DNA from: Micromonospora sp. WMMA1363
Lineage (GTDB): Bacteria; Actinomycetota; Actinomycetes; Mycobacteriales; Micromonosporaceae
Assembly (NCBI RefSeq): GCF_030345795.1
Contig: NZ_JAUALB010000001.1
Span: 1,731,001-1,795,000, forward strand
DNA length: 64,000 nt
Direction: 5' to 3'
Shown: one piece after another, positions 1 to 64,000 of the stretch
Numbering within the stretch: position 1 is the stretch's first letter
Layout of the letters: every line of letters begins with the position of its first letter
Position numbers and translations under genes: made by a program
Notes under the pieces: model-generated
Databases searched by the model: none
Told to the model about the DNA's origin: nothing
The model's input: only the letters and a program-made list of their open reading frames with translations

Positions 1-345
1 TTCGGCCAGCCCGGCCCAGAGTGGACCGCCGTGCTCGGCCTCGGCCTTGAACCCGTCGGTCTGGATCATGCGGTTTCGGTAGAACGCCGTGCCGTCGCGA
101 AATCCGACGATGTGAATCATGCCGTCACCGTCGAAGGGGTGATAGGTGCGCAGCGCCGGATGAACGGGGTTCTCCGTGTTACGCAGGTAGACTCCGTCGA
201 GGTCGGTCGGGAGGTCGCCCTCGACCACGTCGAGGTCGTCCGCCTTCCATTCGGTGGTCTGGGGGCGCCAGGCTCCGGTCCGGTACGGGTGATCGTCGTC
301 CGCTGGCAGGGTCGACAGGATGCGTCCGACGACTTCGACGTCCAT
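1..345 (-). CDS. Carotenoid oxygenase family protein (N-terminal part, runs off left edge)
   Basis: The reverse strand from the ATG at 345 stays open for 115 codons to the window edge. The translation contains GVYLRNTENPVHP followed by YHPFDGDGMIH, which is the N-terminal signature of the carotenoid cleavage oxygenase/RPE65/lignostilbene dioxygenase family. These are non-haem iron enzymes that cut a conjugated double bond with O2. The start lies 3 bases after the stop of the upstream thiolase gene, so the gene is the third member of a minus-strand operon. The four iron-binding histidines lie beyond the edge and cannot be checked. Family assignment is fairly secure; the substrate (carotenoid, apocarotenoid or stilbene) is unknown. 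Confidence 0.8.
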   Translation of the reverse strand, partial: MDVEVVGRILSTLPADDDHPYRTGAWRPQTTEWKADDLDVVEGDLPTDLDGVYLRNTENPVHPALRTYHPFDGDGMIHIVGFRDGTAFYRNRMIQTDGFKAEAEHGGPLWAGLAE

Positions 346-348
346 GAT

Positions 349-1578
349 TCAGGCTCCCATGCCATTCGAGTGGTTGACGTTCTCCAGGAGTACGGCTGAT
401 CCGAGGCCGGCCGCGCCGCTGACGGCCGCGACGCCGTACCGGCGGCCCGTGCGGGCGAGTTCCCGCGCGCAGGCGCCGGTGAGGATGGCGCCCGTCGCGC
501 CGAATGCGTGGCCCGTCGCGATCGTCCCGCCGTTTCGGTTGAAGACGTCGCCGTCCAGGCCGTGGTCGCGCTGGATCTTCAGGCACATGGCGGCGAAGGC
601 CTCGGCGAATTCCAGGACTCCGAGGTCGGCCACGACGAGTCCCGCGCGGGCCACGACCTTTTCCACGGCGTGCTGGCCGGCGACCAGCATCCGCACCGGA
701 TCAGCACCGGCGCTGGCCGAGCCGACGATGCGTGCCACCGGGGCGATCCCGGTGCGCTCGGCGGCCGTGGCGGAGCCGACCAGGACGAGGGCGGACGCAT
801 CGGCGAGCGCCGGTGACGTCGCGCGGGTGTGCAGGTGACGAACCTCGCCCAGCTCCGGTAGGTGGCGCAGCACCAGCTGGTCCTGGCCCGCGGCACCGAG
901 CTCGGCGAAGGCCGGCTTCAGGTTAGCGACGGTCGCAGCGGTCAGGTCCTCCCGGATGTGCTCGTCGCGGTCCAGCAGGACCCGGCCCGTTTCGTCGCGT
1001 ACGGGGACGATCACCTCGTCGTGCAGGCCCTCGAACCGTGCCCGTGCTGCTCGCTCGTGGGTGACGAGCGCGTAGGCGTCGAGTTCTTCCCGGGTGAACC
1101 GTTGTTCGGTCGCGACCACGTCCGCCGCGATGCCCATGTGCACCGAGCCGATGGCCTCGACCACGTCCTCGTCGGCCCACAGTGGACCCTGGTCGGCGAA
1201 CATCGGCACGTACGAGACGGACTCGACGCCCCCCGCCACCACCAGGTCGGCCTGGCCGGAGCGGACCAGGGCGGCGGCGGTGGCCACCGCGTCGACGCCG
1301 GAGGCGCAGAACCGGTTGACGGTCTGACCGGGCACGGTGGTGGGCCAACCCATGGCCAGCAGGGCGGTGCGGGCGAGGTTACCGCCCTGCGCTCCCGTCT
1401 GGGAGGCCGAACCGAGGACGACGTCGTCGACCTGCTCCGGCTCGAGACCGGTGCGCTCGGCCAGCGCGGCGAGGAGTGTCTGGACCAGCCGCAGCGGCGG
1501 GACCGTGGCGAGACCTCCGCCCGGCCTGGCCTTGCCGCGGCCGGTGCGCACGCTGGCCAGAATGTGGGCCTCGCTCAT
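349..1578 (-). CDS. Thiolase-family acyltransferase with degenerate catalytic motifs
   Basis: This 409-residue protein has the overall thiolase fold pattern: an N-terminal nucleophilic Cys at about residue 91 (VNRFCASGVD) and a C-terminal GHAFGATG motif with the catalytic His. It would normally cleave 3-ketoacyl-CoA with CoA, or condense acyl-CoAs. Two motifs are unusual. The NEAF box reads AEAF, and the C-terminal C-x-G segment that supplies the second catalytic Cys reads SGAAGLG, with Ser in place of Cys. The ATG at 1578 overlaps the stop of the upstream thiolase by four bases (ATGA), so the two are probably translated together. It may be a modified thiolase, or a non-ligase paralogue forming a heteromer with its neighbour. 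Confidence 0.8.
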   Translation of the reverse strand: MSEAHILASVRTGRGKARPGGGLATVPPLRLVQTLLAALAERTGLEPEQVDDVVLGSASQTGAQGGNLARTALLAMGWPTTVPGQTVNRFCASGVDAVATAAALVRSGQADLVVAGGVESVSYVPMFADQGPLWADEDVVEAIGSVHMGIAADVVATEQRFTREELDAYALVTHERAARARFEGLHDEVIVPVRDETGRVLLDRDEHIREDLTAATVANLKPAFAELGAAGQDQLVLRHLPELGEVRHLHTRATSPALADASALVLVGSATAAERTGIAPVARIVGSASAGADPVRMLVAGQHAVEKVVARAGLVVADLGVLEFAEAFAAMCLKIQRDHGLDGDVFNRNGGTIATGHAFGATGAILTGACARELARTGRRYGVAAVSGAAGLGSAVLLENVNHSNGMGA

Positions 1579-2813
1579 CGGGCACCGGCCTCCACGACGA
1601 AGGCGACGATGGTGGTGAAGGATCCCCCGACGTTGACCGTCAACACCCGGCGGGCGCCGTCGATCTGCTGGTGGCCGGCGTGGCCCGTCACCTGACGTTG
1701 GCCGTCCAGCACCATGCGCACGCCCGTCGCCCCGACGGGGTGCCCCAGTCCGAGGAGTCCACCACCCGGGTTGACCGGCAGGGATCCCGCACGGGTGGTG
1801 GTGCCGTTGAGAATCGCCTCCCCGCCCATACCCGGGGACACCAGGCCGAGGTGCTCCAGTGTCACCAGGCCGGTGACCGAGAAACAGTCGTGCAGCTCGA
1901 CGACGTCGACGTCCTCGATTCCGTCGACTCCCCCGCGGCGGAAGGCGTCGGCAACGGTGCGGCGCAGGTGCGGGAACATGTAGTCGTCGTCCCGTGCGCG
2001 GTGCAACTTGTCGGCGAGCAGGAGCGTGTCCGTGCGGTGCCCGAAGCCGCTGATGTGCGCCACGTCGTCGAGGACGATCCCGCGACGGGCAGCCCATGCC
2101 TCGGTGAACTCGCGGGTGGCGAGGATGACGGCGGCTGCGCCGTCGGTGATGCGACCACAGTCCGTCTTGCGTAGCCGCCCCGCCACGACGGGGTTGACGT
2201 CGTCGTCCTCCGCGAATGATCCCTCGGGGAAATCCCAGTCGCGGGTCTGGGCGAGCGTGTTCCCGCGGGCGTTGGCGAAGGCGATCTCCGCGAACCGGCC
2301 CAGGACCTGGTGGTCGAGGCCGTAGCGTCGGTCGTACTCGTCCGCGACCTCGGCGAACAGGGTGGGCCAGACGAACTGGGCGGCTTGGGCCTCACGTCCC
2401 ACCCAGGCGGCACTCCCGAGCTTGTCGGCGGCCTCCCTGGCGGACACGTTGCGCATCAGCTCGACGCCCACCACGAGCGCGGTGTCGTAGTGGCCGGCCA
2501 TCAGGTCGGAGCACGCTGCCAGCAGCGCTGTGCCGCCGGCGGCGCACGCCGCCTCGTGTCGGCTTGCGGGGCGCCCGACGAGGGCGGGCTCGACCGCGGT
2601 GACCATGCCGCCGAGGTGCGCCTGACCGGCGAAGAGCTCGCCGGCGAGGTTGCCGACGTGCACGACCTCGACAAGGTCGGGCGGTACGTCGGCGTCGGCG
2701 AAGGTGGCGGGCAGGACGTCCTCGATCATGTCGCCGAGACCGAGTCCCGTTCTGCTCCAGTTGCGGGCGAAGTCGGTCTGGGCACCGCCCAGCACGTAGA
2801 TCTCACGGGTCAC
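1575..2813 (-). CDS. Thiolase (SCP2/acetyl-CoA acetyltransferase-like)
   Basis: This 412-residue protein is a thiolase of the SCP2-like branch, which cleaves or forms 3-ketoacyl-CoA in the cytoplasm. The nucleophilic Cys is at about residue 90 (HEAACAAGGT). The LHDCFSVTG motif and the C-terminal GHPVGATG motif are both present, and the protein ends with NVGGSFTT, as is common in SCP2-type thiolases. It is the first gene of the operon with the second thiolase and the carotenoid oxygenase. About 450 bp without a gene lie upstream and include a tandem 9-bp repeat. Product class is secure; the physiological acyl chain cannot be told from sequence. Confidence 0.85.
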   Translation of the reverse strand: MTREIYVLGGAQTDFARNWSRTGLGLGDMIEDVLPATFADADVPPDLVEVVHVGNLAGELFAGQAHLGGMVTAVEPALVGRPASRHEAACAAGGTALLAACSDLMAGHYDTALVVGVELMRNVSAREAADKLGSAAWVGREAQAAQFVWPTLFAEVADEYDRRYGLDHQVLGRFAEIAFANARGNTLAQTRDWDFPEGSFAEDDDVNPVVAGRLRKTDCGRITDGAAAVILATREFTEAWAARRGIVLDDVAHISGFGHRTDTLLLADKLHRARDDDYMFPHLRRTVADAFRRGGVDGIEDVDVVELHDCFSVTGLVTLEHLGLVSPGMGGEAILNGTTTRAGSLPVNPGGGLLGLGHPVGATGVRMVLDGQRQVTGHAGHQQIDGARRVLTVNVGGSFTTIVAFVVEAGAR

Positions 2814-3037
2814 GGATCAGTTCCCTGTCCGGGCGGTGCGCAGCTCGTGCGCGCGGTACTGGACCGGGAAGGGCGTGGTGACGGGCGCCGAGCTGGGCGA
2901 CCGCCAGGTGCCTCGGCTGGCCGGCCACGCGGGCCACGGCTTTGCACCCCACGGTCCCGCGGCGGTGTACCCGGCGACCGGGTCAGCCCTGGGCGGCTGG
3001 CGGAGCGTCCTGTTGCCGCTTCCATGGCCCCATAACT

Positions 3038-3055
3038 ACAGTTACGACAGTTACG
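3038..3055. promoter_or_regulatory. Tandem 9-bp repeat upstream of thiolase operon
   Basis: ACAGTTACG occurs twice head to tail here, in an AT-richer patch between the thiolase operon (start 2813) and the end of the beta-helix gene (3268). The rest of this 450-bp gap holds no convincing gene on either strand. A repeat of this kind is a plausible regulator site or part of the operon promoter, but no family can be named. Confidence 0.3.
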
Positions 3056-3267
3056 GAGTCAACGACGAGGCCAACGGAATCACGCTATCTGAGGTTTCCT
3101 CGCTATCAGTTGGCCACCCTCGCCGAGGCTGCGCGGGCTCGTTCCGTCCTACTACTGCTGGTGACCGGGGCGTCGGGGCCCCGCACCATCACCGGGCGCG
3201 ACGAGCCGGTGTAGCAGGCGGTGCGCCCCGGCGGGTTCACTGGGCCGTCGGAGTGCACCGCCGCGAG

Positions 3268-4600
3268 TCAGCCGAAGCACCCGGGGACCGGTTGCGGGCT
3301 GCCGGTGCAGTTCGTGGGCCGGTTGCCGGTGATGACCACCTTCCCGGTGGCGGTGACCACCCCCGCGTTGTAGACGCCGGATCGCCACCGGCCTGTCGGT
3401 GGAGTCGTCCTCGATCCACACCCCGCCGCCGTCGCCGGCCGTGGTGACGTTGTCGGTGATCGCGCTGTCGTCGATCGTCACGTTGGTGGACGCGGTGACG
3501 GCGACGCCGCCGCCCGCGGTCTGCGCCGTGTTCTTCCGCACGGTGACGGCGGTGACCAGCAGGGTGTCGCCGCTGTTGTCGACGATGCCTCCGCCGATGG
3601 TGGCCGCGTTGCCGGTGACCGCGCTGTGGAAGATCTTCACCGTGTCGCCCTGGTTGATGAGGCCCCCGCCGGTGTCGGCCGCGCGGTTGTCCCCGATCAG
3701 GGTGTGCGAGATCGTTGTGACCCCGCCGTCGTTCTCGATGCCGCCACCGGTGTCACCGGCGACGTTCCGGGTCACTGTGGATTTCTCGACGGTGACCAGG
3801 CCGCCGAGGTTGTAGAGGCCGGCGCCGTCCTCGCTGGCGGTGTTGCCGGTGATGGTGCTGCGCTTGACGCTGGTCACGCCCTGGTTGGCGATTCCGGCGC
3901 CGTCGGCGTTCTGGCCGCTCGTGACGTTGCCGGCGATGGTGGTCCGGTCGATCCGCAACGAGGCGCCCTCCTGGACCCGGATCCCCCCGCCGCTCTGGTC
4001 GTCGGGCGCCCGGCCGTTCGCCACGACCAGGTCCCGCAGCGTCAGCTTGCCACCGCCGGCGACGTCGAGGATGCGGAACGGTTCGGCGTTCGCCGCCCGC
4101 GTGATCCGGGCCCCGTTTCCGTTGATCGTGACCGGCTGGACGACCGGTGGCAGGCCGTTACCACCGTCACCCGTGGTCAGCTCGTACGTGCACTTCTCGG
4201 CCAGCGAGAGCATGCCGCCGCCGTTCGCGTTCGCCGTGGTGATCGCCGCGACCAGGCTGGCCGCGTCGCAGCGGACCGGGCGCCCCCGGTCGGCCGGATC
4301 ATGCCGGTCCGCCGGCCGTTTCCCGTCCGGGGCGCCGGCAGCGCCCCACGTGCCGCCCCACTCACCGTTGGCCGTCTCCCGCCACTGCGTGGAGTCGCCG
4401 ACGCCGTCCGGGCCGTCGTCAGCCCCCCGAGCGACGCCGGGCACCTGTTCGGCTTTCACGCCACCTGCCGACACCGGCGGGACGCCGGTAACCGCGACCG
4501 CCACCGCGAGCCCGGACAACCCCACCGCTCCGGTCAGGGTGGCGGTACGCGACCGGAGCCGCGCCGGCCGCCAAGGGTTGACGAGTCTTCTTCGTGACAT
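3268..4600 (-). pseudogene. Secreted right-handed beta-helix protein, 3' frame broken
   Basis: The chosen start is the ATG at 4600, giving MSRRRLVNP and then a hydrophobic signal segment ending near VSAGG. The body is a series of 20-25 residue rungs of the type GNTA..GGGI, characteristic of right-handed parallel beta-helix proteins (polymorphic outer-membrane/pectate-lyase-like repeats). A neighbouring paralogue (4811-6487) ends in PTNCVGSPQPVPDCFG. Here the same ending (PTNCTGSPQPVPGCFG, stop at 3268) is present but in another frame from about 3377 on. Roughly 44 residues present in the paralogue between VAVRR and GVYSNG are missing at the junction. As read, the main frame runs on to 3152 with an unrelated arginine-rich tail. 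Function (surface adhesin or glycan-binding) is unknown. Confidence 0.75.
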
Positions 4601-4760
4601 GTCCGCACGCTCCTCGCAAGGCAGGCACTCATCCGTGAGCACCAAAATTCGGAATAGAAGCTAAGATCCACTCCATCAGAACATGAGGGAAGCTAAGTGA
4701 CGGACCGCCGAATACTACTCAGAAGGTGCGACTAGCCCTCACGGTGTGGATCTCGTACGG

Positions 4761-4795
4761 CGAGGCGCCCCCGGCGGTCAGCCGGGGGCGCCTCG
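4761..4795 (-). terminator. Strong hairpin downstream of beta-helix gene 2
   Basis: A perfect 15-bp inverted repeat (CGAGGCGCCCCCGGC, loop GGTCA, then its complement) lies 16 bases after the stop of the downstream-facing beta-helix gene at 4811. It has no clear U-tract, which is usual for actinobacterial terminators. It separates the two beta-helix genes, so each probably has its own promoter. Confidence 0.7.
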
Positions 4796-4810
4796 GATGG
4801 TGGGATCGGG

Positions 4811-6487
4811 TCAGCCGAAGCAGTCGGGTACCGGTTGCGGGCTGCCGACGCAGTTGGTGGGCCGGTTGTCGACGATGATGTTGGTGCCGAAGGCGCGGAC
4901 CGTGCCGTTGCTGTAGACGCCACCCGGTTGGACCTGGGCGGTGTTGTTGGTGATCCGGACGTCGGTCAGCACCAACTCGGCGGCGCTGTCGTCGGGCGGG
5001 TTGAAGAAGATCCCGCCGGCTCGCCCGGCGGCGCCGGTGGCGCGGTTGGACGAGATCTTGGTGCGACGCACGGCCACCACGGCTTCGTCGCCGGCCTGTT
5101 CGCCGTTGATGGCGATTCCACCACCGTCGCCGTCGGTGGCGGTGTTGTGGACGATCTTGCTGTCCTCGATCGTCGCGCCGATGTTGCTGGTGATGTAGAT
5201 CCCGCCACCGGTGGGGGCGGTGTTGCCGGCGACGGTGACGTGCCGCAGCAGCAGCGACTCGCTGCTGCTGTCGAAGACTCCGCCGCCGAATTGTCCGGCC
5301 GTGTTGCGGGCGATGGTGCTGAAGGCGACCTCCGACAGGTCGCCAGCGTTGTCCACGCCACCACCGCCGGTGGTGGCGTGGTTGTCGCTGATCAACGTGT
5401 GCCGGATGACCCCCACGCCGTCGTCGTTGAAGTACGCACCACCCTCGTCACCCGCGACGTTGTGGGTCAGCTTCGACTTGGTCACCGTCAGCGAGCCGTT
5501 GTCGCTGTGGAGGCCACCACCGTCCACAACAGCGGTGTTGCGGGTGATGGTGCTCCTGGTGATCGTGACCTTGCCGCCGTTGTCGATCGCGACCCCACCG
5601 CCGCTGCCATCCTCGCCGGCGACGGTGTTGTCCCGCACGGTGACCCGGTCCAGGCTCAGTCGTGCACCCTCGCCGACCAGGATGCCGCCGCCGTTTTCGT
5701 CCTCGACCCTTCCGCCGGCCACGGTGAGATCCCACAGGGACAGGTCGCCGCCGGTGGTGACGTTGAAGATCCGGAAGCTCGCCGCCTCCGCCGCCCTGAC
5801 GATCGTCGCCCCCTGTCCGTGGATGGCGATCGGCTGGAACACCGGCGGCAGCCCGTTGTTGTCCTCGTTCGCGGTCAACGTGTAGGTGCAGCGCTCGGCC
5901 AGGCGCAGCGCGCCGCCACCCGCCTGGTTCGCCGCAGTGATCGCCGCGATCAACGCGTTCGCGTCGCAGGGCACCTTCCGCACGGCCGCCTTCTTGCCGC
6001 CGTGGCCGTCCTTCCGCACGGCCGCCTTCTTACCGTCGTGGCCGTCCTTCCGCACGGCCGCCTTCTTACCGCCGTGGCCGTCCTTCCGCACGGCCGCCTT
6101 CTTACCGTCGTGGCCGTCCTTCCTCCAGCCCGGGTCGCCGGCAACGCCCCAGTCGCCACCCCAGTCACCGCCCTCCCGCTCCGACCACTCGCCCGCCGGA
6201 TCGTCGGTGGCCGGACCACCGTCGCCGACCGGCTTGCCCCGGCCGTCCTGGTGCATCCGGTCACCCTCACCACCGTCCAGGGTCAGCGAAGCGTGGCTCC
6301 AGGGTGTCGCCGCGCCCGGGTAGCCGGCGACCGCGGCGGTCATCACGCCGGCCAGCCCCGTCACGGCGACCACCCCCATCGCCGTGACACCGCGCGGGAA
6401 GCGACCGCTGCCACGCGCACCCCGCGCACCCCGCGCACCCCGCGCACCCCGCGCACCGGAGCTTGTGCCGTTCCTCAGCTTCCTCAT
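4811..6487 (-). CDS. Secreted right-handed beta-helix repeat protein with Lys/Gly-rich linker
   Basis: The start chosen is the ATG at 6487 (MRKLRNGTSS); an in-frame ATG further upstream would add an unlikely leader. The 558-residue product has four parts. First is an RGA repeat (five ARG triplets). Second is a hydrophobic export segment (VTAMGVVAVTGLAGVMTAAV). Third is a linker with four copies of a 12-residue repeat based on KKAAVRKDGHGG. Fourth is about 380 residues of beta-helix rungs with NNTA, GGG and ITRNTA motifs, ending PVPDCFG. It has no LPXTG anchor or C-terminal membrane helix, so it is probably secreted or held by charge; the basic linker could bind anionic wall polymer. Its neighbour at 3268-4600 is a paralogue. 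Ligand unknown. Confidence 0.75.
   Translation of the reverse strand: MRKLRNGTSSGARGARGARGARGARGSGRFPRGVTAMGVVAVTGLAGVMTAAVAGYPGAATPWSHASLTLDGGEGDRMHQDGRGKPVGDGGPATDDPAGEWSEREGGDWGGDWGVAGDPGWRKDGHDGKKAAVRKDGHGGKKAAVRKDGHDGKKAAVRKDGHGGKKAAVRKVPCDANALIAAITAANQAGGGALRLAERCTYTLTANEDNNGLPPVFQPIAIHGQGATIVRAAEAASFRIFNVTTGGDLSLWDLTVAGGRVEDENGGGILVGEGARLSLDRVTVRDNTVAGEDGSGGGVAIDNGGKVTITRSTITRNTAVVDGGGLHSDNGSLTVTKSKLTHNVAGDEGGAYFNDDGVGVIRHTLISDNHATTGGGGVDNAGDLSEVAFSTIARNTAGQFGGGVFDSSSESLLLRHVTVAGNTAPTGGGIYITSNIGATIEDSKIVHNTATDGDGGGIAINGEQAGDEAVVAVRRTKISSNRATGAAGRAGGIFFNPPDDSAAELVLTDVRITNNTAQVQPGGVYSNGTVRAFGTNIIVDNRPTNCVGSPQPVPDCFG
5975..6118 (-). repeat. Four tandem 36-bp in-frame repeats
   Basis: Four back-to-back 36-bp units lie inside the beta-helix gene, each coding for a 12-residue variant of KKAAVRKDGHGG or KKAAVRKDGHDG. 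The G and D variants alternate, which suggests duplication of a 72-bp double unit. Unit number is likely to vary between strains. Confidence 0.9.
6417..6461 (-). repeat. Five tandem 9-bp repeats (ARG codons)
   Basis: Five exact copies of GCACCCCGC encode an Arg-Gly-Ala tract in front of the export segment of the beta-helix protein. Short perfect repeats like this slip easily. Because 9 is a multiple of 3, slippage would change length without breaking the frame. Confidence 0.85.
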
Positions 6488-6603
6488 CCTGTCCACTCTT
6501 TCCTCGATCAACCGAGCGCTCCCGGAGGAACACTGGACGGCCCTCCCGGCCGACATCGCGAGTAAATATCAGCAAACCACCCAAACTGACATCAACTCAC
6601 GAA

Positions 6604-6622
6604 ATACGCCCAAAGTGCGTAT
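6604..6622. promoter_or_regulatory. Inverted repeat upstream of beta-helix gene 2
   Basis: ATACGC, a 7-base spacer and GCGTAT form an exact inverted repeat in an AT-rich stretch about 120 bases before the beta-helix start at 6487. It could be an operator or part of the promoter region. No regulator family is suggested by the sequence. Confidence 0.35.
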
Positions 6623-6637
6623 CGTGGAAAGTGGTCC

Positions 6638-6850
6638 GGACCCGGTCACCGAGCGGCCCGGTAACCAGCTGACCGGTCGCCAGCAGGTGGCGACGGTGAG
6701 CCGGGTGCCGGCAGCGCTGGAGCCGAGGTCCTGAGCGATCTCCGGCAGGCCGGGCAGGTACGCGTCGATGGACGACGGTCCCAGCGCCACGAGTGCGCCG
6801 AGGATGACGAGCCGAGCTCGCCCGGCGGCGCTGGTGTCGGGTATCAGTAC
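6638..6850 (-). pseudogene. Bcr/CflA-type MFS drug exporter, N-terminal remnant
   Basis: Right after the reductase stop the reverse strand encodes IPDTSAAGRARLVILGAL, then SSIDAYLPGLPEIAQDL and GTRLTVA. After a one-base shift near 6690 it continues as LLATGQLVTGPLGDRVRT. This matches the first helix and the loop-2 motif A of Bcr/CflA multidrug exporters. The similarity stops near 6640, so only about 70 of some 400 residues remain and the start codon is not obvious. It overlaps the reductase stop, as a once-coupled downstream gene would. Confidence 0.7.
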
Positions 6851-7488
6851 GCCACGGTGATCCGGCGGCGGACCGCCGAGTTGCGCTCCAGCTCGTCGAC
6901 CAGGGCGACCGCGTAGTCGGCGTAGGAGATTTCGCTCTTGCCCCCGGAGTCGGTGACGAGGTCGTCGCCGCCGATCCGGAACGCTCCGGTCCGCTCGCCC
7001 GGCCTGATCACAGCGGCGGGCGAGACGTACGTCCACTCCAAGTCGGTGGCTGCGCGGTAGACGCCGAGCGCTTCGGCCTGGGCCTCGGCATTCGCCTTCC
7101 ACAGCGCGGGGAAGTCCGGGTCGTCCAGCACCCGTCGGCCTGAGGCCGTCCGCAGGCTCCCCGCGCCGCCGATCGTCACGAGCCGGGTGACGCCCGCCTT
7201 GCGCAGCCCGTCGATCAGGGCGGTGGCGGCGCCGACGATGGTGTCCCGGTCGTTCTCCTGGCCGATGCGCGGGCCCACCGCGGAGACCACCGCGTCGTGC
7301 GAGACCGCGAGGTCGGCCACCGCGGTGGCGTCGGTCACGTCGCCGGCCACGACGGTGAGCCGCTCGTGGGCCAGGTCGCCCAGGTCGCCGCGGCGGGTGA
7401 CACCGGTCGTGGCGTGCCCACGGGCGAGCAGTTCCCCGGCGATTTCCCGGCCGATGGTGCCGCTCGCTCCGTACAACAGGATCTTCAC
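6844..7488 (-). CDS. NAD(P)-binding reductase/epimerase-like protein
   Basis: The 214-residue protein begins MKILLYGASGTIGREIAGEL, a Rossmann nucleotide-binding loop (GxxGxxG). It has the compact length of the atypical short-chain dehydrogenases of the YwnB/NmrA group, which often act as NAD(P)H-dependent reductases or redox sensors. The GTG start at 7488 has GAGGAAA upstream. The end of an IS1380 element lies 28 bases upstream of the start and has probably replaced the native promoter. A coupled MFS gene downstream survives only as a remnant, so the locus is partly decayed. Substrate unknown. Confidence 0.75.
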   Translation of the reverse strand: MKILLYGASGTIGREIAGELLARGHATTGVTRRGDLGDLAHERLTVVAGDVTDATAVADLAVSHDAVVSAVGPRIGQENDRDTIVGAATALIDGLRKAGVTRLVTIGGAGSLRTASGRRVLDDPDFPALWKANAEAQAEALGVYRAATDLEWTYVSPAAVIRPGERTGAFRIGGDDLVTDSGGKSEISYADYAVALVDELERNSAVRRRITVAY

Positions 7489-7515
7489 GTCTTCGTTTCC
7501 TCGCTGGTCGGGTCA

Positions 7516-9206
7516 GACCCGGATCCACGGATAGCGGAGGCGTGATCGCTACGCATCGGTGATAGGCGATGGGTGGTGTGGTGTTTCGGTGGGTGGGCAT
7601 GCCGGTTTCCCGGGTGGCGCCGGGTTCGCTGGTCTCCGTGGGCTGGGACATGGCCGATGGGCCGAGTGGTCAGGTCCAGATGGGTAGCCGGCGGAGCCGG
7701 GCCAGGACCTGAGCCAGTAACTGTTGCCTCGGGGGTAGCCGTAGGGTGACCTGCCGGGCGTGGCGGACCAGCCGGGCGGGCACGGTGATCAGCCGGTGGC
7801 GCAGGGTGCCGAGGTGGTTGCGGCCTCGTCCGTCGCCGTCGTCGAGGCCGGCCAGTTCCTGCAGCCAGGCGGACAGGTTGACGGCCAGCAGCGCCCCCCA
7901 CATCCACACCGTGTTGGCCGCCCGGCTGCCGGAGGGCAGGTGCCGCAGCGCGGCGCCGTGCTTGGCATCCCGGATGCGATCTTCGATGTCGGTGCGCATC
8001 CGGTGCCAGGCCTCCACCGCGACCGTCTTCGCCGGGGTGGACACATCCAGGTTGGTGGCGATGAACGAGTACGCGTACACGTGCCCGACCAGGCCGTCCA
8101 GGGCGAGCGTGAGTTGAGCTTTGGGGATGGTGCGCCGGCGGCGGGCGCGTGGGTCGGCCGAGATATCGGTAGCGTGGACCTTGACCCGCCGCACCACGGT
8201 CATGGTGGCGGGTGGCCAGCCGGCCGGTGCGTAGTCGCACACGGCGACCTGGGCGCCTTTCATCCGTTCGGCTTTGCGCCATGCATCGTCGGGGATCGCG
8301 GCCGCGGCTCGCCAGACCGCGGGGTTGCGGGTCACTCCGAGGGAAAAGTCGCAGCCGGCCTCCACCGCGGCCTGCGCGATGTCCTTGGCGAAGTAGCCCA
8401 CATCGCCGCGGACCTTCGGCCGGGCGGTGACCCCGGCCGCGTTGAGGGTGGCCACGCTGCGTTCGATCAGCGAGCCCGCTCCCGGGCGGGGGTCTTCATC
8501 ACCGGCGAGGAGGTCCGCGGCGGTCACCACCCCGGCCTCCGCCCACGTGGCCACGTGCGGGCGCCCGGCCCGGGCGCCCTTGTAGCTGTAGGCGATCCCT
8601 TCCTTCTTGGCCCCGTACACCTCGACGTCGGTGCCGTCCAGGTCGATGGTGGCCCCACCGGTGCGCAGCACCGCCCGCCGGGCGGCCGGCAGCAAACCGA
8701 CAACCCGGCAGGCGATCTCCCCGATGCCTTCCTCGATACCAGCCACCTGCGCCGGACCGAACCGAGACGCCAACTCCACCGCGGTGCTCGCCGCCGGCGT
8801 GGGCACCGCGGACAACGCCTCACCCGCCGTATCGGCGCGGCGGCGATCCAGACCCACCCAAAACTGCGCGCCGCACATCTGCGCCTGCGCCACCGCGACC
8901 AGGAACTCTCCGCCGGACAATCCTCGATCCCGCTGCTTGATTCGGCCCACGGCGTCGTCCAGCGCGGCGGTCACGCCCAGCCGGCCGACCAACTCGGCCA
9001 CCGCCACCACACCCGAGACCGGCGTCAGCGACGCGTCCGGTGCGCCAACACGGACACGACCTGCCAAACCAGGTATCTTCTTCACCGAACGGGTGTCCTT
9101 CCCACAGCGGCGGATTGGTGTCTCGACAACCCCAATCGTCCCTGCTGGCAAGGCATCCGTTCATCTATGCCACGCGGTGGCATATCCCTATCCGCGGATC
9201 CGGGTC
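7516..9206. mobile_element. IS1380-family insertion sequence
   Basis: The element is bounded by inverted repeats that read inward as GACCCGGATCCACGGATAG (7516-7534) and GACCCGGATCCGCGGATAG (9188-9206), with one mismatch. It contains a single full-length transposase gene. No matching target duplication is visible (GTCA on the left, AGAG on the right), so flanking DNA may have been rearranged after insertion. Its right end abuts the stop codon of the MBL hydrolase gene. Confidence 0.85.
7670..9151 (-). CDS. IS1380-family transposase
   Basis: This 493-residue DDE transposase has the IS1380 hallmark ATIDLDGTDVEVYGAKKEG, carrying the first catalytic Asp in the middle of the protein. A later block, DVGYFAKD, carries the second, and WHRMRTDIEDRIRDAKHG near residue 370 carries the catalytic Glu region. 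Length is normal for the family. It lies inside matched inverted repeats and appears intact, so the element could still be mobile. Confidence 0.9.
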   Translation of the reverse strand: MPAGTIGVVETPIRRCGKDTRSVKKIPGLAGRVRVGAPDASLTPVSGVVAVAELVGRLGVTAALDDAVGRIKQRDRGLSGGEFLVAVAQAQMCGAQFWVGLDRRRADTAGEALSAVPTPAASTAVELASRFGPAQVAGIEEGIGEIACRVVGLLPAARRAVLRTGGATIDLDGTDVEVYGAKKEGIAYSYKGARAGRPHVATWAEAGVVTAADLLAGDEDPRPGAGSLIERSVATLNAAGVTARPKVRGDVGYFAKDIAQAAVEAGCDFSLGVTRNPAVWRAAAAIPDDAWRKAERMKGAQVAVCDYAPAGWPPATMTVVRRVKVHATDISADPRARRRRTIPKAQLTLALDGLVGHVYAYSFIATNLDVSTPAKTVAVEAWHRMRTDIEDRIRDAKHGAALRHLPSGSRAANTVWMWGALLAVNLSAWLQELAGLDDGDGRGRNHLGTLRHRLITVPARLVRHARQVTLRLPPRQQLLAQVLARLRRLPIWT

Positions 9207-9966
9207 AGAGAACCGGTTGTCCATCCGCGACGATGGCCGCGGTGATGCCACGCTGCCCGGCGGCGCGGCGGAAGCGCTGCTCGATGTCGTCCTGTTCGAC
9301 GTAGGTGGGCGGGTTGTGGAAGAGGCCGTAGTGCATCGCGCACACGGTCGTGGCGCCGAGCGCCACGGCGGCCTCGACCGCTTGTTCGGGCGTCATGGTC
9401 ACGGGCACGTCGGCCGTATAGCCCTCGAAGCGCGCGATGACGCCGTTGACCGGGACGAAGGCGACGTCGAACGGGCCGTGGTCGCGGGCGATCTGCCACC
9501 AGCTGCCGTGCCACTGGGTGTCGCCGCAGTGGATGATGCGCCGACCGGCCCCCTCCACCACCCAGGCCACCTGATCGCAGTCGTTGCCGCGCCAGTCCAG
9601 TGACGTGACCGGGGTGACGGTCAACAAGCCGATGCTGCGCGGCTCACCGAGTTCCTGCGGGATCGCGTTGAGGCCGGCCGCGCGCACCTGCGGCGCGATC
9701 GGCGCGTGACAGCCGACCGTGGCGTCGTCGGCGAGCCCCGCGAGCAGCTCGTGGTCGTAGTGGTCCGGGTGCAGGTGCGTGATCAGGACGTGCGTTCCGG
9801 ATGGGGTGTCGACCGCCGGTAGCGGCCGCTTCGGCACGCCCATCACGGGTTCGAGGGGCGCGGCGTGTTCCAGCGGGTCGATCAGCAGCCGGGTGGCGCC
9901 GATGCGGATCTCGACACCCGCCCACGCCAGGCGGCGGACGTGGAGGGTGTGGTCGTCGTTGGTCAT
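9205..9966 (-). CDS. MBL-fold metal-dependent hydrolase (UlaG-like)
   Basis: The start chosen is the ATG at 9966 (MTNDDHTLHV), because the longer frame would cross the shared operator region. The 253-residue protein carries the metallo-beta-lactamase motif HLHPDH at residues 64-69, then GDTQWHG and a late His in AMHYGLFH. This pattern fits the UlaG-like branch of two-metal hydrolases and lactonases. It is divergent from an HxlR regulator gene with an operator between, so it is probably the regulator's target. The TGA stop overlaps the first bases of the IS1380 end, so the native C-terminus may have been slightly longer. Substrate unknown. Confidence 0.8.
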   Translation of the reverse strand: MTNDDHTLHVRRLAWAGVEIRIGATRLLIDPLEHAAPLEPVMGVPKRPLPAVDTPSGTHVLITHLHPDHYDHELLAGLADDATVGCHAPIAPQVRAAGLNAIPQELGEPRSIGLLTVTPVTSLDWRGNDCDQVAWVVEGAGRRIIHCGDTQWHGSWWQIARDHGPFDVAFVPVNGVIARFEGYTADVPVTMTPEQAVEAAVALGATTVCAMHYGLFHNPPTYVEQDDIEQRFRRAAGQRGITAAIVADGQPVL

Positions 9967-9995
9967 GGTCAGCGACAGTAGAGCTCCCTTGTTTA

Positions 9996-10026
9996 GAAAG
10001 TCAACCAATGATTTTCGAAAATCAAC
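9996..10026. promoter_or_regulatory. Operator between MBL hydrolase and HxlR genes
   Basis: A perfect 16-bp palindrome, TGATTTTCGAAAATCA (10009-10024), sits in the AT-rich gap between the two divergent genes. A direct repeat GAAAnTCAAC occurs at 9996-10005 and 10017-10026, exactly 21 bp (two helical turns) apart. Location and symmetry are those expected of the binding site of the adjacent HxlR regulator, which probably controls both promoters. Confidence 0.7.
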
Positions 10027-10047
10027 AAGACTCGGTACGATGGCCGA

Positions 10048-10704
10048 GTGCGCACCTACGGTCAGTTCTGCGGCATAGCGAAGGCGCTGGACGTCATCGG
10101 AGACCGGTGGACCCTGTTGATCGTCCGCGAGCTCCTCGCCCTCGGACCCTGCCGGCACACCGACCTGCGCAACGGGCTACCCGGCATCGCCAGCAACCTG
10201 CTCGTCGAACGCCTCCGCGACCTGGAGCAGGCGGGCCTGATCCACCGCGAGCCGACACCCCCACCCGTGGCAACCACCCTGTTCGCCCTCACCGATCGCG
10301 GCCGGGAGTTGGAGTCGGTGCTGCGTGAACTCAGCCGCTGGGGCATGCCCCTGCTCGGCGAGCACGCCGCCGGGGAGAGCTTCCGGACCCATTGGCTGGC
10401 ACTACCCGTACGGGAACTGACCGACCGGACTCCCGACCGGCCACCGGTCGCCCTCCAGTTGCACGCCGACGGCAACGAGGACCTGGTCGTCGAGGTGAAG
10501 GACGGCGCCGTGCACACCCACCCCGGGCGGGTCGACGACGCCACGGCATCGTTGACCGGGCCGCCGCAGCTACTCACGGCCCTGCTGTCCGGCGACGTCG
10601 ACCTGACCGGCGCGCAACAGCGGGGCCTCCGCCTCGACGGAGACCCGCAGGCAGTCCTTCGCGTCCTGCCGGCCGACACCTCGGCGGGGCCCGCCGCTCG
10701 GTAG
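10048..10704 (+). CDS. HxlR-family transcriptional regulator
   Basis: The GTG at 10048 gives MRTYGQFCGIAKALDVIGDRW, a typical HxlR opening with an early Cys (residue 8) that in family members can sense electrophiles or thiols. The winged helix-turn-helix follows (LIVRELLALGPCRHTDLRNG to ERLRDLEQAGLI, residues 27-75). A roughly 100-residue C-terminal extension is longer than in minimal HxlR proteins (about 110 residues) and resembles an SCP2-like or small-ligand domain seen in longer family members. It is divergent from the MBL hydrolase. The inducer is unknown. Confidence 0.85.
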   Translation: MRTYGQFCGIAKALDVIGDRWTLLIVRELLALGPCRHTDLRNGLPGIASNLLVERLRDLEQAGLIHREPTPPPVATTLFALTDRGRELESVLRELSRWGMPLLGEHAAGESFRTHWLALPVRELTDRTPDRPPVALQLHADGNEDLVVEVKDGAVHTHPGRVDDATASLTGPPQLLTALLSGDVDLTGAQQRGLRLDGDPQAVLRVLPADTSAGPAAR

Positions 10705-10784
10705 ACACAGCACGGTAGGCCGACAGGCGGCGCGCCCGCGCACCCCCCGCTCCGGCCGGCAGCGAACACGCCCCCGGGGCAATC

Positions 10785-10882
10785 GCAGCCGCGCCGGAGC
10801 GCTCGTCCGACCGCAGCCGCGCCGGAGCGCTCGTCCGACCGCAACCGACACCGGAGCGCTCGTCCGACCGCAACCGGCACCG
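10785..10882. repeat. 28-bp tandem repeats after hxlR-like gene
   Basis: Three full 28-bp units and half of a fourth run head to tail (units start at 10785, 10813, 10841 and 10869). Each unit contains the 8-bp palindrome GAGCGCTC. Units 1 and 2 are identical, and later ones differ at a few bases. The stretch codes for nothing convincing and lies between the regulator gene and an IS701 element. Role unknown; it could act as a terminator-like or protein-binding array. Confidence 0.8.
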
Positions 10883-10923
10883 GCGAAGGATCACGCGAGG
10901 GCGTCGCCAGTCGCACCGCCTAA

Positions 10924-12303
10924 TACTGCAACGGCGGGTCGTGACTTATGGCGGTTTGAGTCGTTTGCGGTAGTGGGCGGCTCGGGCTTGTTCCTGGCGG
11001 CGACGGCGGAAGTCGGACCAGCGCAGGATGTGGTCGGCTCGACGGCGGGTGGTCAGGACGAGGTGGGCGAACAGGCGGCGGATTTCGTTGCTGCTCAGCG
11101 GGATCTGGCTGCGCTCGTTTGCGGTGGTGCCCCCTTTGCGGCTTCGAGGGCGCGGGTGACGACGAGGAACGCGGCGGCGGCCATCGCGAGGGTGATGTGG
11201 GCGTACCAGGCGTCGTAGCGGCGGACCTGGTACTGGTCCAGGCCGACCTCGTTCTTCGCGGTCTGGAACGATTCCTCCACCGACCAACGGCTACCGGCGA
11301 CCCGCACCAGGTCGCGTAGTCGGGTGCCGCGGGGGCCGAAGCAGACGTAGTAGGCGATGTCGCCGGGATCCGTGATCGAGCGTCGGGCCAGGACCCAGCC
11401 GCGGCGGCCGTGGGCAAAGGTGCGGCGGATCGGCAGCCGAGCCCAGTCGTAGCGGCGCGGCCCGTGCGCGCCGTCACCACACGACAGTCGTTGCCACGCG
11501 CCCGCACGCACCCTGCCGATCAGCTCGTCGACACCGGTGGTGGTGTGCAGCCCGGAGGGCACCCGATCGTCGCGTCGGGTGGCCATCACGTACGCGATGT
11601 CCCGATCCTCCAACCAGCCCCGCAGGCCAGGGTTCTGCCCGTAGGCCTCATCGGCCGTGAACCACGAAAACGGCACCCCCGCGGTGATCGCCCGCTCCAG
11701 CATGGCCTGCGCCTGCTGCGGCTTGGTCGCGAACCCGACGGCGTCCGGGATCGCCGAGCGCCGGCACCGGTCCCGATCACCGGTCCACGACTTCGGCAGG
11801 TACAACTCCCGATCGATCAACGCCCGACCCCGCGGCGTGGCGTAGCACAGGAACGTGCCGATCTGGCAGTTCTCGGTCTTGCCCGCCGTACCCGAATACT
11901 GCCGTTGGACCCCCGCCGACGCACGGCCCTTCTTGACGAACCCCGTCTCGTCAGCGATGAGCACCCCGGCCGCATCGCCGATCTGGTCCACCACGTAATC
12001 GCGCACGTCATCGCGGACCGCGTCCCGGTCCCACGCCGCGCTGCACAGCATGCCCTGCAACCCGTCCGGCGACACATGCCCAGCCTGCTCCGCGAGGGTC
12101 CAGCCGTTACGCCGCTCCAACGGTGCCAGTAGCCCCCGCACATACGCCCATGCCCGCCGCCGCGGCTCCACCCGCTCAAACCGATGCGCGAACCGGAAGA
12201 ACAACTCCTCCAACCCGGCATCCCACGACCCGACCACCCGCGCATCCACCACAACCAACCAACGAATGATCAGCACCCGAAGCTACGACCCGCCGTTGCA
12301 GTA
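10924..12303. mobile_element. IS701-family insertion sequence
   Basis: Inverted repeats of 19 bp, TACTGCAACGGCGGGTCGT (10924-10942) and its complement (12285-12303), bound the element. CTAA flanks it on both sides (10920-10923 and 12304-12307). A 4-bp duplication fitting YTAR is the known signature of IS701-family insertion, so both ends are exact. The element lies about 95 bp before the molybdoenzyme operon and may separate it from its promoter. Confidence 0.95.
10946..12276 (-). pseudogene. IS701-family transposase, read across a -1 shift
   Basis: The first frame (from GTG 12276) encodes a DDE transposase with LIADETGFVKKG, FTADEAYGQNP and SRWSVEESFQTAKNEVGLDQY, the expected DDE blocks. 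It then goes wrong at about 11130. The true C-terminus (SSNEIRRLFAHLVL to YRKRLKPP, stop at 10946) lies in the -1 frame. The junction is AAAGGGGG on the coding strand. It can be read as a single missing G, or as the slippery heptamer A-AAG-GGG that would let ribosomes slip back one base. The joined product is 443 residues, a normal length. Because other genes here show similar one-base losses, sequencing error is a serious alternative. Confidence 0.75.
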
Positions 12304-12774
12304 CTAATACCGTTGAAACTCCGCGAGGCATACCAAGAAGGACATTTACTGTATGCACCGGGACGGCGACGCCGACGCCGACGAGTGGAGGGAATCATTC
12401 ATGACGGATGAGTCCTTGACGGTGCGGACCAGACTCGCCGTCAACGGGCAGGACCGCGAGTGGACGCTCGACGCCCGGACGACGCTGCTCGACGCGCTGC
12501 GGGAACACCTCGGCCTCTACGGCGCGAAGAAGGGGTGTGACCATGGGCAGTGCGGTGCCTGCACCGTCCATGTCGACGGCCGACCGGTGGTGTCGTGTCT
12601 GACCCTCGCCGCCCAGCTCGCAGGCCGTGAGGTGCTGACCATCGAGGGGCTCGCGGTGTCGTCGGAGGAACTGCATCCGATGCAGCGGGCGTTCCCCTCT
12701 GTGTCATCCTTGGGGAAGGCAGGTTGACCTGCTGAAACTCTGACCCGTGAGGGCGTGCAAGGAGATCCACCCCC

Positions 12775-13176
12775 GTGACATCGCATCACCCGGTGCCCGA
12801 CCCCGAGGTACCAGCAAAGCCCCGAACAAGGACATACACCGCCGCGTACAAGGCGCGGATCCTGGCCGAGTACGAGACCCTCGATAAGGCCGGCAAGGGC
12901 GCCCTGCTTCGTCGGGAAGGCCTGTACACGTCGCTGCTCGCGGCGTGGAAGCATCAGCGTGACGCCGGCGCCCGCGAGGCCCTGGCCAAGCCGGCCGGGC
13001 GGCCGAAGACCGATCCGGCGGTGCTGGAGGCAGCCCGGTTGCGGGCAGACAACGAGCGGCTGCGCGCCGAGTTGGACAAGGCCCGCAAGGTGATCGAGGT
13101 GCAGGGAAAACTCTCCGCGCTGTTGGGGCAACTCGCGACCGACAGCCAGCACAGCGGGAGCGAGCCGACACCATGA
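12775..13176 (+). CDS. IS3-family transposase OrfA (helix-turn-helix subunit)
   Basis: This 133-residue protein from GTG 12775 has an N-terminal HTH region ([18 protein letters not shown]) that binds the element's ends. A leucine-zipper-like coiled coil follows ([20 protein letters not shown]). Its stop overlaps the orfB start by four bases (ATGA). Here OrfB is therefore probably made by re-initiation rather than by the -1 frameshift common in IS3 elements. Confidence 0.85.
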
Positions 13177-14192
13177 TCGACGCTGCGATCACCGAACTGA
13201 CGCCGCTGATCGGCATCCGGACGGCGTGCCGAGCCACCGGCCGGCCGCAGGCCAACCATTACCGCCGGCACCGCCAGACGCCTGCGCCACCGCGGCCGGG
13301 GCGTGAACCCAGGCCGCAGCCACGTGCCCTGAGCGCAGCCGAGCGTGACAGCGTCCGGGCGTTGCTCAACAGCCCGGACTTCGCCGACATGGCCCCCGCG
13401 GCCGTCTACCACACCCTCCTCGACGAGGGCGTGTACGTGGCGTCGGTGTCGAGCATGTACCGGATCCTGCGTGCCCACGGCGAAGTCAGGGAGCGCCGCC
13501 GTCACGCGGTGCACCCGCCGAAGGTCAAGCCCGAACTGATCGCCGACGCCCCCAATCGCGTGTGGTCGTGGGACATCACCAAGCTGCGCGGCCCGGCCAA
13601 GCGGGACTTCTACCACCTCTACAGCGTGATCGACATCTACAGCCGTTACACCGTCGCGTGGCTGCTCGCCGAGCGCGAGGACGCCGCCCTGGCCGAACGG
13701 CTGCTGTCCGACGCGATCACCAAGCAGGGCGTCGCGCGTGAGCAGTTGACCATCCACGCCGACCGCGGCACCTCAATGGCGTCCAAGACGGTCGCGCAGA
13801 TGATGGCCGACCTCGGCGTGACCAAGTCCCACTCCCGGCCCAGGTGCAGCAACGACAACCCGTTCTCCGAGGCCCAGTTCAAGACCCTGAAGTACCGGCC
13901 CGACTTCCCCGACCGCTTCGGCAGCGTCCAGGACGCCCGAGCTCACTGCCGCGCCTTCTTCACCTGGTACAACACCATCCACCGGCACTCCGGCATCGGC
14001 TGGCACACCCCACACGACGTCCACCACGGCCACGCCCGGCAGGTCCGCGATGTCCGCGCCGACGTCCTGACCGCCGCCTACACCCGCAACCCCGAACGAT
14101 TCGTCCGCGGCATCCCGCAACCACCCGCCCTGCCCACCACCGCGTGGATCAACAAGCCCGAGGACACCACGACTCAGTCAACGAACCCCTGA
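13173..14192 (+). CDS. IS3-family transposase OrfB (DDE integrase core)
   Basis: This 339-residue protein has an rve-type integrase core. The catalytic Asp lies in [10 protein letters not shown], the second Asp in [11 protein letters not shown], and the Glu in [15 protein letters not shown]-terminal [19 protein letters not shown] block is typical of IS3 OrfB. All catalytic residues are present, so the element looks competent. It is encoded 4 bases overlapping orfA. Confidence 0.9.
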
Positions 14193-14427
14193 ACCGACCG
14201 CCCCAAAAAGGTTGACACCTTCCGTTCCTCGAGTGTGACGCGCTGCAGTGTGGCTACTGCACCCCGGGGCAGCTCATGTCGGCGGTTGCCTGTGTAGCCG
14301 AGGGGCACGCCGGATCAGCCGACGAGATCCGCGAGTTCATGAGCGGAAACCTCTGCCGGTGCGGGGCCTACCAGGGCATCGTCCGAGCCGTCGCCACCGT
14401 CCAAGCCGCCGGACCTCGGCGGTCGTG

Positions 14428-15426
14428 ATGCGTCCCTTCACGTACACGCGGGCGCGCTCGGCGCACGAGGCGGTGACGGCGTTCGCCACGTCCACCGCTG
14501 ACCGGCCGCACTATCTCAGTGGTGGCACCGCCCTGATCGACCTGATGAAGCTGAGCGTCGAGACTCCCGGTCGGATCATCGACCTGACCGACGTCCCCGA
14601 CCTCGACTTCGTCCGCGAGGAAGACGGTGACCTAATCGTCGGCGCGCTGACCCGGATGAGTGACGTCGCGAACCACCCGCTGGTCGGTGCCAGGTGTCCC
14701 GCGCTCGTGGAGTCACTGCGATCCGGGGCCTCCCAGCAGTTGCGGAACATGGCGAGGGTTGGCGGTAACCTGTTGCAACGCACACGCTGCGGCTACTTCC
14801 GGTCAGTCGAGTTCCCCTGCAACAAGCGGCAGCCGGGGTCGGGGTGTTCCGCGCTCGGTGGGCTCAACCGCGGACACGCCATCCTCGGTGGCAGCGACCA
14901 CTGCATCGCCGTGTATCCGAGCGACTGGGCGGTGGCGCTGACCGCGTTCGACGCGAGCGTGGCGGTCGTCGGACCGAACGGCACCCGCTCGGTCTCGATC
15001 CACGACCTGATCGTGCCGCCGGGCGACACCCCGGACCGCGAGACCACGCTCGCCCCCGGCGAACTCATCACCGCCATCCGCGTACCCACGAGCCCGGCGG
15101 CGCGGTCGTCGACCTATCGCAAGGTGGGCGACCGGAGTTCGTACGCGTTCGCCCTCGCCTCGGCCGCCGTCGGGCTCCACCTCGACGCGGCCGGCGCCGT
15201 CGGCGAGGTGCGGATCGCGCTCGGTGGACTCGGCACCGTGCCCTGGCGGGCGTGGGACGCCGAACGCGCACTGGTCGGCGCCCGGCTGGACGACGCGTCC
15301 GTACGGGCAGCGCTGGAGCCGGAGTTCCGGTCGGCACGCACCACGGCGCAGAACGCCTTCCGCGTCGGCTTGGGGGTGGAGACCGTCGTGGAGGCTGTCG
15401 CCATCGCGAAGGAGAGTGCGTCGTGA
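14428..15426 (+). CDS. FAD-binding subunit of molybdenum aldehyde oxidoreductase (PaoB/YagS-like)
   Basis: This 332-residue protein belongs to the FAD_binding_5/CO-dehydrogenase flavoprotein family (start MRPFTYTRARSAHEAV, FAD loop YLSGGTALIDLMK). It has the extra cysteine block RCGYFRSVEFPCNKRQPGSG, about residues 120-140, closed by a further Cys. In E. coli PaoB a block of this kind binds an additional 4Fe-4S cluster. This separates it from plain xanthine dehydrogenase flavoproteins and points to a PaoABC-type aldehyde oxidoreductase. It takes electrons from the 2Fe-2S subunit to an acceptor. The ATG overlaps the 2Fe-2S stop (TGATG), and the end overlaps the large subunit start (GTGA). Confidence 0.88.
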   Translation: MRPFTYTRARSAHEAVTAFATSTADRPHYLSGGTALIDLMKLSVETPGRIIDLTDVPDLDFVREEDGDLIVGALTRMSDVANHPLVGARCPALVESLRSGASQQLRNMARVGGNLLQRTRCGYFRSVEFPCNKRQPGSGCSALGGLNRGHAILGGSDHCIAVYPSDWAVALTAFDASVAVVGPNGTRSVSIHDLIVPPGDTPDRETTLAPGELITAIRVPTSPAARSSTYRKVGDRSSYAFALASAAVGLHLDAAGAVGEVRIALGGLGTVPWRAWDAERALVGARLDDASVRAALEPEFRSARTTAQNAFRVGLGVETVVEAVAIAKESAS

Positions 15427-17732
15427 CCGCGGTGACCTGGGTCGGTTCCGACCACGTCCGCCTCGACGGCACCGAGAAGGTCCGCGGCGAGCCGATCTAC
15501 GGCGCCGACCGCACCGCCGAGGCAATGACGTACGCGGTCCCGGTCGGCGCGACCGTCGGCCGGGGTCGGATCACGGCGCTCGACACCGCCGCGGCGGAGC
15601 GGGTGCCGGGGGTACTCGCGGTGTTCACGTACGAGAACCTGGACCGCCTGCATCCGGCCGACTTCGCCTACGGCGCGGGGAGCGCGAACGAAAGCTCCCA
15701 GCCGATGCAGGACCCCGTCGTGGCCTACCGCGGTCAACCGATCGCGCTCGTCGTGGCCGAGACCCTCGAGGCCGCGGCGGACGCCGCGGCGCTGGTGACC
15801 GCCCGCTACGAGGTTGACCCGTTCACCGTCGAACTCGACGACCCGGCTGCCGAATCGGTCGACCAGGCGCAGGAGGTGCCCGCGTTCCCGGCGGTGGAGA
15901 TCGGCGCGGGCGATCGGCTACTCGACCAGGCGCCGGTCGTGGTCGACGCCACCTACGTCACCCCGGCACAGCACCACAACGCTCTGGAGCTGTTGTCCAC
16001 CGTCGCACAGTGGCGGGATGGGACGCTCCTCATCCAGGAGGGCACCCAGGCGGCCGGGCGCGTGCGGCATGCGCTGGCGAATCAGCTCGGGATGCCGATG
16101 GAGCTGGTCCAGACCGTCTCGCCGTCCCTCGGTGGAGGTTTCGGTCAGCGCACCAATCAGACGTTCAACACGGTGCTCGCCGCCGTCGCCGCGCGGCGGG
16201 TCGGACGGCCGGTGAAGCTTGTCGTGCCGAGGGCGGACGTGTTCCACAGTGTGCACTTCCGTCCGGCGACCCGGCACCGCATCCGGCTCGGCGCGCAGGA
16301 CGACGGCACGATCACCACCCTGGTGCACGACATCCACGCGCAGACCTCACGCCACGACCTGATGCCGTTCTGGGGGGCGGAAACCTCCTCACGCATGTAC
16401 GCCATCCCGAATTTCCGCAGCACGACCAGCCTGGTGCGCCTCGACACACAGACGCCCGGCTACATGCGCGCGCCGATGGAGATGGCGACCATGTTCGCGG
16501 TGGAGAGCGCGCTGGACGAACTCGCGGCGCGGCTACGCGTCGACCCCGTCGAGCTACGCAGACGCCACGACACCGCCGTCGACCCGGTGACCGGCAAACC
16601 GTTCTCCTCACGGCGTCTCCTGCAGTGCCTCGAGCGGGGCGCCGACCGGTTCGGGTGGTCCCGGCGCGACCCGACACCCGGGTCGATGCGCTCCGACGAC
16701 GGCAGCCTCGTCGGCTGGGGCATGGCCGCGGGCTCCTATCCCTGCCTGGCCTCCGCCGCCGCCTCGCGGGTGCGGCTGCACGACGACGGCACCGCGGATG
16801 TCACGGTCAGCGGACACGAGATGGGCCAGGGACTGCGCACCGTGGTCGCGCTGGCCGCCGCCGAATCCCTGGGGCTGCCACCTGGCCAGATCCGCGTGAC
16901 CGTCGGTGACACCCGGGCCGTGCCGCAGCCGGAGACGGGCGGTTCCTGGGGAACCGCGACCGCCGTGCCCGCCGTCCTGGACGCGGTCGACGGAATCCGG
17001 GCCCGGCTACACCAGATCGCCGCCACCCACGGCGAGGCCGTCGCCACCGTCGACGTCACCGAGTGTCGGCTGGCGGACGGCAGGCTGGTCGGCCCCGACA
17101 ACTCAGGGCCACCGGTGACCGGGCTCCTGACGGCCGCCGGCCTCCCGTCGGTCGAGGCGGACGGCCAGTACTTCGCCCCGGGGCAGAAACCGACGGACGT
17201 GCCGGCCACGGCCACCGCGCGGAAGAGCGCGGTGACGTCGGACGTCGGCAGCGCCTTCGTGGGCCCGGAATTCCCCGCGTTCGTCACCTGCTCCTACATC
17301 GCCCACTTCGTCGAGGTCCAGGTCGGGGCCCGGGTGCGCCGGCCGCGGGTCACCCGGATGCTGTCCGTCGTCGACTGCGGCCGGGTGATCAGCCGCCGCA
17401 CGGCCACCAGCCAGGCCTTGGGCGGCCTGGTCTGGGGAATCGGCACCGCACTCACCGAGGAGAGCATCGTCGACCCCCGCTACGGTGGGTTCCTCAACAA
17501 CAACCTCGCCGACTACGAGGTGCCCGTCAACGCCGACGTCCCCACGCTCGACGTCGACTTCGTCGACGAGCCCGACCCGTCGTTCGGCGCGTTCGGTCTG
17601 AAGGGGCTGGGCGAGGTCGTCCATGTCGGGGCGGCGGCCGCGATCACCAACGCCATCTACCACGCGACCGGGATCCGGGTCCGGGAGCTGCCCGTCCGCG
17701 TCGAGAACCTGATGGCGGACGCGGCCCGATGA
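15423..17732 (+). CDS. Molybdopterin-binding subunit of aldehyde oxidoreductase (PaoC/YagR-like)
   Basis: The GTG at 15423 gives a 769-residue subunit of the xanthine oxidase family, about the length of single-polypeptide PaoC/CoxL proteins. It opens with the aldehyde oxidase a/b hammerhead domain (KVRGEPIYGADRT), followed by the molybdopterin domain. Visible cofactor motifs include SLGGGFGQRTN, GYMRAPMEMA, HEMGQGLRT and GLKGLGE. The last carries the catalytic Glu (about residue 731) that activates the Mo-bound hydroxyl. The predicted reaction is oxidation of an aldehyde to its acid. It has no obvious Tat signal. The operon also encodes XdhC and MocA partners. With the 2Fe-2S gene interrupted, electron transfer would fail. 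Confidence 0.88.
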   Translation: MTAVTWVGSDHVRLDGTEKVRGEPIYGADRTAEAMTYAVPVGATVGRGRITALDTAAAERVPGVLAVFTYENLDRLHPADFAYGAGSANESSQPMQDPVVAYRGQPIALVVAETLEAAADAAALVTARYEVDPFTVELDDPAAESVDQAQEVPAFPAVEIGAGDRLLDQAPVVVDATYVTPAQHHNALELLSTVAQWRDGTLLIQEGTQAAGRVRHALANQLGMPMELVQTVSPSLGGGFGQRTNQTFNTVLAAVAARRVGRPVKLVVPRADVFHSVHFRPATRHRIRLGAQDDGTITTLVHDIHAQTSRHDLMPFWGAETSSRMYAIPNFRSTTSLVRLDTQTPGYMRAPMEMATMFAVESALDELAARLRVDPVELRRRHDTAVDPVTGKPFSSRRLLQCLERGADRFGWSRRDPTPGSMRSDDGSLVGWGMAAGSYPCLASAAASRVRLHDDGTADVTVSGHEMGQGLRTVVALAAAESLGLPPGQIRVTVGDTRAVPQPETGGSWGTATAVPAVLDAVDGIRARLHQIAATHGEAVATVDVTECRLADGRLVGPDNSGPPVTGLLTAAGLPSVEADGQYFAPGQKPTDVPATATARKSAVTSDVGSAFVGPEFPAFVTCSYIAHFVEVQVGARVRRPRVTRMLSVVDCGRVISRRTATSQALGGLVWGIGTALTEESIVDPRYGGFLNNNLADYEVPVNADVPTLDVDFVDEPDPSFGAFGLKGLGEVVHVGAAAAITNAIYHATGIRVRELPVRVENLMADAAR

Positions 17733-17893
17733 CAACCCCGGGTACGAGTCGGCGGGTGGCCCGCGATTCGGCGGGGCGGGTCGGCGACGGCGTCGGGTGA
17801 CATCGTGCTGGCGCGTCCGCGGTGCCCCGGTCGCCGGTCGCCGCGGGTGGCCCCCGCGGCTGACCGAACGCCCGTGCGCAGGCAGGGAGTCCG

Positions 17894-19006
17894 ATGACGG
17901 CGGAGATCAGACACGTCGCGCCGACCCTACGACGGTGGTGCACGGCCGATACTCGCTTCGCTGTGGCCACCGTGGTCGGGGTGTCGGGCGACGCGCCGTG
18001 CGCGGTGGGAACGGTGATGGCCATCGCCGCCACCGGGGAGGTCGCCGGTGGCGTTGCCGGGGGATGCGTCGACGGTGCGGTGTTCACGGCGGCGCAGGAC
18101 GTGATCGGGTCCGGTCGCGCGCACCGGAACCGCTATGCCCACCAGGGTGCCGGATCGTCGATGGTCGGCCTCGCCTGCCGCGGCGAGATCGACGTGGTGG
18201 TGCTGCCGGCGGCGGTGGATGTCGTGGCGCCCCTGCTCGACCGGTTGCTGGCGAACCAGCCGGTGGCCTCGGCGCTGGTGCTGCCCGCGGATCCGTCGGC
18301 GGTGCTGCTGGTGGTGGCGGACCCGCATGGGATGTGGGGATCGTCGGGCGACGCCGGTGTGGACGAGATGGTGGCCCACCGGCTCCGGGCACTGGCGTCC
18401 ACCGGTGGGACGCAGGTCGAGCGGCTCGTCGACACCGGTGGGCGGCCGATGGACGTCCTGTGTGTCGGGCACCGGCCGGCACCCCGGATGTTGGTCTACG
18501 GGATGAGTCCGGTCGCCCGAGCGGTGAGTCAGCTCGGGCGGTTTCTCGGCTTCGATGTGACGGTGTGTGACCCCCGGCCGGTGTTCGTGCGGGCAGCGCA
18601 CTTTCCCGACGCGCACCAGGTGGTCTGCGACTGGCCGCACCGTCACCTGAGCAGCGTCGACGTCGACGCGCGGACGGCGATCGTGGTGCTCAGCCACGAC
18701 GACCGGCACGAGACCGAACTGCTGTCGCTGGCCCTGCGGGGACCAGCCGGCTACGTCGGTGTGATGGGCAGCAGAGACACGCACCGCGAGCGACTGGTCC
18801 GGCTCGCCGCGGCGGGCCTGACCGAGCACGAACTCTGGCGTCTTCGGGCACCCATCGGTCTGGACCTCGGCGCCCGGACGCCGCAGGAGACCGCCGTGTC
18901 CATCTGCGCCGAGCTGGTCATCACCGCCGGCGCCGGGGGAACCGGTCGCCCACTGACCGACACGGACGGGCCCATCCATCGACGCACCGGCACCACGGTC
19001 AGCTGA
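17894..19006 (+). CDS. XdhC/CoxI-family molybdenum-cofactor maturation protein
   Basis: This 370-residue protein has the two-domain XdhC layout. The N-terminal part contains VAGGVAGGCVDGAVF (about residues 51-65), where the GGC segment is a conserved Moco-binding/sulfuration site. The C-terminal Rossmann-like half has VVLSHDDRHETELL and YVGVMGSRDTHRERL. XdhC proteins bind the cofactor, help exchange oxo for sulfido ligand and insert it into the partner enzyme (in E. coli this role for PaoABC belongs to PaoD). The gene follows the large subunit after 160 bp without another gene, and precedes mocA by 2 bases. Role in this operon is inferred from family and position. Confidence 0.88.
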   Translation: MTAEIRHVAPTLRRWCTADTRFAVATVVGVSGDAPCAVGTVMAIAATGEVAGGVAGGCVDGAVFTAAQDVIGSGRAHRNRYAHQGAGSSMVGLACRGEIDVVVLPAAVDVVAPLLDRLLANQPVASALVLPADPSAVLLVVADPHGMWGSSGDAGVDEMVAHRLRALASTGGTQVERLVDTGGRPMDVLCVGHRPAPRMLVYGMSPVARAVSQLGRFLGFDVTVCDPRPVFVRAAHFPDAHQVVCDWPHRHLSSVDVDARTAIVVLSHDDRHETELLSLALRGPAGYVGVMGSRDTHRERLVRLAAAGLTEHELWRLRAPIGLDLGARTPQETAVSICAELVITAGAGGTGRPLTDTDGPIHRRTGTTVS

Positions 19007-19008
19007 CC

Positions 19009-19635
19009 ATGCCGGAACCGGGGCACCGTGCGATCCGTTCGCCGGCGGGTGCGGGGCTGGAGGCGGAGGGTCCCGTCGCGGGGCTGGTGCTCGCCGCCGG
19101 GGCGGGACGGCGGTACGGCGGGCCGAAGGCACTGGTGGGATACGAAGGCCGGCCGCTGGTGCTGCGCGCGCGAGACACGCTGGCGGCCGGCGGTTGCGCT
19201 CCCGTGCTCGTGGTGGTCGGAGCACACGCGGAAGCCGTCACGGCGCTGGTCGGCTCGGGTGTCGTCCGAAATCCGGCATGGGTGACCGGCATGGGTTCGT
19301 CCCTGCGGGCGGGGCTGGCGGCACTGGAGACAACTGCCGTCACGGCCGTGGTGGTGCTCCTGGTCGACACACCCGACATCGGCGTCGAGGCGGTGCGCCG
19401 GGTGGTTGCCGCCGCCCGACCCGACGCCCTGGTCGTCGCCGGCTATCGGGGACGCCGGTGGGGACACCCGGTGCTCCTCGGGCGCGAGCACTGGGTCGGC
19501 GTCGCCGCCAGTGCCACGATGGACCGGGGCGCCCGCGACTACCTCCGTCAGCGCCGTGCAGTCGTCCGGGTCGTACCGTGCGCGGACATCGCCGACTGCC
19601 GGGACCTCGACGTGCCCCGCGCAGAGCCGATGTGA
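19009..19635 (+). CDS. MocA-like molybdenum cofactor nucleotidyltransferase
   Basis: This 208-residue protein is a MobA-like NTP transferase. The nucleotide-binding motif LVLAAGAGRRYGGPKALV is at about residues 25-42, LLVDTPDI carries the metal-binding Asp, and GHPVLLGRE follows. MocA attaches CMP to molybdopterin to make the cytosine dinucleotide form used by PaoABC-type enzymes. The motif and operon position favour MocA over a sugar nucleotidyltransferase. It is the last gene of the molybdoenzyme operon, separated by 2 bases from xdhC. Confidence 0.85.
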   Translation: MPEPGHRAIRSPAGAGLEAEGPVAGLVLAAGAGRRYGGPKALVGYEGRPLVLRARDTLAAGGCAPVLVVVGAHAEAVTALVGSGVVRNPAWVTGMGSSLRAGLAALETTAVTAVVVLLVDTPDIGVEAVRRVVAAARPDALVVAGYRGRRWGHPVLLGREHWVGVAASATMDRGARDYLRQRRAVVRVVPCADIADCRDLDVPRAEPM

Positions 19636-19702
19636 CGGGCCGGGCGACCATCGCCGGATCCGGTCCCGAAGCGACGAGCGGTGAGACGAAGCTGACACGC
19701 CA

Positions 19703-19750
19703 ACGCGACATCTGGTGTTTCCCGCTCGGCGGGGACGGCATATATGGTGT
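19703..19750 (+). promoter_or_regulatory. Tandem NrdR boxes
   Basis: Two 16-bp sites resembling the NrdR box (ACACWATATATWGTGT) lie just before the riboswitch. ACGCGACATCTGGTGT (19703-19718) has about 11 of 16 matches and ACGGCATATATGGTGT (19735-19750) about 12. They are 32 bp apart, about three helical turns, as known for paired NrdR boxes on ribonucleotide reductase promoters. NrdR is an ATP/dATP-sensing repressor. The second box contains TATATG, a possible -10 element, so repression would block the promoter directly. Confidence 0.7.
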
Positions 19751-19774
19751 CTCCCGCAGCTGGTTCGGCCGCTC

Positions 19775-19945
19775 CCGCACGGGACGGCCGAGGCAAGAGG
19801 GAACCCGGTGCGAATCCGGGACTGCCCCGCAGCGGTGAGTGGGAACGACCGCCGTCACCAAGCACTGGACCACACGGTCCGGGAAGCGACGGCCAGTAGG
19901 CGACCGGGACCCGGTCACGCCCGCGAGTCCGAAGACCTGCCAGCG
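19775..19945 (+). ncRNA. Cobalamin (AdoCbl) riboswitch upstream of nrdAB
   Basis: The leader contains the conserved cobalamin riboswitch elements in order: GAGGGAACCCGGTGCGAATC, then ACTGCCCCGCAGCGGTGAG, and finally the B12 box GTCCGAAGACCTGCC near the 3' side. It precedes nrdAB by about 150 bases. In Streptomyces coelicolor a B12 riboswitch turns the class Ia reductase nrdAB off when cobalamin is plentiful and the B12-dependent class II enzyme can be used; the same logic is expected here. A 69-base core is identical to that of the second riboswitch at 44.5 kb. Confidence 0.95.
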
Positions 19946-19968
19946 CGCCGCACGCGCCGCGTGCGGCG
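19946..19968 (+). terminator. GC hairpin directly after riboswitch (candidate expression platform)
   Basis: A perfect 10-bp inverted repeat (CGCCGCACGC, 3-base loop, complement) follows the B12 box immediately. It could be the terminator of the riboswitch expression platform. There is no U-run, and 120 bases of leader remain before the GTG start with its GAGGAGGGG ribosome site, so control of translation is also possible. Confidence 0.5.
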
Positions 19969-20091
19969 GTCGGCGGCCGCGCGGGACGGCCGACGCCATC
20001 AGCCGACCGGTGACGGCCGGCTCGCCGTCCGACGGCCACGTGGCGTCTCCTGCGCGTTCGTCGACCTCGTCGACAGGCGTGAGGAGGGGAC

Positions 20092-22476
20092 GTGACGGCG
20101 ACGCAGGAGCAGACCGCAGCCGATCAGCCGGAGCAGCGTCGGCAGGTGATGCAGGTCCGCAAACGCAACGGCGACACCGAGCCGGTGGACGTCAACAAGA
20201 TCGTCCGGGCGGTTGAGCGGTGGGTCGCCGAGTTGGACGAGGTGGACCCGCTGCGGGTCGCGACGAAGACGATCAGCGGCCTCTACGACGGGGCGAGCAC
20301 CGCGGAGCTGGACACGTTGTCGATCCAGACGGCGGCGGAGCTGATCGGTGAGGAACCGCAGTACTCCAGGCTGGCGGCGCGGCTGCTGGCCGCGTACGTG
20401 GACAAGGAGGTCCGTGGGCAGCAGGTGGCGAGCTTCAGCCAGTCCATCCGGTACGCGCACGGCCTGGGACTGATCGGCGACGACACGGCCGCGTTCGTGG
20501 CCCGCAACGCCCGCAAGCTGGACGACGCCGTGGACCCGGCCGGTGACCTTCGGTTCGAGTACTTCGGACTGCGCACCGTCGCGGACCGGTACCTGTTGCG
20601 GCACCCGCAGTCGCGGCTGGTGGTGGAGACACCGCAGTACTGGCTGCTGCGGGTGGCCTGCGGGTTGTCACAGACGCCGGTCGAGGCGATCGGGTTCTAC
20701 CGGCTGATGTCGTCGCTGGCGTACCTGCCCAGCTCGCCGACGCTGTTCAACTCGGGCACCCGGCACACTCAGATGTCGTCGTGTTTCCTGGTCGACTCGC
20801 CTCGCGACGAGCTGGACTCGATCTACGAGCGTTACCACCAGGTCGCCAAGCTGTCGAAGTTCTCCGGTGGCATCGGCATCTCCTGGTCGCGGGTACGCGG
20901 CCGGGGCGCGCTGATCCGCGGCACGAACGGCCGGTCGAACGGTATCGTGCCGTTCCTCAAGACCCTCGACGCCGGCGTCGCGGCGGTCAACCAGGGCGGC
21001 CGGCGCAAGGGCGCGGCCTGCGTCTACCTGGAGCCGTGGCATCCGGACATCGAGGAGTTCCTGGAGCTGCGGGACAACACCGGTGAGGACGCGCGGCGCA
21101 CCCACAACCTGAACCTGGCCAACTGGATCCCGGACGAGTTCATGCGTCGGGTCGAGGCGGACGGCGACTGGTCCCTGATCGATCCGTCGGACGCGCCGGA
21201 ACTGCCCGACCTGTACGGCGAGGAGTTCGACGCCGCCTACCGGATCGCGGAGAAGAAGGCCGTCCGGACGGTCAAGGCCCGGGACCTGTACGGACGGATG
21301 ATGCGCACCCTGGCGCAGACCGGCAACGGGTGGATGACGTTCAAGGACGCGTCGAACCGACTGTCCAACCAGACCGGCGTGCCGGGCAACACGATCCACC
21401 TGTCCAACCTGTGCACCGAGATCCTCGAGGTCAACAGCGACACCGAGACCGCGGTGTGCAACCTGGGCTCGATCAACCTCGGGGCGCACGTCACCGCGGA
21501 CGGCGTCGACTGGGCGAAGCTGCGGGCGACGGTCCGCACCGCGGTGGTGTTCCTGGACCGGGTGGTCGACATCAACTACTACCCGGCCGAGCAGGCGGCG
21601 GCGTCGAACCCGCGCTGGCGGCCGGTCGGGCTCGGGCTGATGGGCCTGCAGGACGCGTTCTTCACCCTGCGCCTGCCGTTCGACTCGGCGCGGGCCCGGG
21701 AGCTGTCCACCCGCGTACAGGAAGAGATCTACCTGACCGCCCTGGAGGCCTCGGCCGGGCTGGCCGAGCGCTTCGGCCCGCACCCGGCGTACGCCGAGAC
21801 CCGCGCGGCCAGGGGTGAGCTGCACCCGGAGCTGTGCGGCACCGAGCCCACCCAGACCGAGCGGTGGGCCGCGCTGCGCGCGGCGATCGCCGCACACGGC
21901 CTGCGTAACTCGTTGCTGGTCGCGATCGCTCCGACCGCCACGATCGCCTCGATCGCCGGCTGCTACGAGTGCATCGAGCCGCAGGTGTCCAACCTGTTCA
22001 AGCGCGAGACGATGTCCGGCGAGTTCCTCCAGATCAACACGTACCTGGTCCGTGAGCTCAAGGCGCGTGGGCTGTGGACGCCGCAGATCCGGGACCAGAT
22101 CAAGCGCGCCGAAGGGTCGGTGCAGGGGATCAGTGACCTGCCAGCGGGCGCGCGGCAGTTGTTCCGCACCGCGTGGGAGATCCCGCAGCGGGCGCTGATC
22201 GACCTAGCCGCCGCCCGGGCACCCTACGTCGACCAGTCCCAGTCGCTGAACCTGTTCATCGGCGCACCGACCATCGGCAAGCTTTCGTCGATGTACCGCT
22301 ACGCCTGGAAGTCCGGGCTGAAGACCACCTACTACCTGCGCTCGCGTCCCGCGACACGCATCCAGCAGGCCACCGTCGGTGTCACGCCGGCGACCACGCC
22401 GGTCGCCGCGGTGAGCGACGCCGAGGCGTTGGCCTGTTCCCTGGAAAACCCCGAGAGCTGCGAGGCCTGCCAGTGA
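20092..22476 (+). CDS. nrdA: Class Ia ribonucleoside-diphosphate reductase, alpha subunit
   Basis: This 794-residue protein reduces ribonucleoside diphosphates to deoxynucleotides. An N-terminal ATP-cone (VRKRNGDTEPVDVNKIV, from about residue 22) suggests dATP/ATP activity control. Catalytic residues are visible: redox Cys 231 (SSCFLVD) paired with Cys 456 (TAVCNLGS), the thiyl Cys 441 with Glu 443 (NLCTE), and the tyrosine pair in KTTYYLRSR for radical transfer. The C-terminal tail ends CEACQ, the shuttle cysteines re-reduced by thioredoxin or glutaredoxin-type donors. The GTG at 20092 follows GAGGAGGGG. It overlaps nrdB by four bases (GTGA). Expression is under the NrdR boxes and the cobalamin riboswitch upstream. 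Confidence 0.95.
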   Translation: MTATQEQTAADQPEQRRQVMQVRKRNGDTEPVDVNKIVRAVERWVAELDEVDPLRVATKTISGLYDGASTAELDTLSIQTAAELIGEEPQYSRLAARLLAAYVDKEVRGQQVASFSQSIRYAHGLGLIGDDTAAFVARNARKLDDAVDPAGDLRFEYFGLRTVADRYLLRHPQSRLVVETPQYWLLRVACGLSQTPVEAIGFYRLMSSLAYLPSSPTLFNSGTRHTQMSSCFLVDSPRDELDSIYERYHQVAKLSKFSGGIGISWSRVRGRGALIRGTNGRSNGIVPFLKTLDAGVAAVNQGGRRKGAACVYLEPWHPDIEEFLELRDNTGEDARRTHNLNLANWIPDEFMRRVEADGDWSLIDPSDAPELPDLYGEEFDAAYRIAEKKAVRTVKARDLYGRMMRTLAQTGNGWMTFKDASNRLSNQTGVPGNTIHLSNLCTEILEVNSDTETAVCNLGSINLGAHVTADGVDWAKLRATVRTAVVFLDRVVDINYYPAEQAAASNPRWRPVGLGLMGLQDAFFTLRLPFDSARARELSTRVQEEIYLTALEASAGLAERFGPHPAYAETRAARGELHPELCGTEPTQTERWAALRAAIAAHGLRNSLLVAIAPTATIASIAGCYECIEPQVSNLFKRETMSGEFLQINTYLVRELKARGLWTPQIRDQIKRAEGSVQGISDLPAGARQLFRTAWEIPQRALIDLAAARAPYVDQSQSLNLFIGAPTIGKLSSMYRYAWKSGLKTTYYLRSRPATRIQQATVGVTPATTPVAAVSDAEALACSLENPESCEACQ

Positions 22477-23525
22477 CCGCCGATCCCGAGACCCGTACCA
22501 CGAACTCCACCGCCGTCGGCGAGCGGCACATGCTGCTCGACCCCGGCATGGACCTGACCCTGCGGCCGATGCGCTACCCGCACTTCTTCGACCGGTTCAA
22601 GGACGCCATCCGCAACACCTGGACCGTCGAGGAGGTGGACCTGCACGCTGACCTCGCCGACCTGGCGAAGCTCTCGCCCGCCGAGCGGCATTTGGTGTCC
22701 CGGCTGGTCGCGTTCTTCGCCACCGGTGACACCATCGTCGCCAACAACCTGGTGCTCAACCTCTACCAGCACGTCAATTCCCCGGAGGGTCGGCTCTACC
22801 TGTCCCGGCAGCTGTTCGAGGAGGCCGTGCACGTCCAGTTCTACCTGAACCTGCTCGACACCTACGTGCCCGACGAGAAGGAGCGGTTCGCGGCGTTCGC
22901 CGCGATCGAGAACATCCCCTCCATCCGGCGCAAGGCCGAGTTCTGCTTCCGCTGGATCGACTCCGTCTTCGAGCTGCGCGAGCTACGGAGCCGGGAGGAC
23001 CGCCGGGCGTTCCTGCTCAACCTCATCTGCTTCGCCGCGTGCATCGAGGGGTTGTTCTTCTACGGCGCGTTCGCCTACGTCTACTTCCTGCGGTCCCGGG
23101 GTCTGCTCAACGGGCTCGCCTCCGGCACCAACTGGGTGTTCCGCGACGAGTCCATGCACATGGCATTCGCCTTCGACGTGGTGGACACCGTCCGGCGGGA
23201 GGAACCCGAGCTGTTCGACGCCGAGGTGGAACGGCAGGTCACCGAGATGCTCTCCGAGGCGGTCGAGTGCGAGGCCCAGTTCGCCGAGGACCTCCTGGAG
23301 CAGGGCGTCTCCGGGCTGTCGCCGGCCGACATGCGGGAGTATCTGCAGCACGTCGCCGACCGCCGGCTCGCCCAACTCGGCATCGCCCCGCGCTACGGCT
23401 CGACCAACCCGTTCGCGTTCATGGACCTGCAGGATGTACAGGAGCTGTCGAACTTCTTCGAACGGCGGGTTTCCGCGTACCAGGTCGGTGTCACCGGGAG
23501 CGTCACCTTCGACGACGACTTCTGA
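22473..23525 (+). CDS. nrdB: Class Ia ribonucleoside-diphosphate reductase, beta subunit
   Basis: This 350-residue partner of NrdA makes and stores the tyrosyl radical at a di-iron centre. The metal ligands can be placed: Asp 86 (GDTIV), Glu 117 and His 120 (EEAVHVQFY), Glu 192 (CIEGLFF), Glu 226 and His 229 (RDESMHMAF). The radical Tyr 124 sits four residues after His 120, as in E. coli NrdB. The GTG start overlaps the nrdA stop. In Streptomyces a small gene, nrdS, can follow nrdAB; none is seen here, as the next gene is on the opposite strand after a strong hairpin. Confidence 0.95.
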   Translation: MTADPETRTTNSTAVGERHMLLDPGMDLTLRPMRYPHFFDRFKDAIRNTWTVEEVDLHADLADLAKLSPAERHLVSRLVAFFATGDTIVANNLVLNLYQHVNSPEGRLYLSRQLFEEAVHVQFYLNLLDTYVPDEKERFAAFAAIENIPSIRRKAEFCFRWIDSVFELRELRSREDRRAFLLNLICFAACIEGLFFYGAFAYVYFLRSRGLLNGLASGTNWVFRDESMHMAFAFDVVDTVRREEPELFDAEVERQVTEMLSEAVECEAQFAEDLLEQGVSGLSPADMREYLQHVADRRLAQLGIAPRYGSTNPFAFMDLQDVQELSNFFERRVSAYQVGVTGSVTFDDDF

Positions 23526-23539
23526 CCGCCGTCCCCGCA

Positions 23540-23573
23540 CCCCCGGGGCGCCGAGGTCGCGGCGCCCGGGGGG
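23540..23573. terminator. Bidirectional hairpin between nrdB and acetyltransferase gene
   Basis: A near-perfect GC stem (CCCCCGGGGCGCCG against CGGCGCCCGGGGGG) lies 15 bases after the nrdB stop, between two converging genes. It can serve as terminator for both. No U-tract is present. Confidence 0.65.
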
Positions 23574-23647
23574 CGGTTGCCGGTTGGCTACTCCGAGATC
23601 AGCGACCGGCGGTCGTGCCGGCGAGGGTGCGGCACTCCCCCGGGTGC

Positions 23648-24214
23648 TCAGCCGGCGACGCCAGCCGGGTGGTCCGTCTCGAAGCGGTGGCGGGTCAGGA
23701 AGGCCAACTGCGCGCGCTTGTCCGGCATGTCGATCTCGGAGGCCAGCACGAAGCCCTCGGCCCGCAACCGGCGCAGGGCTGCCTCGTTGCGGACGTCCGG
23801 CTCGACGACGATCCGCTGAACGGCCGGGTCGCGCAGCAGGAAGCGGACCAGGGCGGGGCCGACGGCCGTGGTGAGCCCGCACGCGTAGCGCCGGGACGGG
23901 CTGAGCAGCAGGTGCATGCCGACGTCGCCCGGCTGGACCGGGTAACGCTCACCCACCGGGTCCGCCTCCGGTTGGTAGGTCTGGAACAGGCCGACCGGCT
24001 CGCCGTCCAGCAGGATGAGGTAGGCGTGGTGGGTGTCCAGCCCGTCGAGGAACGCGTAGGTCTCGCGTACCTCGTCGAGGCCGTGCGAGCCCATGCCCCA
24101 GAACGAGTTGCGGGGTTGGGTCACCCAGCCGTGCAGCAGTTCGGCGTGCCGGTCGGGTTCCACCGCCACGAGCGTCAGCTCGCCGAGGACGGGAATCTGC
24201 TGCTGGTAGATCAC
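23648..24214 (-). CDS. Siderophore-type GNAT acyltransferase (IucB/DesC-like)
   Basis: This 188-residue protein belongs to the acyltransferase family used to acylate hydroxylamine groups during siderophore assembly (AlcB/IucB/DesC type). It shares many blocks with the DesC-like protein at 29268: [35 protein letters not shown] and a closing RHRFE. The gene is divergent from the ferric-siderophore reductase gene, with an iron box between, so it should be induced when iron is low. As a second acyltransferase beside desC it may widen the range of acyl groups on the hydroxamate. It could alternatively be a remnant of another pathway. Confidence 0.8.
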   Translation of the reverse strand: MIYQQQIPVLGELTLVAVEPDRHAELLHGWVTQPRNSFWGMGSHGLDEVRETYAFLDGLDTHHAYLILLDGEPVGLFQTYQPEADPVGERYPVQPGDVGMHLLLSPSRRYACGLTTAVGPALVRFLLRDPAVQRIVVEPDVRNEAALRRLRAEGFVLASEIDMPDKRAQLAFLTRHRFETDHPAGVAG

Positions 24215-24322
24215 GGTTGCCTCGTCCTTCGCGCTCCGGGGCGGGTCGACATGGGGATCAGCTCATCGGCGAACCCCGCCTCGCCGACGCGGGCGGGACA
24301 CACGTTCCATCGAACGAGCACC

Positions 24323-24341
24323 TTAGGCTACCCTCCCCTAA
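24323..24341. promoter_or_regulatory. Iron box (IdeR/DmdR1-type) between acetyltransferase and SIP genes
   Basis: TTAGGCTACCCTCCCCTAA matches the ends of the 19-bp consensus TTAGGTTAGGCTAACCTAA and sits in the 154-bp gap between two divergent iron-uptake genes. Iron-loaded IdeR/DmdR1 would repress both. Confidence 0.8.
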
Positions 24342-24368
24342 CAAAGGCAGACCTTACCTGGAGGGCGC

Positions 24369-25079
24369 GTGAAACGGAACTGGGAGGGCCTGGTGCTCAA
24401 GGCCATGGGAGGCCGGGACTTCCGGTTGACCGTACTGGGCACCGAGTCGGTCGACGGGCACTACCAGCGCCTACGCCTCGACGGTGGTGGATTGCTGGAG
24501 TCCTGCGGCGTCCATCCGACGATGTGGATCCGGTTGTGGTTCGACAACGACGGTCGAGCCCACCAGCGGGCGTACACGCTGGTGGACCCGGACCTGGAGA
24601 CCGGGCGGTTCACCCTGGAGTTCGCCATCCACGACGGCTGCGCCGCGCGCTGGGCCACCACCGCACAGGTCGGCGACACCATCGAAGCGACCGTGCAGGG
24701 CAGCGCGTTCCAGCTACCCGAACCCGCCCCCGGGCACCTCTACCTGGTCGGGGACGCGGCGTCGCTACCCGCGGTCAACAGCCTGCTCGACGCCGGCGCC
24801 GACATCCCCGCGACGGTCTGGCTGGAATACGCGCACGAGGGTGAGATGGCGCTGACACCGCGGGCCCGGGCCCACCACGGGGTGACCTGGGTGCCCCGCC
24901 GGGACGGTGGCCAGCACCTGGTCGACACGGTCTGCGCCGCCCTGACCGCCGGCGACACCGCCCACTACTGGGTGGCCTGCGAGGCGGCCAGCACCCGCAG
25001 CATCAGCCGACACATCCGGCGCACCCTGGGCGTCGACAAGCGCCAGGTCACCTCGCTCGGCTACTGGAAGGCCTTTTGA
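24369..25079 (+). CDS. Siderophore-interacting protein (FAD-dependent ferric-siderophore reductase)
   Basis: This 236-residue protein has the FAD-binding ferredoxin-reductase fold of the SIP/ViuB family. The flavin motif RAYTLVDPD is at about residue 67 (RxYTxR-like), and the C-terminal half has the siderophore-reductase region (LYLVGDAASLPAVNSLL, then YWVACEAASTRSISRHIR). It reduces Fe(III)-siderophore in the cytoplasm and releases iron. In Streptomyces the comparable gene (desF) belongs to the desferrioxamine locus. The GTG at 24369 lies 28 bases after the iron box. Its stop overlaps the start of the permease gene (TGATG). Confidence 0.88.
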   Translation: MKRNWEGLVLKAMGGRDFRLTVLGTESVDGHYQRLRLDGGGLLESCGVHPTMWIRLWFDNDGRAHQRAYTLVDPDLETGRFTLEFAIHDGCAARWATTAQVGDTIEATVQGSAFQLPEPAPGHLYLVGDAASLPAVNSLLDAGADIPATVWLEYAHEGEMALTPRARAHHGVTWVPRRDGGQHLVDTVCAALTAGDTAHYWVACEAASTRSISRHIRRTLGVDKRQVTSLGYWKAF

Positions 25080-26320
25080 TGGGCCGGCTCGGCACCCTGA
25101 CCGCGCTCTACGTCACCCAGTATCTCGGCATCGGCTTCATCACGGTCGGCCTGACCGCCATCCTGCGTGACGGCGGCACCTCGCTGGAAACCCTGGCGCT
25201 GGTGCAGGTCGTCGGCCTGATCTGGCCGATCAAGTTCCTCTGGGCGCCGGTCCTGGACCGCTACGGCTCCCGGCACCGCGGCCACTACCGTTCCTGGCTG
25301 CTCGTGCTCCAGGCGGCCCTGGTGCTGGCCCTGCTGGCGCTGCTGCCGTTCTCCCGTCCGACCGAACAGCTCGGCGCGGTCATCGCGATCTGCGCCGCGT
25401 TCGTCTTCTTCTCCGCAACCCAGGACATCGCGGCCGACGCGGTCGCCGTTCGGTTGCTCGCCACGTCGGAACGGGGCACCGGCAACGGCATCCAGGTGGC
25501 CGCGAGCTACCTCGGCAATCTGCTCGGCGGCGGCGCGTGCGTGCTGGTCTACGACCGGTTCGGCTGGGTGCCGGCGATCGGGCTGCTGGCCACGCTGACG
25601 GCGACCGGCCTGCTGGTGGTGTGGCGGTTCCGGGAGCCGGACCGCACCGACCGGGTGGTCCGGATCGGCGTCGCCTACCGGGCGCTGCTGTCGGTGTTCC
25701 GCCAGCCCGGCTGCCGGTGGTGGACCTTCGGCGTGGTGCCGCTGGTCTACGTCGGCGCGGGGATGGCGTACGCCCTGATCACGCCAGCCCTGGTGGACGC
25801 CGGCTGGTCGCTGGGCCGGATCGGCGTGGTGACCGGGGTGGTGACCAGCGTGCCCGCCATCGTGGCTGGCCTGGTCGCGGGCCTCGGCATCGGACGGTTC
25901 GGGCGCAGCGGCGTGCTGGTGGCCGGCGGAGCCGCCCTGGCGGTGTCGACGATGCTGCTGCTGCCGCTGATGAACGGTCGCGCCCCGCTGGCCGGAACCG
26001 TCGCCGCGCTGTGCTGCTTCCTCGCCGCGTACACGATCGCCAACGTGGTGCTCTACACCGTCAACATGGACTATTCCCGGCCGGGGACCGGCGGCACCGA
26101 CTTCACCATGCTGTCGTCGTTCGGGCTGGTCTGCTCCTTTGTGGCCGCCTCCCTCGGCCTCGCGGCCGCCGACCGGTTCGGCTATCCCGCGGTCGCCGTG
26201 GCGTCCGTCGTGCTGGTCGCCGCCGGGGTCGTGGTCGGACTTGCCCACCAGCGGCGGTTCCTACCGTCCGGGCAGGCCGGACAGCCCGCTGCGCGGGACG
26301 CCGTGCCGACCACGGTGTGA
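25079..26320 (+). CDS. MFS siderophore permease (RhtX/FptX-like)
   Basis: This 413-residue, 12-helix membrane protein starts MGRLGTLTALYVTQYLGIGF. Its early segments (ILRDGGTSLETLALVQ, KFLWAPVLDRYGSRHRGHY) resemble the RhtX/FptX single-polypeptide importers of ferric rhizobactin and pyochelin, relatives of AmpG. It is translationally coupled to the siderophore reductase, so import followed by reduction is the obvious joint role. Export of a siderophore cannot be excluded for an MFS protein. No ABC importer or lipoprotein receptor such as DesE is present in the window. Confidence 0.75.
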   Translation: MGRLGTLTALYVTQYLGIGFITVGLTAILRDGGTSLETLALVQVVGLIWPIKFLWAPVLDRYGSRHRGHYRSWLLVLQAALVLALLALLPFSRPTEQLGAVIAICAAFVFFSATQDIAADAVAVRLLATSERGTGNGIQVAASYLGNLLGGGACVLVYDRFGWVPAIGLLATLTATGLLVVWRFREPDRTDRVVRIGVAYRALLSVFRQPGCRWWTFGVVPLVYVGAGMAYALITPALVDAGWSLGRIGVVTGVVTSVPAIVAGLVAGLGIGRFGRSGVLVAGGAALAVSTMLLLPLMNGRAPLAGTVAALCCFLAAYTIANVVLYTVNMDYSRPGTGGTDFTMLSSFGLVCSFVAASLGLAAADRFGYPAVAVASVVLVAAGVVVGLAHQRRFLPSGQAGQPAARDAVPTTV

Positions 26321-26338
26321 TCCACGCATCCTTGCAGG

Positions 26339-26357
26339 TTAGGTAAGGCTAACCTAA
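26339..26357 (+). promoter_or_regulatory. Iron box upstream of desA
   Basis: TTAGGTAAGGCTAACCTAA differs from the IdeR/DmdR1 consensus TTAGGTTAGGCTAACCTAA at one position and lies 43 bases before the desA start. It should make the whole desABCD-exporter operon iron-repressed. Confidence 0.95.
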
Positions 26358-26399
26358 TCTAACCACGCGCTCCTGTCCGTACGACCGCTGGGAAATCGC

Positions 26400-27956
26400 A
26401 TGAGTCCGATTGGTAGCCCGCGCGACACCGCGCCCGCCGACGCCGACCCCGGCTTGTCCGCGGCTCGGGCCCACCTGTTCAACGCCGGTTCCGTCGAGCG
26501 CTTCCGGGACGTGCTGGCCCGCGGCGTCAACCGGATCGCCGACCGGGTGGCCGACGCGGACCAGCCGTTCACCGGCGTCACCCCGGACGCGCTCGCCCCC
26601 CTGATCGCCGGTGTCGACCTGGACCGGCCGCTGGGCGACACCGACGCGGCCCTCGACGAGCTGCACGACGTCTGGCTGCGGGACGCGGTGTGGTTCCACC
26701 ACCCCCGGTACCTGGCTCACCTCAACTGCCCGGTGGTGATCCCGGCGCTGCTCGGTGAGGCGGTGCTCAGCGCGGTCAACTCCTCCGTGGACACCTGGGA
26801 CCAGAGCGTCGGCGCCACCCTGATGGAGCGGCACCTGATCGAGTGGACGGCCGGGCGGATCGGCCTCGGCACCACCGCCGACGGCGTGTTCACCAGCGGT
26901 GGAACCCAGTCGAACCTGCAGGCGATGTTGTTGGCGCGGGAGGAGGCGTGCCGCCGGGTGGTCGGCGGTGCCGCCACCCGACCGGCCCGGCCGCAGGTGC
27001 TGGCCCGGCTGCGGATCATCACGTCGGTCGCCGGGCACTTCAGCGTGCAGAAGGCCGCCAAGCTGCTCGGCCTGGGCGCGGACGCGGTCCTCACCGTACC
27101 GACCGACGCGGGACGTCGGATGCGCACCGACGACCTGGCCACCACCATCGACCGCTGCCGGCGCGACGGCCTGGTGGTGATGGCCGTCGTGGCCACCGCC
27201 GGCACCACCGACTTCGGCACCATCGACCCGCTGCCGGAGATCGCCGACATCTGCACGGCGGCCGGGGTGTGGCTGCACGTCGACGCCGCGTACGGCTGCG
27301 GACTGCTGGTCTCCCCCACCCGCCGGCACCTGCTCGACGGCATCGAACGGGCCGACTCGGTGACCGTCGACTACCACAAGTCCTTCTTCCAGCCGGTCAG
27401 CTCGAGCGCCCTGCTGGTACGCGACGGCCGGGTGCTGCGCCACGCGACCTGGCACGCCGACTACCTCAACCCGGTCCGCGCGGTCGAACAGGGCATCCCC
27501 AACCAGGTCGACAAGAGCATCCAGACCACCCGCCGGTTCGACGCGGGCAAACTCTGGCTCACCCTGCGGATCATGGGGCCGGACGCGATCGGCGCTCTCT
27601 TCGACCGGGTCGTCGATCTCGCGGCCGAGGCGTGGCGACTGTTGGACACGGATCCCCGTTTCGAGGTGGCGGCCCGGCCGCAGCTGAGCACCGTGGTCTT
27701 CCGCCATGTGCCACCCGACGCCGGCCCGAGCCTGGTCGACGACGCCAACCTGCACGCCCGCGACGCCCTGGCCACCTCCGGCGCCGCCCTGGTCGCCGGC
27801 ACCAAGGTGGACGGCGCCCACTACCTGAAGCTCACCCTGCTCAACCCCGAGACCACCATCGACGACATCGCCGCAGTCCTCAACCTCATCGCCGACCACG
27901 CCGCCTGGTACGCGCAGACCACGGCCACCGCCGAGCTGACCTGCCCGGTCGGCTGA
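26400..27956 (+). CDS. desA: Lysine decarboxylase for desferrioxamine (DesA)
   Basis: This 518-residue PLP enzyme is of the group II decarboxylase family. The cofactor lysine is Lys 327 in [10 protein letters not shown], with the preceding HVDAAYGCG Asp that pairs with the pyridine nitrogen. In the desferrioxamine pathway DesA converts lysine to cadaverine. Identification rests on the family and on the order desA-desB-desC-desD that follows. It starts 43 bases after a nearly perfect iron box and heads an operon of at least five genes with very tight spacing. Confidence 0.93.
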
Positions 27957-27978
27957 CCACCGTCGCCTGGAGAAACAC

Positions 27979-29271
27979 ATGTCGACCCACGACTTCATCG
28001 CCGTCGGGCTGGGCCCGTACAACCTCGGCCTGGCCTGTCTCACCGCACCGATCGACGACCTCGACGGGCTGTTCCTGGAGGCCGAGGACAGCTTCGACTG
28101 GCACCCCGGCATGCTGCTCGAATCGACCCGGTTGCAGACGCCGTTCATCGCCGACCTGGTCACCTTCGCCGACCCGACCTCGCCGTACTCCTTCCTCAAC
28201 TATCTGAAGGAGAACGGCCGGCTCTATCCCTTCTACATCCGGGAGAGCTACTTCCCGCTGCGCGCCGAGTACAACGACTACTGCCGTTGGGCCGCCGGCA
28301 GGCTGCCCAACCTGCGCTTCCGGCACACCGTCACCGCCGTCGAGTACGACGAGGCCGACGGCCGCTACGTCGTGCACGCCGACACGCCCGACGGCCCGGT
28401 CAGCCATCGGGCGCGGCACCTGGTGCTCGGCACCGGCACCCCGCCCTACCTCCCGGACGCCTGCGCGGGCCTCGGTGGCGACCTGATCCACAACTCCCGC
28501 TACCTGGAACAGCGCGACACGCTGCGGGCCAAGCGCAGCATCACGGTCGTCGGCAGCGGGCAGAGCGCCGCCGAGATCTACCACGACCTGCTCGCCGACA
28601 CCGACACGTACGGCTACCAGCTGAACTGGGTGACCCGCTCGCCCCGCTTCTTCCCCCTCGAGTACACCAAGCTCACCCTGGAGATGACCTCTCCGGACTA
28701 CGTGGACTACTTCCACGCCCTGCCCGAAGCAACCCGCTACCGGTTGGAATCGGAACAGAAGGGGCTGTTCAAGGGCATCAACACCGACCTGATCAACGAC
28801 ATCTACGACCTGCTCTACGCCAAGAGCCTCGGCGGCCCGGCGCCGACCCGGCTACTGACCAACACCGAACTGGTCGACGCCGCGTACGACGCGGGTGCCG
28901 GTCGCTACCACCTGGGCCTGCGCCAGGTCGAACAGGGCCGCGACTTCACCCTGGACACCGAGGGACTCGTGCTGGCCACCGGCTACCACTATCGGGTTCC
29001 GGAGTTCCTGACTCCGGTGCGCGACCGGATCCGCTGGGACGGTCACGGCCGGTTCGACGTGGCCCGCAACTACAGCATCGACCACACCGGCCGCGGGATC
29101 TTCCTCCAGAACGCCGGCACCCACACCCACAGCATCACCTCACCCGACCTGGGCATGGGCCCGTACCGCAACTCGTGGATCATCCGGGAGCTGACCGGCC
29201 GGGAGCACTACCCGATCGAGAAGAACATCGCGTTCCAGGAGTTCGGCACGCCGGCGGGGGCGGTCTCATGA
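27979..29271 (+). CDS. desB: Cadaverine N-hydroxylase (DesB)
   Basis: This 430-residue FAD/NADPH N-monooxygenase is of the IucD/SidA type. The FAD loop is near the start ([16 protein letters not shown]), the NADPH loop is [14 protein letters not shown] at about residue 184, and the C-terminal substrate/FAD motif is [12 protein letters not shown]. DesB hydroxylates cadaverine to N-hydroxycadaverine. The gene follows desA after 22 bases and overlaps desC by four (ATGA). Confidence 0.93.
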
Positions 29272-29837
29272 CGGTCTTCACCCGGGTCGACGACCGGCTC
29301 GGCGAGTTCGCGCTGCGCACCCTCGACCCCGACGCCGACGCGGCGCTGCTGCACGGTTGGATCACCCACCCCAAGGCGTCGTTCTGGCTGATGCAGGACG
29401 CGGACGTCACGCGCGTCGCCGAGGAGTACCGGCGGATCGCCGCCCACCCGCACCACGACGCGTACCTGGGGCTGTGGCGCGGGGAGCCGGCCTTCCTCGC
29501 CGAGCGGTACGACCCCGCCCGGGTCGAACTCGTCGGGTTGCACGACACCCACCCCGGCGACGTCGGCATGCACTTCCTCTGCGCGCCCACCGAAACCCCG
29601 GTGCACGGCTTCACCCGGGCGGTGATCACCACCGTGCTGGCCTGGCTCTTCGCGGACCCGGCGACCCGGCGGGTCGTCGTGGAACCGGACGTGCGCAACA
29701 CCGCCGTGCACGCGCTCAACGCCGCGGTCGGCTTCACCGTCGTCGGCCCGATCCGGAAGCCCGAGAAGGACGCCCTGCTCAGCGTCTGCACCCGAGACCA
29801 GTTCCTGGCCGCGACCCGAGGAGAGGTGCCCGCGTGA
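29268..29837 (+). CDS. desC: N-hydroxycadaverine acyltransferase (DesC)
   Basis: This 189-residue GNAT-like acyltransferase of the IucB/DesC family has [14 protein letters not shown] at the start and GDVGMHFLC and [16 protein letters not shown] later. It transfers succinyl or acetyl from CoA to N-hydroxycadaverine, giving the hydroxamate units of desferrioxamine. It overlaps desB (ATGA) and desD (GTGA). A related acyltransferase is encoded at 23648-24214. Confidence 0.92.
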
Positions 29838-31617
29838 AGGCCACCGATTCCGTGGACCATCTGACCCCCGAGGCCTGGGCCGCGGCCAACCGGCTGCTGG
29901 TCCGCAAGGCCCTCGCCGAGTTCGCCCACGAGCGCCTCATCGTCCCCGAGCCGGCCGACGCCGGGCGGTGGATCGTGCACAGCGACGACGGCAGCATCGC
30001 GTACCGATTCGCCGCCCGGCGGCTCGCCCTCGACCACTGGCAGATCGACGCCGACAGCATCACCCGGCACCGTGACGACGACGAACTGCCGCTGGACGCC
30101 GTCGACCTCTGCCTGGAGCTACGCGCAACGCTCGGCCTCACCGACACGGTCCTGCCGGTGTACCTGGAGGAGATCACCTCCACTCTCGCCGGTAGCGCGT
30201 ACAAGCTGGGCAAACCCCGGTGGGTGCCGCCGAGCTCGCCCGGGCGGACTTCCAGAGCATCGAGACGGGCATGACCGAAGGCCACCCCTGCTTCGTGGCC
30301 AACAACGGCCGGATCGGCTTCGGGGTGCACGAGTACCACCGCTACGCCCCGGAGGCCGCGGCGCCGGTCCGGCTGCTCTGGCTGGCCGCGCACCGCGACC
30401 ACACCACCTTCACCTGCGCCGCCGACCTGGACTACGACACCCTGGTGCGGGCCGAGCTGGGCGCCGACGTGATCGCCCGCTTCACCACCACCCTCACCGG
30501 TTTGGGCCTGGACCCGGCCGACTACCTGCTCATTCCGGTGCACCCCTGGCAGTGGTGGAACAAGCTCGCGGTCACCTTCGCCGGCGAGGTCGCCCGGCAC
30601 CGGCTGGTCTGCCTCGGCGAAGGACCGGACGACCACCTCGCCCAGCAGTCGATCCGCACGTTCTTCAACGTCACCGAGCCGACGAAGCACTACGTCAAGA
30701 CGGCGCTGTCGGTGCTGAACATGGGCTTCATGCGTGGCCTGTCCGCCGCGTACATGGCGGCCACGCCAGCCATCAACGACTGGCTCGCCGAACTGATCGA
30801 CAACGATCCGGTCCTCAAGCGCACCCGACTGTCGATCATTCGGGAGCGGGCGGCGATCGGCTACCGGCACCGCCAGTTCGAGGCGGCCACCGACCGACAC
30901 TCCCCGTACCGGAAGATGCTCGCCGCCCTCTGGCGGGAGAGCCCGGTCGCCGGCTTGGAACCCGGCCGCCGGCTCGCCACCATGGCGTCGCTGCTGCACG
31001 TCGACCGCGACGGCCACTCGGTCGTCGGCGCGCTGATCGCCGAGTCGGGGCTGGCACCGGCGCGGTGGCTGCGCCGCTACCTGGACGCCTACCTGGTGCC
31101 GCTGCTGCACAGCCTCTACGCGCACGATTTGGCGTTCATGCCACACGGGGAGAACGTCATCCTCGTCCTGCGCGACGGCGTGGTCGAGCGGGTGGTCTTC
31201 AAGGACATCGCTGAGGAGATCGTGGTGATGAACCCGGAGGCGGACCTGCCGGAGCAGGTACGCCGGATCCGGGCGGCCGTCCCGGAGAACGAGAAGATCC
31301 TGTCCATCTTCACCGACGTCTTCGACTGCTTCCTGCGCCACCTCGCCGCCATCCTGCACACCGAGGGCGTCCTCGCCGAGGACGACTTCTGGCGGACGGT
31401 CGCCGAGTGCGCCGCCGACTACGCCGAGAGCGTGCCGCACCTGGCCGACCGGTTTCGCCGCCACGACCTGTTCGCCGAGGCGTTCCCGCTGTCCTGCCTC
31501 AACCGGTTGCAGCTACGCAACAACCAGCAGATGGTCGACCTCGCCGACCCGTCCGCCGCGCTTCAGTTCGCCGGCACCCTGGCCAACCCACTCGCCCGTT
31601 TCGCGCCACAGCGATGA
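29834..31617 (+). pseudogene. desD: NIS synthetase DesD, one-base frameshift
   Basis: The first frame, from GTG 29834, encodes a normal IucA/IucC start up to STLAGSAYKLGK. The match then continues one frame back from about 30215 as VGAAELARADFQSIETGM, followed by EGHPCFVANNGRIGFG and the rest to 31617. Adding one base in AAACCCC (30212-30218) gives about 594 residues, the usual DesD length. Motifs for ATP and citrate/carboxylate binding are intact (HPCFVANNGR, HPWQWWNK, SALSVLNMGFMRG-like block, HGENVILVL). DesD joins and cyclises N-hydroxy-N-succinylcadaverine units. If the lesion is real, no desferrioxamine would be finished; if it is a sequencing error the operon is complete. Confidence 0.85.
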
Positions 31618-33203
31618 GCTCGGACCGGGTGCCGACCGGCACGGCCGCACCGGCCGTGGCGGCACCGGCCGTGGCCGCACCGGCGGGCACGGCCGGCCAC
31701 GACGGGCCGGCTGCCCGTCGGGCGGACCGCGTGCCGCACCGGTGGCTGATCCTGGCGGTGCTCTGTCTCACCCAGCTCGTCGTGGTGCTGGACAACACCG
31801 TCCTCACCGTGGCGGTGCCGGTACTCACCGTCGAACTGGACGCCAGCACGGCCGACGCGCAGTGGATGATCAACGCGTACGCGCTGGTGCTGTCCGGGCT
31901 GCTGCTGACCGCCGGCAGCGCCGCCGACCGGTACGGGCGCCGGCGGATGCTGTTCCTCGGGCTCGTGCTCTTCGGCCTCGGCTCGCTGGCCGCAGGGCTC
32001 GCCCGCACCTCCGAACAGCTGATCGCCGCCCGGGCCGGCATGGGCATCGGCGGCGCCCTGCTGGTCACCACCACCCTCGCGGTCGCCATGCAGGTCTTCG
32101 ACTCGGCCGAGCGGTCCCGCGCGATCGGCATCTGGGCGGCGACCAGCGCCCTGGGCTTCGCCGCCGGACCACCGATCGGCGGAATCGTGCTCGCGTACCT
32201 GCCCTGGGGCGCCATCTTCCTGATGAACCTCCCGATCGTCCTGCTCTGCCTACTCGCCGGCCGGGCGCTGGTCCCCGAGTCCCGCGATCCAGCCGGCGGA
32301 CGCCTCGACCTGGGCGGGGTGGTGCTCTCCACCGCCGGCCTCACCGCGGTCGTCTGGTCGATCATCGCCGGGCCGGACCGCGGGTGGACATCGACCGAGG
32401 TCATCGGTGCCGGGATCGGCGGCGGGCTCCTGCTGGCCCTGTTCGTGCGGTGGGAACGACGGACACCCCACCCCATGCTGGACCTGCACTTCTTTCGGGA
32501 TCGACGCTTCGCCGGCGCGGTCTGCGGGGTCGTCCTGATCACCTTCGGCGCCACCGGCGCGCTGTTCCTGCTCACCCAACACCTGCAGTTCGTCCGCGGC
32601 TACCCGGCCTGGGAGGCCGGCCTGCGGATGACCCCGTTCGCCCTGTCCATCGTGGTGCTCAACGTCAGCGGCGCCGCCGCGGCGGCGATCCGCCGGCTCG
32701 GGCTACCGGCCGCCGTCGCGGCCGGCATGGTTCTGTTGGCCGGTGGTCTGGCGCTCGTCACCCACGGCCCGTCCGAGGGCTACGGCCGGTTCCTGGCCGG
32801 GCTTCTCGTCATGGGTACGGGCTGCGCGTTGGCCAACCCGGCCATCGTCGAGGCGGTGATGAGCGCCATCCCCACGAACAAGGCCGGCGCCGGAGCCGGT
32901 ATCGACGGCACCATGACCGAGGTCGGCAGCAGCCTCGGCATCGCCGTACTGGGCGCCGTGTTGAACGCCCGGTTCACCGCCCTGCTGCCCGCCGCGCTGG
33001 CCGGCGCCGGCTCTTTTCCGGCGGCCCTCGCCGCGGCCGGGCCGGACCGGGAGACGGTCACCAGCGCCTTCGCCACCGCGCTGAAGACCGGCCAGACGGT
33101 CGGTGCCGTCGCCGTGCTCGTCGGTGGCCTGCTCGCCGCCGCCCTGCTGCACAGGGCCGAGCGGCTGTCGCCGCCGACACCGGGCCACGAGCGGGCCGAC
33201 TGA
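31614..33203 (+). CDS. MFS exporter (DHA2, 14-helix) coupled to desD
   Basis: This 529-residue transporter has an Ala/Pro-rich cytoplasmic N-terminus (about 40 residues with APAVAAPAV repeats). About 14 helices follow, with the DHA2 signatures LDNTVLTVAVPVL, GSAADRYGRRRM and AGPPIGGIV. Its ATG overlaps the desD stop (ATGA), so it belongs to the desferrioxamine operon, where release of the finished siderophore is the natural role. Since the carboxylate-siderophore operon downstream lacks its own exporter, it may serve both. A strong hairpin follows. Confidence 0.82.
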   Translation: MSSDRVPTGTAAPAVAAPAVAAPAGTAGHDGPAARRADRVPHRWLILAVLCLTQLVVVLDNTVLTVAVPVLTVELDASTADAQWMINAYALVLSGLLLTAGSAADRYGRRRMLFLGLVLFGLGSLAAGLARTSEQLIAARAGMGIGGALLVTTTLAVAMQVFDSAERSRAIGIWAATSALGFAAGPPIGGIVLAYLPWGAIFLMNLPIVLLCLLAGRALVPESRDPAGGRLDLGGVVLSTAGLTAVVWSIIAGPDRGWTSTEVIGAGIGGGLLLALFVRWERRTPHPMLDLHFFRDRRFAGAVCGVVLITFGATGALFLLTQHLQFVRGYPAWEAGLRMTPFALSIVVLNVSGAAAAAIRRLGLPAAVAAGMVLLAGGLALVTHGPSEGYGRFLAGLLVMGTGCALANPAIVEAVMSAIPTNKAGAGAGIDGTMTEVGSSLGIAVLGAVLNARFTALLPAALAGAGSFPAALAAAGPDRETVTSAFATALKTGQTVGAVAVLVGGLLAAALLHRAERLSPPTPGHERAD

Positions 33204-33257
33204 CAGGACGCTCAGCGCGCGAGGACGGTCCCGCCTGACGGCCACACCGAGCAGGCC

Positions 33258-33292
33258 GCCGGCCGTGGCGCCCCCGGACCGCCACGGCCGGC
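33258..33292 (+). terminator. Hairpin ending the des operon
   Basis: A perfect 13-bp inverted repeat (GCCGGCCGTGGCG, 9-base loop, complement) lies 55 bases after the exporter stop and before the next iron box. It divides the two siderophore operons. Confidence 0.7.
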
Positions 33293-33327
33293 AACTCCGG
33301 CTGACAGATCCCGCCAAAACGCCCATT

Positions 33328-33346
33328 TTAGGGTAGCCTAGCCTAA
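33328..33346 (+). promoter_or_regulatory. Iron box upstream of carboxylate-siderophore operon
   Basis: TTAGGGTAGCCTAGCCTAA has three mismatches to the IdeR/DmdR1 consensus and lies 34 bases before the ATG of the ATP-grasp gene. It gives the second siderophore operon its own iron control. Confidence 0.88.
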
Positions 33347-33380
33347 ACACCTGGTGGTCATCCCGGTCGACGGAGGCGTG

Positions 33381-34556
33381 ATGCGGCTGTACCTCACCGC
33401 GCTGAACCCCACCGACGCCGTCCTGGAGGGCTTCCTGCCGGCAGCGACCTCCCTCGGCCTGCCGGCCACCGTCCTGACCGACCGACCCGGACAGTGGCCC
33501 GCCGGCGTGCCGGTGGTCCGGTGCGCGGTCCGCGACGCGGCAGCGGTCGTCGCGGCGACGGCGGCGGAGGCGCCCGCGGCGCTGCTGTCCAACAGCGACC
33601 ATCTCCAGGAGGTGACCGCCGTCGCCGCCCGCAAACTCGGCCTGCCCGGCAAGGACCCCGACGCGGCCCGGCTCTGCAAGGACAAGGCCGCCGCCCGTCG
33701 GGCGATCGCCGCCGCCGGTCTCGATCCGGTCCGCGCGCTCGCCGTCGAGCCGGGCGCGCCGCCCGCCGTGCCGGACGACATCTTCCCCGCCGTGGTCAAA
33801 CCACGCGACGGGGTGGCCAGCGAGGATGCCTACCTGGTGACCGACCACCACGAGCTGAACTCGCGAGTCATCCGGATCCGCCGTCGGCGGCCGGAGGTCG
33901 CCCTGCTGGTCGAGGAGTACCTCGCCGGCGAGCTGTACACATACGACACCGTCGGCGACGGCACCGCGGTGGCCGTCCTCGGCGGGTGGCAGACCGGACT
34001 CGGCCCACCACCGACCTTCACCGAGACGAGCCTCGACTGGTCGCCTCCGGCGGCACGCCACGAAACCCAGCTCCGCGCGCCGCTGGACGCGCTCGGCGTC
34101 GGCTTCGGCGCCTGCCACACGGAGTACGTCGTGCAGGACGACCGGATCCGGCTGATCGAGGTGAACTATCGCCTGATCGGCGACCGGATGGACCTGATCC
34201 TCGCCGACCTGCTCGACGTGGCGCTGTTCGAGCACGTCATCCGGCTGCACCTCGGTGAGCCGTTGACCGCGCTGCGCCTGCCCGACCCGGCCGCCGTCTC
34301 CCGGCATGCCCGGGTGGAGTACGTCTGCGCCGACCGGTCAGGCCGGCTCACGGCCGCCCCCGGCCGGCTGGACATGGTCCAGGGTGGCGTCCGGCTGGGT
34401 TGCCGGCCGCTGCGCGAGGTCGGGCGGGTCGCCGACCGGACCGGAACCAACCGCGACTACCTCGCCGCGCTGCACGGTATCGGCCCCGACCCGGACAGTG
34501 TGCTGGCCGCGCTGGCCGCCTTCCGGAACGCGCTGCGGTGGACGATAGTCGGATGA
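33381..34556 (+). CDS. ATP-grasp ligase (PvsA-like), siderophore biosynthesis
   Basis: The ATG at 33381 is chosen because GGAGG ends four bases before it; a GTG three bases upstream is too close. The 391-residue protein has an ATP-grasp fold: KDKAAARRAIAAAGL, the ATP-lysine region FPAVVKPRDGVAS, VEEYLAGELYTYDT and the metal-binding RLIEVNYRLIGDRMD. Such enzymes form amide bonds from a carboxylate, ATP and an amine. Vibrioferrin clusters begin with an ATP-grasp ligase (PvsA), followed by two NIS synthetases and a PLP decarboxylase, the same set as here. It is the first gene of a four-gene operon with four-base overlaps. Confidence 0.82.
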   Translation: MRLYLTALNPTDAVLEGFLPAATSLGLPATVLTDRPGQWPAGVPVVRCAVRDAAAVVAATAAEAPAALLSNSDHLQEVTAVAARKLGLPGKDPDAARLCKDKAAARRAIAAAGLDPVRALAVEPGAPPAVPDDIFPAVVKPRDGVASEDAYLVTDHHELNSRVIRIRRRRPEVALLVEEYLAGELYTYDTVGDGTAVAVLGGWQTGLGPPPTFTETSLDWSPPAARHETQLRAPLDALGVGFGACHTEYVVQDDRIRLIEVNYRLIGDRMDLILADLLDVALFEHVIRLHLGEPLTALRLPDPAAVSRHARVEYVCADRSGRLTAAPGRLDMVQGGVRLGCRPLREVGRVADRTGTNRDYLAALHGIGPDPDSVLAALAAFRNALRWTIVG

Positions 34557-36172
34557 CCGACGGTTGCGAGCGGGAGGTCTTCGTCCGGGTGCTCGACGCG
34601 CTGCTACGCGAAGATCACCTCGGCCTGCTCAGCCACGGCCGGCTCGGCGCTCCCGGCTGGTGGGAGGTGCCGCACGGGGCGGGACTGCTGCGGATCCCGG
34701 TCCGCCACGACGGTTTCCAGCAGACGCTGCGCTGCGCGACACCCGCGCTGCAGGTGCTCCCCCCGACCGGAGACACCCGGCCGGTGGACACCCTGGACGG
34801 CCTGCTCACCCTGCTCGCGCCGAACGACGACGCCGAGGCCGAGGCCGGCTGGCAGGCGTTCGGCGCCGAGTGCCACGCCGACGTGCGCGCCCGCCGGCTC
34901 GCTGCCAGGACCCGGCCGACGGTGTTCGCCTCGATGGCCGCCGAACGGGCCGCCGCCCCCACCGGCATGCCGGCGGCGCTACTCGACGACGTGCTCGCCG
35001 CACACGCCGGCCACCCGGTCTACCCCACGGACCGCTGCCGGCACGGGCTCGGCGACGACGACCTGCTCCGGTACGCCCCGGAGCACGCGCCACGCTTCTC
35101 GCTGCGCTGGCACGCCGTTCCCGGGGCCGCGGTGCGGCTGGCCGGCGTCCTGCCCGCCTGGTGGCCGAGGGCGAAACAGCCGGACGAGCTGCTGATGCCG
35201 GTACACCCACTCACCGCGGCACGGCACCGGCTACCGGTGACCGACCTACCCATGATCACCGTACGCCCCACCCTCTCGATGCGGACGCTGGCGCTCACCC
35301 ACGACCCGTACACCCATCTGAAGCTGCCGCTGCCGACCGCCACCCTGGGCGCCCGCAACCGGCGGACCCTGCGACCGGACACGCTGTCCGACGGCGCGGC
35401 GGTCGCCGGGCTGCTCGACCGGATCGCCGCCACCGAACCGGCCTTCACCGGTCGGATCCGGCACACCGACGAGACCACCTACGGCCACGCCGACGGCGAT
35501 CCGCTCGCCTTCCTGCTCCGCCGATTTCCGCGCGACCTGGGCGGGGCCCGGGTGGTGCCGGTGGCAGCCCTCGCCGCACCCGACCCGGTGGCCGGCACGG
35601 TGCTCGAACGGATCAGCCACGGGCGGCCCGAGACGCTGCTCGGGTCCTATCTCGACCTTCTACTCGACTGGCACGTCTGCCTGTGGCTGCGCTACGGTGT
35701 CGCGCTCGAGGCCCATCCGCAGAATGTCCACCTGCTGCTGCCCCCGGAGGGCACGGTCGGCCTGCTCTACAAGGACAACGACGGCGCCCGGCTCGATCCC
35801 CGGCACCGCGGTGAGCTGGCGCTGCGGGACGAGCGGATGTGGGTGCGCGACCCGCGGGAGCTGGCCGACGTGTTCATCACCATCACGCTGCACCTGGCCG
35901 CGGCGGCGCCCCTGCTCGCCCTCGCCGCGCACGGGGTGCGCGTGCCGTCGCCGGCCGTCGCGCTGGCCCCCCGGCTCGTGGCGGCGCGGGATCGCTGGGG
36001 TGACGGGCCCGCGGCGCGATCGTTCACCGAGCAGGTGTTACGGGCCACCCGACTGCCGGTCAAGGCGATGGTCACCGCCGGCACCCTGCTGCCGAAGCAG
36101 CGGCTCGGCTGCGCCGACGTCAACAAGTACTACCGGCGCACCGGCCCGAACTACCTGCGGGAGACACCATGA
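34553..36172 (+). CDS. NIS synthetase (IucA/IucC family), first of pair
   Basis: This 539-residue protein belongs to the NRPS-independent siderophore synthetase family, which adenylates a citrate- or ketoglutarate-type carboxylate and joins it to an amine or alcohol. The core blocks are visible but diverged: MPVHPLTAARHRLP in place of HPWQ, VRPTLSMRTLALTHDPYTHLKL, and HPQNVHLLLPPEGTVGLLYKDNDGARL (split here only in reading, part of one ATP-binding region). The C-terminal FhuF-like tail includes KAMVTAGTLLPKQRLG. It overlaps both neighbours by four bases. By order it corresponds to PvsB or PvsD of vibrioferrin clusters. Confidence 0.83.
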   Translation: MTDGCEREVFVRVLDALLREDHLGLLSHGRLGAPGWWEVPHGAGLLRIPVRHDGFQQTLRCATPALQVLPPTGDTRPVDTLDGLLTLLAPNDDAEAEAGWQAFGAECHADVRARRLAARTRPTVFASMAAERAAAPTGMPAALLDDVLAAHAGHPVYPTDRCRHGLGDDDLLRYAPEHAPRFSLRWHAVPGAAVRLAGVLPAWWPRAKQPDELLMPVHPLTAARHRLPVTDLPMITVRPTLSMRTLALTHDPYTHLKLPLPTATLGARNRRTLRPDTLSDGAAVAGLLDRIAATEPAFTGRIRHTDETTYGHADGDPLAFLLRRFPRDLGGARVVPVAALAAPDPVAGTVLERISHGRPETLLGSYLDLLLDWHVCLWLRYGVALEAHPQNVHLLLPPEGTVGLLYKDNDGARLDPRHRGELALRDERMWVRDPRELADVFITITLHLAAAAPLLALAAHGVRVPSPAVALAPRLVAARDRWGDGPAARSFTEQVLRATRLPVKAMVTAGTLLPKQRLGCADVNKYYRRTGPNYLRETP

Positions 36173-37767
36173 CGGGCACCGGGTTGCGCTCCCGGGCGGA
36201 CGTCCACGCCCACTCGCGGGCAGACCTGGCCGCAGCGCACGCGGTGTTCGGCTGCCTGCTGCGCGAACTCTCCCTGCCGGCCAATGAGGCCACCGTGAAC
36301 GCGGGCGAGGCACGCCTGCGACTGCCGGCCACCGGTGCGACACTGGGCTGCGCGGTGGCCCGGGTCTCCGCCGTCGGCGCGCACCGCTACGCCGGCCCGG
36401 TGCGGTGCCTGGTCGACGGCGACCGGTGGGAGGACCTCGACGCGGTACGGTTGGCCGGCTTGGTCGCCGCGGAACTCACCGCCCGCACCGGCCGCGCCAA
36501 CGAGGAGTTCCGCGGACAGGTCCGGGCCAGCCGGGAGGTCGTGGCCCGGCTGCTGGCCGACCGGCCGGCGGCCGACCCGACGCCGACCGGGGACCCAGCC
36601 ATCGACGCGTACCTGGAATCCGAGCAGGCGCTGGTGCTCGGCCACCCGCACCATCCCACCCCGAAGTGGCGCAGCGGAGACCCGGACGGCTGGCGGGCGT
36701 ACGCGCCGGAGCTGCGCGCCGCGTTCCCGCTGCACTGGCTCGCCGTCCCGGACGACCTCGTCGCGGAGGCAGGGCCGGTCGACCCGTTGTTGGCGGCCCT
36801 CGACCCGCCGCGCCCGCCGGCCGGGCACCGGGCGCTGCCGGTGCACCCCTGGCAGCTGACGCTGGTGCCGCCGGCGCATCCCCGGCTGCGCCGGCTCGGC
36901 CCGGCGGGCGTGCCGGTGCGCCCGACCGCGAGCGTACGCACCCTCTACTCCCCCGACGCCGACGTGTTCGTCAAGACCAGCCTGCACGTACGGATCACCA
37001 ACTGCCTACGCAAGAACGCCCGGTACGAACTCACCGGCGCGGTCGCCCTGACCAGCCTGCTCGCCCGGGTGCCGCTGCCGGACGGCGTCGCGCTGCTCAC
37101 CGAACCCGCCTACCGGACCGTGGACGCGCCCGGCGCGGACGAGGCGTACGGGACGATCCTGCGCACCGGGCTGCGTCCCCACCTGCGGCCCGGGCAGACG
37201 CCGGTGCTGGCGGCGGCGCTGGCCGCCGCGCCGCTGGCGGTGGCCGACCCGGTCGCCTGGTGGCGACGCTACGTCGAGCTGCTCGTGCCGGCGGTGCTGC
37301 GCGGCTGGCTCCGGCACGGGATCGTCTACGAGCCGCACCTGCAGAACGTGGTCGTCGTGCTCGACGCCGACCGCCGCCCGGCGCGGCTGCTGCTGCGCGA
37401 CCTGGAGGGAGTCAAGCTGGACACCACCCGCTGGGCGGACTGGCCGGGCGGGATGCCACCGCAGGTCGGGTACGGAGCGCGGGACGCACACCGCCGCGTC
37501 GTCTACTGCCTGTTCGTCAACCACCTTGCGGGGATGTGTGGCGCCCTCGCCGATGCCCGGCCAGGAATCGAACCGGCCCTGTGGCGGGAGGTGCGCTCGG
37601 TGGTCGCGGCGGTGGCCGCCGAGTGCGACGACCCGCCGGAACTGCGCGCGCTGCTGGCCGGCCAGCCGCTGGTCGCGAAGGCGAATCTGCTGGTGCGGTG
37701 GCGGCGCGACGCCGATCGGGCCGCACCGTTCGTCCCGGTCCCGAACCCGTTCGGCGGTTCGCGGTGA
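36169..37767 (+). CDS. NIS synthetase (IucA/IucC family), second of pair
   Basis: This 532-residue protein has the full NIS synthetase pattern. It carries HPHHPTPKWRSGDPDGW near residue 160, LPVHPWQLTLVPP, RPTASVRTLYSPDADVFVKTSL, NCLRKNARYEL and EPHLQNVVVVLDADRRPARL with RDLEGVKL. The HHPTPK..G block is the citrate/carboxylate-binding region. Two such enzymes in one operon suggest two successive condensations on one carboxylate core. It overlaps the first synthetase (ATGA) and the decarboxylase gene (GTGA). It differs clearly from DesD upstream, so this is a separate pathway and not a duplication of des. Confidence 0.85.
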   Translation: MTGTGLRSRADVHAHSRADLAAAHAVFGCLLRELSLPANEATVNAGEARLRLPATGATLGCAVARVSAVGAHRYAGPVRCLVDGDRWEDLDAVRLAGLVAAELTARTGRANEEFRGQVRASREVVARLLADRPAADPTPTGDPAIDAYLESEQALVLGHPHHPTPKWRSGDPDGWRAYAPELRAAFPLHWLAVPDDLVAEAGPVDPLLAALDPPRPPAGHRALPVHPWQLTLVPPAHPRLRRLGPAGVPVRPTASVRTLYSPDADVFVKTSLHVRITNCLRKNARYELTGAVALTSLLARVPLPDGVALLTEPAYRTVDAPGADEAYGTILRTGLRPHLRPGQTPVLAAALAAAPLAVADPVAWWRRYVELLVPAVLRGWLRHGIVYEPHLQNVVVVLDADRRPARLLLRDLEGVKLDTTRWADWPGGMPPQVGYGARDAHRRVVYCLFVNHLAGMCGALADARPGIEPALWREVRSVVAAVAAECDDPPELRALLAGQPLVAKANLLVRWRRDADRAAPFVPVPNPFGGSR

Positions 37768-38909
37768 CCCGGCCGGTCTACGTCCACGACCTCGATGGGC
37801 TGGACCGGCACGTCCGGGCGATCCGCGCCGCGCTGCCACCGCGGACAGAGCTGCTGTACGCGGTCAAGGCCAACCCGGAGCCGGACGTGCTGCGGACCCT
37901 CGCACCGGTCGTGGACGGCTTCGAGACCGCCAGCCGGGGCGAGCTGCGACGCCTCGCCAAGGTGCTGCCCGGCCGGGCGCCGGCCGCGTACGCCGGGCCG
38001 GGCAAGACCGACGGGGACCTGGCCGCCGCCCTCGCCGCCGGAGTGGCGCGGATCCACGTGGAGTCCCCCGCCGAGCTGCGCCGCCTCGGCGCGCTGGCCG
38101 CCGCCGCCGGGGTGCCGGCGCGGGTGCTGCTACGGGTCAACCTGCCCTTGGAGGTGGCGGGGGCGAGCCTGGTGATGGGCGGCCGGCCGAGCCCGTTCGG
38201 GATGGACCCGGCCGACGCGGTGGAGTGCGCCCGCCGCCCGCCGCCCGGAATCGAGGTACACGGGGTGCACGCCCACCTGGCCAGCGGGCTGGACGCCCCG
38301 CTCGCCGGTGCGGTCGCGGCCGCCGTGGTCCGCTGGTCGGTCGCCGAGATCGGCGCCCACGAGGTCGACGTGGGCGGCGGCATGGCCGTCGACTACGCCC
38401 AGCCGGCGGCGCGGTTCGACTGGGCGGGTTACGGCCGGGCGCTCGGTGACATCCTCGACGGGCACCCGGGGCTGCGGCTACGCGTCGAGCCGGGCCGGTC
38501 GGTCACCGTCTACTGCGGGGCGTACCTGACGGAGGTGGTCGACGTGAAGCGCTCGTACGGCGAGTGGTTCGCGGTCGTGGCGGGCGGCACGCACCATCTG
38601 CGTACCCCGGCGGCGAAGGGGCACGCGCACCCGTTCACCGTGCACCCGCGGCCCGACGCCGCCGGCCCGCGCACCGACGGCGGGCCGGTGACCGTGGTCG
38701 GGCAGCTGTGCACCCCGAAGGACGTGCTGTCCCGGTCGGCGGACGTCGGGCCGATCGGGGTGGGTGACGTGCTGGTGTTCGCCATGTCCGGCGCGTACGC
38801 CTGGAACATCAGCCACCGCGATTTCCTGCTGCACGAGCCGCCGGAGTTCCGCACCGGCGACCCGCACCGCCTCGCGGCCGAGTGGGCGGCCCGGCCGGTC
38901 GGTAGCTGA
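37764..38909 (+). CDS. PLP-dependent fold-III decarboxylase (PvsE/SbnH-like)
   Basis: This 381-residue alanine-racemase-fold decarboxylase is related to diaminopimelate/ornithine decarboxylases. The PLP lysine is in LLYAVKANPEP (about residue 34), the phosphate-binding turn is DVGGGMAVDY, VEPGRSVTV follows, and GQLCTPKDVLSR carries the catalytic Cys. Comparable enzymes in vibrioferrin (PvsE) and staphyloferrin B (SbnH) clusters decarboxylate an amino acid or an intermediate during assembly. It is the last gene of the operon. A weak inverted repeat (GGCTATC/GATAGCC, about 38913-38950) follows. The exact substrate cannot be read from sequence. Confidence 0.82.
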   Translation: MTRPVYVHDLDGLDRHVRAIRAALPPRTELLYAVKANPEPDVLRTLAPVVDGFETASRGELRRLAKVLPGRAPAAYAGPGKTDGDLAAALAAGVARIHVESPAELRRLGALAAAAGVPARVLLRVNLPLEVAGASLVMGGRPSPFGMDPADAVECARRPPPGIEVHGVHAHLASGLDAPLAGAVAAAVVRWSVAEIGAHEVDVGGGMAVDYAQPAARFDWAGYGRALGDILDGHPGLRLRVEPGRSVTVYCGAYLTEVVDVKRSYGEWFAVVAGGTHHLRTPAAKGHAHPFTVHPRPDAAGPRTDGGPVTVVGQLCTPKDVLSRSADVGPIGVGDVLVFAMSGAYAWNISHRDFLLHEPPEFRTGDPHRLAAEWAARPVGS

Positions 38910-39078
38910 CCGGCTATCCGCAGGACCCGGCGCGGCCGGACCGCCGATAGCCCGTCGGCGTCAGCGGACGCAAGCCACCGACATCCTGAACCGTCGACAC
39001 CTGCGGGCGCCTTCGCTGGATTGTGCCCCCGTGTGGGCGCAATTTACCGGTACCGTTCAGTGCGCCGGTGGCTGCCCA

Positions 39079-40076
39079 TCAGGTGGGTGGATCGGCGAAG
39101 CCGGCCAGCAGCCGCTCGGCGGCGAGCGCCGGGGTGAGCGTGCCGGCGACGACCTGCCGCTCCACCTCCGGGGCGAGTGCCCGCACCGTGGGATGAGTCC
39201 GGAGTCGGTCGAGCAGCTCGGCCCGGACCATCGCCCAGACCCAGCCGACCTGCTGCCGACGGCGGCGCTCCGCGAGGTCACCGGAGGCGGCCAGGGTGTC
39301 CTGGTGGTGGCGGATCTGCCGCCACACCTCGTCGAGGCCCGTCTCCTCCAGGGCGCTGCAGGTGACCACCGGCGGCTGCCACCCGCCATCGGGCGGGTGC
39401 AGCAGGCGCAGTGCACCGGCGAGTTCGCGGGCCGCGCGGCGGGCGTCGCTCGCGTGCGGCCCGTCGGCCTTGTTGACGGCGATGACGTCGGCGAGTTCCA
39501 GCACGCCCTTCTTGATGCCCTGGAGCTGGTCGCCGGTGCGGGCGAGGGTGAGCAGCAGGAACGAGTCGACCATCTCCGCCACGGCGGTCTCCGACTGGCC
39601 GACACCGACGGTCTCCACCAGGACCACGTCGTAGCCGGCGGCCTCGACCACCACGATGGCCTCTCGGGTGGCCTGGGCGACTCCACCGAGGCTGCCGGCG
39701 GTCGGCGAGGGCCGGATGAACGCGGCCGGGTCGGTGGCGAGCCGGGCCATCCGGGTCTTGTCGCCGAGGATGCTGCCGCCGGTGCGGGTGGACGACGGGT
39801 CGACCGCGAGCACCGCCACCCGGTGCCCGTCGGCGGTGAGCCGGCTGCCGAGAGCGTCGATGAAGGTGGACTTGCCGACCCCGGGCACCCCGGTGATGCC
39901 GACCCGGCGGGCGCCTCCCGCATGCGGGGTGAGCGCGACCAGCAGCCGTTGTGCCGCCGCCCGGTGGTCGGGACGGGTGGACTCGACCAGGGTGATGGCT
40001 CGGGCGATCCAGGCCCGCGATCCGGCCCGCACCCCCTCGAGGTACGCCTCCGTCGCCGGGGCGCGCATGCCGCCGC

Positions 40077-40080
<4 letters not shown>
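39079..40080 (-). CDS. meaB: Methylmalonyl-CoA mutase-associated GTPase MeaB
   Basis: This 333-residue G3E-family GTPase has the P-loop GVPGVGKST at residues 64-72, the switch region [28 protein letters not shown] and the guanine motif NKAD at 203-206. MeaB protects methylmalonyl-CoA mutase, gates adenosylcobalamin loading and ejects damaged cofactor. The GTG start overlaps the mutB stop by four bases (GTGA), so the three genes mutA-mutB-meaB form one operon. Confidence 0.95.
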
Positions 40081-42294
<2,214 letters not shown>

Positions 42295-42298
<4 letters not shown>

Positions 42299-44151
42299 GC
42301 CACCCCCAGGTCACGCAGCGTCGTCTCCAGCACCGCCACGGCGTCGCAGCCCGCGTACAGGTAGTCCGTCACGCCGGTATGGCCGGCTGGCCCACCGGCC
42401 AGCCACAGCCGGACCGCGCCGGCGTCGGCCAGGGCCCGCGCCACCGACTCCGCCGACTCGGCGTAGCCACGGTCGGACGAGCACAGGCAGGCGACCCGGG
42501 CACCGCTGGCGGCGAATTCCGCGGCGAGCCGGGCCGGGTCGTCGTCCCCGACCGGCGGTCGGACGGTGGCGATCCCACCGGCTGCGAAGAGGTTCGCGGC
42601 GAACCCGGCGCGCGCGTTGTGCGCCGCCGCCGGGCCGAGGGTGGCGAGGAACACCGTGGGCCGGGCACCGGTAGCCACCGTGTGCGCGTCCGAGCGGTCA
42701 CGCAACGCCTCGTACGGCTCCGCGTACCGGTGCCGGGGCAGCCCGCCGCCGGGTGCGGCCGGCGCGGGCGGGCGGATCGGCAGCCGCTCCTCCAGGTCGG
42801 GGAACTCGCTGACGCCGGTGAGCGGGTCCCGGCGGTGCGCCAGGTTCCGCATCCGTCGCTGCCACGTCGCCGCGAGCCGGTCGGCGACCAGGCCGCTGTC
42901 CAGCGCGGCGCCCATCCCGCCGGCCCGCTCGATCTCCGTGAACCACGCCCAGGCCACCCGGGCCAGTTCCTCGGTGTACCGCTCGACGTACCACGAGCCG
43001 CCGGCCGGGTCGACCACCCGGCCCACGTTCGCCTCCTCCAGCAGCAGCGACTGGGTGTTACGCGCGATCCGCCGGGCGAAGCCGTCCGGCAGGCCCAGGC
43101 AGTGGTCGAACGGCTGCACGGTCACCGCGTCCGCCCCACCGACGCCGGCGGCGAAACAGGCCAGCGTCGTCCGGAGCATGTTCACCCAGGGATCACGCGC
43201 GGTCATCATCGCCGTAGCGGTCACCGCGTGCTGGCGCTGCGCGCCCGCCTCCGGCACCCCGCACACCTGCGCCACCCGCGCCCAGAGCCGGCGGGCGGCG
43301 CGCAGCTTCGCGATCGTGGCGAACTGGTCGGCGGTGGCGGCGTACCGGAACTCCAGCTGTCCGAACGCGGCCGGCACGGCCAACCCGGCAGCAGTCAACT
43401 CGCGCAGGTACGCCACACCGGTGGCCAGCGCGCAGCCGATCTCCTGCGCGTCGGAACCGCCCGCGTCGTGGTAGCCGGTCGCGTCGACCATCATCGCCCG
43501 CAGGCCCGGGAAACCGGCCGCGCACCGGCGGGCCCACTCGCCGGCCGGGCCGTCCCACCGCTGCCCGGTCCGCGCCCGGAAACCGAGTGGGTCCACGCCC
43601 AGGCAGCCGCGCACCTCGGCGGCCGGCACACCCCGGTCCGCCACCAGCGCGAACCACCCCGGCACCACCTCGACCGCGGCAGCGCCGGCGTCCAGCACGA
43701 CACCGGCCAGGTCCAGGTAGACGCCCTCCAGGACCGCCGGCAGCCCGGCCGGCGACACACCGCCCTCACCGAGCACCAGCCACAGCGAGGTGGCACCGTT
43801 CTCCAGGTCGGCGCGGACCGCCGCACCGGTGGCCGTCAGGTCCGGGTCGGCGTGCCGCTGCCGGACGTCCCACCCCGCCACCACCGCCCCGGTCGCCCGG
43901 CCACCCCGGGTGTACGGAAACAGCCCCGGCGGGCCTGGGAACGGGGTCGGGTCGTCGGCGGTGTACAGCGGCGCGAGCTCCACGTCGTCGTACCCGCGAT
44001 GGGTCAGCAGCTCCTCGACCGTCTCGGTCGGGGTGTCCTCGTCGGCGAGGCCGGCCTTGCGGAGCACCCCGAGAGTCAACCGCCGCCACTGCTCGTGCGT
44101 GGCGGCCGGGAAATCGGCGGCAAGGCGAAGCGTCTCTGACGGCACCGTCAT
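42295..44151 (-). CDS. mutA: Methylmalonyl-CoA mutase small (beta) subunit
   Basis: The ATG at 44151 ([15 protein letters not shown]) gives 618 residues, the usual length of the non-catalytic MutA subunit. It resembles MutB ([12 protein letters not shown] linker, [31 protein letters not shown]) but lacks the DxHxxG cobalamin motif in its C-terminal domain, as is normal for MutA. It forms a heterodimer with MutB. It is the first gene of mutA-mutB-meaB. The 300 bp between it and the divergent riboswitch should hold its promoter; nothing else was recognised there. Confidence 0.93.
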
Positions 44152-44469
44152 GCCGGGATGGTAAGGGCCGGCCGGCGGGGCGTCGCCCGGATGTGACAAC
44201 GCCAACTGTGCCGGCCGTCACAGCTCACCTCCGGCCACGTCGACAACCGGCTCCGACGATGCCCGGGAGCACACCGCGGTCAACGCCGCGTTGCGCCCGC
44301 TCGGTGCCGGAACCGCGGCATCGAGACCGTGTTCCCGCTCGCCCTGACCGGCCGGCGACACCGCTGGCGAGCGAGGTGGCTCACAGCCCGCGCCGGGACC
44401 ACCTGCCGGGTGACCACTACCCGATAGGGTCACCGGCGGCGCTGGTTCGCTTGGCCGCACCAGGTCGGG

Positions 44470-44625
44470 CGTCGTAAGAGGGAACCCGGTGCGAATCCGG
44501 GACTGCCCCGCAGCGGTGAGTGGGAACGACCGCCGTCACCACGCACTGGACCGCGAGGTCCGGGAAGCGACGGTCAGTAGGAGACCGGTCCAGGCCGGTC
44601 GCGCCCGCGAGTCCGAAGACCTGCC
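44470..44625 (+). ncRNA. Cobalamin riboswitch upstream of acyl-CoA thioesterase
   Basis: The same ordered elements as in the first riboswitch are present: GAGGGAACCCGGTGCGAATC, ACTGCCCCGCAGCGGTGAG and the B12 box GTCCGAAGACCTGCC. The core from 44478 is identical to the nrdAB riboswitch for about 69 bases. It is oriented toward the thioesterase gene at 44760 and away from mutA, leaving about 135 bases of leader. Cobalamin would be expected to switch off the thioesterase-exporter pair. No perfect terminator hairpin was found, so the control level is unclear. Confidence 0.93.
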
Positions 44626-44759
44626 CGTGCCGCGTACACGAGGTGTGTGCGCTGCCGTCGACCTCGTGGGCGGGTCGGGCGGGTGACACGCCGGCTGGGC
44701 GTGTCCTCGACGTGCGCGCCGACGGGTCCGACGGCGTTCTTCCCGAGGACGGACGACCC

Positions 44760-45260
44760 ATGCACGACACCACCACACTCGCCGGCCGGCCACCGTCGGC
44801 GTCGCACCTGACCCTGTCGCAGATCATGGACCAACACCACACCAACCTGATGGGCACGGTCCACGGCGGCCGGATCCTCAATCTCATCGACTCCGTCGCC
44901 GGGGTGGTCGCCGCCCGGCACTCCGACGGGCCGGCGGTCACCGCCGCCATCGACGAGACCGCCTTCCTCCGGGCGGTGCGCGTCGGCGACGTGGTCCACG
45001 TTGACGCCCGCATCACCTGGGCGGGCCGCAGCTCGATGGAGGTCGCCGTCAAGGTGACCGCGGACCGCTGGGACCGGGCCGTACTGGCCACCGCCCACCT
45101 GGTCATGGTCGCCGTCGACGACGCCGGCCAGCCCCGTGCCGTCCCGCCGCTGCTTCCCGAGACCGACGGGGACCGGCGCCGCTACCGCGAGGCGGAGATC
45201 CGCCGCGAGCACCGGCTGGCGTTGCGTCGCGCCCTGCTGGACGGGGCCGGGGAGGGCTGA
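44760..45260 (+). CDS. Acyl-CoA thioesterase (hotdog fold, YciA/BFIT-like)
   Basis: This 166-residue single-hotdog thioesterase hydrolyses an acyl-CoA to acid and CoA in the cytoplasm. The family signature is SQIMDQHHTNLMGTVHGGRI with the catalytic Asp/His-rich region, followed by GVVAARHSDGPAVTAAIDE and LRAVRVGDVVHVDARITW. The ATG at 44760 is taken because upstream in-frame starts would lie within the riboswitch. A GAGGACGG lies 11 bases before it. Its setting is striking: a cobalamin riboswitch in front and the B12-dependent methylmalonyl-CoA mutase operon divergent from it. A role in clearing propionyl- or methylmalonyl-CoA when B12 is short is an inference. Confidence 0.88.
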   Translation: MHDTTTLAGRPPSASHLTLSQIMDQHHTNLMGTVHGGRILNLIDSVAGVVAARHSDGPAVTAAIDETAFLRAVRVGDVVHVDARITWAGRSSMEVAVKVTADRWDRAVLATAHLVMVAVDDAGQPRAVPPLLPETDGDRRRYREAEIRREHRLALRRALLDGAGEG

Positions 45261-45263
45261 GGC

Positions 45264-45895
45264 ATGCTCGACTGTCCGCAGCGACGCTCGCCGGCTACCT
45301 CGCGGCGACCGTCGTGCTCATGGTCACGCCGGGGCCGGACATGATGTTCGTCCTGGCCAACGCCGCCCGCTACGGCACCCGCGCCGGCATCGTCGCCGCG
45401 CTCGGCGTCGCCGCCGGGGAGGCGGTGCACATCGCGGCGGTGGTTTACGGCCTCGCGGCGGTGATCTCGGCCTCGCCGGTGCTGTTCACCGTGATCCGCT
45501 GGGCCGGCGCGGCATACCTGATCGTGCTCGGCGTACGGGCGCTGCGCGGTACCAGCGGTCTTGGCGCCGCCGAACCGGCGCCCGGCGCCCGGGGCGGACG
45601 GGGCGGACGGGCCTTCCTACGCGGGCTCGTGAGCAACCTGCTCAACCCGAAGATGATCCTGTTCAGCGTGGCGTTTCTGCCGCAGTTCGTCGACCCGGCG
45701 GTGGGCGACACCACCGCCCAACTGGTGCTGCTCGGCGCCCTCTTCGTGGCGGTGCAGCTCGTCGTCGACATCGCTCTCGGCGCGGGCGCTGGACGGCTGG
45801 CCGCCCGGTTGGCGGACGGCCGCTGGTCACGCCGGATCAACCGGATCTGCGCGGTCGCGTTCGTCGCGCTCGGCCTACGGCTGGCGGCGGGCTGA
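45264..45895 (+). pseudogene. LysE/RhtB-family exporter, start out of frame by one base
   Basis: From the GTG at 45314 the frame encodes LMVTPGPDMMFVLANAARYG and five or six membrane helices, a LysE/RhtB-type amino-acid or small-metabolite exporter. The natural N-terminus appears to be ATG 45264. Reading ATG-CTC-GAC and adding one C gives MLDLSAATLAGYLAATVVL, the standard first helix of the family, in frame with the rest (210 residues in all). As read, either a one-base deletion near 45271 has hit the gene or translation begins at GTG 45314 with half a helix missing. It follows the thioesterase by 3 bases and shares its riboswitch. Confidence 0.75.
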
Positions 45896-46139
45896 CCGGG
45901 CCACCCCGACCGCCCCGCGACGTGTTTTGCGCCGTCAGCCCGACAGCCCACGGCCCTGGGGGCGTCTCGTACACCTGGATGCCAACCACCCGGAGTGGTG
46001 GGTGAGTCCTCAGCCTCGCAGCATTCCGACGAAACGATTAATGCCCTGGCCCGGAACAGCCCGCCGATTCTTTCCCACTCGACGCCGAAATCTCGTCCGA
46101 GACGCCACTCGCGGGCAGGTAAAGCAAGACTGACCTTAC

Positions 46140-46158
46140 CAAGGTAAGGCTAATCTCC
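46140..46158 (+). promoter_or_regulatory. Possible iron box upstream of DUF1540 gene
   Basis: CAAGGTAAGGCTAATCTCC keeps the central AGGTAAGGCTAA of the desA iron box, with about 13 of 19 consensus positions. CTTACC and GGTAAG also form inverted arms just to its left. It lies about 200 bases before the DUF1540 start, in an otherwise gene-free 460-bp gap after the exporter gene. Confidence 0.5.
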
Positions 46159-46356
46159 ATTCGACGCGCCACCGGGAAAATGGCGGCGAGCCCATCACGA
46201 GGTTCATCCAGCTGCTAAAGTGCCAATCGAAATGATGTGCGGGACGCTCGCCGGTACGAGGTTTCACCTCCACCGCGTGCGGCAAATACGGACCGAGACA
46301 CGAGCACGCCAGCAGACACTCCTCTGCCCTGCTGGCTCCAATGTTCTGGAGGCACC

Positions 46357-46653
46357 ATGAAAACCCTGCTGCAGTCGCCCCCGGTGCGTGAATGCGCCGC
46401 CACGGCGTGCAGTTTCAACGACAACGGCTGCCACGCTCCGGCGATCACCGTGGCGTCGACGGGTGATGCCGCTTCCTGCGCGACGTTCGTGGAGTCCTCG
46501 GTGCAGGGCGGGATCGCGGAGGTGATCGGCGCCGTGGGCGCCTGCGCACGCTCCGAGTGTGTCTACAACACCAACCTCGCCTGCACCGTCGAGTCGATCA
46601 CCGTCGGTCCCGGCGCCACCGCCAGCGACTGCCTCACCTACCAGCCCGCCTGA
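46357..46653 (+). CDS. DUF1540 cysteine-rich small protein
   Basis: This 98-residue protein has two similar halves, each with four cysteines. The first is RECAATACSFNDNGCHAPAI and SCATF; the second is ARSECVYNTNLACTVESI and DCLTY. This is the DUF1540 arrangement, thought to bind metal, but no function is established. The ATG at 46357 is preceded by GGAGG. A possible iron box is upstream and another follows before the DUF2470 gene, which suggests a role in iron-limited cells. Small, soluble, no signal peptide. Confidence 0.8.
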   Translation: MKTLLQSPPVRECAATACSFNDNGCHAPAITVASTGDAASCATFVESSVQGGIAEVIGAVGACARSECVYNTNLACTVESITVGPGATASDCLTYQPA

Positions 46654-46758
46654 CGCCACCCGCCCGCCGTGTGCGCGGGGGCGAGCCTGCCCGGGAGGCG
46701 CCAATCCACCGACACCGGCATGGCGACCACCGGCGGCCCGACACGACGCCGTCTTGGC

Positions 46759-46777
46759 AAAGGCAAGCCTAACCTAC
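46759..46777 (+). promoter_or_regulatory. Possible iron box upstream of DUF2470 gene
   Basis: AAAGGCAAGCCTAACCTAC keeps GCCTAACCTA from the right half of the consensus, with about 13 of 19 matches. It lies 55 bases before the DUF2470 gene start. Confidence 0.55.
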
Positions 46778-46831
46778 TAAGGTCGTATCCCTAGGCCGAG
46801 CCCACCTTCACTCGTGGCCGAGGGGATTGAC

Positions 46832-47704
46832 ATGGCGTTCCACCCAGCCAGGCGGCCAGCGGACCTGGCGGACGCCGCGCCCGCCACTGACAGCAACGCG
46901 ACAGCGAAGGCGTCAGGGGCGGGCGCGCACGCCGTTCTGACGGATCCGGACGCCGTTGCGGTACGCTCCGCCCTGTCCGCCACCCCATCCCTGCGGCTTC
47001 GCCTCGACGACACCGACGTCGACCTCGTCGAATCGCACGCCGTCCTGCCGGACGGGACGGTGGTCCTCGCGGTTGATCCGATGACCCGGACCGGCGGCCT
47101 GCTGGTCGCCGCACGCGGCCGGCCAGGTGCGGTGCGGCTCGACGTGACCCAACTGGTCCCGGTTGCCGTCCGCTCCCGGGTACGAGCCAGAGTGAGAATG
47201 CTCGGCACCGCCCACCGATTTGACCCGGCAAGTCTGGACTCGTGCGACACCGACACCGTCATGTCCCTGCTCGACCTGCCCCCCGTCGCGCTATGGGCGG
47301 TCGAACCGATCGCGATCGGCCTCGCCCGCGACATCGGTGGAACCACGGTGGACATCAGCGCCTACCGCGCCGCGCGCCCGGACCCGCTGGCCGCCGACGA
47401 AGCCGCGCACCTGCAGCACCTCGCCCAGCGGCACAGCGGCGTCCTCAACCAACTCGCCACGCTGGTCGACCCAGCATTGATGGCCCGGTCGGCCCGGGTG
47501 ATACCGGTGGCGGTCGACGCCGACGGCATCGTGCTCCGCGCCGAGACACCGGACACCCACACCGACGTCCGGCTGCCGTTCGCCCGTCGGGTCGTCACAA
47601 ACGCCGGCCTGGCCGAGGCACTTCGGACGCTGCTTGCCGAGGTGGCGCGGCGTAGATCCCACCATCCGCCCACGGCGGGCGGAGAGCGACCTTCGGCTGC
47701 CTGA
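46832..47704 (+). CDS. DUF2470 domain protein (haem-utilisation-like)
   Basis: The ATG at 46832 is preferred over GTG 46814 because GAGGGG lies six bases before it. In the 290-residue protein the C-terminal 90 residues (DEAAHLQHLAQRHSGVLNQL to AEALRTLLAEV) form a DUF2470 domain, found at the end of HugZ-type haem oxygenases and pyridoxamine-oxidase-fold proteins. The N-terminal part (VLPDGTVVLAVDPMTRTGGL, DVTQLVPVAVRSRVRARVRM) looks like a diverged split-barrel of that group. With the iron box upstream, a part in haem or iron handling is plausible but unproved. Confidence 0.72.
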   Translation: MAFHPARRPADLADAAPATDSNATAKASGAGAHAVLTDPDAVAVRSALSATPSLRLRLDDTDVDLVESHAVLPDGTVVLAVDPMTRTGGLLVAARGRPGAVRLDVTQLVPVAVRSRVRARVRMLGTAHRFDPASLDSCDTDTVMSLLDLPPVALWAVEPIAIGLARDIGGTTVDISAYRAARPDPLAADEAAHLQHLAQRHSGVLNQLATLVDPALMARSARVIPVAVDADGIVLRAETPDTHTDVRLPFARRVVTNAGLAEALRTLLAEVARRRSHHPPTAGGERPSAA

Positions 47705-47962
47705 AACCCATCCACCGCACCGGCCTGTTCCAGGGCGTTCATCGTGTCGCGCGCGGTGAACAGTCGGCGTCGAGGTCGGCGTACTGCTGATCGGCCGGCG
47801 TGACATCCGCGGTTCCTCAGTTCGAGCGGTATGCGCTGCTCGATGCTCGGGTCGGACGGCGCATGCTGGGTATAGTCCATCTGCCCGTGGGACGTGGCGG
47901 CGTGGGTCGACCTCGTTGTGCGGACTGGTGCTCACCGGCGTGGTGCCACGCCGGCCGCGTGC

Positions 47963-48805
47963 CTACCTGTCGAACTCGGCCTCAACGGCGGCGCGGAACG
48001 TCCGCGCGGGCCGACCGGTGAGGCGCCGGACGGTGTCGGTGACACGATTCTCCGCCCCCTCCGCGATGGCACGGTCCATGCCGGCCAGCATGGCGGCGAA
48101 CTCCAGCGGCATCAGCGCTGCGAGACGATCGCGCATCTGCTCGTAGGACAGCCGGCGGTGGATCACGGGCCGCCCGGTGAGCTCGGTGATGATCGCCGCG
48201 ATGTCGTCGTAGCTGAGCGCCTCTGGTCCGGTGAGGACGAGATCGGTGTTGGGGGCGTGATCGTCGGTCAGGGCGTGGACGGCGACGGCCGCGATGTCCT
48301 GGGCGTCGACGAAGCCGACCCGTCCGCTGTCGGTGGCGGAACAGATGATGCCGTCTTCGCGGATGCTGAGAGCATGCGAGTGGGTGCCGGTGAAGTTCTG
48401 CATGAACCACGAGGGGCGCAGCACCGTCCACTGTTCGAACAGGTCGGGCAGAGCCTGGTGCACCGCTCCCACGGCCGGGCCGCCCTCGGGGACGGCTGAG
48501 GAACTCAGGAGCACCGCGCGATGTACGCCGACAGTGCGGGCCTGCCGGAGGAACGGCAACATGACCGTCGCCGGGTCGGAGTCACCCGGCGGCGGTACGA
48601 GGTAGACGCGGTCGACGCCGTCGAGAACAGCAGCGTGGGTGGATGGGCTGTACCAGTCGAAGGGGACCGGCTCCGCGCCGGGGACCGGGGTGGCGTGACG
48701 GCTGGCGGCTTTCACGCGGTGGCCAGCGGCTGTCAGCTGCGCGGTAGTGCGGCTACCGGTGGTGCCGGTGGCGCCGATGACCATTGTGGTGCCGGTGGCG
48801 GTCAT
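47963..48805 (-). CDS. NmrA-like NAD(P)-binding reductase
   Basis: This 280-residue atypical short-chain dehydrogenase has an N-terminal nucleotide loop MVIGATGTTGSRTTAQL, VYLVPPPGDSDP, and the RPSWFMQNF and DAQDIAAVAVHAL blocks typical of NmrA/QOR2-like proteins. Members reduce quinones or sense NADP(H). Its ATG overlaps the stop of a 47-codon reading frame (TGATG), and both are divergent from a TetR gene with two operators between, so TetR probably controls them. The 258 bp between this gene's end and the DUF2470 gene hold nothing recognised. Confidence 0.82.
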   Translation of the reverse strand: MTATGTTMVIGATGTTGSRTTAQLTAAGHRVKAASRHATPVPGAEPVPFDWYSPSTHAAVLDGVDRVYLVPPPGDSDPATVMLPFLRQARTVGVHRAVLLSSSAVPEGGPAVGAVHQALPDLFEQWTVLRPSWFMQNFTGTHSHALSIREDGIICSATDSGRVGFVDAQDIAAVAVHALTDDHAPNTDLVLTGPEALSYDDIAAIITELTGRPVIHRRLSYEQMRDRLAALMPLEFAAMLAGMDRAIAEGAENRVTDTVRRLTGRPARTFRAAVEAEFDR

Positions 48806-48948
48806 CAGTTGCTTCCGGTGACGTCGGCGCCGGGCGCGAGGCCGAGAGGGTTCCAGTTGTCACGGTAGGAGGTGCTGCGCCCGTCGGTTATGACGGCGAT
48901 GTGGGGCGTGTGACGGTAGAGATCCGCCGGAGAAGTCGGTGTGGCCAC
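48805..48948 (-). CDS. Small 47-residue protein coupled to NmrA-like gene
   Basis: GTG 48948 is preceded by GGAGG at the right distance, and the frame ends in a TGATG overlap with the reductase gene. The product begins VATPTSPADLYRHTPHIAV and ends GLAPGADVTGSN. I do not recognise it. It may be a real leader protein of the operon or the tail of a lost gene. Position between the TetR operators and the reductase argues that it is at least translated. Confidence 0.45.
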   Translation of the reverse strand: MATPTSPADLYRHTPHIAVITDGRSTSYRDNWNPLGLAPGADVTGSN

Positions 48949-48970
48949 GGGTATCCTCCATCTCATGAAT

Positions 48971-49012
48971 CCGGACCGTGGGTCCGGTTGGACAATACGG
49001 ACCGCGGGTCCG
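48971..49012. promoter_or_regulatory. Two TetR-type operators
   Basis: CCGGACCGTGGGTCCGG (48971-48987) and CGGACCGCGGGTCCG (48998-49012) are two near-identical palindromes with half-site CGGACC and a 3-base centre. They are 26 bp apart, just upstream of the tetR gene and covering the divergent promoter region. This is the classic layout for an autoregulating TetR repressor. Confidence 0.88.
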
Positions 49013-49033
49013 CTTTGCAAGTCGAGGAGGACC

Positions 49034-49651
49034 ATGTCCGACCGCAAGCCCCGCAAGGACGCCGTCCGTAACCGGCAGGCCGTCCTCGCGGCCGCCGACG
49101 CTCTCTTCGTCCGCTGCAAGAGCCCTGAAGACGTCACCATGGCCGACATCGCAGCGGCGGCCGGTGTCGGCAAGGGCACGCTCTTCCGAGCCTTCGGCGA
49201 CCGCCCCGGTCTGCTCCGCGCCCTGTACGAGGCGCGGCTGGAACCGATCAGAGAGGCCGTCGAAGCGGGCCCTCCACCCCTGGGGCCCACCACCCCGCCG
49301 CAGCAGCGCGTGCCCGCTCTGCTTGACGCCGTCCTGTGCTTCAAGCTCGACAACCGAGGCCTCGCGTCGGCGTTGGAGGAAAGCGGGAGCAGCAGCCCGT
49401 ACCAGGCGGAGCATTACCAGCGGTGGCACGGCCTCCTGCAAGCCGTGCTGGAGCAGATTCCCGGCCTGGCCGACAGCGACTTCACCGCCCACGCCCTGCT
49501 CGCCGCCATCCGAGCCGATCTCGTCGAGCACCTGGCTGGGCAGGCGCACGTGCCGCGCGAGAGGATGCGGACACGCTTGGCGGCCTTCACCGCGAGGGTC
49601 CTCGACTCGACCCCCTGCGGGAGTGACCAGGCGGACGTATACGGCGGGTGA
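49034..49651 (+). CDS. TetR-family transcriptional regulator
   Basis: This 205-residue repressor has an N-terminal HTH (RQAVLAAADALFVRC, then VTMADIAAAAGVGKGTLFRAFGD, residues 13-55) and a ligand-binding C-terminal half of TetR length. The ATG at 49034 follows GAGGAGG. Two strong palindromes directly upstream are its likely operators. Divergent reductase genes on one side and an MFS transporter 200 bases downstream are candidate targets. Ligand unknown. Confidence 0.88.
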   Translation: MSDRKPRKDAVRNRQAVLAAADALFVRCKSPEDVTMADIAAAAGVGKGTLFRAFGDRPGLLRALYEARLEPIREAVEAGPPPLGPTTPPQQRVPALLDAVLCFKLDNRGLASALEESGSSSPYQAEHYQRWHGLLQAVLEQIPGLADSDFTAHALLAAIRADLVEHLAGQAHVPRERMRTRLAAFTARVLDSTPCGSDQADVYGG

Positions 49652-49856
49652 TCGCCGTCAGATCTCCCCGGACCGGTGCGGACTCCGCGCGGTCCGCGCC
49701 TCGTTCCGAGGGGAGCACAGGCCGACTTCACCGTCGCAGGCGACACCCGCAGCGCCAGCACTCCCGCCGCGGAGACTTGTCGACATTCGCCCGATAAGAT
49801 CCCCATCCCCCCGACTTTGGCAGGTCCGAGGCGTAGCAAGCCTATATTGTCCTGGT

Positions 49857-51383
49857 ATGCACGCTCGGAATCGCCGGTCACCGCCATCCCGGTGGAGCGC
49901 GTTGGTCGGCATCTGCATCGCCGCGGCGCTGGTGTGGCTCGCGTTCGCCGACCTCGGCGTCGCATTACCGACGATCGCCACCCAACTGGACGTCAGTCTG
50001 ACCGACATGCAGTGGGCGAACAATGCGCTCAGCATCGCCTGCGGGACGCTCCTGCTGGCCACGGGTCGCTTCGCGGATCTGTACGGTCGGCGGCGCCTGC
50101 TGCTGCTCGGCCTGGTGGTCTTCGGGTGCGCCTCCCTGGTGACCGCCTTCCTCTCCGGCCTTGCCGGTCTGATCGTCGGCCGCGCGGTGATGGGTATCGG
50201 CGGGGCGCTCATCCTGCCGGCCACGCTGGCGTTGATCCCGGTGCTGTTCAGCCGCGCCGAGCAGCCGACGGCGTTCGCCGCGTGGGCGGCGGCGACGTGG
50301 GCGGGACAGGCCCTCGGGCCGGCCTTCGGCGGGACGCTGACCACCCTGTTGGGCTGGCGGTCGCTGTTCTGGATCAGCGCACCGGCGGCTCTGGTCGCGT
50401 ATCTGTTGACCAGCCGGAACACACCGGAGTCACGCGAGGTCAGCAGCGGACGTGTCGACCTGGTCGGCGTGGTGACCAGCGCCGGCGCCGCGTTGTGCCT
50501 ACTCTTCGCGTTGACCGAGGGCCAGCGAGTCGGTTTCCGCAATCCGGTGATCATCGGGTTGTTCGTTGCGGCGCTGCTGCTGGCGGCGCTGTTCGTCATC
50601 GTCGAGCTGAAAATCACCAACCCGTTGGTGGACCTGCGGCTGTTCCGGGCCCGCAGCTTCGACGGCGCTCTGACCGTCAACCTGACGATGAACATCACCT
50701 TCGCCGGTACCCTGTTCGTGCTGGCCCTCTACCTGCAAGACGTGCGGGGTTACAGCGCGTTCGTGGCCGGTCTGCTGCTGGTCCCGGCGGCCGTGACGAT
50801 CCTGGTGTTCAACACCGTCGGCGCACGGATCACCGCCCGACACGACGCCCGCACCCCGGCGGTCGGAGGCCTGCTCCTGATCAGCCTCGGCTTCTTCGTC
50901 GTCAGCCCGGTCACGCCCACCTCGTCCTTCCTGCTGGTGATCCTGGGCTTGCTGATCGTCGGTGTCGGCCTGGGCCTGTTGTCGGTGCCGATGTCCGACA
51001 CCCTCGTCGGAGGTCCACCCACCGAACTCGCCGGCGTCGCGTCGGGAGTCTTCAAGACCAGCAGCATGTTGGGCGGGGCACTCGGCGTGGTCCTGCTGAC
51101 CGCGGTGACCGCCAGTTACGGCCGGGCCCGCGCCGGCTCCACAAGCGCGGCCGCCGGGCTCAGCGAGGAAGAGTCCAGCCAGGTCGTCAACGCCCTGACC
51201 AACTCACAGACAGCGCGCTCCGTGCTCGATCGGCTGCCAACCGACCAACGGGCCGTGGTGACCGGCGCCTACGATCAGGCGTTCGCGGACGGAGTGTCCG
51301 CAGCCCTCGTCCTCAGCGGCGTGATCGCACTGGTCGGCGCGGCGCTGAGCTGGTGGATCTGGCCACGCCACCGCCAGGGTTGA
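49857..51383 (+). CDS. MFS transporter (DHA2, 14-helix drug exporter type)
   Basis: This 508-residue protein has about 14 helices and DHA2 motifs (FADLGVALPTIATQL, GRFADLYGRRRLLLL, GPAFGGTLTTLLGW, RAVMGIGGALILPATL). The family expels drugs or cell metabolites using the proton gradient. A TATATT hexamer ends 9 bases before the ATG and no ribosome-binding site is seen, so the mRNA may be leaderless. It lies downstream of the tetR gene in the same direction, with 205 bp between. Substrate unknown. Confidence 0.85.
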   Translation: MHARNRRSPPSRWSALVGICIAAALVWLAFADLGVALPTIATQLDVSLTDMQWANNALSIACGTLLLATGRFADLYGRRRLLLLGLVVFGCASLVTAFLSGLAGLIVGRAVMGIGGALILPATLALIPVLFSRAEQPTAFAAWAAATWAGQALGPAFGGTLTTLLGWRSLFWISAPAALVAYLLTSRNTPESREVSSGRVDLVGVVTSAGAALCLLFALTEGQRVGFRNPVIIGLFVAALLLAALFVIVELKITNPLVDLRLFRARSFDGALTVNLTMNITFAGTLFVLALYLQDVRGYSAFVAGLLLVPAAVTILVFNTVGARITARHDARTPAVGGLLLISLGFFVVSPVTPTSSFLLVILGLLIVGVGLGLLSVPMSDTLVGGPPTELAGVASGVFKTSSMLGGALGVVLLTAVTASYGRARAGSTSAAAGLSEEESSQVVNALTNSQTARSVLDRLPTDQRAVVTGAYDQAFADGVSAALVLSGVIALVGAALSWWIWPRHRQG

Positions 51384-51617
51384 GAACGTCGGTCCGGCAC
51401 AGCCAGCGGGTCAGCTCGTGCTGGTGCGGTGTCGCCTGATCCCCACGCCGCTCGGGCACGCGTTCCGCGTTCACCGGACCAGCCGGTGCCGCACGGCGGC
51501 CCGGCCGACCACCTCGCACCCACGAGCTGACCGTTGCATTCGGTCTTCAACCCCTCTTGCGACGCCGCGTTGGGAGCCGTCGGTCTGCTGGCTCCAGCCG
51601 TCGTCGTCCTGCGGCTG

Positions 51618-53017
51618 TCAGTGATGGAACCCCGAATGCTGGTCTTCGGTCGGCATGGGGGCGTCGAGGGCGTCGAGGTACGCGACCTGCGCCTTGAGGT
51701 CGGTGATGAAGGCTCCAGCCAGGTCACGGCTGAATTCGTTACGAACGACGATCCGCTGCACCGTGAGGTCGACCAGGTCGTCCGGCATCGGGTACGTGGG
51801 GACCTGCCACCCGTTCATGCGCAGTCGATCGGACAGGTGATACAGGTTCCAGTTCGAGGTGCGCCCCGCCCGGAGACGCAGCGCGAACGCCGGGATGCCC
51901 ACGCGGTCGCTCCACAGCTCGAGCTGCGGCAGCTTCGCGATCTCGGCGGACAGGTACAGTGCCACGTCGTACGCGGCCTGCTGCACCCGGCGATAGCCCT
52001 CGCGGCCGAGACGCAGGAACAGGTAGTACTGCAAGAGCACCTGGGCCCCGGGCGGGAAAAGTTCAACCCGATCGTCGACATGTCACCGCCCAGGTAGGTC
52101 ACCTGGAACATCAGGTCGTCGGGCAGTGCTGCCTTCTCCCGCCAGACAATCCAGCCCAGACCCGGGTACACCAGGCCGTACTTGTGGGCCGACGCGTTGA
52201 TAGACGCCACTCGGTCGATACGGAAGTCCCATTCCAGATCAGGCTGGATGAACGGCGCGACGAACGCACCCGTGGCTCCGTCAACATGGATGGGGATGTT
52301 CAGCCCGGACGAGGCCTGAATCGCATCGAGCGCCGCCGCGATCTCCTTCACCGGCTCGTACATGCCGGTGAAGGTCACGCCGAGGATCGCTACGACGCCG
52401 ATCGTACTCTCGTCCACGTACGACTCGAGATCGTGACCGTCGAGCACCTTGTGCTCCTCGGAAATCGGCACGAAGCGCGGCTCCACCTCCCAGTAGTTGC
52501 AAAACCGCTTCCAACACACCTGCACCGCGCTGGACATCACCAGATTCGGTTGATCGATTGATTTTCCGGCGGCGCGACGTGCGTGCTGCCAACGCCGCTT
52601 CAGCGCCAACCCACCCAACATGCACGCCTCGGACGAACCGACCGTCGAGGTACCGATAGCGCTTCGCGGTTCCGGCGCGTGCCAGAGGTCCGCAAGCATC
52701 GTCCAGCAGCGCGCCTCCATCGTCGCCGTGGCTCGATAGTAGTCTTTGTCGATCAGATTCTTGTCGAACGTTTCGGTGTACAGCTTCGCCGCTTGGCCGT
52801 CCATCCAGGTGCTCACGAACGTCGCCAGGTTGAGCCGTGGACCGCCGTCGAGGATCGCCTCGTCGTGCACGATCTGGTAGGCCGTTTCCGGCAGCGACTC
52901 GCCGTCTGGAATCGAATACCGAGAGAACTCCGTCGACTCGCCCGGGCGCGCGAAAATCGGGTTCAGCTCGACCACGTCAGGACCAGCGGACTCGACGGGT
53001 CGGCGCGGAATCGTCAT
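51618..53017 (-). pseudogene. gad: Glutamate decarboxylase, one-base frameshift
   Basis: The frame from ATG 53017 gives a typical GadA/GadB N-terminal and PLP domain. It has STVGSSEACMLGGLALKRRW, HVDGATGAFVAPF and the PLP lysine in INASAHKYGLVYPG (about residue 279). It then derails at NFSRPG near 52050. The rest (LLQYYLFLRLGREGYRRV to QHSGFHH, stop 51618) is in the neighbouring frame. One extra G in the GGGG on the coding strand (52046-52049) restores 466 residues, exactly the family length. The enzyme turns glutamate into GABA, consuming a proton; no glutamate/GABA antiporter gene is nearby. Either a recent mutation or a sequencing error. Confidence 0.88.
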
Positions 53018-53224
53018 TGGCGCTCCTCGATGTTGTGCCGCGGCTCAAAGGCAGCGAACCAAGCTCAAGCTGAGCCGCATCCGAGGTCCTTCACGGCCAC
53101 TCTACGCCGCATCACAGGATTCGTGGCATAATCCCACGAACGGCTCGTCTTCACCCGGTTTTGACTGCCAGCAGTGGCCGGAACCCGGGCGGGCGGGCAG
53201 CGACGCAGGATGACGTGCAGGCCC

Positions 53225-53440
53225 TGACGCCGGTCTCCCGGGAGCCGGGGGCGCTCCAGCCGGAGGTGCGCCCGGCGGTGTCCCAGACCTGGACCTGCCA
53301 GACGTACCGGGTCCGCGGCTGCAGCGCCGGGCCCGCGTAGGCGACAGCGAGCTGCGCCGGGACGCGACCCGACCGCCGTCCCAGACCTGACCCTCCCGGA
53401 ATCGTTCGTCTGGGGTGAGTTCTGTCGACAGGCACCGTTA
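53225..53440 (-). pseudogene. Alpha-L-rhamnosidase N-domain fragment
   Basis: On the reverse strand a short block reads GQVWDGGRVAS, then in another frame QLAVAYAGPALQPRTRYVWQ, VQVWDTAGRTSGWS and RETG. This is the N-terminal beta-sandwich pattern of bacterial alpha-L-rhamnosidases (VWDSG..VAYAGPPL..RTRYVWRVRVWD). Nothing of the catalytic domain is present within the gap 53018-53667, so it is a relic. Confidence 0.6.
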
Positions 53441-53667
53441 CCGCCAGTGACGACGCTTCGCCGCCGATGAGCGTGCACCTGCTCGACGGGGCCGACGGGG
53501 CCGCATCCGCGCCCGAAGGGGTGGCATCCCTCGCGCGTTGGAAGGTGACGGCGTCCCCCGCGAGAGCTACCGGAAATCGTCTACTGGCGGGTGATTCGCG
53601 TGCGTGGTCGCGTTCCTAGCGTTGTGCGTAGTCGCCACCCCGGCAGCCGATACGCGAGGGAGCCACG

Positions 53668-54537
53668 ATGCGCACGATGTCAACCGCACACCACGCCACA
53701 GACAGTGACCAGTCTCCGGAAGGACGGGGCCTGGTCGGCCGGATCACCCGCCTTCCCATGGTCTGGATGCTGGCCGGTATCGCCGGTATCGGCTTGATCC
53801 AGGGCCTGACCACGACCAGACCTGGCCTGCTGCCCCTGATCGGTGCGGCCACCGCGGTGGCCGCGTACTGGGCGATCATGCGCTTCGTCGCGCGGCGGCG
53901 CACCCCGGAGATCGCTCGGCGCTCGGCAGGGCGGGAAACCCTGCTCGGCGGCGCGCTCGGCTTGGGGTTCGTGCTCGTCTCGACCCTCGTCATCACGATG
54001 TTCGGCGGCTACTCGTTCTCGTGGGCAGGCCGTGACGTTCTGCCGGTCGCGCTGTCCGCGGCCACAGTGATGGCCTGTGTGGCGGTCGCGGAGGAGCTGA
54101 TGTTCCGCGGTATTGCCCTGCAGGCCCTCGAGCAACTGTGGAGCGGTCGCGTCGCGCTCGTGCTCACCGCGCTGTTCTTCGGCGGCGCGCACCTGTTCAA
54201 CCCGGGGGCCAGCATGTGGAGTGCCCTGGCGATCACCGCCGAGGCGGGTGTCCTGCTCGGCGCCGCGTTCCTGTGGCGGCGCAGCATCTGGTTCGTGACC
54301 GGTCTGCACTTCGCCTGGAACACCACCCAGCAACTGCTCGGCATCCCGGTCTCCGGCCGCGCCGCCAACGGCCTGCTCACCGCCGACGTCACCGGCCCGG
54401 ACCTGCTCACCGGCGGCACCTTCGGCCTGGACGCGTCGATCGTCTCCGTCGTCATCGGTCTGCTACTGGCCGCGCCTATGCTCGTACTCGCCCACCGACG
54501 CGGTGCGCTGACATCTCCCCGCAGGGCGCACACCTGA
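53668..54537 (+). CDS. CPBP-family intramembrane metalloprotease
   Basis: This 289-residue membrane protein with about seven or eight helices carries the CPBP/CAAX-protease motifs: AVAEELMFRG (Glu-Glu and Arg, about residues 142-148), FFGGAHLFNP and GLHFAWNTTQ. These supply the metal-binding and catalytic residues of the family. Bacterial members act in prenyl-protein-like processing, bacteriocin self-immunity or membrane quality control; which applies here is unknown. It stands alone, followed by a very strong hairpin. Confidence 0.87.
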   Translation: MRTMSTAHHATDSDQSPEGRGLVGRITRLPMVWMLAGIAGIGLIQGLTTTRPGLLPLIGAATAVAAYWAIMRFVARRRTPEIARRSAGRETLLGGALGLGFVLVSTLVITMFGGYSFSWAGRDVLPVALSAATVMACVAVAEELMFRGIALQALEQLWSGRVALVLTALFFGGAHLFNPGASMWSALAITAEAGVLLGAAFLWRRSIWFVTGLHFAWNTTQQLLGIPVSGRAANGLLTADVTGPDLLTGGTFGLDASIVSVVIGLLLAAPMLVLAHRRGALTSPRRAHT

Positions 54538-54575
54538 GTCAGAACAATCCCGGCACCCGCCGCTGGCCAACCCCA

Positions 54576-54604
54576 CGTACGGCCCGGCAGAGCCGGGCCG
54601 TACG
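54576..54604 (+). terminator. Perfect hairpin after CPBP gene
   Basis: A 13-bp perfect stem (CGTACGGCCCGGC) with an AGA loop lies 38 bases after the CPBP stop. It marks the end of ordinary chromosomal genes before the mobile-element cluster. Confidence 0.8.
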
Positions 54605-54708
54605 CACGCCTACGCTGCCGAGCCACCCGACCTTCGAAGCAGATGGCGATCGACCGTTCCACGGCCGGAACGATCCCTTAACCAATCACCCTCGGCAAGC
54701 GGTTCCCC

Positions 54709-54799
54709 ACGCCTTCACCCGAGGCCTGGAACGGGACCGCGACGCCGTAAACGCCGCGCTCACACTTCCCTACAGCAACGGCCCCACCGAAGGCGTCAA
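54709..54799 (+). pseudogene. ISL3-family transposase fragment cut by IS256
   Basis: The translation HAFTRGLERDRDAVNAALTL followed by PYSNGPTEGV is almost identical to the C-terminal part of the complete ISL3 transposase at 54871-56406. It stops abruptly where the IS256 left end begins (54800). It is the remnant of an older, related ISL3 copy that was the landing site, or a rearrangement point, of IS256. Confidence 0.85.
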
Positions 54800-54816
54800 G
54801 GGACTGTACAAATAAC

Positions 54817-56443
54817 GGCCCTGTCTCACTTTCGGTGGTGACGGAGGGTGGCGGGTGTCGTTGTTCCTATGTGGAGGATGTCAACAGACTTGTACAGACG
54901 GTGTTCTCGGGGCTGTCCCCGCTGGTCATCGAGGACGTGACCGACGAGGGTGAGCGGATCGTGGTGCGGGCCCGGACGCCGCGTGACACTGCGGTCTGCC
55001 CGAGGTGCGGGGCCTCGTCCGGACGGGTGCACGGCTATCACTGGCGGACGGTCGCCGACGTTCCGGTCGACGGGCGCCGGGTGGTGGTCCGTGTGCGGGT
55101 GCGGCGTCTGGTGTGCCCCACGCGCGGCTGCCGCCACACCTTCCGTGAACAGGTTCCCGGGGTGCTGGAGCGATACCAGCGCCGCACAGCCCGTTTGAAC
55201 AGGCAGGTCAAAGCCGTCGTCAAGGAGTTAGCGGGCCGGGCAGGGTCGCGTCTGCTGGCGATACTCGCCATGGGCCTGTCCCGTCACACGGCCCTACGCG
55301 CCCTGCTGTGCATCCCGCTGCCCAATGAGCGGACGCCTCGGGTGATCGGCGTTGACGATTTCGCTCTACGCCGGCGGCACCGCTACGCCACCGTGGTGAT
55401 CGACGCCGAGACCCATGAGCGGATCGACGTGCTACCCGACCGCACCGCCGACACCCTCGAAGCGTGGTTACGCGCACATCCCGGCGTCGAGGTCGTATGC
55501 CGCGACGGCTCGGCGACCTACGCCGAGGCCATTCGCCGCGCCCTGCCCGACGCGGTGCAGGTCGCAGACCGGTGGCACCTGTGGCACAACCTCTGTGAAG
55601 CCGCCCTCAGCGAGGTGAAGGCGCACAGTACCTGCTGGGCCCCCGTCCTGGACGCACCCATCTACGACGGCCCCCGCGCGCGGACGACCCAGCAACGCTG
55701 GCACCAGGTCCATGACCTGCTCGACCAAGGCGTGGGCCTGCTGGAGTGCGCCCGCCGTCTGCAGTTGGCCCTGAACACCGTCAAGCGCTACGCGCGAGCC
55801 GACCGGCCCGAGCGGATGCTCCGCGTCCCCAAATACCGTGCCAGCCTCGTCGACCCCTACCGCGAACACCTACGCAAACGTCGAGCCGAGGACCCCAGCG
55901 TCGGCGTCAAGCACCTCTTCGACGAGATCAAGACCCTCGGCTTCACCGGCTGCCTCAACCTCCTGCACAAGTACATCAACCAAGGCCGCGCGGACGCCGA
56001 CCGCAGCCACATCTCCCCACGCCGCCTCGCCCGGATGATCCTCACCAGACCCGACAACCTCAAACCCGAGCGCCGAGATCTACTGGCACGGCTCACCGCA
56101 GCCTGCCCAGAGATGACCCAACTCGCCGCCGCTGTCGGACGCTTCGCCGAGCTCCTGACGCCTCAACCCGCAAACACCGACCGGCTCTCGCACTGGATCC
56201 TGCAGGTTCGCACGGTCGATCTACCTCATCTGCACGCCTTCACCCGAGGCCTGGAACGCGACCGCGACGCCGTGAACGCCGCGCTCACGCTCCCCTACAG
56301 CAACGGCCCCACCGAAGGCGTCAACACCAAGACCAAACGAATCGCACGTCAAATGCACGGACGAGCAGGCTTCACCCTGCTCCGCCACCGCATCCTCCTC
56401 GGATAACAGCACCCACCGTCACCACCGAAAGTGAGACAGGGCC
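54817..56443. mobile_element. ISL3-family insertion sequence inside IS256 left end
   Basis: Inverted repeats of about 28 bp beginning GGCCCTGTCTCACTTTCGGT are found at 54817-54844 and 56416-56443. The 8-bp duplication CAAATAAC flanks them (54809-54816 and 56444-56451). An 8-bp duplication is the ISL3 family hallmark, so the boundaries are exact. Confidence 0.95.
54871..56406 (+). CDS. ISL3-family transposase
   Basis: The start is placed at GTG 54871 since a start at 54835 would lie within the terminal repeat. The roughly 511-residue protein has the N-terminal zinc finger of ISL3 transposases (CPRCGASSGRVHGYHWRT and CPTRGCRHTF). The DDE domain follows, with VIGVDDFALRRRHRYATVVI, CRDGSATYAEAIRRALPDA and the late YSNGPTEGVNTKTKRIARQM block containing the catalytic Glu. 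It is full length and uninterrupted. Confidence 0.92.
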   Translation: MEDVNRLVQTVFSGLSPLVIEDVTDEGERIVVRARTPRDTAVCPRCGASSGRVHGYHWRTVADVPVDGRRVVVRVRVRRLVCPTRGCRHTFREQVPGVLERYQRRTARLNRQVKAVVKELAGRAGSRLLAILAMGLSRHTALRALLCIPLPNERTPRVIGVDDFALRRRHRYATVVIDAETHERIDVLPDRTADTLEAWLRAHPGVEVVCRDGSATYAEAIRRALPDAVQVADRWHLWHNLCEAALSEVKAHSTCWAPVLDAPIYDGPRARTTQQRWHQVHDLLDQGVGLLECARRLQLALNTVKRYARADRPERMLRVPKYRASLVDPYREHLRKRRAEDPSVGVKHLFDEIKTLGFTGCLNLLHKYINQGRADADRSHISPRRLARMILTRPDNLKPERRDLLARLTAACPEMTQLAAAVGRFAELLTPQPANTDRLSHWILQVRTVDLPHLHAFTRGLERDRDAVNAALTLPYSNGPTEGVNTKTKRIARQMHGRAGFTLLRHRILLG

Positions 56444-57681
56444 CAAATAACGGCTGATCGACCGATCAAGGGAGAGACGCCAGATGACGACCGAGACCAC
56501 CGTGGGACAGCCGGCCGTGGAGCCGGTGGGTGCGGTCACGGATGAGCAGTTGATCGCGATGCTGGTCGATCGGGCTCGTGGTGACGGGTTGAAGCTGACC
56601 GGCGAGGGTGGGCTGCTGCAGCAGCTGACGAAGCGGGTCCTCGAGTCGGCGTTGGATGGGGAGATCACCGACCACGTCGGCTACGACAAGCACGACCCGG
56701 CGGGTCGGGGTAGCGGGAACACCCGTAACGGCAGCCGGACCAAGACGGTGCTCACCGACGTCGGGCCGGTCGAGGTGCGGGTCCCACGCGACGCCGCCGG
56801 GACGTTCGAGCCGCAGATCGTGCGTAAGCGGCAGCGGCGTCTGACCGGCGTCGACGACATGGTCCTGTCGCTGTCGGCCAAGGGCCTGACCCACGGCGAG
56901 ATCGCCGCGCACCTGGCTGAGGTCTACGGCGCTGAGGTGTCGAAGCAGACCATCTCCACGATCACCGACAAGGTCATGGACGGCATGGCCGAGTGGCAGA
57001 ACCGGCCCCTGGACCGGGTCTACCCGGTCGTGTTCATCGACGCCATCAACGTCAAGATCAGGGACGGTCAGGTCGCGAACCGGCCGATCTACCTCGCGAT
57101 GGCGGTCACCGTCGACGGCCACCGCGACATCCTCGGTATCTGGGCCGGTGACGGCGGCGAGGGCGCCAAGTACTGGCTGCACGTGCTCACCGAGTTGAAG
57201 AACCGCGGCGTGGCCGACGTGCTGATGCTGGTCTGTGACGGGCTCAAGGGACTGCCGGAGACGGTGGAGACGGTGTGGCCGCGCACGATCGTGCAGACGT
57301 GTGTGGTGCACCTGCTGCGCAACTCGTTCCGCTACGCCGCCCGGCAGGACTGGGACAAGATCGCCAAAGCGCTGCGGCCGGTCTACACCGCGGCGACCGA
57401 GGACGCCGCCACCGAGCGGTTCCTCGAGTTCGCCGAGGCGTGGGGCCGTAAGTATCCGGCGATCGTGAAGCTGTGGGAGAACGCGTGGGCGGAGTTCGTG
57501 CCGTTCCTCGCCTTCGACGTGGAGATCCGCAAGGTCATCTGCTCCACGAACGCGATCGAGTCCGTCAACGCCCGTATCCGCAGGGCCGTGCGAGCTCGTG
57601 GCCACTTCCCGAACGAGCAGGCCGCACTCAAGTGCGTCTACATGGCCTTGATGAGCCTCGACCCGACCGGAGCCGGCCGCC

Positions 57682-59150
57682 CACGGGCACGGCAAAGTCG
57701 GAGAGTGCTCGTGTGAGGACTTTGTGTTGTGGTCCAGAGTGGATTTGACGGGGCGGGCACGGCTCCGGTGATCTTGAGGTTGTCTACGCCTTCGGATCAC
57801 CCTGTGGAGTACCGTGCCCGCGCCTGCATCATTGCTGATCAACGCTGTCCAAGACCAGCCGGACGAGCAGACACGACCGGTCCTGTTGGGCCGTAACAGG
57901 CAGGAAAGCCTGGTCGCGGCGCTGTCGGAGGTTTCTGATCCGCGGGACGCGCGAGGGATCCGGCATCGGTTGCCGACGGTGGTCGGGTTGGCCCTGGCGG
58001 CGGTGCTGGCCGGCAATACGTCGGTGTACGCGATCGGGCAGTGGATCGCCGGGTGTTCACAGAAGACCCTGAAGGTGTTCGGCGCCCGGGTGGCTCCGGC
58101 GACCGGCCGGTATGTCGGTCCGGATGAGAAGACGGTGCGCGGGTTGTGCGCCCGGCTCGACGGTGACGTGCTGGACGCGGTGATGGGTCGGTGGCTGCAG
58201 CGGCGTGCCCTGGCGGCGCAGCGGGCGAAGGCGCGGACCGGGGTACGGCCCCCGCGAGGTCGTAAGGCCCGTCGCCGGGCCAAGGCCGCTGGCCAGCGCC
58301 GCTGGCGGGCCAGTACACGCGGTCGGCACCGGCCGCGGCTGATCCAGGTCGCGGTGGACGGCAAGACCAGCCGCGGTGCGAAGAGCGCCGGCAACCCGGC
58401 GCCGCACCTGCTCGCCGCGTTGTCATGCGTGGGGGTGGTACTCGCCCAGCGCCAGGTCGACGGCAAAAGCAATGAGATCACCGCGTTCGTACCGCTGTTG
58501 ACGCCCCTCGAGCTGGCCGGCCAGGTGGTGACGGCCGACGCGATGCAGACGCAGCGTAAGCATGCCCGATGGCTGCGCCAGGTCAAGGACGCGCACTTCA
58601 TCTTCCCGGTGCTGGACAACCAGCCCACCCTGTTCGACCGGCTCGACGCTCTGGACTGGGCCGGGGTGCCGGTCACCGCGTGGAGCGTGGACGACGACCG
58701 GGGCCGGCACGAGCGACGCACCATCCAGGTCATACCCGCTCCGCCCGAGGTGAACTTCCCGCACGTCGCGCAGGTGTTCCTGATCGAACGGACCGTCACC
58801 GTCAAAGGCAAGACCAGCTACCAGGCGATGCTGTATGTCACCAGCCTCACCGCCGAGCAGGCCGACCCCGCTGACCTGCTCGCGTACGTGCGCCAACACT
58901 GGGGAATCGAGGTTCTGCACTGGGTGAGGGATGTGACCCTCGGCGAGGACGCCTCCCGGGTCCGGACCGGTAACACGCCACGCGTCATGGCAACCCTACG
59001 AAACGTAGTGGTCAGCCTGCTCAGAATCCACGACACCACCAACATCGCCGCCGCGCTGCGATACAACGCCCGCACGAACCGCCGGATCCTCAAACTCCTG
59101 GACCTTCTACCAGCCTAAACACCCCACCCGCCGACTTTGCCGTGCCCGTG
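57682..59150. mobile_element. ISAs1-family insertion sequence inside IS256 transposase
   Basis: Ends are the inverted repeats CACGGGCACGGCAAAGTCGG (57682-57701 and, reversed, 59131-59150). The 10-bp duplication GCCGGCCGCC lies on both sides (57672-57681 and 59151-59160). Excision in silico restores the IS256 frame. The element carries one intact transposase. Confidence 0.95.
57814..59118 (+). CDS. ISAs1-family transposase
   Basis: This 434-residue protein starts from GTG 57814. ISAs1 features are an N-terminal DDE_Tnp_1-associated domain ([19 protein letters not shown]), then [16 protein letters not shown] with the catalytic Asp, [17 protein letters not shown] with the second, and [20 protein letters not shown] with the Glu. 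All catalytic residues are present. Confidence 0.92.
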
Positions 59151-59534
59151 GCCGGCCGCCGACGCTGGACCATGCGCTGGAAAGCACCACTGAACGCCTT
59201 CCAGATCGCCTTCGAAGGCCGGCTCACCCCGGCCAACAACTGACCACCTCAACAACCAAGATCAGCCGTTAACTTGACACTCCCGCCGACTCCGGCTACG
59301 AAAGCGCAGGCCACGGCATCAAGACCCCGATCAAACAGCCCGCCGACGGCAGCCGGCTCGCGTCCGACAACCGCGCCTACAACCGGCTGCTACGCGGCCT
59401 GCGCTGGCAGGGCGAACGCGGCTTCGCCATCCTGATCGGACGCTGGACAACACTTCGCCACACCACCGCCAGCCCACGCCGAATCGGCGACATCGTCGCC
59501 GCCGCTCTGCACCTGACCCACGTCGAATACAAAT

Positions 59535-61192
59535 GGGTGCGGCTCCTCTGAGGTGATCGTCTATTGTGGGATGGCACCGCCGAGGTAGCGGCTGTTGTGG
59601 ATGCGTTGTTGTTCCTGGGCCAGGTGCCAGGTCCAGTACTGGTCGAAGTCGCCGTTGCTGATCAGGGTGCGGAGTTTGAGGATTGCTTCGGCGCCGTCGA
59701 GGCCCCAGCGAGCGCCGGTGACGTCCATACGATCTTTGACCAGGTGGCGGCAGGCGCCTTCGATCACCCCGGTGGCGATCGGCCACCCGTTGGCCAGCGC
59801 GGTCGGGTAGTCCAGGTACGGTTTTTTGGCCAGCAGGTAGGCGGCGGCGACATCGGCGGGTTTGCGTTTGCCGGGGTCCAGGCCGTGGTAGGTGGCCTTG
59901 CGTCGGATGGCTGCGGCGACTATGCCGGCCCGTCCGGCCAACACCTGCCGGGCCTGGGCGCGGACCCACCGTTCGGCGTTCGGGTCGCCCTCCGGGTGGA
60001 AACACCAGGTGGCCTTCCAGAGGTACTCGATGACGTGGATGAAGTCCACAACAACCGGCAAGGTGATCTTGCGGGTTTTGGCCTCGGCGTGGATCCGGTC
60101 GATCTGGTGGGTGTTGCCGTCGACCAGGGCGATCCAGGTCCGAGCGTGGTCGGGGTCGCGGCGGTCGGCCTCGGCGAACCCGGCGGCGATCACCGCCGCG
60201 GCGTCGTCGGTCACGCTGGCGTGCAGCCACTTGCCGGAGGTGACCGGCGCCGGGGTAGCAGTTTGGGCCGCTTCGGGGTCCTCGGGCAGGATGTCGGCGA
60301 TGGTGCGCGGCTTGCCGGTCACGTCGAAGACCGCGGCGACCTCGCACATCCGCTTGCGGTTGCGTTTCTCGCCCTTGGACCGGCGGCCGGCCAGTTTCTG
60401 GCTGACCGCGGCCTTGGCGGTGCCCGCGCGGAGCCCGTCGGGGCGCATCACCACCCCTTTGGCGTCGAAGGACAACGCCAGCACATCATCATCGGCCGAC
60501 CAGTCCGGGGCGTGGGCGGTGTAGAAGGCATCCACATCTATCGCCGCTGCGGCGGCCAACGCCTCGACCTGCCGTTTCCCGATACGCACCGTGGTGGCCC
60601 GCTCAATCGCGGCCGCCGCGTCGGTGAACGAGCCGCGGGCCGCCTCGGCCGCGGCCAACCGGCGCAGTCCATGCGAGTGCTTCTCCACGGGCAGGTTCAA
60701 CACCGCGTCCGCCGGGTTCAGATCGGCCCGCGCCCGCGCCCGGTAGGCGATACGCGTCACCACCACCTCACCGAACCGGGTGGCCAGCGTCCGCTGCCGC
60801 CCCCGCTCGGCCCACCCCCGCAGATGGCTATCGGCGTCGGTCACCTCGTCGAGCCGTTCCTCCCGACTGGCACGAAGATCCAGACTGTCCTGCAACAACT
60901 GACACAGCAACCGCATGCCATCGGTATGCAGCCGCTCCTCCAGTTCGGCGTGAGTCATCCCCGCCGCATGCTCACCGGACAGGAAGTCCACCATCGCGCC
61001 GAACCGCACGGATGAGCCGGCGAAAGCATCGTCCGCCGTCTCGGATGCGTACTCTTGCACCGGGCTCCCTCTTTGCTGATGTTCGTGTCTCGCAACCGAC
61101 GAACATAGCGGGAGGATCCCTTTCACCATCACAACCAGTAACACATCCCCAGGCCACACAGCGTGTCGCCGCACCTCACCAGAGCCGCACCC
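59535..61192. mobile_element. ISKra4-family insertion sequence
   Basis: The ends are imperfect inverted repeats reading inward as GGGTGCGGCTCCTCTGAGGTG (59535 on) and GGGTGCGGCTCTGGTGAGGTG (from 61192). The 9-bp duplication AATACAAAT is present at 59526-59534 and 61193-61201. Removing the element rejoins the IS5 fragment in frame, which confirms the boundaries. Confidence 0.93.
59561..61060 (-). CDS. ISKra4-family transposase
   Basis: The GTG at 61060 is chosen because GAGGGAG sits at the proper distance; longer in-frame starts reach outside the element. The 499-residue protein matches ISKra4 transposases: LALSFDAKGVVMRPDGL and KWLHASV follow a basic linker, WIALVDGNTHQIDRI carries a catalytic Asp, VVVDFIHVIEYLWKATWCF follows, and GWPIATGVIEGACRHLVKDR carries the Glu. 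Full length. Confidence 0.9.
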   Translation of the reverse strand: MQEYASETADDAFAGSSVRFGAMVDFLSGEHAAGMTHAELEERLHTDGMRLLCQLLQDSLDLRASREERLDEVTDADSHLRGWAERGRQRTLATRFGEVVVTRIAYRARARADLNPADAVLNLPVEKHSHGLRRLAAAEAARGSFTDAAAAIERATTVRIGKRQVEALAAAAAIDVDAFYTAHAPDWSADDDVLALSFDAKGVVMRPDGLRAGTAKAAVSQKLAGRRSKGEKRNRKRMCEVAAVFDVTGKPRTIADILPEDPEAAQTATPAPVTSGKWLHASVTDDAAAVIAAGFAEADRRDPDHARTWIALVDGNTHQIDRIHAEAKTRKITLPVVVDFIHVIEYLWKATWCFHPEGDPNAERWVRAQARQVLAGRAGIVAAAIRRKATYHGLDPGKRKPADVAAAYLLAKKPYLDYPTALANGWPIATGVIEGACRHLVKDRMDVTGARWGLDGAEAILKLRTLISNGDFDQYWTWHLAQEQQRIHNSRYLGGAIPQ

Positions 61193-61829
61193 AATACAAA
61201 TACCTACCGCAAAGTTGCTGAGATCACCTCTTGCGAACACGAACGTGGAAAGCGAGGCAGAGACGGATGGCGGCCTCGTGGACTGCGGTGCTGTACGAGA
61301 GATGGAGGTTGTTTGGCCCTCCGGAGCCGGCGTGCGGAAGCAGGCTTCAAACCACCACGAGGGGCGTTGGCTGAAGACCGTCGTCCTGAGCGTCGTTGGA
61401 AAAGGCGCGGCATGATCGCGTCAGGTGTGGACCGGGAAGATGAGCGATGAACGTCGAGTTCTCTGCCGTTGACGTGTCGAAACTCAGTCAGATGACATCA
61501 AAACCGAGGCCGGAGGTGAGTCTCGGGAAGAGCCTGGGGGATAGCCGCTTACTGCCCAGGTGGTGTCCGGCATATAGGCAGCATGAGCCCGGTCCAGGCT
61601 CTCGTATGGAACGTGTGAAGGCGGACCCCGATACCGCCCGTTGGGTGACCGGCGGCGAGAGGGAGAACTCCAAGCGGCGGAAACCGCGAGGAGCGGAGTA
61701 CCGATGCGGGGACGCTGGCGGACTCGCCCGTAGTAGCTGTGAACCGCCTGCGTATCGCAGTGGGTCGGGGAGCGAAGGGGCGGGGTCGTTCAGGCTGGCG
61801 CGGGCGGTCAACCGTGAGGGAGGAACCGC

Positions 61830-63074
61830 GTGAGTCAGTCAGGGTTGACAGGTAAGTCGCACGACATCCCCAAGCGGCTGGTCTGGGCCGCGTGGTTGAA
61901 GGTGAAGGGTAACGGCGGAGCGGCCGGGGCCGACGGCGTGACGATCGAACAGTTCGAGGAGCGGTTGACTGACAACCTCTACCGGCTGTGGAACCGCATG
62001 TCGTCGGGCAGCTACTTTCCCGGCCCGGTCCGGGCGGTGGAGATCCCCAAGAAGGGTGGAACCAGGATTCTGGGCATACCCAACGTGGTCGACCGGGTGG
62101 CGCAGACGGCGGCGGTGCTGGTGCTGGAGCCGGAGGTGGAGAAGGTGTTCCACGACGACTCCTACGGCTATCGTCCCGGACGGTCCCCGGTGGATGCGGT
62201 GCGGGTGTGCCGGCAGCGGTGTTTCAAGAAGGACTGGGTCGTCGACCTGGACGTCAAAGCCTTCTTCGATTCGGTGCCGTGGGAGCTGATGCTCAAGGCG
62301 GTGGCACGACACGCGGCCCAGCCGTGGGTCATGCTGTATGTGCAGCGCTGGTTGAAGGCGCCGATGCTGATGCCCGACGGAACCTTGGCCTGCCGGACGA
62401 AGGGGACACCGCAGGGTGGCCCGATCTCCCCGTTGATCGCCAACATCTTCCTGCACTACGGCTTCGACACCTGGATGTCCCGGGAGTTTCCCGGGGTCGG
62501 GTTCGAGCGGTTCGCAGACGATGTGGTGGTCCACTGCGTGACCGAACGTCAGGCGCACCAGATGCGGCAGGCGATCGATCGCCGGTTCGCGGACATCGGG
62601 TTGCAGGTGCATCCCGACAAGACGCGCATCGTGTACTGCAAGGACGACCGGCGTCGCCTGGACTACGGCCAGGTGACGTTCACGTTCTGCGGATACGCGT
62701 TTCGTCCCCGCAAGACCTTCGTCCGGGGGAAGTCCCGAACGGGGTTCCTGCCAGCGGTGGCTCCGGGGAAGCTGGCCGACATGAGCCGCAAGGTCGCGTC
62801 CTGGCGGCTACATCGGCGCACGACCGAAAACCTGGCCGACCTCGCGGAAGAGATCAACCCGGCCCTACGGGGCTGGTTGAACTACTTCACCGTGTTCTAC
62901 CCGAGCGCGGTGAACCCGATCGGCAAGCGTGTCGACCGCCATCTGATGCGCTGGGGGAAGTGGAAGTACAAGCGACTCAAACGCAGTGACGACCGGGCGC
63001 GGGCATGGTTGATGGGAGTCCGACAACGGACACCGAACCTATTCGCTCACTGGACACTGCGGTACACGACCTGA
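61830..63074 (+). CDS. ltrA: Group II intron reverse transcriptase/maturase
   Basis: This 414-residue protein has the RT core of group II intron-encoded proteins: GADGVTIEQFEERL, IPKKGGTRILGIPNVVDR, DDSYGYRPGRSPVDAV, WVVDLDVKAFFDSVPW with a catalytic Asp, GTPQGGPISPLIANIFL and the active-site box FADD (usually YADD) at about residue 228. A C-terminal maturase domain follows (LRGWLNYFTVFYPS). There is no HNH endonuclease domain, as in many bacterial introns. It helps the RNA splice and copies it at new sites. Confidence 0.93.
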   Translation: MSQSGLTGKSHDIPKRLVWAAWLKVKGNGGAAGADGVTIEQFEERLTDNLYRLWNRMSSGSYFPGPVRAVEIPKKGGTRILGIPNVVDRVAQTAAVLVLEPEVEKVFHDDSYGYRPGRSPVDAVRVCRQRCFKKDWVVDLDVKAFFDSVPWELMLKAVARHAAQPWVMLYVQRWLKAPMLMPDGTLACRTKGTPQGGPISPLIANIFLHYGFDTWMSREFPGVGFERFADDVVVHCVTERQAHQMRQAIDRRFADIGLQVHPDKTRIVYCKDDRRRLDYGQVTFTFCGYAFRPRKTFVRGKSRTGFLPAVAPGKLADMSRKVASWRLHRRTTENLADLAEEINPALRGWLNYFTVFYPSAVNPIGKRVDRHLMRWGKWKYKRLKRSDDRARAWLMGVRQRTPNLFAHWTLRYTT

Positions 63075-63088
63075 TAACCGAACGGCAC

Positions 63089-63122
63089 GAGCCGGATAAG
63101 CCGAGAGGCTTACGTCCGGATC
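63089..63122 (+). ncRNA. Group II intron domain V
   Basis: GAGCCGGATAAGCC, a GAGA tetraloop, then GGCTTACGTCCGGATC forms the 34-nt catalytic hairpin with its two-base bulge, in the correct position just after the maturase stop. It is the best conserved part of group II introns. Confidence 0.9.
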
Positions 63123-63316
63123 TGTGGGGGACGGCGGGTGAGACTCCCGCCGTCTACCCGGCAGTTGACATCCGGCCGACCCTGGATCCCCGCAATCAAC
63201 TGATGACCTGAGTAGTTACCGGACATCTTGCCGTACCGGAATCGAGACGTGAATCGACTAGCACCGGCGCGAAGGTGAAATAAACGTCCAGTCAGGCCCG
63301 ACACGCAATTCGACAG

Positions 63317-63523
63317 CTACCACTCGGAATCATTAGATCCCGTCTCGTAATCAACCGCAGAAACATATTCCCAAGGCTTCCCAGCCTTCTTCTCGTATGC
63401 CTTCTGAGCGACGTAAAGGATCCCCTCCGCGCTTGGAAGGTGGGAGTTGGTAAAGTCTTGTAAAGACGGCGCCGACCCGCCGGGCAGATATCCCCCGTCG
63501 GGCCGCCGCACCAATAACCACAA
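63317..63523 (-). CDS. Unidentified small protein, possibly a gene fragment
   Basis: The reverse strand stays open from about 63592 to the stop at 63317. It encodes a protein-like, compositionally normal sequence including PDGGYLPGGSAPSLQDFTNS, YVAQKAYEKKAGKPW and a polar C-terminus SAVDYETGSNDSEW. No ATG or GTG start lies in the frame (TTG 63523 is the first candidate), and the residues before it (PEWNHLAALPGGLY) also look genuine. The 5' part may be missing or frameshifted. GC content is lower than in the rest of the window. Family not recognised. Confidence 0.45.
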   Translation of the reverse strand: MWLLVRRPDGGYLPGGSAPSLQDFTNSHLPSAEGILYVAQKAYEKKAGKPWEYVSAVDYETGSNDSEW

Positions 63524-63624
63524 CCACGCGCATCGCCGATAAAGTCCACCAGGAAGCGCGGCCAGGTGATTCCACTCTGGCGCACTCGTATGCTACCCCC
63601 AGGCAGAACCTTGCATTTAAAAGA

Positions 63625-64000
63625 CTAATTCTTGGACACGGTAGAAATTCCGCCTAGAGCGAGCGCGAAAACACTTGCCAGAGCCTCTCTCACATCCCGA
63701 TCCCTATCTATACGCGCCAACGATCCGAACCTTGCCGGAGAAATGTCAATAGTCGCAACTCCACCTCGACCGTCCCCGCTCGCCACAGAAAAGAGGACGG
63801 CGCATCGGTAAGCACGGATCAGGTCGCCTCTCGCCTCCCGCGTTAAAGGTGCCACCAGAACACTGCCCTCTTTCACCTGAGCACGAAGAGCGTCGAGCGA
63901 CGTCCACCTGGTAGCGAAGCCGCTCTCCTCCGCGTCCCGCTGGAGTTCCAGCAATGACTCAAAGCTGATATGGCATACACGAAAGTCCGGGTCTTGTTGT
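63625..64000 (-). CDS. Unidentified protein, C-terminal part (runs off right edge)
   Basis: The reverse strand is open from the right edge to a stop at 63625, giving the last 124 residues of a longer protein (QQDPDFRVCHISFESLLELQ at the edge, then ALRAQVKEGSVLVAPLTREA and GGISTVSKN at the end). The start lies outside. It shows no motif I can name. Base composition is lower in GC than the upstream genes, similar to the neighbouring small frame, which suggests that both entered with mobile DNA. Confidence 0.6.
   Translation of the reverse strand, partial: QQDPDFRVCHISFESLLELQRDAEESGFATRWTSLDALRAQVKEGSVLVAPLTREARGDLIRAYRCAVLFSVASGDGRGGVATIDISPARFGSLARIDRDRDVREALASVFALALGGISTVSKN

Follow-up and report, generated by a model that had tools for sequence, protein, structure and literature searches.

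Cobalamin riboswitch aptamers precede an acyl-CoA thioesterase gene in Micromonospora and related actinobacteria: a candidate outlet for acyl-CoAs in B12 shortage

Why should a gene for an acyl-CoA thioesterase stand behind a cobalamin riboswitch? Riboswitches of the RF00174 kind keep genes off when B12 is present. Shortage of B12 disables the methionine synthase MetH, the ribonucleotide reductase NrdJ and the acyl-CoA mutases; MetH and NrdJ can have B12-free isozymes, MetE and NrdAB, and to our knowledge the acyl-CoA mutases have none. The window analysed here, a stretch of 64,000 nucleotides from the genome of Micromonospora sp. WMMA1363, contains such a thioesterase gene, together with a LysE-type gene downstream and a divergent methylmalonyl-CoA mutase operon (Table 1).

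In the window, an RF00174 match that spans the whole model (positions 1-189, cmscan) ends 117 nt upstream of the thioesterase start. A first-pass annotation of the same DNA had proposed a B12 riboswitch as the leader of a hotdog thioesterase, and both the riboswitch and the thioesterase (PF03061) are confirmed; it had placed the aptamer from 44470, and the true start lies 44 nt earlier, at 44426. The whole genome (6.48 Mb) has five RF00174 matches at E <= 0.001, four of them over the cut-off. The chance that one of five aptamers would lie on the strand of a given gene and no more than 400 nt ahead of it is about 1.5e-4 (5 × 400/(2 × 6.48e6)), before conservation is counted.

The leader 3' of the aptamer has a short hairpin that, by its position, we take to be P13-like. 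In 24 leaders, 99.2% of 120 cells of this hairpin are paired, compared with 20-60% in slid controls, and one of its five pairs covaries, with both sides changed in nine of the 24 leaders compared. A kissing pair between this hairpin and the loop at 44552-44557 is possible in the window, and we dropped this reading because the pairing is not conserved in other leaders. Closer to the start codon, a helix of 5-8 bp over the SD is possible in 21 of 22 Micromonospora leaders. Plain shuffles, which do not preserve dinucleotides, reached such a helix in 6 of 200 cases for the window and in up to 151 of 200 for other leaders; 85.6% of its cells are paired, yet its covariation is no better than that of shuffles, and it is absent from the MFE fold of the window leader. 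For these reasons we rejected the ribosome-site hairpin as proof of mechanism and treat it as suggestive, so that control at translation is something we infer.

Table 1. Coordinates, within the window, of the features discussed in the text.
Feature	Coordinates	Strand	Evidence or remark
Second cobalamin riboswitch	19744..19958	+	RF00174 89.3 bits
nrdA-nrdB, class Ia ribonucleotide reductase, B12-independent, behind the second riboswitch	20092..23525	+	PF02867, PF00268, TIGR02506
meaB, mutase-associated GTPase	39079..40080	-	PF03308, TIGR00750
mutB, mutase large subunit, two frames meeting at 40556-40568	40083..42298	-	tblastn with G003 protein
mutA, methylmalonyl-CoA mutase small subunit	42295..44151	-	TIGR00642 564 bits, below cut-off 617
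Cobalamin riboswitch aptamer RF00174, full length	44426..44642	+	cmscan 93.0 bits, gathering cut-off 31.5, E 8.1e-22
Short hairpin 3' of the aptamer, CGACC/GGTCG	44659..44677	+	pairing kept across 24 leaders
Possible ribosome-site hairpin, TGTCCTCG (44702-44709) with CGAGGACG (44744-44751)	44702..44751	+	5' of ATG 44760
Hotdog acyl-CoA thioesterase, ACOT7/YciA type, 166 aa	44760..45260	+	PF03061 7.7e-19; PDB 4zv3 2.2e-35
LysE/RhtB-type exporter gene (start at 45314 if limited to ATG/GTG/TTG)	45272..45895	+	PF01810 1.4e-40

The thioesterase scores 68.2 bits with PF03061, for which the cut-off is 20.6. Among PDB structures its best relatives are bacterial acyl-CoA hydrolases and entry 4zv3, 'cytosolic acyl coenzyme A thioester hydrolase', which we take to be ACOT7. 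In the alignment N29 falls on the Asn of the first ACOT7 domain and D44 on the Asp of the second, positions that are presumably the catalytic ones of ACOT7. The protein thus resembles the YciA and ACOT7 thioesterases in its hotdog fold family and in these two positions, and differs from them in having a riboswitch leader and in scoring 49.3 bits with the YciA equivalog NF007970, well below the cut-off of 162.

Searching with the thioesterase yielded 80 related loci, all of which were scanned with Rfam. Upstream on the thioesterase strand, 37 of the 80 have an aptamer over the cut-off: 33 directly, with 37-353 nt between the aptamer and the start of the tblastn match, and four by way of an operon, three behind riboswitch-metE (L046, L047 and L048) and one behind nrdA-nrdB (L031). 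A riboswitch or operon is shared with nrdAB in L031, L098, L121 and L138 and with metE in L046-L048, and in L114 the riboswitches of the thioesterase, nrdAB and metE all lie within 8 kb. The other 43 loci comprise 33 aptamer-free homologues of 45-60% identity, seven close relatives with no upstream aptamer over the cut-off (L032, L033, L034, L036, L040, L049 and L066), one locus, L019, truncated upstream by the end of its contig, and two partial hits (L084 and L085). Within about 3 kb downstream of 23 of the 33 aptamer-free homologues lies an AMP-binding synthetase, which by inspection is acetoacetyl-CoA-synthetase-like (Pfam was run on one). The exception among the distant homologues is L080 (53% identity), which has an aptamer.

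Wider samples gave a similar picture within the family and a different one beyond it. Twenty of 121 genomes in a species sample of the family carry this type of thioesterase, defined as at least 62% identity and a location away from any acyl-CoA synthetase; 13 have a direct aptamer, one has the gene behind nrdAB, two have it behind metE and four have no aptamer (the best 150 RF00174 matches were listed, and carriers absent there were checked region by region). All nine further close copies in the order sample, which come from eight genus members, have an aptamer, in one case behind nrdAB, and G296 has two thioesterase copies with an aptamer each. The thioesterase of G325 is no more than the divergent neighbour of a riboswitch-metE unit. 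Of 394 genomes in the class sample, 98 gave hits; 40 of these were picked and scanned, and 39 have no aptamer near the gene, although in one of the 39, G408, the gene lies 34 nt from the contig start and its upstream region is unseen. Several of the L-numbered and G-numbered loci come from the same species, and these counts overlap. In view of the 33 aptamer-free homologues and the 39 class genomes, we reject the idea that this thioesterase family is generally under riboswitch control. The fortieth of the scanned class genomes, G588 from another family (L138 4267-9914), has the order riboswitch-nrdA-nrdB-Nramp-thioesterase, and the last three genes overlap by 4 nt; as a separate observation, the Nramp protein, a metal transporter placed behind a B12 riboswitch, may supply a metal-dependent reductase.

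On a phylogenetic tree of the thioesterases, the riboswitch-linked genes fall into a main Micromonosporaceae clade, together with its early side branches, and also appear at separate positions, in Asanoa, in an Amycolatopsis-Lentzea pair and in a Mobilicoccus genome. The label for directly linked genes changes 12 times on this tree (at least six of these on well-supported branches), compared with a mean of 32.9 when labels are shuffled, in a count that does not separate gains from losses. Hits shorter than 120 aa (L043, L066, L084 and L085 among them) were left out of the tree, and the label for genes without a riboswitch includes L019. Taken with the differing operons, in which the gene occurs alone, with metE, with nrdAB or with nrdAB-Nramp, the tree structure suggests that the role may have been recruited more than once. 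The riboswitch linkage could also be a coincidence, with a general thioesterase drifting under the riboswitch by read-through and having no B12-related job. The 33 aptamer-free homologues and the class genomes with no aptamer nearby (39 of 40, with G408 unseen upstream) are what such drift would leave behind, but a coincidence would have to account for three operon placements (alone, metE and nrdAB) at separate places in the tree and for the two independently equipped copies in G296, and we consider it improbable. Since cobalamin riboswitches repeatedly precede the thioesterase in company with metE and nrdAB, in several actinobacterial lineages, the role in B12 shortage proposed in the first-pass annotation is supported, and the gene is very probably a member of the B12-starvation regulon.

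In this genome the remaining RF00174 matches lie ahead of nrdAB, cobN, a btuF-like gene and cbtBA (the cbtBA match being below the cut-off); the thioesterase apart, the B12 switches here serve B12-independent isozymes and B12 supply. The thioesterase leader resembles the known cobalamin riboswitch regulon of MetE and NrdAB in its RF00174 aptamer and in occurring in the same genomes and the same operons, and by analogy it would be off when B12 is present. The difference is in the target, an acyl-CoA thioesterase that is neither an isozyme nor a gene of B12 uptake or synthesis.

The product of the LysE-type gene scores 139.3 bits with PF01810 (cut-off 25.6). In most Micromonospora relatives this gene starts a few bases past the thioesterase stop, and the start codon common to most of them corresponds here to ATG 45264, which is one base out of frame. 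The first-pass annotation had taken the exporter to be coupled to the thioesterase. Of 60 loci, 22 (the window counted) have a full-length LysE gene next to the thioesterase and four have a remnant; none was found in the other 34, a figure that includes L043, whose contig ends inside the thioesterase; in loci beyond the 60, LysE occurs only in copies of genomes already counted. With full-length genes in just these 22 loci, we rejected the exporter as an essential partner and do not retain the coupling. The order riboswitch-thioesterase-exporter is conserved in its first two members (33 of 80 loci direct) and not in its third.

LysE/RhtB proteins are known as exporters of amino acids and are not known to export dicarboxylates. 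The highest NCBIfam scores of the LysE-type protein are with homoserine/threonine and leucine exporters, all below the cut-offs, and these scores could be read as pointing to methionine metabolism: the thioesterase and LysE genes would form a relief unit for a stalled methionine synthase, with the RhtB-like protein exporting homocysteine- or homoserine-type amino acids and the thioesterase being incidental. The metE-thioesterase operons of L046-L048 fit such a unit, as does the lack of MetE in this genome, where the best PF01717 match reaches 39.3 bits as against 482.6 for a real MetE. However, LysE was not found in those same three metE-thioesterase loci, nor in 34 of the 60 overall (one of them contig-cut), and it is the thioesterase that is the conserved part; we regard relief on the methionine side as highly improbable.

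The divergent mutA-mutB-meaB operon is present in the orientation first described, except that mutB has a frame change at 40556-40568. In tblastn the G003 protein aligns with the gene as two segments (93.9% and 90.7%); the change parts the catalytic section from the B12-binding domain, which in G003 belong to one intact frame, and the frame with the mutase domain has 628 aa here and 744 aa in both G003 and G010. The frame breaks in mutB and at the LysE start reflect either gene loss in the strain or small assembly errors. Among 139 sequences, mostly thioesterase loci flanked by 1.5 to 5 kb, mutA (at least 45% identity) accompanies the thioesterase in just three, L001, L006 and the window, and all three are this genome. 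A mutA-type subunit is found in four of 40 genomes overall, and the mutA operon of G003 has no riboswitch core motif nearby. On the mutA count we reject pairing with the mutases as the key to the locus, and that part of the first-pass annotation is not supported, its mutase neighbour being confined to one genome and frameshifted in mutB. The full model proposed there, which couples the thioesterase and the exporter to each other and to the neighbouring mutAB-meaB operon, draws on the adjacency in the window; since mutA is a neighbour in one genome, LysE is full-length in 22 of the 60 loci, and the reading frame is broken here both in mutB and at the LysE start, it can be given hardly any credence. 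It follows from the neighbour counts for LysE and mutA that the conserved unit is the riboswitch plus the thioesterase, joined at times by metE or nrdAB in one operon.

A connection with mutases can be sought at the level of the genome. This genome has four mutase-family genes, mutA and mutB included. Genes of this family were found in all 40 genomes checked, whether or not the thioesterase type was present, and co-occurrence is for this reason uninformative as a test of the thioesterase role, as it cannot single out the thioesterase. No prpD match exceeds the cut-off in any of the 40 genomes; six have weaker matches and 34, this genome included, have none. The methylcitrate route looks absent from these genomes on the basis of prpD, the sole methylcitrate gene sought, whose model may miss actinobacterial forms, since it passes its cut-off in only two of 14 control genomes. 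With no prpD over the cut-off, the B12-dependent mutases are the evident exit for propionyl-CoA and methylmalonyl-CoA.

We propose that bound cobalamin would turn expression off, perhaps by hiding the ribosome site, and that the gene would be read in B12 shortage. The same shortage would stall the B12-dependent acyl-CoA mutases (methylmalonyl-CoA mutase together with its paralogues), for which we know of no B12-free isozyme. With less certainty, branched and dicarboxylic acyl-CoAs would then accumulate and tie up CoA, and the thioesterase may cleave them, liberating CoA while the acids leave the cell. This would be a third arm of the B12 response, in which the substrate is vented where no substitute enzyme exists. 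Because no B12-free substitute for the mutases is known to us and none of the 40 genomes has a prpD over the cut-off, a valve that would free CoA from stalled methylmalonyl-type thioesters is the best reading of the gene, and we judge the case for it to be evenly balanced. The general form of the proposal, that actinobacteria have a third answer to B12 shortage in a dedicated, riboswitch-driven thioesterase venting the methylmalonyl-type thioesters of stalled mutases, is put forward tentatively. The relief valve first suggested for this locus accordingly survives in a corrected form that dispenses with the mutase neighbour and the required exporter. Against a valve are the seven close relatives among the 80 loci and the four of 20 family genomes that have no aptamer, a mutase operon that is not a conserved neighbour, and a thioesterase family that acts on many acyl-CoAs.

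The gene could also serve B12 starvation with another substrate, for example fatty-acid or branched-chain intermediates, methylmalonyl-type thioesters not being the main target. Its recurrent partners, metE and nrdAB, link it to B12 shortage and not to mutases, and its nearest solved relatives are ACOT7 enzymes, which prefer medium and long chains. The metE and nrdAB steps are covered by isozymes, however, which leaves the acyl-CoA mutases as the B12-dependent step that lacks one; we see another main substrate as possible but rather unlikely.

If the valve reading is true, B12 riboswitches govern the relief of metabolic damage besides replacement and supply, a bacterial counterpart of methylmalonic aciduria could be tested in a culturable environmental genus, and there would be a gene-level handle on how B12-limited soil actinomycetes leak methylmalonate and related acids. 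The polyketide pathways of soil actinomycetes draw on methylmalonyl-CoA.

The nearest idea to a thioesterase valve is the propionate shunt of Caenorhabditis elegans, which is likewise repressed by B12 and disposes of propionyl-CoA once the B12-dependent route has failed (PMC4951191). That shunt is described there as a five-enzyme oxidation under transcriptional control in an animal, whereas the locus here would use one hydrolase and an RNA switch. The enzyme family itself has been put to use in Methylorubrum, where YciA of Escherichia coli or Haemophilus influenzae led to release of 2-methylsuccinic and mesaconic acid (PMC9529712), acids of the ethylmalonyl-CoA pathway (PMC9529712, PMC10560148). 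Low cobalt reportedly raised the acid yield sixfold (PMC9529712, citing Sonntag 2015), and methylmalonic acid is only a minor product, in small amounts (PMC9529712). The engineered strains are thus like the present case in enzyme family, in freeing acids from CoA and in a yield that rises when cobalt is short, and unlike this natural locus in their artificial expression and in having mainly mesaconic and 2-methylsuccinic acid as products (PMC9529712). An open-access literature search found no paper with a thioesterase as the target of a cobalamin riboswitch, in agreement with the initial impression that no system of this type had been described, and the word thioesterase is absent from the main text of PMC9600662 and PMC2667541. 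Judged from the genomes compared, the riboswitch-thioesterase arrangement is a real, conserved and, as far as we searched, unreported riboswitch target.

Several smaller features were seen along the way. In L026, L028 and L091 a second, weak aptamer-like sequence (33-34 bits) lies upstream on the opposite strand, and such a sequence is recognized by pattern only in L022 and L023; in these five loci it is possibly a decaying riboswitch. In L035 (4160-4702) and L037 (4031-4588) a small cysteine-rich protein of about 110 aa, ferredoxin-like by eye (the L035 one without a Pfam match), is encoded divergently from the thioesterase, and its gene has another cobalamin aptamer on its strand, on the 3' side. 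A relative of this protein is encoded 3' of metE-thioesterase in L066. In the window, a small cysteine-rich frame beginning MKTLLQSPPVRECAATACSFNDNGC lies 3' of LysE at 46357-46653 (+), and a similar frame in L140 (3780-4067) adjoins a mutase-family gene. The window also contains a group II intron at 61304-63162 (+), with D1-D4 at 61304-61426 and the 3' part at 63087-63162, and inside it lies a frame of 409 aa at 61845-63074 (+).
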